Virus record (IMG/VR): IMGVR_UViG_3300006735_000153
Coordinates: 1 to 29,196 of that record
DNA from: a virus
Strand: one strand, 5' to 3'
Length of the DNA stretch: 29,196 nt
In this document: one piece after another, positions 1-29,196 of the stretch
How positions within the stretch are numbered: the stretch's first letter is position 1
Layout of the letters: each line of letters starts with the position of its first letter
The notes under the pieces: generated by a model
What the model saw: only the letters and a program-made list of their open reading frames with translations
Databases searched by the model: none
Told to the model about the DNA's origin: nothing
Program-made: the position numbers and the translations under genes

Positions 1-1
1 A

Positions 2-544
2 GTTGCTAATGTATACATTTTGGAAGGTATTAGATTTTATGTCTCTTTCGCTTGTAGTTTTGCTTTTGGTGAGCTTAAGTTACTTGAAGGTTCTGCTAAG
101 ATCATATCATTGATAGCAAGAGACGAGTCACAGCACATGGCTGTAACTAATAACATCCTAAACAAGTGGAAGGAAGGTGATGACCCAGAGATGGTACATA
201 TTGCTAAGGAAGAGGAAGAGAATGTGTATCAAATGTTTAAGGATTGTGTAGAGGAGGAGAAAGATTGGGCAGAATACTTGTTTAAAGATGGTAGTATAAT
301 AGGTTTAAATGATGTACTTTTACAACGATATGTTGAATGGACTGCTAACCGTAGGTTAAAATCTATGGGACTGAAACCTATATACGATACACCATTAGCG
401 AACAATCCACTTCCTTGGACTGCACATTGGTTAACCTCTAAAGGGTTACAAGTAGCACCACAAGAAACAGAGGTTGAAAGTTACATGATAGGCAGTATTA
501 AACAAGATGTTAAGAAAGATACTTTCGCTGGTTTTAAATTATGA
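2..544 (+). CDS. nrdB: Ribonucleotide reductase class Ia, beta subunit (NrdB), C-terminal part; 5' end outside window
   Basis: The reading frame is open from base 2, so the start lies upstream and about 180 C-terminal residues are visible. They match the class Ia R2 family, which houses the di-iron/tyrosyl radical cofactor for converting ribonucleotides to deoxyribonucleotides. Visible landmarks are LEGIRFYVSFACSF, whose Glu corresponds to an iron ligand in E. coli R2, and ARDESQH, which supplies a further Glu and His ligand. KDWAEYLF, GSIIGLN, NPLPW and VAPQE follow as in E. coli NrdB. The C-terminus (FAGFKL) resembles the short tail that docks R2 onto the alpha subunit. The radical Tyr would lie upstream of the window. 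Phage NrdAB supplies dNTPs for phage replication. The stop overlaps the next start as ATGA, which suggests translational coupling. I see no damage in the visible part. Confidence 0.96.
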   Translation, partial: VANVYILEGIRFYVSFACSFAFGELKLLEGSAKIISLIARDESQHMAVTNNILNKWKEGDDPEMVHIAKEEEENVYQMFKDCVEEEKDWAEYLFKDGSIIGLNDVLLQRYVEWTANRRLKSMGLKPIYDTPLANNPLPWTAHWLTSKGLQVAPQETEVESYMIGSIKQDVKKDTFAGFKL

Positions 545-845
545 CTCACAGTACAGAACCCGAACAACGAGACGAGTCGTGGAGAGAAGAGTACCTAGGT
601 ATGAAAGCTCACGGCAAACTGAACACAGAATTGCTGATGAATGGACCGAAGAGTCTCTCTCAGAGTTGGTTGATGATGGCGATGCACAACGACTGGAAGA
701 AGAAGAAAGGCATCAAAGACCCAGAACCACCCAACGTGCAGTCGAGCATGAAGGAGTTCTTCCAAAGAAACAAAGACCAAGGAATTTAATACCCGATCCG
801 TGGGAAAATCATTATGACGATCAAATTGAGAAAGGAGAGGGTTGA
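507..845 (+). CDS. Possible overlapping gene in another frame across the nrdB/MTase junction (tentative)
   Basis: This open frame of 112 residues overlaps the nrdB 3' end, the whole 541-789 gene and the first codons of the methyltransferase. It is longer than a chance shadow usually is. Its middle and end look protein-like: an acidic stretch (DEWTEESLSELVDDGDAQR) and a C-terminus reading IPDPWENHYDDQIEKGEG, with codons such as gat, gaa, gct and gtt that match the rest of the window. The N-terminal part is very Arg-rich and the only ATG lies inside nrdB. A GTG at 579 is an alternative start. Either this is a shadow of the 541-789 gene, or the two are a true overprinted pair, or this one is the real gene. 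I cannot separate these from a single sequence. Confidence 0.27.
   Translation: MLRKILSLVLNYDSQYRTRTTRRVVERRVPRYESSRQTEHRIADEWTEESLSELVDDGDAQRLEEEERHQRPRTTQRAVEHEGVLPKKQRPRNLIPDPWENHYDDQIEKGEG
541..789 (+). CDS. Small hypothetical protein, 82 residues, coupled to nrdB
   Basis: The ATG overlaps the nrdB stop (ATGA), the same junction style as many genes in this window, and that decides the start. The product is hydrophilic with a central segment reading KLNTELLMNGPKSLSQSW and then a Trp/Lys-rich stretch (HNDWKKKKG). There is no signal peptide or membrane segment. I cannot name a family. Third codon positions here are clearly richer in G and C than in neighbouring genes. A second long frame (507-845) covers the whole gene, and the composition could reflect dual coding. 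Of the two frames this one has the better start context. Its function is unknown. Position directly after nrdB is compatible with, but does not prove, a role in nucleotide metabolism. Confidence 0.6.
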   Translation: MTHSTEPEQRDESWREEYLGMKAHGKLNTELLMNGPKSLSQSWLMMAMHNDWKKKKGIKDPEPPNVQSSMKEFFQRNKDQGI

Positions 846-1776
846 AAACCTCGATAATTATGACGAAAAATATGACCTAATATACATCGATCCTCCCTTC
901 GGTCTCGATAGGGAGTTCTTTATGTTTGAAGAAAACAAAAAGGTCTCCTTTGATGATAAATGGGAGTCAACCGATGCTTATATTGAGTGGTATGCTACTG
1001 TAATACAGGATTGTTTTGCAGCACTAAAACCAAACGGTTGGTTGTACTGCCACAACAACTTTGATAGTAATGCACTGGTATTAGGTGACATTACTAAAGA
1101 GGTTAGAGGTAAGTTTTACACCAATATTTCATGGAAGAGGTCTGGTCCTAAAAATAATATCAAGAAGGGTTGGGGTAATATTGTTGACTCTATCCTCACC
1201 TTTCGTAAGGGTGACCCATACTTTGATGTTGAGTACCAACCACTAGATGCTACGTATGAAGCTAACTCATTTAAGAATAAGGATGAGAAAGGGTTCTATG
1301 CACTAGGTAAACTGACTGGTGAGAAGTCAAGACCTGGTCATAGTTATGAATACAATGGTTACAATCCAAAAATAGGGTGGAGATTTAAAGAAGATAAGAC
1401 TAAAGAACTAGACGAACAAGGTCTCATTCACTGGGGTAAGAACCTACCATACAAAAAGATATATTTATCAGAGTCTAAGGGGTCTCCTATCCAGAATTTC
1501 TGGGATGATATCTATTTTATCTCTAGATCAGAGAAGAATAAGCGTAAGTATCCTACACAAAAACCAGTCAAATTGCTGGAGAGAATCATCAAGTCATCAT
1601 GCCCTAAAGATGGGGTAGTTTTTGACCCTTTCTGTGGGTCTGGAACTACTGCTGTAGCAGCATTCAATCTTGACCGTGACTGTACTGTCTGTGATGTTAG
1701 TGATGAAGCATTAAAGATAGCACAAGCAGCACTGGTTGAGTGTGGTGCTCATACAGAGGAGAGATTGCTTGAATAA
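814..1776 (+). CDS. DNA methyltransferase, N6-adenine/N4-cytosine family (beta-class motif order)
   Basis: The protein has 320 residues. The catalytic motif IV, DPPF, is at residues 26-29 in the context DLIYIDPPFG. The SAM-binding motif I, FDPFCGSGTT, is near residues 270-279, preceded by PTQKPVKLLERII. Catalytic motif before SAM motif is the beta-class order of the PF01555 family, which methylates the exocyclic amino group of adenine or cytosine; the recognition sequence cannot be read from the protein. It is a full-length single domain. The ATG at 814 gives only about 20 residues before the first core strand, which is normal. A GGAGAGG sits just downstream of that ATG, so a later non-ATG start is possible, but no good one is present. 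The likely role is modification of phage DNA against host nucleases, or epigenetic regulation. A GIY-YIG-like nuclease gene follows 28 bases later. Confidence 0.9.
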   Translation: MTIKLRKERVENLDNYDEKYDLIYIDPPFGLDREFFMFEENKKVSFDDKWESTDAYIEWYATVIQDCFAALKPNGWLYCHNNFDSNALVLGDITKEVRGKFYTNISWKRSGPKNNIKKGWGNIVDSILTFRKGDPYFDVEYQPLDATYEANSFKNKDEKGFYALGKLTGEKSRPGHSYEYNGYNPKIGWRFKEDKTKELDEQGLIHWGKNLPYKKIYLSESKGSPIQNFWDDIYFISRSEKNKRKYPTQKPVKLLERIIKSSCPKDGVVFDPFCGSGTTAVAAFNLDRDCTVCDVSDEALKIAQAALVECGAHTEERLLE

Positions 1777-1779
1777 ATA
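1772..1779 (+). promoter_or_regulatory. Candidate late promoter (AATAAATA)
   Basis: AATAAATA overlaps the methyltransferase stop codon and ends 25 bases before the ATG at 1805. It resembles the T4 late -10 element TATAAATA, read by phage sigma gp55 with gp33 and gp45. The distance to the start is in the range of the other motif copies in this window (20 to 30 bases). AT-rich DNA makes chance hits likely. Confidence 0.35.
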
Positions 1780-1804
1780 TGATTAGAGATATAAAAATGA
1801 TGAA

Positions 1805-2248
1805 ATGGTTGAAGAGGGAACTTATGAAAACCCCTGGGTATACAAAGATTCAGCTTTCACTTCTGATGATATTGGCGACTTCTTCGGTTTTGTCTACAGG
1901 ATTACAAATAGGAAAACTGGGAAGAGATACATCGGACGTAAATACTTTACCCAGTGTAGAAAGCCTAGAGGTAGCAAAAGAAGGGTTACGTCTGAGAGTG
2001 ACTGGAAAAAGTACTACGGAAGTTCTCCAGAGCTTAAAGAAGACATTAAAAATATTGGAAAATTCCTCTTTAGGAGAGAAATCCTAGCACTTCAACCCAC
2101 TAAAGGGAAAGTAAACTACGAGGAGACAAGACAATTATTTTTAAATAATGTCCTACAAGAAACATTGGATGATGGTACACCAGCATACTACAATAGTAAC
2201 ATACTAGGTAGGTATTACCGTAAAGATTATTTTAACCATGAAACTTAA
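1805..2248 (+). CDS. GIY-YIG-like nuclease domain protein
   Basis: The protein has 147 residues. The segment FGFVYRITNRKTGKRYIGRKYF (residues 28-48) matches the two opening strands of the GIY-YIG fold: FVY in place of GIY, then YIG at 42-44. SDWKKYYGSS (65-74), FRREIL (89-94) and a conserved-looking Glu in NYEETRQLF (104-112) follow in the order expected for the Arg/Glu active site. It is a stand-alone domain without an obvious DNA-binding tail, unlike the larger Seg homing endonucleases of T4. The ATG at 1805 is used because no in-frame start lies upstream before a stop. The end overlaps the next gene by 11 bases. Its role could be cutting of host DNA, recombination or homing; it could also be a structural derivative of the fold with no activity. 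Family assignment is likely, the specific role is open. Confidence 0.65.
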   Translation: MVEEGTYENPWVYKDSAFTSDDIGDFFGFVYRITNRKTGKRYIGRKYFTQCRKPRGSKRRVTSESDWKKYYGSSPELKEDIKNIGKFLFRREILALQPTKGKVNYEETRQLFLNNVLQETLDDGTPAYYNSNILGRYYRKDYFNHET

Positions 2249-2687
2249 CGAAGTAGGAAGAATTAGAAAGCATCAAATATATTATTCAGCCATGATGGTT
2301 GATGATTACAACTGGAATATTTCATTAAAAGATAAAATTCTTAGAGGTGACGTTGATGGTAGGGCATATGATACCTTTAAGAAACTGGTTACAAATTTTA
2401 TCAATGAGAATTTTGATTACAAATTTAAACCAGTCGAACTAATACCAACAGCAACTGATCCAAGCGAACCTTCTCTGAAGGAAGAGTATTGGCCAGCTGC
2501 TTTGACTGCTGTTTACATTGTTCAGTCTAAAGGTGGTAAGTATCTCTTTGAAGAGAGTTCATTTTGGGATGCAAATGAGGGTGAATTGACTATATTCCCA
2601 TCAACTTGCTCATTTCAAATGCTAGGTTCCAACTCACCTATCTTAAGAGTAATCATAAATTATGATGTCGAAAGAGAAAGTACATAA
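2238..2687 (+). CDS. Degenerate double-stranded beta-helix protein related to the downstream 2OG-Fe(II) oxygenase
   Basis: The product has 149 residues. Its C-terminal half aligns by eye with the next gene: LTAVYIV against LSAVYFV, then EGELTIFPS against EGTLIVFPS, then RVIIN against RVIIS. That is the core of the jelly-roll oxygenase family PF13759. At the metal sites of the neighbour (H124, H126 and H169), this protein has E82, Y84 and F126. All three putative iron ligands are therefore missing, while the scaffold and the Arg near the cosubstrate site (R137) are kept. The family relation is inferred from shared spacing and sequence. The product is probably not a canonical iron oxygenase; it may be a partner subunit or a pseudoenzyme. 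The gene overlaps both neighbours (11 and 26 bases), so it sits firmly in this operon. Confidence 0.6.
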   Translation: MKLNEVGRIRKHQIYYSAMMVDDYNWNISLKDKILRGDVDGRAYDTFKKLVTNFINENFDYKFKPVELIPTATDPSEPSLKEEYWPAALTAVYIVQSKGGKYLFEESSFWDANEGELTIFPSTCSFQMLGSNSPILRVIINYDVEREST

Positions 2688-3261
2688 AGCAGGTAAAAAT
2701 CTATATGTTACTGCTAAAAAGGTAAGTATAGACCTAGATGTATTCACTGTTAAGTTTCCTATCTGGGAACAAGAGAACGTGAAGTACAGAGAAAAAATAT
2801 TTGAACTAAGAGAGGAGATGCCTGAAGGTTTTGACCTCCAGAAAGGTAATACAACGTGGCATTCTCTCTACACATTACACCTTGATAACACTAGAACGTT
2901 CAATCCTTTAATACAGTTTACTAAACACACATGTGAGTATGCTGCTAGGTATATACTGAAGACACCAGCAAATTTTAGTCTGTATAATATGTGGGCAATG
3001 ACTTATGATGAGGGTCAAGAGACTCTGATTCATAATCATTTTCCTTCTTGTCTTTCTGCTGTATATTTTGTTGATGTTGAGGACAATGCAGCACCTCTCA
3101 TGCTAGGTAATGATGCAATACAACCAGAGGAAGGAACACTTATAGTATTCCCTAGTCTAATACCCCATTATGTACCTCCTACAGAGGGTAAAAGGGTGAT
3201 AATATCCATGAATTTAGAAGGAGATTCTAAAGAAAAATTTAAGATGAGTCAGATGGGCTAG
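2662..3261 (+). CDS. Putative 2-oxoglutarate/Fe(II)-dependent oxygenase (PF13759-like)
   Basis: The protein has 199 residues from the first of two consecutive ATGs (2662 or 2665). Residues 109-183 read as the catalytic jelly roll of the 2OG-Fe(II) oxygenase group common in marine phages: NMWAMTYDEGQ, then HNHFPSCLSAVYFV, then EGTLIVFPSLIPHYV and GKRVIISMN. H124 and H126 with H169 are the likely iron ligands, and R178 probably holds the 2-oxoglutarate carboxylate. The N-terminal part (residues 25-110) is predicted helical and is less recognisable. The substrate is unknown; hydroxylation of a protein, nucleic acid or small molecule all remain possible. The start lies inside the preceding gene, which encodes a related fold without iron ligands, so the two may act as a pair. 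Confidence 0.72.
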   Translation: MMSKEKVHKAGKNLYVTAKKVSIDLDVFTVKFPIWEQENVKYREKIFELREEMPEGFDLQKGNTTWHSLYTLHLDNTRTFNPLIQFTKHTCEYAARYILKTPANFSLYNMWAMTYDEGQETLIHNHFPSCLSAVYFVDVEDNAAPLMLGNDAIQPEEGTLIVFPSLIPHYVPPTEGKRVIISMNLEGDSKEKFKMSQMG

Positions 3262-3275
3262 GATATACATACTAT

Positions 3276-3506
3276 ATGTGTTATAATCCTAACATCACCA
3301 GCAAACCAATGATTAACTTAGACGAAAGATACCACGATTACTTAGGTGGTAAGAAAAAATTTAGAATTGATAACAAGGAAGAGAAAGTTGATGCTTATGG
3401 TTGGAACTGTGATGGTAACGACATCGTTGGGTACTATGTATTGACAGAAAACTATCTTTTGAACTATAATATGAAGGAAGAGGTTCAGAAAGTTGAACCG
3501 AGATAA
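3276..3506 (+). CDS. Small hypothetical protein, 76 (or 65) residues
   Basis: The product is a short, soluble, charged protein without membrane segment or recognisable motif. Residues from MINLDERYHDYLGG onward look best conserved in style. Two starts are possible: ATG 3276 (76 residues) and ATG 3309 (65 residues, beginning MINLDERY). A TGT-TATAAT extended -10 box at 3279-3287 lies over the first codons of the long form. If that box is a real promoter, transcription would begin near 3294 and only the shorter form could be made from it. The stop codon overlaps the ATAAATA motif in front of talC. No function can be proposed. Confidence 0.55.
   Translation: MCYNPNITSKPMINLDERYHDYLGGKKKFRIDNKEEKVDAYGWNCDGNDIVGYYVLTENYLLNYNMKEEVQKVEPR
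3279..3287 (+). promoter_or_regulatory. Candidate extended -10 promoter element (TGT-TATAAT)
   Basis: A perfect TATAAT at 3282-3287 is preceded directly by TGT, which makes an extended -10 of the sigma-70 type that can work with a poor -35. I see no good -35 at the usual spacing. Initiation would fall about 15 bases before the ATG at 3309. It resembles the TGC-TATACT element at 6488-6496. Confidence 0.35.
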
Positions 3507-3509
3507 ATA
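3503..3509 (+). promoter_or_regulatory. Candidate late promoter before talC (ATAAATA)
   Basis: ATAAATA overlaps the stop codon of the preceding gene and ends 20 bases before the talC ATG. It fits the T4-type late promoter and has the same spacing as the copies at 22052 and 28973. It would drive the six-gene cassette that begins with talC. In some cyanophages metabolic genes are transcribed before the virion genes, so late control here would need testing. Confidence 0.42.
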
Positions 3510-3529
3510 GATAGTCAAGCAATTTTGTG

Positions 3530-4213
3530 ATGAAATTATTTTTAGATAGTGCGGTTGTCGGAGACCTCTGTGACCGTTACGATACTGGTTTAATTGATGG
3601 GGTTACTACTAACCCTACGTTGATTCTAAAGTCAGGTAAGAAACAAGAAGATGTTATCTCTCAGATAGCACAACTATGTCCTAAACTAGAATCTATCTCT
3701 GCTGAAGTTGTTGCAAACACAGCAGAAGAAATGCTTGAACAAGCAGAATACTACACTAATCTCTCACCAAAGGTAACTATTAAGGTTCCTTGTACACCAG
3801 AGGGTTTACGTGCCTGTAAAAAATTGAGTGATCAGGGTATCAAAGTAAATGTTACCCTGATTTTTTCTGTTTCTCAGGCTATTTTATCTGCTAAAGCAGG
3901 TGCAGCTTACCTATCACCTTTCGTTGGTCGTGTAGATGACCAGAGATTTGGTGGTGTCGGTCTAATCAAAAGGATTAGAGAGGTGTTGAGTCCATACTGG
4001 ACAGAAAACCAACGAGGTAAGAGACCAGCTCCAGAGATACTAGCAGCATCTATACGTACAGTAGCTGATGTTGAGTATAGTTTCGCACAAGGAGCAGATA
4101 TATGCACCATTCCTAATAAAATTTTTGATGGTATGTATGACCATATGCTCACATCAAAGGGCATAGAGTTATTTGATCGTGATTACTCTCTTGCTCTTTC
4201 AGAAAACGAATGA
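3530..4213 (+). CDS. talC: Transaldolase, small FSA/TalC type
   Basis: The product is 227 residues, the usual length for the FSA/TalC group of class I aldolases. FLDSA opens the barrel with Asp6, and DGVTTNPTL, VTIKVPCTPEGL with Schiff-base Lys85, NVTLIFS and SPFVGRVDD follow. Lys85 has the same number as in E. coli fructose-6-phosphate aldolase. Residue 131 is Phe (SPFVGR), not the Tyr that marks fructose-6-phosphate aldolases, so transaldolase activity is the better call: moving a dihydroxyacetone unit between sugar phosphates in the pentose phosphate pathway. Cyanophage talC is a known auxiliary metabolic gene thought to push host carbon flow toward NADPH and ribose for phage DNA synthesis. 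A GTG one codon upstream (3527) is open, but ATG 3530 restores the conserved MKLFLDSA start. The stop overlaps the glutaredoxin start. Confidence 0.95.
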   Translation: MKLFLDSAVVGDLCDRYDTGLIDGVTTNPTLILKSGKKQEDVISQIAQLCPKLESISAEVVANTAEEMLEQAEYYTNLSPKVTIKVPCTPEGLRACKKLSDQGIKVNVTLIFSVSQAILSAKAGAAYLSPFVGRVDDQRFGGVGLIKRIREVLSPYWTENQRGKRPAPEILAASIRTVADVEYSFAQGADICTIPNKIFDGMYDHMLTSKGIELFDRDYSLALSENE

Positions 4214-4470
4214 TGCTTACGATTTATTCTAAAGAAGGTTGTCCTTATTGCGATAAGTTTATACAGGTGTGTGAACTTGAAGACTTACCACATGTGGTCT
4301 ACAAACTAGACAAAGAATTTACTAAAGATCAATTTACTCATGTATTTGGTGAGGGTGCTACGTTCCCTCAAATACAATTAGATGAGGATGGTGCTGATAG
4401 AGTCCACTTAGGTGGATGCACCGACTCCATTTCATTTCTACAAGAAAAACAACTGTGCTGCATGGTATGA
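4210..4470 (+). CDS. Glutaredoxin
   Basis: The product has 86 residues with a complete thioredoxin-fold signature. The dithiol active site CPYC is in YSKEGCPYCDKF, ATFPQIQL carries the cis-proline, and GGCTDSISFL is the glutathione-binding loop. This is a classical dithiol glutaredoxin that reduces disulfides with glutathione. The obvious phage client is ribonucleotide reductase, whose beta subunit is encoded at the left edge of the window. Two ATGs stand together (4210 and 4213); either gives the same fold, and the first makes a 4-base ATGA overlap with talC. The C-terminus has an unusual extra CC pair (QLCCMV) that could be redox active or simply decorative. Confidence 0.92.
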   Translation: MMLTIYSKEGCPYCDKFIQVCELEDLPHVVYKLDKEFTKDQFTHVFGEGATFPQIQLDEDGADRVHLGGCTDSISFLQEKQLCCMV

Positions 4471-4670
4471 TTGAAATTACACATGAAGAATTTGAAAACG
4501 GATACGAAGAATACCTAACAAAAATTGAAGGAGGAGAGCAGTTTCTAATCAGACTACCTAGTGGTCGTGTGATTGCTGCTGTACCTCAGTCTGCTGTTGG
4601 TAGTTCTGAGTATGTACATCCTTGGGATAAATATAATGAATCTGTGGAAGAACTACACGAAGACACTTGA
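4467..4670 (+). CDS. Small protein resembling Phd/YefM-type antitoxins
   Basis: The product has 67 residues from an ATG that overlaps the glutaredoxin stop (ATGA). Longer in-frame starts inside the glutaredoxin gene exist but lack that coupling. The first 41 residues follow the pattern of the Phd/YefM N-terminal domain: ITHEEFENGYEEYLTKIEGGE, then QFLIRLPSGRVIAAVP, which is a helix ending in EGGE, a strand, and a turn with GRVIAAVP. In that family this part dimerises and binds operator DNA, and a disordered tail neutralises a toxin. No toxin gene adjoins it: the next gene is pebS, which begins 35 bases before this one ends. It could act as a phage-borne antitoxin against a host toxin, as a transcription regulator, or be an unrelated look-alike. 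Confidence 0.5.
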   Translation: MIEITHEEFENGYEEYLTKIEGGEQFLIRLPSGRVIAAVPQSAVGSSEYVHPWDKYNESVEELHEDT

Positions 4671-5262
4671 TGATATATTCCCTGAGTTCAAGTTTGAATC
4701 TCGGTGGTGTAACTGGTGTAACAAGGATGATCTAACAATGACGGCAGACACCTATGCTGCCCCACATTTTATTAAGTCTAGAAGGGTTGATATCACTAGC
4801 GATAAGACTCATATCTATAATAATGTAATGTATCCTAAGACAGGAAGTTATCTTCCTTGTTTTGGGATGGATCTCATGGGTTTCTTTGAGAAGAAAGTCA
4901 TCATAGTATTTGACTTCCAACATCCAGTTGAAAAGTTTTTGTTTTCTTTACCCAATTTACCTAAAGCAGAGAAAAACTATCGGTTCTTTGAGATGGGCAA
5001 CCATTTTTCAGAGAATATTTTTGTTAGGTACTGTACCTTTGATGAGGTTGATAACTATCTACCTGAGTTCAGAAAATATCTAGAAACCTATCGTAGTATA
5101 GTTGATGAAGCACAACCTACTGGTGAGGACACCACACAGTATGAAGACTTTGATACTTACATGAAGAAACTTGATCCTATATTAGGATACCTTAGTAGTA
5201 ATTTTGGTAAGGTAAATGCTAATCAAATGATGGAAGAATACTTCTTCCCTTATTCACGATGA
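4636..5262 (+). CDS. pebS: Phycoerythrobilin synthase (ferredoxin-dependent bilin reductase, PebS type)
   Basis: The product is 208 residues from ATG 4636 (MNLWKNY). An open TTG start farther upstream would add a hydrophobic stretch not expected in the family. The sequence follows PebS of cyanophage P-SSM2 closely as I remember it: LYPKTG-type MYPKTGSYLPCFGMDL, VIIVFDFQHP, YRFFEMGNHFS, NIFVRYC, GEDTT and a C-terminal LDPILGY. The two catalytic Asp residues known from PebS (D105 and D206 there) are present as D79 and D180. PebS reduces biliverdin IX-alpha in two ferredoxin-dependent steps to phycoerythrobilin, and is found in phages, where it replaces host PebA plus PebB. A heme oxygenase gene, which would supply biliverdin, is not in this window. 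The start overlaps the preceding gene by 35 bases and the stop overlaps the next gene as ATGA. Confidence 0.93.
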   Translation: MNLWKNYTKTLDDIFPEFKFESRWCNWCNKDDLTMTADTYAAPHFIKSRRVDITSDKTHIYNNVMYPKTGSYLPCFGMDLMGFFEKKVIIVFDFQHPVEKFLFSLPNLPKAEKNYRFFEMGNHFSENIFVRYCTFDEVDNYLPEFRKYLETYRSIVDEAQPTGEDTTQYEDFDTYMKKLDPILGYLSSNFGKVNANQMMEEYFFPYSR

Positions 5263-5438
5263 AAAAAGCAGGTGAAGTTATAGGTAATCCTCTATGGTTT
5301 ACCCCAATGATGCTACTAGCAGTACTATTACTGATAGAGGGTCTTCATACCTCTGCACACCTACATCAAGAGATAGATGTACATGGTGTATGCAGACAAA
5401 ACAAAGAGTATATTCAGTCACTTGAGGACGCATTGTGA
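5259..5438 (+). CDS. Small single-pass membrane protein, 59 residues
   Basis: An ATG overlaps the pebS stop (ATGA) and the frame runs 59 codons to a TGA that itself overlaps the GTG start of the next gene (GTGA). This double coupling is the main argument that it is real. The product starts MKKAGEVIGNPLWFTP and has one strongly hydrophobic segment at about residues 15-28 (MMLLAVLLLIEG is its core). A His-rich turn (HTSAHLHQE), one Cys (VHGVCRQ) and a charged end follow. It is likely inserted in the host membrane with a short N-terminus. It may assist the multi-pass membrane protein encoded immediately downstream. I recognise no family. Confidence 0.7.
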   Translation: MKKAGEVIGNPLWFTPMMLLAVLLLIEGLHTSAHLHQEIDVHGVCRQNKEYIQSLEDAL

Positions 5439-6466
5439 TTAAAATATTAGAATCAATAGCACAGAAAGAACTCTACATGGGTTACATCTTTGGTATTATG
5501 ATACTAGGTGGATACATTAGAGAATATCATGTGCTTAATGATGTATATTCATTAGCAAAAAGATATGTAAAAGATGCTCGCATCATGATTATTATTACAT
5601 CATTGATAGGAGGAGTCTTACCAATACCAGGTAGAGTTGCATTGTCAGCACCATTACTAGATGCTATAGCACCACCTGATAAAAAGAGAAGAAGTAAATT
5701 TGGTATCATAGATTATCTTTCCACACATCATTACTATTGGTGGTCACCATTAGAGAAGACAATCATTCTTCCTATGGCAGCACTAGGTATAACGTATGGA
5801 GAGATGCTACACTATACTTTCGCACCTCTCCTTATATGTCTTGGATACACTTGGTGGTATATTTTTAGTAAGGTAGATCCTCAAAGTGTATTACCTAACA
5901 TGGATGGAATACAAGACTTTAATTGGAAGAGAGCATTAAGAGGTTGGGCTCCATTCATAGCAACGATATGGTTCTTATTATGTGTAGGTAAAGCAGGGGC
6001 AATCCTATTCTTTCCTTGGTTTGCTGCTATGTGTTGTTACTATGCATGGTTATGTAAAGATTGGAACTGGGGTAAGTATATCAATAAACAGTTTGCAATT
6101 ATATCTACAATAGTTTTAGCACTAGGTGGTGTAGTAGGATTGATTAAAGAACCAGTCATGGTATATCTTAAGTCAGCAACACCAGAAATGATTATACCTG
6201 TGACTCTTGTAGGTATGGTAGCAGCGTGGATCATGGGATCATCAAGCAAGTATGCAGGGATGACATCTGCTCTTGTGTTAATTTTCGGACCTAAGTATCT
6301 TGTATGGTTCTTAGCAACAGAGTACTCTGGTTACTTACTATCCCCTGCACACAAGTGTTTGATGATAGGACAGCAGTATTTTGGTACACCAATTCGTAAA
6401 TATTATAAGGTACTTGGCCAATTATGTGCTATACTAATAGCATATGCATTCTTCACAACTTTTTGA
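5435..6466 (+). CDS. Multi-pass membrane protein resembling DUF401, transporter-like
   Basis: The product has 343 residues from a GTG that overlaps the previous stop. By eye there are about nine to ten hydrophobic spans (roughly 14-30, 48-62, 109-126, 128-146, 170-185, 187-206, 220-237, 252-268, 274-295, 328-343). Signature-like loops are VLPIPGRVALSAPLLD (61-76), IDYLSTHHYYWWSPLE (92-107) and EYSGYLLSPAHKCLMIGQQYF (296-316). These recall the PMPGG...SAP, NYWFRH and LLSPxHLC loops I associate with the DUF401 integral membrane family, grouped with ion-transporter folds. The protein is shorter than most members and seems to lack part of the N-terminal half. Its substrate is unknown. It ends the talC-to-pebS cassette, so a role in host metabolism during infection is plausible. 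A second candidate -10 sequence lies in its last codons (6430-6435). Confidence 0.72.
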   Translation: MIKILESIAQKELYMGYIFGIMILGGYIREYHVLNDVYSLAKRYVKDARIMIIITSLIGGVLPIPGRVALSAPLLDAIAPPDKKRRSKFGIIDYLSTHHYYWWSPLEKTIILPMAALGITYGEMLHYTFAPLLICLGYTWWYIFSKVDPQSVLPNMDGIQDFNWKRALRGWAPFIATIWFLLCVGKAGAILFFPWFAAMCCYYAWLCKDWNWGKYINKQFAIISTIVLALGGVVGLIKEPVMVYLKSATPEMIIPVTLVGMVAAWIMGSSSKYAGMTSALVLIFGPKYLVWFLATEYSGYLLSPAHKCLMIGQQYFGTPIRKYYKVLGQLCAILIAYAFFTTF

Positions 6467-6497
6467 GTTGCAAGATGATTAATCTTGTGCTATACTA
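6425..6497 (+). repeat. 12-bp direct repeat TGTGCTATACTA, two copies
   Basis: The 12-mer TGTGCTATACTA occurs at 6425-6436, in the last codons of the membrane protein gene, and again at 6486-6497, in the intergenic gap. Each copy contains an extended -10 box (TGC-TATACT). Only the second copy has a -35-like sequence at proper spacing. Confidence 0.7.
6468..6496 (+). promoter_or_regulatory. Sigma-70-type promoter with dyad in the spacer
   Basis: TTGCAA (6468-6473), a 17-base spacer and TATACT (6491-6496) preceded by TGC make a good host-type promoter with an extended -10. The spacer carries the dyad CAAGAT-GATTA-ATCTTG (6471-6487), which overlaps the -35 end and could be an operator. Transcription would start near 6503, giving a leader of about 18 bases before the ATG at 6521. 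No clear ribosome binding site lies between. Confidence 0.6.
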
Positions 6498-6520
6498 GAT
6501 ACCATAACTAAGAAACTAAT

Positions 6521-7006
6521 ATGTCCTGTTCACTTATACGCAAGCACCTAGAAGCTGCAGAGGAAGAGATACGTCAAGCACTTGTCGCTTCAATAGACAA
6601 GAAGCATGAAGAGAATCTCACGCTACTAGTTGATACACTTAACAATGTTAAGGAGTTGTTAATTACTACTCCTATTCGTGGTACAGATAACACACACGAG
6701 TACTACAAAAAGAATGCAGAGCACAACTTTAAGTTGGAGTCTCCTTATATGGATAGTAATGTTATCAATTTCCCAACTACTATTCCTGGTATAGATCCAG
6801 TTGATTTTACAGTTGGTGATGGGATAACAGGTAATATAGATTTCGATCCTCTAACCATAGACGGTGATATTCATATCAAAGGTGCAATGGGTGATGATAC
6901 TATTACATTCAATGCAGATGGATTGATTACCAACACTGGTGATATCAATATTGATACAAGACCAGGTGGAGAACTGGATTCTTTAGACGGTAAGGAAAAA
7001 AATTAA
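6521..7006 (+). CDS. Hypothetical protein, 161 residues, in its own transcription unit
   Basis: The N-terminal 50 residues are helical with heptad-like leucines (SLIRKHLEAAEEEIRQAL, LLVDTLNNVKELL) and could form a short coiled coil. The rest, from about residue 75, is Asp/Gly/Thr-rich with alternating hydrophobics (LTIDGDIHIKG, DDTITFNADGLITNTGDINID), which looks like a small beta-solenoid or fibre-shaft segment. There is no signal peptide or membrane span. The gene lies between a sigma-70-type promoter and a strong terminator and so appears monocistronic, which is unusual here. I do not recognise a family. It could be a small trimeric fibre or decoration protein, since the fibre block starts just downstream, but an early promoter would argue for another role. 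Confidence 0.75.
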   Translation: MSCSLIRKHLEAAEEEIRQALVASIDKKHEENLTLLVDTLNNVKELLITTPIRGTDNTHEYYKKNAEHNFKLESPYMDSNVINFPTTIPGIDPVDFTVGDGITGNIDFDPLTIDGDIHIKGAMGDDTITFNADGLITNTGDINIDTRPGGELDSLDGKEKN

Positions 7007-7013
7007 TATCAAC

Positions 7014-7035
7014 AACCCCCTTCGGGGGGTTTTTT
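7014..7035 (+). terminator. Rho-independent terminator
   Basis: The stem AACCCCC / GGGGGTT closes on a TTCG loop (7014-7031), followed by a T run (7030-7035). It is the only strong intrinsic terminator seen in the window. It separates the 6521-7006 gene from the fibre block. Confidence 0.92.
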
Positions 7036-7040
7036 AATGT

Positions 7041-7047
7041 CTAAATA
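7041..7047 (+). promoter_or_regulatory. Candidate late promoter (CTAAATA)
   Basis: CTAAATA follows directly after the terminator and ends 25 bases before the ATG at 7073. Its placement between a terminator and the first fibre gene makes it the most convincing late-promoter candidate after the one at 28973. Confidence 0.55.
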
Positions 7048-7072
7048 TATACGATAGTACTATGGCTAGGGT

Positions 7073-10000
7073 ATGTCTAGAGCACGAGTTGATCAAATCG
7101 TTAATCAAATTGGAAATGGACCTGTAGAATTTCCTGAAGGTTTGACCGTTTCTTCTGGTAAAACCTTAAACGTTGGTGGTCCTGTTAAGTTAAATAATAA
7201 TTTATTAGGTACTGCTGGTCAAATTATAAAAGCAGGTGTTAGTTCTGAATTAGTATGGGCAGATCCAGATTCAGTATCAATTTCAGCACAGGATGGTCCT
7301 TCTGCTGATAGAAAAGTACTTAAAATATCTACTGCTGGATCAGCAAACACTACATCAGTTGTATTAAAGGCAGGTAATAATGTAACACTAACACGTGCTA
7401 CAGATGAGATAAGAATTGATTCTACCTTTGTTAATGATGATACCATCACTAGGTTACAAGCCAGTGGTGGTACTTTAGTATCTGGTGATGTAGTATTTAC
7501 TGCTGCTGGTGCTTCTACTATACAACAGACAGGAAATACTATAGAGATAAGTTCTAGCAACACAACATACACTGCTGGAACAGGTATAACACTTACTGGT
7601 ACTGAGTTCTCTATACCACAGACAGTAGCAACCACTTCTTCACCTACTTTTAATTCACTAACACTCACTGGTAACATTGGTGCAGTGAATGGAACGTTTA
7701 GTGGTAATGTTTCTGGTACTTGGGACGGTGGTACTATACCAATAACAAAAGGTGGTACTGGTCAAACTACTGCTGCTTCTGCATTTTTATCACTAGCACC
7801 TACTGTTGGATCAGCAGCAAATAAGTTCTTGAAGACTGATGGTAGTACTATATTCTGGGACAACCTACCTTCGAGTGGTGGATTTACTCCCTTAACATAT
7901 GATTTAACTGGTGAAGATGGACCTAGTTCTAACACTGCAAAGATAAGATTAAAAGATAGTGATAATAACTATGATGATGTTACACTTGCATCGAGTAATG
8001 ATATTACTATTGGTCGTGTTGGTAACACCATAACTATTGGATCCAACTTTAACAATACAAACCTAACTCAAGAACAGATAGAAGATTTTGTTGCAGGGAT
8101 GATGGACAACTCCCTCAACACCAACATCACTATCACATATGATGATGCTGCTGGTAAGTTAGCATTCACTGGAAGTGCTGGTGGAGGTGGTTCTGATGGT
8201 AACCATACATATGATTTCCAAAGTAGTAGTATCACTGGTGGTGCTTCTTTTGATTTGGTTGCAGGTGGTACTGGTACTGGTACAGACTCAGTAAATTTAA
8301 AAGGTGGAAGTAACTGTACAGTTGTTAGAGATGCTGGAACTGGTGATATCACTATCAATGCTACTGATACAGACACCAATACAATAACAAGACTACAGGT
8401 AACTGGACCTAACACTAGTGGAGGTGCTCTTGCTTCTGGAGACATATCAATTCAAGCAAGTGGTTCTATAACTCTAGCTCAGTCTGGTACTACACTTGCT
8501 ATTGGTGCTAGTGATACAAACTCATACGTTAGTCAAGGTTATTATAATGCTGTTAATGGTACTCTATTCCTAGAAAGAACTGATTCATTATCTGATGTTG
8601 AAGTATCTGTATCAAACTTAGAATCATATTTTAATACCAAGTATGCTAGTCAGTCTGGATTGGTTGATGCTAAGATATCTTCTGCTACTTTTAATACTTC
8701 AACAGGTGTCCTAGCATTAAGTCCTAATGATGGTACTGCTGATGTTACTGTTGATCTAGATGGTCGTTATGTAACATCTGAAGGTCCAAACACTTATATC
8801 ACTACTAGTTCTTGGACAGACCCAACCAATACACCACCTGGATATCATGCAGGTAGAAAAGTACTAACGTTGGGTAGGAATGATCTAACGTCAATGACCA
8901 TAGAGACAGAGACTTTCCTAGATTATCTTGATACATTGTATGCACCAATTACTTCTAGTGATACTAGGGTTGATGCATTTACATGGGCTAATGGATCTCT
9001 CTACCTATCAGTCAGTAATGGTGATACCTATACACACAATATAGATTCTAGGTATGTACAGCAAAATGATTTCATAGACAATGCAGCATGGGATACTTCC
9101 AATGGTGTTCTTACACTAGGTTATGGACATAACACTCCTGGATCTGGTACTGATAAGAGTAGCATCACAGTTGATCTTGATGGTAGATATAGATTATCCG
9201 AGACACAAGACGTAGCAATTGCTTCGATGACTTGGAATAATACTACTGGAATGATACAGGCTATCAAGAATGATAGTAGTGCTACAACTGAATTGAGTCT
9301 TGATGGTAGATACTTTGATAGTTTAAGTGTCTCTGGTACAACCGTGACTATGGTGAGAAGCAGTGGTACTAATGCATCATTTAACTTCCCTGCTGAAAGA
9401 ATTGATATACCAGATGGTACTAAGATATTATGTTACCAATCATCAGCACCTACTGGATATGTTAAAGAAACTTCTGTTAATGACTATGCTCTCAGAGTAG
9501 TTAGTGGTAGTGGTGGTGGATCAGGTAGTGGTAATCCATTCTCCTCAACATTTACTTCTAGTATCAATACTGGAGGTAGCGTTGGTATTGGTAGTATGAC
9601 TGCTGCTAGTGGTGGAACATGGTCTACATCATGGCCATCAGGTTCTGCTATTAACGACAACTATGCAGTCAATGGTAGTATCAATGCACAGTTTGCTTCT
9701 GGTACAGGTATAGGTGGGTCTGCAAATATCAGTGGTAATGCTAATGCTAATAGTAATATGAACTATAGTATTGCTGGTACTGCTGCTACTAGTACTTTAT
9801 CAACCAGTAATCATGGTATCAGTCAGAGTCAGGGAGGACAGCACTGGCATAATTACTACAGACCAGGTGGATATGGTACTGCTCGTTGGGATGATGGTAC
9901 TGTTGTAAGGGGTGAATATGTTCATACCACTGACGGTGCTGGTAGTGGTTCAGGACACTCACATTACATCAACTCAAACGCTAGTCTTAGTGGATATACA

Positions 10001-10261
10001 TATGGTGGTAGTGGTAATATATCTGTTAACTCTTCTGGATTACAGGTTGATACTAGTGGATTAAATATTAGTGGTGGTGTTAATATCAGTCAAAATATAA
10101 CTGGTGGAGTTAGTGGTAGTGCAGATCTACCTCCAGCACCTATTGTTAGTACAGGTAATGTTAATTTATCTGGAACTCCTTCGTACACTGCTGGAACCAT
10201 CAATATGAATGTTCAATACATTGATGTTATAATTTGTAGGAGAGATCCTTCAGGCGGTTAA
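7073..10261 (+). CDS. Large tail-fibre / virion structural protein with collar-like tip and HxH motifs
   Basis: The product has 1062 residues. The N-terminus MSRARVDQIVNQ is shared with the 11242 gene and is probably the attachment domain. A Gly/Thr/Ser-rich beta region follows with the fibre motif GGTGQTT near residue 227. A shaft of about six copies of a unit ending in LDGRY or similar lies at about residues 487-750. The C-terminal tip starts GTKILCYQSSAPTGYVKE and NDYALRVVSG, as in phage tail-collar and short-fibre tips, and continues as a Gly/Ser-rich segment. That segment carries two HxH motifs (H924-W-H926 and H962-S-H964) and ends in VQYIDVIICRRD. In T4 gp37 the HxH motifs of a trimer bind iron. 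The likely role is a trimeric receptor-binding or decoration fibre. Function is inferred from composition and tip motifs; which virion organelle carries it is unknown. Confidence 0.85.
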   Translation: MSRARVDQIVNQIGNGPVEFPEGLTVSSGKTLNVGGPVKLNNNLLGTAGQIIKAGVSSELVWADPDSVSISAQDGPSADRKVLKISTAGSANTTSVVLKAGNNVTLTRATDEIRIDSTFVNDDTITRLQASGGTLVSGDVVFTAAGASTIQQTGNTIEISSSNTTYTAGTGITLTGTEFSIPQTVATTSSPTFNSLTLTGNIGAVNGTFSGNVSGTWDGGTIPITKGGTGQTTAASAFLSLAPTVGSAANKFLKTDGSTIFWDNLPSSGGFTPLTYDLTGEDGPSSNTAKIRLKDSDNNYDDVTLASSNDITIGRVGNTITIGSNFNNTNLTQEQIEDFVAGMMDNSLNTNITITYDDAAGKLAFTGSAGGGGSDGNHTYDFQSSSITGGASFDLVAGGTGTGTDSVNLKGGSNCTVVRDAGTGDITINATDTDTNTITRLQVTGPNTSGGALASGDISIQASGSITLAQSGTTLAIGASDTNSYVSQGYYNAVNGTLFLERTDSLSDVEVSVSNLESYFNTKYASQSGLVDAKISSATFNTSTGVLALSPNDGTADVTVDLDGRYVTSEGPNTYITTSSWTDPTNTPPGYHAGRKVLTLGRNDLTSMTIETETFLDYLDTLYAPITSSDTRVDAFTWANGSLYLSVSNGDTYTHNIDSRYVQQNDFIDNAAWDTSNGVLTLGYGHNTPGSGTDKSSITVDLDGRYRLSETQDVAIASMTWNNTTGMIQAIKNDSSATTELSLDGRYFDSLSVSGTTVTMVRSSGTNASFNFPAERIDIPDGTKILCYQSSAPTGYVKETSVNDYALRVVSGSGGGSGSGNPFSSTFTSSINTGGSVGIGSMTAASGGTWSTSWPSGSAINDNYAVNGSINAQFASGTGIGGSANISGNANANSNMNYSIAGTAATSTLSTSNHGISQSQGGQHWHNYYRPGGYGTARWDDGTVVRGEYVHTTDGAGSGSGHSHYINSNASLSGYTYGGSGNISVNSSGLQVDTSGLNISGGVNISQNITGGVSGSADLPPAPIVSTGNVNLSGTPSYTAGTINMNVQYIDVIICRRDPSGG
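8531..9322 (+). repeat. Fibre-shaft protein repeats (about six units ending in DGRY-like motif)
   Basis: The encoded protein repeats a unit of roughly 35-50 residues with a pattern like 'W/F-N-x-x-x-G-x-L-x-L ... V-x-L-D-G-R-Y'. Three copies keep LDGRY exactly (ending near 8770, 9190 and 9313). The others read SRY, TKY or TLY. The repeats are diverged at DNA level, so they are old. Confidence 0.65.
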
Positions 10262-10266
10262 ATATT

Positions 10267-10599
10267 ATGCAATTAAAATCTGGTAATTTTTGTCCTTTGA
10301 TTGGAAAGGATTGTGTGCAATTTGAATGTAAGTTCTGGTCTCAGATCAAAGGAAAGAATCCACAGACAGGTGCTGATATAGATGAGTGGGAATGTACTAT
10401 TAGTATGTTGCCCTTCTTAATATTAGAAGCATCACAACAGGCTCGACAGGCTGGTGCTGCTGTAGAGTCATTTAGAAATGAGAACTCTAAACAAACAGAG
10501 ACATTAACTAAGGTTATGCTACAAGCACAAGAGATTGTCCCTAATATATTGAAGGAAACTCTAAATAATAACAAAGGTATTATCGAAGGAAGCAAATGA
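10267..10599 (+). CDS. Conserved small phage protein with four cysteines
   Basis: The product has 110 residues. The N-terminal part has Cys at 9, 16, 21 and 43 in the context FCPLIGKDC, ECKFW and DEWECTISMLPFLILE. The spacing (x6, x4, x21) could bind a zinc ion or an iron-sulfur cluster, though this is not proven. The C-terminal half is a long amphipathic helix (ASQQARQAGAAVESF, LTKVMLQAQEIV). I have seen similar small proteins beside fibre genes in cyanophages, always without function. It follows the fibre gene after 5 bases and overlaps the next gene as ATGA, so it is probably co-translated with both. It could be a fibre chaperone or a minor structural protein. Confidence 0.75.
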   Translation: MQLKSGNFCPLIGKDCVQFECKFWSQIKGKNPQTGADIDEWECTISMLPFLILEASQQARQAGAAVESFRNENSKQTETLTKVMLQAQEIVPNILKETLNNNKGIIEGSK

Positions 10600-11201
10600 A
10601 ATTCAGAGTTATGATAGGTGCTTTACCTAATGACGGATTTATTATGGTAGATAATAAACCTGCTCATGGTAATCTAAATCTTTATGGTACTAAACCAGAG
10701 TTTGAAGGTATCTGGCTTGTGGAGTATGATGATGATACTAATCTAAATTATGTAGAACTAACACCACCTGATTATGCTCCTAATGGTGTTAAACCAAGTA
10801 GAGAAGAGAAACTTACTGATACTGAGATCACTTGGTGGAAGAACTGGGTGCAATATGAATACGGTGATATAACTGCACAAAAAGAATCAGCAGCAGCAGC
10901 AGTTCAACGTACTGCTGATGAGGAATTAGTAGCAGAGTTTGGTGACTGGACTGTTAACAATAAGGTAACCAGAGACAACCTTCTTATAACATCTGATGCA
11001 TATGAAATGCTGGAACATTTAAAGAGTGCTGGTTGGTCTGATTGGAGACAATGGTTGAGAGATTTACCAAATACAAATCCAGATCCATTGACTATTGAAT
11101 TTAAAAATCCACCTGCTAATGCTAATGCAGCAATAACAAGATCATTTTCTAATTGGAAACAAAGAATTACTTTTACCAAAGAGATTAAAGAAAAATTATA
11201 G
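10596..11201 (+). CDS. Hypothetical protein, 201 residues, with an RQxLRDxP segment like tail assembly chaperones
   Basis: The start overlaps the previous stop (ATGA). The N-terminal 60 residues look beta-rich (FRVMIGALPNDGFIMV, EGIWLVEYDDD) and the middle is helical and charged. Residues 145-158 read AGWSDWRQWLRDLP. This resembles DAWKNYRQALRDVP in the gene at 15239, which belongs to the phage tail assembly chaperone family (PF16778-like). Both lie directly downstream of a giant fibre gene with the MSRxRVDQ N-terminus, this one after the Cys4 gene. A chaperone role for folding or trimerising the fibre is therefore a fair inference, but the resemblance is short and could be chance. There is no membrane segment. 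Confidence 0.7.
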   Translation: MKFRVMIGALPNDGFIMVDNKPAHGNLNLYGTKPEFEGIWLVEYDDDTNLNYVELTPPDYAPNGVKPSREEKLTDTEITWWKNWVQYEYGDITAQKESAAAAVQRTADEELVAEFGDWTVNNKVTRDNLLITSDAYEMLEHLKSAGWSDWRQWLRDLPNTNPDPLTIEFKNPPANANAAITRSFSNWKQRITFTKEIKEKL

Positions 11202-11204
11202 TTG

Positions 11205-11211
11205 CTAAATA
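11205..11211 (+). promoter_or_regulatory. Candidate late promoter (CTAAATA)
   Basis: CTAAATA lies in the 40-base gap before the ATG at 11242 and ends 30 bases upstream of it. The flanking context (GCTAAATAC) resembles the copy at 7041, and both precede a fibre gene with the MSRxRVDQ start. Confidence 0.48.
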
Positions 11212-11241
11212 CCTTTGATGGAGAATATCTAGAGATATATA

Positions 11242-14200
11242 ATGTCCAGAATTAGAGTTGATCAACTCGTAAATCAGAATAGCAGTGGACCTACTCTCGC
11301 AGTAGAGGGTCTTAAGATACCATCGACCAAGAATTTAGAGGTCGATGGTTCTATTGTGTTGGGAGGAAATACAGGACTTACTGGCCAGGTTATTTCTCGT
11401 ACTACTAATGGATTGCAATGGGCATCTGTACCTTTAACTGATAACAATACTACGTATCAAGTTACTGCTAGAGATGGTGCTGTTAATGCAGTAACAGACA
11501 AGGTAATTAAGTTACTTGCTAATGGTGGAACAGATTCTGAAGTAGCACTGGTAGCAGGTACTAATGTTAATTTAACTAGAGATGGTGATAGGATTACTAT
11601 CAATTCATCTTTTACCAATACTAATACAGTAACACGTGTTGGTGCTAATGGAGCAAACTATACAGATGGAGATGTTAGTATAGTTGGAACAGGTTCTGCT
11701 GCAGTAACACAGTCTGGTAGAACGATAACAATTAATACTACCGACACCAATACAACATACAGTGGAATCAATGGTGTAACTGTTGATTCACAGAATAGAA
11801 TTCAAATAGGACAACCAGTAGGAACAGGTGATCCTGTACAGTTTGCACAAATAACTGTAACAGGTAACCTTGTAGTACAGGGAACGACAACATATAATAA
11901 CGTACAAACTATCTCTTCTGTAGATAAGTTTATTAAGTTAAATGATGTGTTGTTACCAACAGATAGTGCTGCTACTGGTGGTGGAGTTATACTGAGGGGT
12001 GATACAGATCATAGTATATTATGGAGTAATACGTTTGACCGTTGGGATACTACAGAAAATTTTAATCTTGCTAACACAAAAGAGTATCAGATCAATGGGT
12101 CATCAGTACTAAGTCAGACAACTTTAGGACCGAATGTTGTTTCTTCTAGTCTTACATCAGTTGGTATACTTTCTACTGGTGTATGGAATGCTGGAACGAT
12201 AGGTATAGCATATGGTGGTACTGGACAGACAACTACCAATGCATCATTCAATGCTTTAGCACCTGAACAGGCTGCTAACTCTGGTAAGTACTTAACAACA
12301 GATGGTAACAATACAAGTTGGGCAGCAATACCAGCATTGTATACTGGATGGACACTAACTGATGGTGTTAGCAATTCACATATAAGCAGTGCTAGTCTTG
12401 TAGAGTTTCGTGGTACTGGAGCAACCACTGTACTATTAGACAATACTAATAAAAGAATAACAGTAGATTCTACTAACACTCAGTATTCATATGGTGTATT
12501 TAATGGATCTATACCTACAGAAAATGTTATACGTCTTACTGATAGTGCTAACAATCTTCAGGATGTAACTATTGCTGCTGGAACAGGTGTTACTGTAACA
12601 AGAACAGATAATAAGTTAACATTATCTGTTGCACAGGATCTAAGTTCTTCTGCTAGTCCAACCTTTGCTGCACTAACAGTAACAGGAACATTGAATGCTG
12701 GAACCTACGAAGGTAGTGCTGCTGGTATGTCTGGGTTAACTGGTGCTGCTTCTGGTACTTATGGTAGTTCAAATTTAATACCAATCATCACAGTAGATGG
12801 TACAGGAAGAGTCACAAGTATTTCAACATCTCCAAACACAGGTGCTAGTGCTGGTACACCTGCTGCTGGTGGTTCAACATATCATGTGCAGTATAATTCT
12901 AGTGGAGGTTTAGCAGGTAGTTCTAAGTTTACATTTGAACCTGGTGCTGGTAATCTAGAACTTACTGGATCATTTACTGCTACTAGTGTTACTAGTAATG
13001 TTCTTCTGGGTGCTGATGTTGTAGCAAGTAATTATTTAAAACTACCTAACAAGACACCTAGTGAGAGAGATAATTTAGTAGTACAGAATGGTACTATTGT
13101 TTATAATAATAGTACCAAGACAGTGGACATGTATCGGGATGGTACATGGAGTATTGTTGGTCCTGCTACTCTTGGTCTTAATAAGATAGGAGAACTGCAA
13201 GATGTATCTGCTGCTGTACCAGTAACAGGACAAGTATTAAAGTGGAATGGTTCTGCTTGGTCTCCAGCATCTGATTTATCTGGTTCAGGTGGTGGAGGAA
13301 TTTCTTTATCAGATCTATCTGTATTCACATTGAATGCTGGTACTCCCAATTTATCTTATGATAATACTAGTGGTGTATTTGCATACACACCACCAGATCT
13401 ATCAAGTTATCTAACCAGTTTTACTGAGACTGATCCTGTATTTGCTGCCTCTGCTGCTGGTGGTATCACCTCTGGAAATATTACTAATTGGAATGCTGCA
13501 TATCAATGGGGAGATCATAGTGGTCAAGGATATCTAACAACTCTTTCTGCTAGTAGCATTGCAGACCTATTAAATGTTTCTAACCAAGCACCTTCAGATG
13601 GACAGGTTCTTAAGTGGAGTCAAGCACAAGGTAAGTGGGCTCCTGGTACTGATAATGTAGGTACTAGTAGCAGTGGTATTCAACTAGGAGATCTTTCTGT
13701 TTCAACAGGTGCTGCTAGTGGTGGTGGGTCATTAACATATGATAATACTAATGGAACATTTGCTTTCGTACCTGCTTCTGTATTTTCTGGGTCATGGAAT
13801 GATCTAACAGATACACCATCATTATTTGATGGTAACTATAACAGTTTAACAAACAGACCAACTCTATTCTCAGGATCATATAATGATCTAACTGATAAAC
13901 CTACAATAGGAGCAACTGTATCTGTATCTGATAGTGCTCCTAGTACTCCTAGTAACGGAGACTTGTGGTTTAAATCTGACGAAGCTAAATTGAAAGTTAG
14001 ATATGAAGATGGTAGTAGTAACCAATGGGTTGATGCTTTACCTTCAGGTCTTTCTGCTGCTACTACAGATGATCTATCAGAAGGATCAAGCAATCTTTAT
14101 CATACAACCAATAGAGCACGTGCTTCTATAAGTGCTGGTGGAGATCTTACTTATAACTCCTCTACAGGTGTGATGAGTGTTACTCTTCCAACTGTATTCT

Positions 14201-15237
14201 CTGGATCATATAATGATCTAAGCAACAAACCTACTTTGTTCTCTGGATCTTATAATGATCTAACTAATCAACCTACAATACCAGCAGCACAAGTAAATTC
14301 TGACTGGAATTCTGTTACAGGATTATCAGAGATACTTAATAAACCAACATTATTTTCTGGAAGTTACACTGATCTAACTAACAAACCTACAATATTCTCT
14401 GGAAGTTACACTGATCTAACTAATAAACCTACAATATTCTCTGGAAGTTACACTGATCTAACTAATAAACCTACAATACCAGCAGCACAAGTTCAATCTG
14501 ATTGGAATGCATCTACTGGTCTAGGTGAGATTCTAAACAAACCAACTGTACCATCTAATATTGGTGACCTTTCTAATGTTTCCAACGCAACTCCAAATGC
14601 TAATGAAGTATTAACATGGAGTGGATCACAATGGGCTGCAGCAGCAGCATCAGGTGGTAGTAGTAGTGGATTAGAATTTGTGAATGAACAAAGACTACTA
14701 GCAAGCAGTACTGCTTCCTACATTGAATTTGACGATTCAATTTTAGAGGATAATAAAGATTATTTTATACATGGTCATTTTAAGTACGGTACTGGTTCTG
14801 GTCCACAACTTAGGATTGATACAGAAGTATATGAACTTAATAATCAAACAACATACACCTATGGTTCAACAAGTTATGCTCGTATGTTTACAAAGTCTTA
14901 TGGTAATACAGGCAATAGCAATCAAAGCACTAGTTATTGGTATGTTTATGATGGTGGATACAATACACAGCAACTTTATTTTAATGCTTGGTTTTCTACA
15001 CTGAACAGACCAAGACTGATGTGGTTTTCAAATGGAATAGACGAGCCAAGGCATATGGTTTCAGCAAATGGATCATGGGAACATATCGGTGGAGCTTCTG
15101 ATCCTTATCCTGGATTTGATTACGCAGCCAGTTCTAGAATAAAAAAAATTAGATTTGGTACTACTAATGGTTACGGATTTGTAGCTCCTTCACATGTCCG
15201 TTTATACAAATATATACATGGAGGATTCTTTAGTTAA
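11242..15237 (+). CDS. Very large tail-fibre / virion structural protein, 1331 residues
   Basis: This is a paralogue of the 7073 gene: MSRIRVDQLVNQ at the N-terminus, followed by a Thr/Asn/Gly-rich beta shaft with GGTGQTT near residue 329. Three copies of a 'DGQVLKWS...W.PGTD' type module lie near residues 650-680 and 780-815, each followed by a DLSV segment. An 'APSTPSNGDLWFKSDEA' module lies near residues 895-935. Eight copies of a 14-residue repeat of the type FSGSYNDLTNKPTI occur between about 850 and 1080. The last 190 residues, from LEFVNEQRLLASS, form a Tyr/Ser/Asn-rich, probably jelly-roll or lectin-like tip ending VRLYKYIHGGFFS. This modular plan is typical of cyanophage adhesins or decoration fibres. 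Receptor and location are unknown. A weak GGAG lies about 20 bases before the ATG. Confidence 0.83.
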   Translation: MSRIRVDQLVNQNSSGPTLAVEGLKIPSTKNLEVDGSIVLGGNTGLTGQVISRTTNGLQWASVPLTDNNTTYQVTARDGAVNAVTDKVIKLLANGGTDSEVALVAGTNVNLTRDGDRITINSSFTNTNTVTRVGANGANYTDGDVSIVGTGSAAVTQSGRTITINTTDTNTTYSGINGVTVDSQNRIQIGQPVGTGDPVQFAQITVTGNLVVQGTTTYNNVQTISSVDKFIKLNDVLLPTDSAATGGGVILRGDTDHSILWSNTFDRWDTTENFNLANTKEYQINGSSVLSQTTLGPNVVSSSLTSVGILSTGVWNAGTIGIAYGGTGQTTTNASFNALAPEQAANSGKYLTTDGNNTSWAAIPALYTGWTLTDGVSNSHISSASLVEFRGTGATTVLLDNTNKRITVDSTNTQYSYGVFNGSIPTENVIRLTDSANNLQDVTIAAGTGVTVTRTDNKLTLSVAQDLSSSASPTFAALTVTGTLNAGTYEGSAAGMSGLTGAASGTYGSSNLIPIITVDGTGRVTSISTSPNTGASAGTPAAGGSTYHVQYNSSGGLAGSSKFTFEPGAGNLELTGSFTATSVTSNVLLGADVVASNYLKLPNKTPSERDNLVVQNGTIVYNNSTKTVDMYRDGTWSIVGPATLGLNKIGELQDVSAAVPVTGQVLKWNGSAWSPASDLSGSGGGGISLSDLSVFTLNAGTPNLSYDNTSGVFAYTPPDLSSYLTSFTETDPVFAASAAGGITSGNITNWNAAYQWGDHSGQGYLTTLSASSIADLLNVSNQAPSDGQVLKWSQAQGKWAPGTDNVGTSSSGIQLGDLSVSTGAASGGGSLTYDNTNGTFAFVPASVFSGSWNDLTDTPSLFDGNYNSLTNRPTLFSGSYNDLTDKPTIGATVSVSDSAPSTPSNGDLWFKSDEAKLKVRYEDGSSNQWVDALPSGLSAATTDDLSEGSSNLYHTTNRARASISAGGDLTYNSSTGVMSVTLPTVFSGSYNDLSNKPTLFSGSYNDLTNQPTIPAAQVNSDWNSVTGLSEILNKPTLFSGSYTDLTNKPTIFSGSYTDLTNKPTIFSGSYTDLTNKPTIPAAQVQSDWNASTGLGEILNKPTVPSNIGDLSNVSNATPNANEVLTWSGSQWAAAAASGGSSSGLEFVNEQRLLASSTASYIEFDDSILEDNKDYFIHGHFKYGTGSGPQLRIDTEVYELNNQTTYTYGSTSYARMFTKSYGNTGNSNQSTSYWYVYDGGYNTQQLYFNAWFSTLNRPRLMWFSNGIDEPRHMVSANGSWEHIGGASDPYPGFDYAASSRIKKIRFGTTNGYGFVAPSHVRLYKYIHGGFFS
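14353..14478 (+). repeat. Three tandem 42-bp repeats encoding FSGSYTDLTNKPTI
   Basis: The units are at 14353-14394, 14395-14436 and 14437-14478. Units 2 and 3 are identical, and unit 1 differs from them at two silent positions. The unit is in frame (14 codons). Older diverged copies lie at about 13786-13911 and 14194-14280. The near-identity points to recent expansion by slippage or unequal recombination. Confidence 0.95.
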
Positions 15238-15238
15238 A

Positions 15239-15553
15239 ATGAGTGAACTAGTAAATGGTGAACCTACCACCAACTGTAAATTAGTAAATGGTAAACTTGT
15301 CGCATTAACTGCTGAAGAAATAGCAGAAGTAGAAGCTGCACTATCTGCTGCACCTTCTGAAATAGAAATTAAATGGCGATTAATCAGGACTCAAAGAGAT
15401 GAGTTGTTAAATAAAACAGATTGGATAGTAACAAAAGCACTTGAGACAGGAGTTTCTGTAACTGATGCTTGGAAAAATTATCGTCAAGCATTGCGAGATG
15501 TTCCTACACAATCAGATGTAGATAATATTAATTGGCCAACAGAACCTAGTTAA
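15239..15553 (+). CDS. Phage tail assembly chaperone-like protein
   Basis: The product has 104 residues from ATG 15239, which has a GGAGG at 15221-15225 and starts MSELVNGEP. Longer in-frame starts inside the fibre gene are less likely. The C-terminal half matches the tail assembly chaperone family (PF16778-like): IKWRLIRTQRDELLNKTDW, then DAWKNYRQALRDVP and INWPTEP at the end. Such proteins are usually encoded next to tail-fibre genes and help fibre folding or attachment without being major virion parts. The gene sits between the 1331-residue fibre gene and the 1249-residue structural gene, with one and five bases between, so it is in the same operon. Confidence 0.8.
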   Translation: MSELVNGEPTTNCKLVNGKLVALTAEEIAEVEAALSAAPSEIEIKWRLIRTQRDELLNKTDWIVTKALETGVSVTDAWKNYRQALRDVPTQSDVDNINWPTEPS

Positions 15554-15558
15554 ATAAC

Positions 15559-18500
15559 ATGGCAATAAATTTTCCCGATAGTCCTAGTTTAAATGAAGTG
15601 TTTTCATCTGGTGGTAACACATGGAAATGGGATGGAACATCTTGGGTATCTGGTACTACAATTACAGGTATAGCAAATGTTGTAGAAGATACAACACCAC
15701 AGTTAGGTGGTAACTTAGATCTTGCTGGTAATAATATAACTGGTACAGGTGCTATTGATGTTGTTGGTAATGTTAAAGGAACTTCTATCACTAGTGGTGC
15801 TGTAACATATACAGGACTTGATGGGAATGCTGGACAAGTCCTTACCACAAATGGATCGGGTAATGCTACATGGACAACTGTAAGTTCTGGATCCACGACA
15901 GGTACACTTAATGATGTTACAACTAATGGTTCTACTACTGCTAATACAATTACAGTTGGTGGTTTAGATCTTGCTGCTTCTAACCATAAGATTAGAATAG
16001 GTGCTTCTAACACATTCCAGATTTATAATGATGGAACAAGTGATAGGATTGATACTAGTGGTGCTGACCTAAAAATATCAACAACAAATACTGACCTGCT
16101 ATTAGAATCTACTGGTGGTACAGTTAAGATAAACGAGACAGCACAATTTAATAACACTAGTGCTGAATTATATTACAAATCTGGTAGTGCAGTTAAGAAA
16201 TTTGAAACTACATCTGGTGGAGCAACAGTAACAGGCACTCTTAATGCAACTGTTGGTTTACAAATAAATGGAACTGCTTTAAACATTGGTCACCTATCAA
16301 ATGTATCCTCTACTGCACCTAGCGATGGACAAGTTCTTAAATGGAGCAATGCGAATAGTGAATGGGAACCTGGTACTGATCTAGTAGGCAGTGGCGGTGG
16401 TGGTATAGCATTAACAGATCTATCTGTAACCACAGGAAATGCAACAGGTGGTGGATCATTAACTTATAACAATGCTAATGGAACATTTACTTTCCAACCA
16501 GCAGTAGTTGGTGAAACTGATACACTTGCATCTGTAACTGCTAGAGGTGCTACAACAACAACTGCTATTACTGTTGGTGGGTTAACATCTACAGATCATA
16601 TAGTTGCTGGTAATTCTAAAGAGATAAGGTTAGGTGATACTGCTACAGGTGATTTCGTTATCGTTCATGATGGATCAGCAAATGTACTTGGATCACCTGA
16701 AGGAGATAATTTACTCGTCAAGGGTGCTGCTGGTGCTAGTAGAGCAACCTTTAATTCTACATCAGTTGAGTTGTATCATTCGGGAACGAAGAAGGTAGAG
16801 ACTACTGCAACAGGAATTACAGTTAGTGGTCATGTAAGTGTTACTAGTGGTAGTTCTCCTCAATGGAATACAGCATATGGTTGGGGTGACCATTCAGTTG
16901 CTGGATATCTAACATCATTTACTGAAGCAGACACATTAAATACTGTTACTGGACGTGGATCTACAACTACTAATGCTATTACCGTTGGTGGTAATGGTAC
17001 TACAGGTGGTGTTAGTCTTTTGGATGGTAACATCGCAGTAAGAACAGGCACTGGGAACGTAGCATCTATTGACCTCTACTGTGAGGTTAGCAATGCACAC
17101 AAAATAAGTATTAAAGCAGCACCACATAGTAACTTTAGTGGTAATGTAAACTTCACATTACCAGGAAACAACGGTACTAATGGTTGGTTCTTAAAAACAG
17201 ATGGATCTGGTAATACAAGTTGGGCTGCACAAGCAACACCATCTACACCAAATCTTAATGCTGTTCTTACTGCTGGTAATACATCATCACAGTCAGCAAC
17301 CATTGGTGGTAATGGATCTACTGGTGGTATAACTCTTAGTGATGGTGTGGTTGCTATAAGAACTGGTACTGGAAACGTAGCAGCAATTGATTTATATTGT
17401 GAGGTTAATAACGCACACAAAGTAAGTATAAAAGCACCGTTACATGCTAATTACAGTGGTAACCCAACCTTTAGATTACCACCAACCAACGGTTCTGCTA
17501 ATCAAGTTCTTATCAGTGATGGATATGGTAATACATCTTGGTCAACTCTATCAGGAGGTGGAGGAGGTGGTAGTAGTGTTACGGTTAATGCTAACGCACC
17601 TGGTACACCTAGCAGTGGAGATCTCTGGTGGAACTCTAACGCTGGTCAGTTAAAGATATTCTATCAAGATACTGATAGTTCTCAGTGGGTTGATGCTGCT
17701 GGAGGTGCTGGAGGAGGAGCTGGTGGTGTAACAGTATATACTGGTGTAGCAAACTATCCTTCTGCTTCAACGGTGGAAGGACAACTAGCATATGCTGATG
17801 ATATTAATGCACTACACATTTCTGACGGTAGTAGTTGGATAAACAATAGAGTAGTTACTACAACCAATGCATCTTCTTCTGATTTTGATACACTACTGGG
17901 TAGTTACGAGAAGACATATACTCTCTCTGTAAATAATCATACTGCTGGTACTACTGCAGAAAATAATGCTAGAAAGATTATCAAGTTGGTTGATAATAGT
18001 GGTACAGATTCAGGTAAGTTTACTATCAATGCTGGTACTGGTTTAACAACAGCACTTACTACTGATACATGGAGTAATTCATCTTTAGATCTAGGTTTAG
18101 ATCTTCAGAATATTCACAACTACACTTTAAGTTCAGAAGTTAATGCTGGATCTAACTCTACTGATCTAAAGATACAAGATTCTATTAGATCTATTAGTAA
18201 CTCAATTAAATTTTCTGGTGCTGATGGTCTTAGTATTGAGAGAACAGATGCTAACACAATAACCTTTAGACAAGGTGGTAGTTCTGTGACTCAGTACACC
18301 GATGATATGGCTAAAGATGCTGCGTGGAATGCTATAAATGGTGGTACTCATACTGGTATAACATGGACATGGGATAGCACCAACAAACTTATTAGTGGTA
18401 CTGTTACTGGTGGTGGTGGAGGAGGAGGTGGATACACCTACACATTAACTGGTAGAAATACAACCAGTACAAATGCATTCCTTGATCTAACAGATAGTGC

Positions 18501-19308
18501 TACCCCAACTCCAAATGTTGATAGCATAGAGTTTACTGGTAGTGGTGGTACTGATGTTGCATGGGATAGTGCTAACAAGAAGATAACTATTAACAGTGAA
18601 GCATATACAGTAGGAGCTGATGCTACTGCTAGTGGTGGAGGAGGTTTATCATTAACTGGTAACACCTTTACATACACACCACCTGCACTAGGAAGTTTCT
18701 TAACATCTGTACCTCAAGCATCGGCAACAGTTCTTGGTGGTATTAAAGTAGGTTCTAACCTTACTATAGATGCTGCTACTGGTGTCCTTAGTGCTAATGC
18801 TGGAGCATATACATTACCTACTGCTGGTGTTACTGCTAGTGGAACTCTTGGTGGTGTTAAGGTTGATGGTTCTACTGTTACTATTGATGGTAATGGAGTC
18901 ATCAGTTCAACAGGTGGATCAACTGCTCCATCTATAGGTGATGTTAATGCTGTTTCAGCAAGCATTGATGATGATGCACGTGGTGACCTAACAATTGTAG
19001 GACATAAAGGTTATGTTCTTTACAAAGTTCATTCATCACACCAAGCATGGATAAGATTATATGTAGATGCTGCATCAAGAACAGCAGATGCAAGTAGAAG
19101 TGAGGGTGCTGATCCAGCACCAGGTAGCGGTGTGATAGCAGAGGTCAGAACTTCTGCAAATGATCAAGCAGTTCTTATAACACCTGGTGTTATGGGATTC
19201 AATAATGATGATCCAAGGACAGAAAACATATACGTTTCAATAAATAATAGAAGCGGTTCGTCTGCCACCATAACAGTGACCCTAACAGTTCTTAAAATCG
19301 GAGAGTAG
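15559..19308 (+). CDS. Large modular virion structural protein, 1249 residues, MAINFP-type N-terminus
   Basis: The N-terminus MAINFPDSPSLNEVF and WKWDGTSW defines a second anchor type shared with the genes at 22079, 24013 and 25149. Modules in order include a 'LSNVSSTAPSDGQVLKWS' module near residue 250, two tandem 83-residue modules around 'IDLYCEVSNAHKISIKA' (residues about 474-556 and 580-662), and a 'PGTPSSGDLWWNS' module near 680. Several glycine runs follow, then two 'LGGVKV...G.ISS' or 'LGGIKVGSNLTIDAATGVLSA' modules near 1055-1115. The last about 100 residues (GYVLYKVHSSHQAW, ASRTADASR, PGSGVIAEV) form a beta domain also found at the end of the 25149 product. It is likely a fibre or decoration protein. 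No clear ribosome binding site precedes the ATG; translation may be coupled to the gene ending 5 bases upstream. Confidence 0.83.
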   Translation: MAINFPDSPSLNEVFSSGGNTWKWDGTSWVSGTTITGIANVVEDTTPQLGGNLDLAGNNITGTGAIDVVGNVKGTSITSGAVTYTGLDGNAGQVLTTNGSGNATWTTVSSGSTTGTLNDVTTNGSTTANTITVGGLDLAASNHKIRIGASNTFQIYNDGTSDRIDTSGADLKISTTNTDLLLESTGGTVKINETAQFNNTSAELYYKSGSAVKKFETTSGGATVTGTLNATVGLQINGTALNIGHLSNVSSTAPSDGQVLKWSNANSEWEPGTDLVGSGGGGIALTDLSVTTGNATGGGSLTYNNANGTFTFQPAVVGETDTLASVTARGATTTTAITVGGLTSTDHIVAGNSKEIRLGDTATGDFVIVHDGSANVLGSPEGDNLLVKGAAGASRATFNSTSVELYHSGTKKVETTATGITVSGHVSVTSGSSPQWNTAYGWGDHSVAGYLTSFTEADTLNTVTGRGSTTTNAITVGGNGTTGGVSLLDGNIAVRTGTGNVASIDLYCEVSNAHKISIKAAPHSNFSGNVNFTLPGNNGTNGWFLKTDGSGNTSWAAQATPSTPNLNAVLTAGNTSSQSATIGGNGSTGGITLSDGVVAIRTGTGNVAAIDLYCEVNNAHKVSIKAPLHANYSGNPTFRLPPTNGSANQVLISDGYGNTSWSTLSGGGGGGSSVTVNANAPGTPSSGDLWWNSNAGQLKIFYQDTDSSQWVDAAGGAGGGAGGVTVYTGVANYPSASTVEGQLAYADDINALHISDGSSWINNRVVTTTNASSSDFDTLLGSYEKTYTLSVNNHTAGTTAENNARKIIKLVDNSGTDSGKFTINAGTGLTTALTTDTWSNSSLDLGLDLQNIHNYTLSSEVNAGSNSTDLKIQDSIRSISNSIKFSGADGLSIERTDANTITFRQGGSSVTQYTDDMAKDAAWNAINGGTHTGITWTWDSTNKLISGTVTGGGGGGGGYTYTLTGRNTTSTNAFLDLTDSATPTPNVDSIEFTGSGGTDVAWDSANKKITINSEAYTVGADATASGGGGLSLTGNTFTYTPPALGSFLTSVPQASATVLGGIKVGSNLTIDAATGVLSANAGAYTLPTAGVTASGTLGGVKVDGSTVTIDGNGVISSTGGSTAPSIGDVNAVSASIDDDARGDLTIVGHKGYVLYKVHSSHQAWIRLYVDAASRTADASRSEGADPAPGSGVIAEVRTSANDQAVLITPGVMGFNNDDPRTENIYVSINNRSGSSATITVTLTVLKIGE
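16978..17544 (+). repeat. Tandem 83-residue module duplication inside the 15559 gene
   Basis: Copy 1 is encoded at 16978-17226 and copy 2 at 17296-17544. About 53 of 83 residues are identical by eye. Conserved landmarks are RTGTGNVA, IDLYCEV, NAHK, SIKA and GNTSW. The 69 bases between them encode a short linker. Confidence 0.85.
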
Positions 19309-19312
19309 TACG

Positions 19313-21784
19313 ATGGCAGTAAATGCTGGTACAGTAAATGTAAACAACGATCAGACTGGATGGTCTAATGCAGATGTAATGACTGCATTGGAAACAGTCT
19401 TCAGTAATCTTGGTATGCATGGAGGAACAGCAAAGACTGGTGTTCCTATTTGTACTAAGTGGCCAGGTCAAACAGACTCTCAACCAGCACAACCATATTG
19501 TAATGGTTTCCAAGGTAGTAATAATCCAGCAACCACAGAATTTTCTCATGCTGGTAACAATCAATTAAGTTGGGATAATAACAGAGCAGAAAGAAATTTT
19601 GAAGTAACTGCTTATGGTGCTATTGCATATTATATGCAAGAGACGTGGCAACCTACTAGTATTAATGCTTCTACTGATACTCTAACTGTTCCTTATAATA
19701 ATGTACTAACAACAGGTACTGAACTTGTATTCATTCCTAGTGGTGGTACTTCTGATAATGCAATTGGTGGACTATCATTAAACCAAACTGTCTATGTTAT
19801 TCGTGTTAGTGATACCGAGATAAAGGTAGCAGCAAACTTAACTGATGCTGGTAATGGTCAAGCAATTACATTAACTGGTGCTCCTGTTTCTGGATGGTCA
19901 TCAACTACTAAATTTTTTAAACCACAAGCAGGTTCAAGTAATGTTACTATTGAAACCTATCAAGGAGATACTTTAACTTTTAACGTAGATGCTACTGGAT
20001 TAAACATATGTGATGGTAGTTCATACGTTGGTAATAAAGTTTTATCAAACGCCAATGGTACTGCTGGTACTTTAACAGAGAATCCTTACAATAGTAGTGG
20101 ATACATTACCAATGTTGGTACAACTTCATTCACTTTTGATACTCGTTACTGGATACAGTCGGAGGACAATTCTGATATAGAAAGTTATGATAAACCAGAC
20201 ACTTTTCATCAGGGTAATGTACGTCAAAATTTGCTTGGTTCTGATTGGACTGGTAGACAAGGTTTAATTTCTAATAGGGGTCCCAAAGTAATAGAGTATT
20301 GTTATGCTAGTGCTAACACATCTGCTATGAAAGGAACCATTGTACTTAAACCTAGGTATAGTGCTTATAATTATTGGGATTCTTATTGGAAGTACACTGT
20401 TCCAGGTACAGTAACTGGAGGTGGTGGTTCAGGTAAAGATTTAAAACTAAGAATTCACCGTTGGGATTCTCAATCTAGTTCTAGCTATAGAGGTTCTATT
20501 AGTCACATAGATATTGCTAATGTTACTGATGGTTGGACTGCTGGAGCAACATTTACTATTCCAGGTGCAAGTGTTGGTGCTGAATTTGAAACCACGCCAG
20601 CAGATTATAACATAGAATTCGGAACCAATACAGATGAAACTTCTACTGATGCTGGTGATGGTATCTGTAGTATAGTAACAACAAACTACGGTGCTGGTTC
20701 TACGTTCTTCCAGAAGAATGATAATGGTCATTACGCTGTCTTAAAGATGCGTCATGATAATTCTAAGAAATATAAAGATAGTTACTATACATTTTATATT
20801 GATAGAGCATCTAGCTATACGTATAGGATGTGTGTGAAGTCTGGTGCGTACTGGGAGACTATGAATTCTCTGGGAACTAATGCTAACCCACCAAACCAGT
20901 ATTTCAGCGATGAAAATAACAGAGGGTTCTATGGTTTCTTTGATGGTATCATGGGTAACAATGCTGGAGGTGATGGAACTATAGATCCAAATGATACCAA
21001 TTATAATTACAGACAATCATTCTGTACAACAAGTGTTCCTACAGATTATAAACTGAGAATTAAATATTGGAGAGCACAGTCACCACAAGATGATACGTTT
21101 GCTGTGATATCTTTTGTCCAAGTTATAGATGATAAGATTGAAACTTATTTTACATTCTCATTACCCACTGCTGGATTTGGAGTCACAAGTCCAGGTGTAG
21201 ATCTAGATCATTTATATCATGGTCACATCACAAGATACACTGCTTACACAAACAACTCAAGCAACCAAGCAAGATCTCTTGAAGTTGAGATGTCTGTCCC
21301 TAACTATCAGAGTGGTACTGCTCAACCATTAAATGAAGGAATTTCTTTCTATACTCGTACTGGTGATAGTTCTTATGGTTACCTAAGAAATGATGGTAGT
21401 AATCCTAGTTTCCAACTAAGTGATAGATGGGCTGCTAATATTAATACTCCTAACTATGAAAATGATCATGATGTAGTAACTTACTATAGGAATGCAGACT
21501 ATGATGGTATATCTGGAACACAAGATTATTATAGACCAATAAAGGGTATACCTCTTCTTAATTCCTTTGCACCTTGTCCATATTATATGCCTGATGATTT
21601 TGTAATGATACAAGTGGGAACTGCACCAGGTCTTACTCAGTTTAGGACAGGTGATACTATTACTGTTAGTGCAAGTGAAATTTATACGGTTATTGTAGCA
21701 AGTGTTGAACAGTCAGTAACAGGATTGGATGATGTATCTGGTGCATCTGCTATTGGTATATTATTCTGTGCGAGGACTACCTAA
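19313..21784 (+). CDS. Large hypothetical virion protein, 823 residues
   Basis: The start is ATG 19313, with GGAGAG about 13 bases upstream. The N-terminus MAVNAGTVNVNNDQTGW and DVMTALETVFSNLGMHGGTAK differs from both anchor types around it. The protein is beta-rich, low in Lys, and rich in Tyr, Asn, Ser and Thr, with few of the shuffled modules seen in its neighbours. The C-terminus (YYMPDDFVMIQVG, GDTITVSASEIYTVI, GILFCART) has the look of a phage virion domain. No signal peptide, membrane span or enzyme motif was seen. It lies in the fibre operon and its stop overlaps the next start (TAATG). It is probably a structural protein; I cannot say whether of tail, baseplate or capsid surface. Confidence 0.75.
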   Translation: MAVNAGTVNVNNDQTGWSNADVMTALETVFSNLGMHGGTAKTGVPICTKWPGQTDSQPAQPYCNGFQGSNNPATTEFSHAGNNQLSWDNNRAERNFEVTAYGAIAYYMQETWQPTSINASTDTLTVPYNNVLTTGTELVFIPSGGTSDNAIGGLSLNQTVYVIRVSDTEIKVAANLTDAGNGQAITLTGAPVSGWSSTTKFFKPQAGSSNVTIETYQGDTLTFNVDATGLNICDGSSYVGNKVLSNANGTAGTLTENPYNSSGYITNVGTTSFTFDTRYWIQSEDNSDIESYDKPDTFHQGNVRQNLLGSDWTGRQGLISNRGPKVIEYCYASANTSAMKGTIVLKPRYSAYNYWDSYWKYTVPGTVTGGGGSGKDLKLRIHRWDSQSSSSYRGSISHIDIANVTDGWTAGATFTIPGASVGAEFETTPADYNIEFGTNTDETSTDAGDGICSIVTTNYGAGSTFFQKNDNGHYAVLKMRHDNSKKYKDSYYTFYIDRASSYTYRMCVKSGAYWETMNSLGTNANPPNQYFSDENNRGFYGFFDGIMGNNAGGDGTIDPNDTNYNYRQSFCTTSVPTDYKLRIKYWRAQSPQDDTFAVISFVQVIDDKIETYFTFSLPTAGFGVTSPGVDLDHLYHGHITRYTAYTNNSSNQARSLEVEMSVPNYQSGTAQPLNEGISFYTRTGDSSYGYLRNDGSNPSFQLSDRWAANINTPNYENDHDVVTYYRNADYDGISGTQDYYRPIKGIPLLNSFAPCPYYMPDDFVMIQVGTAPGLTQFRTGDTITVSASEIYTVIVASVEQSVTGLDDVSGASAIGILFCARTT

Positions 21785-22059
21785 TGACTGTTCATTCTGG
21801 TACATATATTCCTAGTGATACTGCTGATACAATGAACACTCAATCTACTAGATTGAAACAAACTTCTGTTACTCAGTTAGCAATTAATATGTTTAGTTCT
21901 GCTACTCATGGTACTGGTTCGATTGTAAATCATGATTGGACTGATCTTAAATTCAATCAACCAACTGGGATTGAAGGTGGTAATGATGCACGTATTAAGA
22001 AAGGTATTGAAAGACCTGTTTATGGTCAGCAATATCCTCGTGGATACTACAATAAATAA
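21784..22059 (+). CDS. Small hypothetical structural-operon protein, 91 residues
   Basis: The start overlaps the preceding stop as TAATG, so the two are probably made together. The product (MTVHSGTYIPSDTADT at the N-terminus, YGQQYPRGYYNK at the end) is soluble, rich in Thr/Asn/Gln, and has no recognisable domain. A candidate late promoter overlaps its last codons. It is possibly a partner or accessory domain of the 823-residue protein. Confidence 0.7.
   Translation: MTVHSGTYIPSDTADTMNTQSTRLKQTSVTQLAINMFSSATHGTGSIVNHDWTDLKFNQPTGIEGGNDARIKKGIERPVYGQQYPRGYYNK
22052..22058 (+). promoter_or_regulatory. Candidate late promoter (ATAAATA)
   Basis: ATAAATA overlaps the stop of the 91-residue gene and ends 20 bases before the ATG at 22079, the same spacing as before talC and close to the 28973 copy. 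A GGGG at 22065-22068 could serve as ribosome binding site for the downstream gene. Confidence 0.42.
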
Positions 22060-22078
22060 CCCAAGGGGTCAGGTATAA

Positions 22079-23215
22079 ATGGCTATAAATTTTCCAAACA
22101 GTCCTAGTGTAAATGAAACTCATTCCCATAGTGGTAAGGAGTGGACATGGAATGGTTCGTCTTGGGTTCTAAGTACAAATGCAAGCAATTATACTTTACC
22201 TATTGCTACTGGTAGTGCTCTCGGTGGTGTTAAGGTAGGCAGTAGATTATCAATCGATTCTAGTACAGGTGTCTTAGATGCAGACGTACAGGGTGGTACT
22301 ACAACATTCACTGGTCTAACTGATACTCCTGGTACATTAACTGCTGGACAGCATCTAAAGGTTAACGCAGGTGCTACTGCTCTTGAGTATGTTGATAATA
22401 CATTCACCAATCTAACTGATACACCTGCATCTTTGACTGCTGGTAAATGGTTAAAGGTAAACGCAGGTGGTACTGCATTAGAACAGACTGATGCTCCTAG
22501 TGCAGGTGTAACTGTATCTGATGCTGCACCTAGTACACCCAGTCAAGGTGACTTGTGGTTTAAGTCTGACGAAGCTGTACTAAAAGTTAGGTATGAAGAT
22601 GCTAACACTAACCAGTGGGTTGATGCTTTACCTATGGGTAACAGCACTGGTGGAGGTGGTGCTTCTGTAACTATTGATGATGCTGCACCTACTAGTCCTA
22701 ATGCTGGTGATATGTGGTGGGATTCTGATGATGGTAGGTTGAAGATATATTATACTGATGCAACACCTGATTCTCAATGGGTTGATGCTAGTCCAATAGG
22801 TAGTCCCAATCTTTCAGTTGGTAACTCAAGCGTTAGCATTACTGATACTGGTAGTAATGGTACTATTCAGTTCAACACAGAGGGTACAGATCGTTGGAAG
22901 ATAACTGCTCTTGGACACATACATCCAAATACAAATGCTGCATTTGATATAGGATCAGCAGATTATAAAGTAAGACACTTGTTCTTATCAGATAACAGTC
23001 TTTACTTTGTGAACGATAGTAATGTACAAAAAATTATGAGTGTTACTGCAGGTGGTTCCTTGCAGTATGATGGTAAAGATCTCCTACAGAACGTAGTTCT
23101 TACTGGCCTAGATAATAATCATACTATTAAATATAATGGTACGAACTGGGTCAATGAAGCACCAGCATCTCCATCAGCACCAGCATTTCAATCTAATTGG
23201 AGGATACCTCTATAA
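22079..23215 (+). CDS. Modular virion structural protein, 378 residues, MAINFP-type
   Basis: The N-terminus MAINFPNSPSVNETH and WTWNGSSW is the second anchor type. Modules follow in order: ALGGVKVGSRLSIDSSTGVL, two 'LTDTPxxLTAG...LKVNAG' modules, 'APSTPSQGDLWFKSDEA' (closely matching one in the 11242 gene), and 'APTSPNAGDMWWDSDDG' (matching one in the 15559 gene). A C-terminal region follows with GTDRWKITALGHIHPNTNAAFDIG and VRHLFLSDNS, which resembles the segment preceding intramolecular chaperone or collar domains in other fibres. There is no chaperone peptidase domain here. It ends in a proline-rich APASPSAPAFQSNW tail. The stop overlaps the next start (TAATG). Confidence 0.8.
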   Translation: MAINFPNSPSVNETHSHSGKEWTWNGSSWVLSTNASNYTLPIATGSALGGVKVGSRLSIDSSTGVLDADVQGGTTTFTGLTDTPGTLTAGQHLKVNAGATALEYVDNTFTNLTDTPASLTAGKWLKVNAGGTALEQTDAPSAGVTVSDAAPSTPSQGDLWFKSDEAVLKVRYEDANTNQWVDALPMGNSTGGGGASVTIDDAAPTSPNAGDMWWDSDDGRLKIYYTDATPDSQWVDASPIGSPNLSVGNSSVSITDTGSNGTIQFNTEGTDRWKITALGHIHPNTNAAFDIGSADYKVRHLFLSDNSLYFVNDSNVQKIMSVTAGGSLQYDGKDLLQNVVLTGLDNNHTIKYNGTNWVNEAPASPSAPAFQSNWRIPL

Positions 23216-23613
23216 TGGCTACAGTATTAACAGGTAGTGGGAATCTAACTCATATTAATAACTCAGGTGGTAATCAGAGGGTGAGGATCTATTGGTTATC
23301 TGCAAAGAATGATACTAATGTTAATAATCATCCTACATATCTTCGTTTTGGTAGTGTTTCATTACAAGTAACCTATGGTTCTGTCCGTGTTCATTATGGA
23401 TTACACATGGGGTACTGCACTGTCCCTCAACAGTACGGTTTTGTAAGTAACTATGCTATGCATGGTTCTCATGGTGATATTGATCCCAATGGTAATGTTA
23501 AACAACCACCTATTCCACTGGAATGTTATCTCTCTAACGGAGAGGAATTTAAACTTGAATGTGATACCTCTGTTTATATACTTGGTTATAATATTGTAGT
23601 ACTAGACGAATAG
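23215..23613 (+). CDS. Small beta-rich protein, 132 residues, paralogue of the next gene
   Basis: The start is ATG 23215, overlapping the previous stop as TAATG; a TTG 18 bases upstream is open but less likely. The product begins MATVLTGSGNLTHINNSGGNQRV, is predicted all-beta, and ends YLSNGEEFKLEC...YILGYNIVVLDE. The next gene has the same layout: MATTVHTG, NNTGGNVRVVI, YLADGHS and YNILTIPE. It is likely a single compact beta-sandwich, perhaps a tip or decoration domain encoded as a separate chain after the 22079 stem protein. I cannot name a family. Confidence 0.7.
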   Translation: MATVLTGSGNLTHINNSGGNQRVRIYWLSAKNDTNVNNHPTYLRFGSVSLQVTYGSVRVHYGLHMGYCTVPQQYGFVSNYAMHGSHGDIDPNGNVKQPPIPLECYLSNGEEFKLECDTSVYILGYNIVVLDE

Positions 23614-23618
23614 ATATC

Positions 23619-24011
23619 ATGGCAACAACAGTACACACAGGAAACAATCAGAATTTTTCTTACACCAATAACACTGGTGGAAATGTTCGTGTTGTTATAA
23701 GTTTAGCTCTTAATGATACGAGTGTTCAAGCTAGTACAAATGGTATTAAAATAAGGTGTGGTGCTCCTGGAAGTCCAGATATTCTACAGGCCAATAGTGG
23801 TACAAACAGTAGGTTTAATGGGATCGGTAAGAACATTGCAAGACAGGGTGGTAGTAATCATTCTGGACACTTTGTAGGTGCTTCTGCTAGTAGTGATGTT
23901 GATTGTATGTGTACTGAGTTTTACTTAGCCGATGGTCATAGCATAGATGTACAAGGTGTTTCTCTTTCTTATCCACTCAAATTTTATAATATACTAACAA
24001 TACCAGAGTAA
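23619..24011 (+). CDS. Small beta-rich protein, 130 residues, paralogue of the previous gene
   Basis: The product begins MATTVHTGNNQNFSYTNNTGGNV and ends FYLADGHSIDVQG...YNILTIPE. It parallels the gene at 23215 in length, start, a GG-x-x-RV-x-I strand and the C-terminal strand pair, while the middle has diverged. The pattern suggests tandem duplication followed by fast change of the exposed loops. No ribosome binding site is evident in the 5-base gap; coupling with the upstream gene is likely. Confidence 0.7.
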   Translation: MATTVHTGNNQNFSYTNNTGGNVRVVISLALNDTSVQASTNGIKIRCGAPGSPDILQANSGTNSRFNGIGKNIARQGGSNHSGHFVGASASSDVDCMCTEFYLADGHSIDVQGVSLSYPLKFYNILTIPE

Positions 24012-24012
24012 C

Positions 24013-25149
24013 ATGGCAATAGATTTTCCCTCAACAGCAGGTCAACTAACAGACGGTTCGTTTACACATACCGTTAATGATGTTACATGGTCATGGGATG
24101 GAACCACATGGAAAGGACTTGCTGGTACGTTTCCAACAGCATCTGCAACAGTTAAAGGTGGTATCAAAGTTGGTAATAGGTTAACAATAGATGCTGCTAC
24201 AGGAGTTCTTTCTGCAGACGTACAAGGAAGTACTTATGCTAATAGTGATGTTGATACTCATCTAAATCAATCTAATCCTACTGGTGGATATGTTTTGAGT
24301 TGGAATGGAACTGATTATGCTTGGGTAGCTCAGACCACAGATACAGATACAAATACATTCACTGGTCTAACAGGTACACCGTCCTCATACACTGCTGGTA
24401 AATGGTTGAAGGTAAATGCAGGTGGTACTGCTTTAGAATATACTGATGCTCCTAGTGGTGGAAGTCCAGGTGGATCTAATACTCAGTTGCAAATCAATAA
24501 TAATGGAGCATTTGGTGGATGTAATATAGAATATAATCCTACTCATCTAGATGGTGGATTGGAATGGGCAAATTCTAGTGGTACACCAGGAGCAGCCATA
24601 AGGGTTTATCATAGTTCTATTGGTGGAGGAGATGATTCGATGCTCTTCTACACTGGTGGTGGACTGTTAGGAACTATCAATCTAAGGATATTTAATAATA
24701 GTGTTACAGTATACGGTTCTCTTACTAAGGGTGGTGGTTCATTTAGAATACCTCATCCATTACCTGCACTGAATGCTACTAAAGATCTAGCACACTCATT
24801 CATTGAAGGTCCACAATGTGATAACCTTTACCGTGGTAAGGTTGATCTAGTAGGTGGTACTGCTACGATTAATATTGATACCAAGGCTGGTATGACTGAA
24901 GGAACCTTTGTAGTATTAAATAGAGATATACAATGTTTCACAACTAATGAAACTGGATGGACTCTTGTTAAAGGATCTGTCTCTGGTAATATATTAACCA
25001 TCACTGCACAAGATAATACTTGTACTGATACTATCTCTTGGATGGTTATTGGTGAGAGACAAGATGATACTGTTAAGGGGTTAGATATAACAGATGCCGA
25101 TGGTAATCTTATTATAGAACCTGATCAAATTCCACTACCTACAATCTAA
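24013..25149 (+). CDS. Modular virion structural protein, 378 residues, MAIDFP-type
   Basis: The anchor motif is MAIDFPSTAGQL and WSWDGTTW, followed by ATVKGGIKVGNRLTIDAATGVL and a 'FTGLTGTPSSYTAGKWLKVNAGGTA' module that is nearly identical at DNA level to one in the next gene. From about residue 245 comes a distinct C-terminal domain starting FRIPHPLPALNAT, with AHSFIEGPQCDNLYRG, GMTEGTFVVLNRDIQCF and TISWMVIGERQDD. I recognise this as a domain common at the end of cyanophage and other marine phage structural proteins, without known function. The stop overlaps the next start (TAATG). Confidence 0.82.
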   Translation: MAIDFPSTAGQLTDGSFTHTVNDVTWSWDGTTWKGLAGTFPTASATVKGGIKVGNRLTIDAATGVLSADVQGSTYANSDVDTHLNQSNPTGGYVLSWNGTDYAWVAQTTDTDTNTFTGLTGTPSSYTAGKWLKVNAGGTALEYTDAPSGGSPGGSNTQLQINNNGAFGGCNIEYNPTHLDGGLEWANSSGTPGAAIRVYHSSIGGGDDSMLFYTGGGLLGTINLRIFNNSVTVYGSLTKGGGSFRIPHPLPALNATKDLAHSFIEGPQCDNLYRGKVDLVGGTATINIDTKAGMTEGTFVVLNRDIQCFTTNETGWTLVKGSVSGNILTITAQDNTCTDTISWMVIGERQDDTVKGLDITDADGNLIIEPDQIPLPTI

Positions 25150-25865
25150 TGGCTATAGATTTTCCCACCTCACCATCAACCAATGATACCCATACTACTA
25201 GTGGTGGGGTAACTTATCTGTGGGATGGAACTTCGTGGAAAGCACAGGGTACTACATCACAGTACAGTCTTCCAACAGCATCTGCAACAGTACTTGGTGG
25301 TATTAAAATAGGAAGTCGTTTAACAATATCTACTGGTGTTTTGGAGGCAGATGTACAGGGAGGCACTACTGTATTTACTGGTCTAACTGATACTCCTAGT
25401 TCATTAACTGCTGGTAAATGGTTGAAGGTAAATGCTGGTGGTACTGCTATTGAAGAGACTGATCCCCCTTCTTCTCAAGGGTTGAGTCCAAGAGGAACAG
25501 CGAGTGGATCTAGTTCTAGTCTTGCTGCTGGTGCTAGTGGTAACTTAGATATTACTGGTGCAGCAAAGTCTTATGGTCTATTAAAAATAACAACATCACA
25601 TGCTGCATGGGTAACTCTTTATACTTCTATAGCAAGTAGAACTGCTGATGCTTCTAGAGCAGCAACAACTGACCCAGTACCAGGATCAGGAGTGGTAGCA
25701 GAGGTTATCACTAGCGGTGATACAACTCAAATAATATCTCCTATGTTATGTGGTTACAACGATGAGTCTACACCTGTAACTACTGTCTATGCTAAGGTCA
25801 GGAACGAAACTGCTAGTGCTGCTGTTATTACGGTAACAATAACATTCGTTCCATTGGAAGCATGA
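25149..25865 (+). CDS. Modular virion structural protein, 238 residues, MAIDFP-type
   Basis: This is the shortest of the four proteins with this anchor (MAIDFPTSPSTNDTH, YLWDGTSW). It consists of the anchor, an 'ATVLGGIKIGSRLTI' module, one 'FTGLTDTPSSLTAGKWLKVNAGGTA' module, and a C-terminal beta domain (SYGLLKITTSHAAW, ASRTADASRA, PGSGVVAEVITSG). The C-terminal domain is the same as the end of the 1249-residue protein at 15559. It therefore looks like a minimal version of the larger architecture. It is co-translated with its upstream neighbour through a TAATG overlap and is followed by the protease gene after one base. Confidence 0.82.
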   Translation: MAIDFPTSPSTNDTHTTSGGVTYLWDGTSWKAQGTTSQYSLPTASATVLGGIKIGSRLTISTGVLEADVQGGTTVFTGLTDTPSSLTAGKWLKVNAGGTAIEETDPPSSQGLSPRGTASGSSSSLAAGASGNLDITGAAKSYGLLKITTSHAAWVTLYTSIASRTADASRAATTDPVPGSGVVAEVITSGDTTQIISPMLCGYNDESTPVTTVYAKVRNETASAAVITVTITFVPLEA

Positions 25866-25866
25866 T

Positions 25867-28800
25867 ATGTCTGAGTATCTTGTAACAGTTAAGGATGCTT
25901 CTTGTTTAAATGAATTCTATGCAGACATGGAATTCAGAGGGTATCCTCGTACCATAAGGAAACCTCTCAGTAGATCAACTGGATATGAATTAACAGATGA
26001 ACAGGTAAAGGTACTCAAAAGAGATTCAAGAGTCCTTGAGATAGAATTAAGACACCCTGAAGGTGTAGTTAATAAACCAATGGGTGCTGTTAACTACGAA
26101 CCATACAGTATCCTAGGAGATTTTAGTAAACTTTCTACCACTAGTAGTAGTCAGTCTGACGAAAGACAGTGGGGTCACATTCATCATGGTGGAACAACAG
26201 CACAAAGAAGGTATGGAGATACTCCTGGTACAGTAAACAGTACTTCATGGAATACTGGTACAGTTAATGATAGAGTTGATGTTTTTAATGATGGTAAACA
26301 CGTAGATATAGTTATATTTGATACACCAGTATCATATGATCATGCAGATTGGATAAGTGAAGAGACAGGATTAACTAGGTTTGTGCAGTATGATTGGTTT
26401 GCTATGCACAACAATGAGGTTATAGGTGGGTTGGATAGTGATGGTTATGCATCACCTGGATCTAACTATGTTTATGGTACAGCAGTTCAACATGGATCTG
26501 CTGCATATCATGGTACTCATGTGTGTGGTACGGTTGCTGGTAAACACTTTGGATGGGCAAGAGAAGCAAACATATACAGCATCAATGTATTAACTTCAGG
26601 TACAACTCAAACATATCTTACCACTGAACTAGCATTTGATTATGTTAGGGCGTTCCATAGAAACAAACCTATCAATCCTGTTACTGGATTTAAAAACCCA
26701 ACGATCATAAACTGTAGTTATGGTTCTGGTTATGATCTCAGTGAAACATATCCAAGTGGTGTTCAGGCATCAAATGTTCGTGCTATCTTGTATAAAGAAA
26801 GACTTTATGATGATGGTGTTATTGGATTTGATGGTACTGCTGGAACCTCTGTTGGTTTGAGAGGTGTGACTACGATCTGGTCAACGGGTGAGATCCAACG
26901 TTTGTTTGGTGTGACTGGTAATGAGTTTCCATATTATTCCACATCTAATGGTGCTGATGTTGAGGATGCTATTGCAGATGGTATAGTTGTAGTTAAAGCA
27001 CATGGTAATGATGACTCACCAAGATCAGGAGATCATCATGAGAAAGCAGGTTCAACTCTAGTAAGTATGGATGGTAACCTGAGAGACAGTAGAATGTATC
27101 TTGATAATGGTTGGTCATATTATTATTGTAGAACAGCGAACCCATATGCACCAGGAATTATTAGTGTTGGTGCTTTGACTCCAGCAGTAAATTATAATTC
27201 AAGTACCACATATCCAGCTTACGGTAGTATCCCAGTAAGTTTTAGTAACCGTGGTATCGATACACATGTCTGGGCTGCTGGTGTTTATATTGCTAGTGTC
27301 TACCCACCAAATGCTAGTGGTGGATACCAAGATACTAAACCTGGTTATACTGCTGGTGTTGATTACTTCAGAGCAATTAGTGGTACTAGTATGGCTTCAC
27401 CTCAAGTTGCAGGTGTGTTAGCATGTTATGCTACTGGTAGAGAAAGATTTAACTCAGCAGATGCTCATAGGTATCTACAAAAAACATCTAATACAACAGA
27501 GATGTTCACTGATAACTGGGCAAAGAACTACCCTGCAACTGTTAGAAAGAGTTTACCAATAGATATCACTGCTAATGGTACTGATATACTTGTTGGTGGT
27601 CAGGACAGAGCAAGGGACATAGGACCCAATGCAATTACTGATAATAGTATAAGAATTGAGTGCTTAGATACCTTAAACTTTACCTTACAAAATCCTATAG
27701 AGCATAACTGGAGAATAGTTAAAGGTAGTAGCAATGGATTGGTTGGTGCTACGATTAACATCGATGATCCATCACAGTATCCACATGAAATAGTAGCAAC
27801 TGAAGCTGGTGGTATGATAAACTGGACACCAGGTATTGATGACGTTGGATTCTATTGGTTGGTGTGTGGTTGTTCCTTGCTTCCTAATCATAATGGACAA
27901 CCAAATGCACATACTAATGGTAATGAAATTTTAATTGTTGTTGACCCACCTGGATGTTGGGATGATAGTATGAATGCTGGTGGATCATCTAAACGTCTGC
28001 TGCAAGCATCTCCCACAAGACCATCTACAGGTTTGATGACTGAATGGTGTCATGAGAAGGGTAATAGATGGGGATTAGGACGTGCTGGATTGGAGATGGA
28101 ACATAGAGGTAATAGAAAAAACAGAGCAATCATAGGAACTGGTGAGAATCTATGGCCAAGACAGAACACTCTCAATAATTCTATTAATGGATACCAACCT
28201 CAAGGTGATGCTATCTTTACAACAACTGGTAATTCAGATTGGGTTTGTCCTACAGGAGTAACATCAGTTTGTGTAGTAGCAATTGGTGGAGGTGGTGCTG
28301 GAGGACCAGATGGTAGTAGCTATACTGGTGGAGCTGCTGGAGGTGGTGGACTTGGGTGGAAGAATAATATATCTGTAACACCAGGTCAATCGTATACTGT
28401 AGTCGTTGGTGCTGCTGGTGTTGGTGGTACAAGAGATGATGGTGGAGATTCTTATTTTATAAACTCATCTACCGTTGCAGGTCTTGGAGGTAAGGGAACT
28501 GATATGACTTCTGGTTCTGGTCAAGGTGAGTATGGTGGATACGGTGGATCATATACTGGAGATGGTGGTGGTAACGGTGGTCGAGGTGGTGAAGCAAACA
28601 CTGGAGCATATGAAGGTGGAGGTGGAGGTGCTGGTGGATACTCAGGAAATGGTGGAAATGGTGGACATGGTACTGGATATCAGACACCAACAGAACCTTA
28701 CAATCGTTTTGGAGGAGATGGTTCAGGTGGTGCTGGTAGTGGAGGAGCATACGGCGGTGGATATATAGGTGGTGGTACTGATCTATATGGAATAGGACCT

Positions 28801-28977
28801 AATGGTATTGGTACTGAACTTAGAAGTGGTATGAGAGGTAGTGATCCTGACAGTACAATTACTTCTGCGTATGGTGGAGGTGGATCAGGTGCTGGTATTA
28901 CAGGTGGTGATGGTGCAGTAAGAATTATATGGGGTACGAATAGATCATTCCCAAGTAATGCAGTCATAGATGTATAA
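25867..28977 (+). CDS. Subtilisin-like serine protease (S8) fused to a C-terminal glycine-rich domain
   Basis: The product has 1036 residues. Residues 1-65 (EYLVTVKDASCLNEFY, VKVLKRDSRVLEIELR) resemble an I9-type propeptide. The S8 catalytic domain follows: D152 in VDIVIFDTP, H215 in YHGTHVCGTVAG, oxyanion N381 in KAHGND, and S508 in GTSMASPQVAG, so the triad is complete. Beta-rich linker domains lie from about 560 to 700 (INWTPGIDDVGFYWLV). From about residue 780 comes a domain starting FTTTGNSDWVCPTGVTSVCVVAIGGGGAGG and running to GGDGAVRIIWG, a glycine-rich (Gly_rich_2-like) domain of phage fibres. No signal peptide is present, so it is probably a virion component rather than a secreted enzyme. 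Possible roles are cleavage of fibre or virion proteins during assembly, or attack on host surface protein at adsorption. GGAAG lies about 10 bases before the ATG. Confidence 0.88.
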   Translation: MSEYLVTVKDASCLNEFYADMEFRGYPRTIRKPLSRSTGYELTDEQVKVLKRDSRVLEIELRHPEGVVNKPMGAVNYEPYSILGDFSKLSTTSSSQSDERQWGHIHHGGTTAQRRYGDTPGTVNSTSWNTGTVNDRVDVFNDGKHVDIVIFDTPVSYDHADWISEETGLTRFVQYDWFAMHNNEVIGGLDSDGYASPGSNYVYGTAVQHGSAAYHGTHVCGTVAGKHFGWAREANIYSINVLTSGTTQTYLTTELAFDYVRAFHRNKPINPVTGFKNPTIINCSYGSGYDLSETYPSGVQASNVRAILYKERLYDDGVIGFDGTAGTSVGLRGVTTIWSTGEIQRLFGVTGNEFPYYSTSNGADVEDAIADGIVVVKAHGNDDSPRSGDHHEKAGSTLVSMDGNLRDSRMYLDNGWSYYYCRTANPYAPGIISVGALTPAVNYNSSTTYPAYGSIPVSFSNRGIDTHVWAAGVYIASVYPPNASGGYQDTKPGYTAGVDYFRAISGTSMASPQVAGVLACYATGRERFNSADAHRYLQKTSNTTEMFTDNWAKNYPATVRKSLPIDITANGTDILVGGQDRARDIGPNAITDNSIRIECLDTLNFTLQNPIEHNWRIVKGSSNGLVGATINIDDPSQYPHEIVATEAGGMINWTPGIDDVGFYWLVCGCSLLPNHNGQPNAHTNGNEILIVVDPPGCWDDSMNAGGSSKRLLQASPTRPSTGLMTEWCHEKGNRWGLGRAGLEMEHRGNRKNRAIIGTGENLWPRQNTLNNSINGYQPQGDAIFTTTGNSDWVCPTGVTSVCVVAIGGGGAGGPDGSSYTGGAAGGGGLGWKNNISVTPGQSYTVVVGAAGVGGTRDDGGDSYFINSSTVAGLGGKGTDMTSGSGQGEYGGYGGSYTGDGGGNGGRGGEANTGAYEGGGGGAGGYSGNGGNGGHGTGYQTPTEPYNRFGGDGSGGAGSGGAYGGGYIGGGTDLYGIGPNGIGTELRSGMRGSDPDSTITSAYGGGGSGAGITGGDGAVRIIWGTNRSFPSNAVIDV
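28208..28950 (+). repeat. Glycine-rich low-complexity coding region
   Basis: This region encodes about 240 residues, with glycine runs interrupted by Tyr, Ser, Ala and Asn (GYGGSYTGDGGGNGGRGG is one example). The DNA is dominated by GGT and GGA codons. Such segments fold as packed polyglycine-II helices in known T4-like adhesins of the S16 gp38 type; applying that here is inference. Confidence 0.75.
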
Positions 28978-28980
28978 ATA
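28973..28980 (+). promoter_or_regulatory. Late promoter, exact T4 consensus TATAAATA
   Basis: TATAAATA is identical to the T4 late promoter -10 consensus. It overlaps the stop of the protease gene and ends 21 bases before the ATG at 29002. Confidence 0.6.
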
Positions 28981-29001
28981 ATAAAGCCTTACTGTATTAT
29001 T

Positions 29002-29196
29002 ATGCCTGAAGAAGAAATTAAAGAAGAAGAATCAAAGAAGAAAAGTATATTTGCTAAAGCAAAAGCTGCTATTCTTCCCGATGCCGATGAGCAAGCAGCA
29101 ATCATCAGTACATTTGTCAGAATTACTGTGCTGGCCTGGTCTGGAGGCATATTAACTTTAAATTATGTCGCCATACCTGGTGTCCCTCAACAGAAA
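29002..29196 (+). CDS. Small membrane protein, N-terminal 65 residues; 3' end outside window
   Basis: The open frame runs from ATG 29002 to the window edge. The start is highly charged (MPEEEIKEEESKKKS), then IFAKAKAAILPDADEQAAI, then a hydrophobic span of about 19 residues (VRITVLAWSGGILTLNYVA) and PGVPQQK. I recall short proteins of this kind as conserved in T4-like cyanophages, in the same position after structural genes, without known function. A small protein with a charged N-terminus and a membrane span could be a holin or another inner-membrane factor, but the visible part does not decide this. Confidence 0.75.
   Translation, partial: MPEEEIKEEESKKKSIFAKAKAAILPDADEQAAIISTFVRITVLAWSGGILTLNYVAIPGVPQQK

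Follow-up and report, generated by a model that had tools for sequence, protein, structure and literature searches.

A probable mosaic auxiliary-metabolism operon of a T4-like cyanophage, with a constant talC-nrdC-phd module and a cargo slot holding a predicted DUF401 exchanger

Do the genes that overlap talC and pebS in a T4-like ocean cyanophage serve one function with them, or was the string assembled from parts that move separately? The window, i.e., the whole stretch of DNA analysed, comprises 29,196 nucleotides (IMG/VR record IMGVR_UViG_3300006735_000153, positions 1 to 29,196). An earlier note had described six overlapping genes within it, and all six open reading frames and all five junctions lie exactly as claimed (Table 1), with ATGA at 4210, 4467 and 5259, GTGA at 5435, and 35 bases shared by phd and pebS (pebS start 4636, phd end 4670). 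The identities given to the genes (talC, glutaredoxin, Phd-like, pebS, mini membrane protein and DUF401) hold in profile matches. The talC frame is open from GTG 3527, ATG 3530 being the preferred start, and the DUF401 start at 5435 is supported because a relative (L009) has ATG at the same codon. Overlapping coding sequences make up 21 of 56 junctions in three annotated isolates; they are common in such genomes, and overlaps alone are therefore no evidence of a special unit.

Table 1. Features of the gene string and its surroundings in the window.
Feature	Positions	Strand	Evidence or remark
SegE-type GIY-YIG endonuclease, upstream of the string	1805..2248	+	
Sigma-70 type promoter (predicted), TTGACA-N18-TATAAT	3441..3470	+	12/12 match; missed in the earlier note
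ATAAATA late-type motif of the earlier note	3503..3509	+	not above chance
talC, transaldolase	3530..4213	+	PF00923 9e-47; phrog_440
nrdC-type glutaredoxin, CPYC	4210..4470	+	PF00462 3e-5 (weak)
phd, Phd-like DNA-binding domain protein	4467..4670	+	phrog_375 4.5e-8
pebS, phycoerythrobilin synthase	4636..5262	+	PF05996, phrog_7278, 2VCK
mini membrane protein, 59 aa	5259..5438	+	phrog_27060/2587
DUF401 transporter (putative), INDY-like predicted fold	5435..6466	+	PF04165 1e-12; phrog_14035
g604 (phrog_604), backbone gene, far end of cargo slot	6521..7006	+	profile match and locus comparison
Strong intrinsic terminator, AACCCCCTTCGGGGGGTT-TTTT	7014..7031	+	next strong one, after g604

The predicted sigma-70 site ahead of talC is the probable promoter of the unit. 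The pattern stands upstream of 18 of 49 talC genes versus 81 of 2845 other genes, and in the window the match falls inside the coding sequence of the upstream gene. The single late-type motif that had been noticed before talC has not stood up; a second ATAAATA lies at 4627, the seven copies in the window are fewer than in shuffles (11.2), and the motif was rejected as a signal, being at chance level. Because the next strong terminator comes after g604, this gene is probably the last of the unit, and the genes from talC onward would probably share a single transcript. In published time courses, cyanophage auxiliary metabolic genes (AMGs), including talC, belong to the middle cluster (PMC5082946).

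The front half of the string, talC-nrdC-phd, forms a module that stays constant in T4-like cyanophages, with the same pairing in isolates. Of 48 distinct loci, 45 have phd behind nrdC or talC; the overlap is present in 46 of 47. The gene behind phd is DUF401 (27), pebS (14) or c69/c61 (4) in 45 of the 48 loci, none of them a cognate toxin, while the gene before g604 is DUF401 (16), c69 (9), c50 (4) or c8 (1). The interval from phd to g604 and the strong terminator is a slot that holds variable cargo. The predicted N-terminal part of the Phd-like protein has the DNA-binding fold of the Phd/YefM antitoxins (1.2-1.3 A over 45 columns), the best Foldseek rows being phage P1 Phd (prob 1.00, E value about 0.01); a sequence search found no solved relatives. 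In contrast to these antitoxins, the window protein has no adjacent toxin gene and its toxin-binding tail region is not conserved. Its most likely role is that of a DNA-binding regulator that acts on its own.

Downstream of phd, PebS shows homology to ferredoxin-dependent bilin reductases, with phage PebS closest (PF05996, E value 1.7e-15; phrog_7278, 2.4e-57; PDB 2VCK, 2.2e-69). It is alike over its full length to PebS of Prochlorococcus phage P-SSM2 (2VCK), and both catalytic Asp residues are kept: Asp79 and Asp180 align with P-SSM2 Asp105 and Asp206, the positions replaced by Asn in 2X9I and 2X9J. The gene neighbourhood differs from that in P-SSM2, and the 29-kb record contains no heme oxygenase gene. 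The mini protein consists of one TM helix followed by a His/Cys-rich tail. The pebS–mini pair recurs in 38 of 97 pebS loci, in several gene orders, which makes mini a recurrent, not an exclusive, neighbour of pebS. In six isolates inspected it adjoins phoA, pstS, hsp20, gp32 or hli genes, with no constant partner.

The product of the last gene of the string (343 residues) matches PF04165 with 48.6 bits against a curated cut-off of 24, and all 51 phage DUF401 members match the same family (E values up to 0.01). The gene is abundant in cyanophages, two seven-residue patterns having retrieved 223 IMG/VR matches; in isolates the gene is annotated as 'hypothetical protein', and our literature search on cyanophage DUF401 found no cyanophage paper. 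Compared with the DUF401/TIGR00529 membrane proteins (AF0261), with which it has the Pfam family in common, the window protein lacks about 50 N-terminal residues, and against TIGR00529 it is well under the cut-off (50 vs 378 bits). No solved relatives were found by sequence, and hhalign of the two halves gave no internal repeat. The AF2 model is of moderate quality (pTM 0.75, pLDDT 76; shallow alignment, Neff about 1.5) and has the two-repeat elevator fold with hairpins and broken helices. Its highest Z scores are to plastid AtDiT1 (22.5) and the dicarboxylate exchanger LaINDY (22.3), over 334-338 residues, followed by NaDC1, NaS1 and Pho90 (about 19-21, full length), ArsB and TRAP (13-14) and CNT nucleoside transporters (7-10), with all rows outside these groups below 6; Foldseek by itself found nothing below E 0.001. 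Sulfate and phosphate carriers have the same fold, which by itself does not fix the substrate.

The predicted fold resembles that of the DASS exchangers LaINDY and AtDiT1 along all 343 residues (Z about 22), whereas the window protein has 9-10% sequence identity to them, lacks the first helices and has no SNT motif. The SNT substrate motifs are the signature of the DASS family. They are absent from all 343 residues, where SPLEK and SPAHK are conserved instead, so that we assign the protein the DASS fold but not DASS membership. Arg67, Lys108, Lys272 and Lys307 are invariant in the 51 phage sequences, and the aligned positions are not basic in the cellular member compared. In LaINDY-type exchangers, Arg159 and His392 serve as Na+ surrogates (PMC7553777); the invariant basic residues of the phage proteins may hint at exchange. 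The model suggests that DUF401 is likely an anion transporter, perhaps for organic acids, and the reading we favour is an elevator-type anion exchanger, circulated by phages, in the style of the DASS exchangers. The suggestion that the membrane genes move a pigment, metal or organic acid survives in part: with DUF401 not locked to pebS, and mini lacking a constant partner among isolates, a pigment is unsupported; an organic acid or another anion is plausible from the fold.

The substrate might be 2-oxoglutarate (2OG) or another dicarboxylate, an assignment we make tentatively. A 2OG-Fe(II) oxygenase gene, of one of two families, lies directly upstream of DUF401 in 49 of 125 loci, a pattern that came to light only afterwards; genes of this kind are frequent (120 of 2131 ORFs of 100 aa or more), and none adjoins DUF401 in the window. 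Sullivan 2010 argues that cyanophages modulate 2OG (PMC3037559). A rather unlikely alternative is that DUF401 transports not an organic acid but an inorganic dianion (sulfate, phosphate, arsenate-like) and so aids uptake of a limiting nutrient in the infected cell. NaS1 and Pho90 nearly match the dicarboxylate carriers (Z about 20-21), and pstS and phoA are present in cyanophages; however, DUF401 was not found beside pstS or phoA in the annotated isolates, and the top two structural matches are dicarboxylate carriers.

The family appears to be missing from the hosts. PF04165 exceeded the cut-off in none of 300 host-family genomes and in one of 292 genomes of the cyanobacterial phylum, on a GC-rich contig (L333) that may be a contaminant. 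A pattern scan of 84,980 species genomes did not find the phage DUF401 subfamily, a plasmid search returned one bacterial DUF401 and no further ones, and the only other viral structural match was in Ralstonia jumbo phage RP12. With no host-lineage homologue over the cut-off, DUF401 does not qualify as a host-derived AMG.

Whether DUF401 belongs with its neighbours can be judged from its distribution. The order pebS-mini-DUF401 is confined to 2 of the 125 DUF401 loci, namely the window and a near-copy of it, and DUF401 is found in about ten unrelated positions. Two sisters of the window phage (L089 and L169) have 97% DNA identity to the window over 2200-5428 and again from 6465; they keep pebS-mini and have DUF401 replaced by an unrelated 110-aa ORF with three hydrophobic segments (c50). 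The DUF401 ORF is present at 97–99.5% DNA identity in contigs with unrelated flanks, among them L010 (97.9%) and L011 (97.4%), whose homology to the window stops at the DUF401 start and stop codons. Between the DUF401 ORFs of the window and L011, 20 differences are silent and 7 are replacements, pointing to constraint. Across a tree of 60 DUF401 proteins, at least 24 changes of gene context are needed, against a minimum possible of 5. DUF401 lies at different genome positions in related phages, as a mobile AMG does. It arrived in the window phage as an exact ORF replacement, and the region is a mosaic of a constant front half and swappable cargo, in which DUF401 moves by itself between virus genomes. 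The upstream SegE-type endonuclease is a possible driver of exchange. The carbon-metabolism cassettes of T4-like cyanophages (zwf-gnd-petE-PTOX; talC/cp12 in variable positions; PMC3037559) are likewise strings of AMGs whose position varies by genome, with endonuclease genes nearby; the window differs from them in its constant talC-nrdC-phd front, its swap slot, and a single-ORF exchange that breaks at start and stop codons.

These data bear on the proposal that all six genes work together as a functional unit, mini and DUF401 moving a bilin, metal or organic acid that PebS or TalC makes or needs. The overlaps, the shared likely transcript and the recurrence of pebS-mini favour it, but the 2 loci in 125 and the c50 replacement in near-identical sisters largely refute a unit that includes DUF401, most pebS loci have no DUF401 nearby, and we consider this reading very unlikely. 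The unknown genes had been thought locked to talC and pebS: phd is indeed tied to talC and nrdC, and mini recurs with pebS, but constant linkage of DUF401 to pebS or talC is rejected by the locus counts and the context tree. Unrelated positions among sister phages, the outcome that the earlier note itself had set against its proposal, are what DUF401 displays. Just as unlikely is mini as a small accessory subunit of DUF401, like SiaQ in TRAP transporters, whose membrane subunits have the same fold; mini lies immediately ahead of DUF401 in 8 of 125 loci, which represent two unrelated gene orders, but the other 117 have another gene, or none recognised, upstream, and isolates carry mini away from DUF401 or without it. 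A role for mini as stand-in for the missing DUF401 N-terminus was rejected, most DUF401 loci having no adjacent mini. That the swaps are assembly artefacts is highly improbable: the window, like most relatives, is a metagenome contig, but every type of junction is seen in several independent contigs, those of phd-DUF401 and 2OG-DUF401 are present in complete phage genomes, and the homology breaks fall at ORF ends. Among isolates, S-CAM4, a phage of Synechococcus, has talC-phd-DUF401.

We conclude that this T4-like cyanophage probably carries a mosaic operon for auxiliary metabolism, composed of a constant module, a cargo slot and a putative DUF401 exchanger. In this scheme talC-nrdC-phd would be transcribed from the sigma-70 site through to the terminator, and the slot would carry pebS-mini and DUF401 in the window phage. 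TalC would direct pentose-phosphate flux, the glutaredoxin would supply redox power for ribonucleotide reductase, PebS would, from its homology, synthesize bilin by the four-electron reduction of biliverdin to phycoerythrobilin (PEB), and DUF401 would be supplied by the phage because the host lacks a gene of this kind. More speculatively, and with a low chance of being correct, the truncated, phage-only exchanger may open a new route for 2-oxoglutarate or dicarboxylates in hosts without the family, feeding or draining the 2OG pool behind NtcA/PII nitrogen signalling and the phage 2OG-dependent oxygenases, and may spread as a single-ORF unit via fixed docking sites in phage operons.

The ORF-exact swaps provide a clean natural example of how a viral metabolic operon is assembled. 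If the proposed function is true, infection would add a transport function lacking in Prochlorococcus and Synechococcus, not a copy of a host one, and the manipulation of 2-oxoglutarate by cyanophages, already proposed, could be tested on a specific gene.

Judged by its gene content, the 29,196-base IMG/VR record is a cyanomyovirus, and the six-gene string within it is real, its six open reading frames and five overlaps coinciding exactly with those claimed in the earlier note. The products fall into the families TalC, glutaredoxin, Phd-like, PebS, phrog_27060/2587 (the mini membrane protein) and DUF401. PebS matches 2VCK (2e-69) and contains both aspartates altered in 2X9I and 2X9J. The overlaps by themselves are little informative, since 21 of 56 CDS junctions overlap in three annotated isolates. 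Elsewhere in the window, the tail-fibre block ends with an ORF of 1036 aa that contains a subtilase domain (PF00082, 1.8e-17) and whose C-terminus is Gly-rich.

Coordinates of the features discussed in the window and in other phage sequences
Feature	Sequence	Position
Six-gene string, talC to DUF401	window	3530-6466
TTGACA-N18-TATAAT	window	3441-3470
Phd-like gene	window	4467-4670
ATAAATA copy 5' of pebS	window	4627
g604, backbone gene 3' of DUF401	window	6521-7006
First strong terminator	window	7014-7031
ORF with subtilase domain	window	25867-28977
phrog_1458 gene	L001	2521-4245
Ferredoxin gene	AG-345-P14 (L004)	6342-6635

The late-type motif ATAAATA, said to stand singly before talC, is not special there; the window holds seven copies against 11.2 expected, one of them immediately 5' of pebS. 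A perfect TTGACA-N18-TATAAT lies upstream of talC. Of 49 distinct talC genes, whose loci are not all independent, 18 have the scanned pattern, TTGAC[AT]-N16-19-TA[TA]A[AT]T, no more than 140 bases upstream, against only 81 of 2845 other genes. The upstream DNA carrying it is mutually unrelated, being the 3' part of g3276 or of a GIY gene, or other sequence. This is good but not conclusive evidence for a putative promoter, because of that partial dependence and because the window match overlaps coding sequence. In P-HM2, AMG expression is confined to the middle cluster, and talC is one of the most highly expressed of these genes (PMC5082946). As had been proposed, no strong terminator was found inside the string, the first being 3' of g604, and the transcription unit is likely to extend from talC to g604.

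Gene order was surveyed by calling and labelling the genes around 80 DUF401, 80 pebS and 19 mini matches from IMG/VR, together with those from another DUF401 scan and from phage isolates. In 45 of 48 loci phd comes after nrdC or talC, and the front half of the string, talC-nrdC-phd, behaves as a constant module of already known type. The gene 3' of phd is variable (DUF401 in 27 loci, pebS in 14, others in the rest). Several of the contigs L012-L017 carry pebS and a PcyA-type reductase upstream of talC-nrdC-phd-DUF401. The Phd-like protein is predicted to have the Phd N-terminal fold (1.2-1.3 A to P1 Phd over 45 columns). Because the survey found no toxin gene next to phd, and because the protein's tail is variable, our best guess is a stand-alone regulator. 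Short, group-specific tails (PCDI, HDDAS, HDDGA) recur among the window protein and its relatives (alignment A10). When S-PM2 coexisted with Synechococcus, two of three chemostats yielded phage mutations in the nrdC1/PhdYefM overlap (PMC9910659).

The earlier note regarded the unknown genes as locked to talC and pebS, a view that holds for phd with respect to talC and fails for DUF401. The mini gene lies within two genes after pebS in 38 of 97 loci. The two form a real, recurrent linkage, as they occur in several arrangements (behind phd, gp32 or pcyA). In six inspected isolates mini adjoins phoA, pstS, hsp20, gp32 or hli genes, and is therefore not a dedicated partner of pebS. In contigs L176-L180 the order is 2OG - pebS - NfuA-like - CpeT - OMP - mini, placing bilin synthesis, an Fe-S scaffold and a lyase-like gene near one another. 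The third gene after pebS in the single-cell phage AG-345-P14 encodes a ferredoxin, possibly the electron donor for PebS.

DUF401 moves on its own, as mobile cargo. Among 125 distinct loci its upstream gene is a 2OG-Fe(II) oxygenase in 49, phd in 26 and mini in 8, and MazG-like or ThyX-linked genes (both named by eye) at others; its context changes 24 times on a 60-protein tree, where five is the least possible. The window ORF shares 99.5% DNA identity with that of phage contig L009, which has the same context, and 97.9% and 97.4% with those of L010 and L011, whose flanks are unrelated to those of the window and where homology stops at the start and stop codons. Conversely, the near-identical sisters L089 and L169 share 97% DNA identity with the window over 2200-5428 and again from 6465 on, DUF401 being replaced by a 110-aa ORF with three hydrophobic segments (phrog_1248). 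A SegE-type endonuclease gene lies upstream in the window, and such genes are near DUF401 in 27 of 28 phd, pebS and 2OG-CpeT contexts versus 0 of 20 in the U32-2OG context; homing could therefore account for part of the exchange at most. In many phages a member of the 574-aa cyanophage family phrog_1458 precedes a 2OG oxygenase and DUF401; on visual inspection the family resembles a fusion of a U32-type protein with a methyltransferase-like domain.

The AlphaFold2 model of DUF401, built from 51 phage sequences (pLDDT 75.9, pTM 0.75), matches, along its entire length, AtDiT1 (Z 22.5), LaINDY (22.3), and Pho90, NaS1 and NaDC1 (about 19-21), followed by ArsB and TRAP subunits (13-14), nucleoside transporters (7-10) and the remainder at about 5 or less. 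Foldseek placed the same family at the top, yet with no E-value below 0.001, and a cyanobacterial CitMHS/Na_sulph_symp protein is a weak match to the DUF401 profile. The SNT motif was not found in the phage sequence, which, unlike cellular DUF401, is without about 50 N-terminal residues; thus it is predicted to share the DASS fold and is not classed as a DASS member. Arg67, Lys108, Lys272 and Lys307 are invariant across the phage set, and the aligned positions in a bacterial member are not basic. Since basic residues act as sodium surrogates in LaINDY-type exchangers (PMC7553777), we infer that the phage protein may work by exchange.

A dicarboxylate is favoured as substrate, on the basis of the two best structural matches and of the 2OG-oxygenase neighbours, the latter argument being post hoc, with 2OG genes making up 120 of 2131 ORFs of at least 100 aa and the loci non-independent. 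Modulation of 2-oxoglutarate by cyanophages was proposed by Sullivan et al. 2010 (PMC3037559). Carriage of sulfate or phosphate is a serious rival to the dicarboxylate. The DUF401 profile PF04165 exceeded its cut-off in none of 300 host-family genomes; across 292 genomes of the host phylum the single match was on a GC-rich contig. The absence from host-family genomes, together with the failure of a pattern scan to find the phage subfamily in 84,980 species genomes, means that DUF401 is not a recently copied host gene. The sole other viral structural match was from Ralstonia jumbo phage RP12 (346 aa). DUF401, likely a transporter with an anion-exchanger fold and of a kind that the hosts appear to lack, is the most interesting part of the string.
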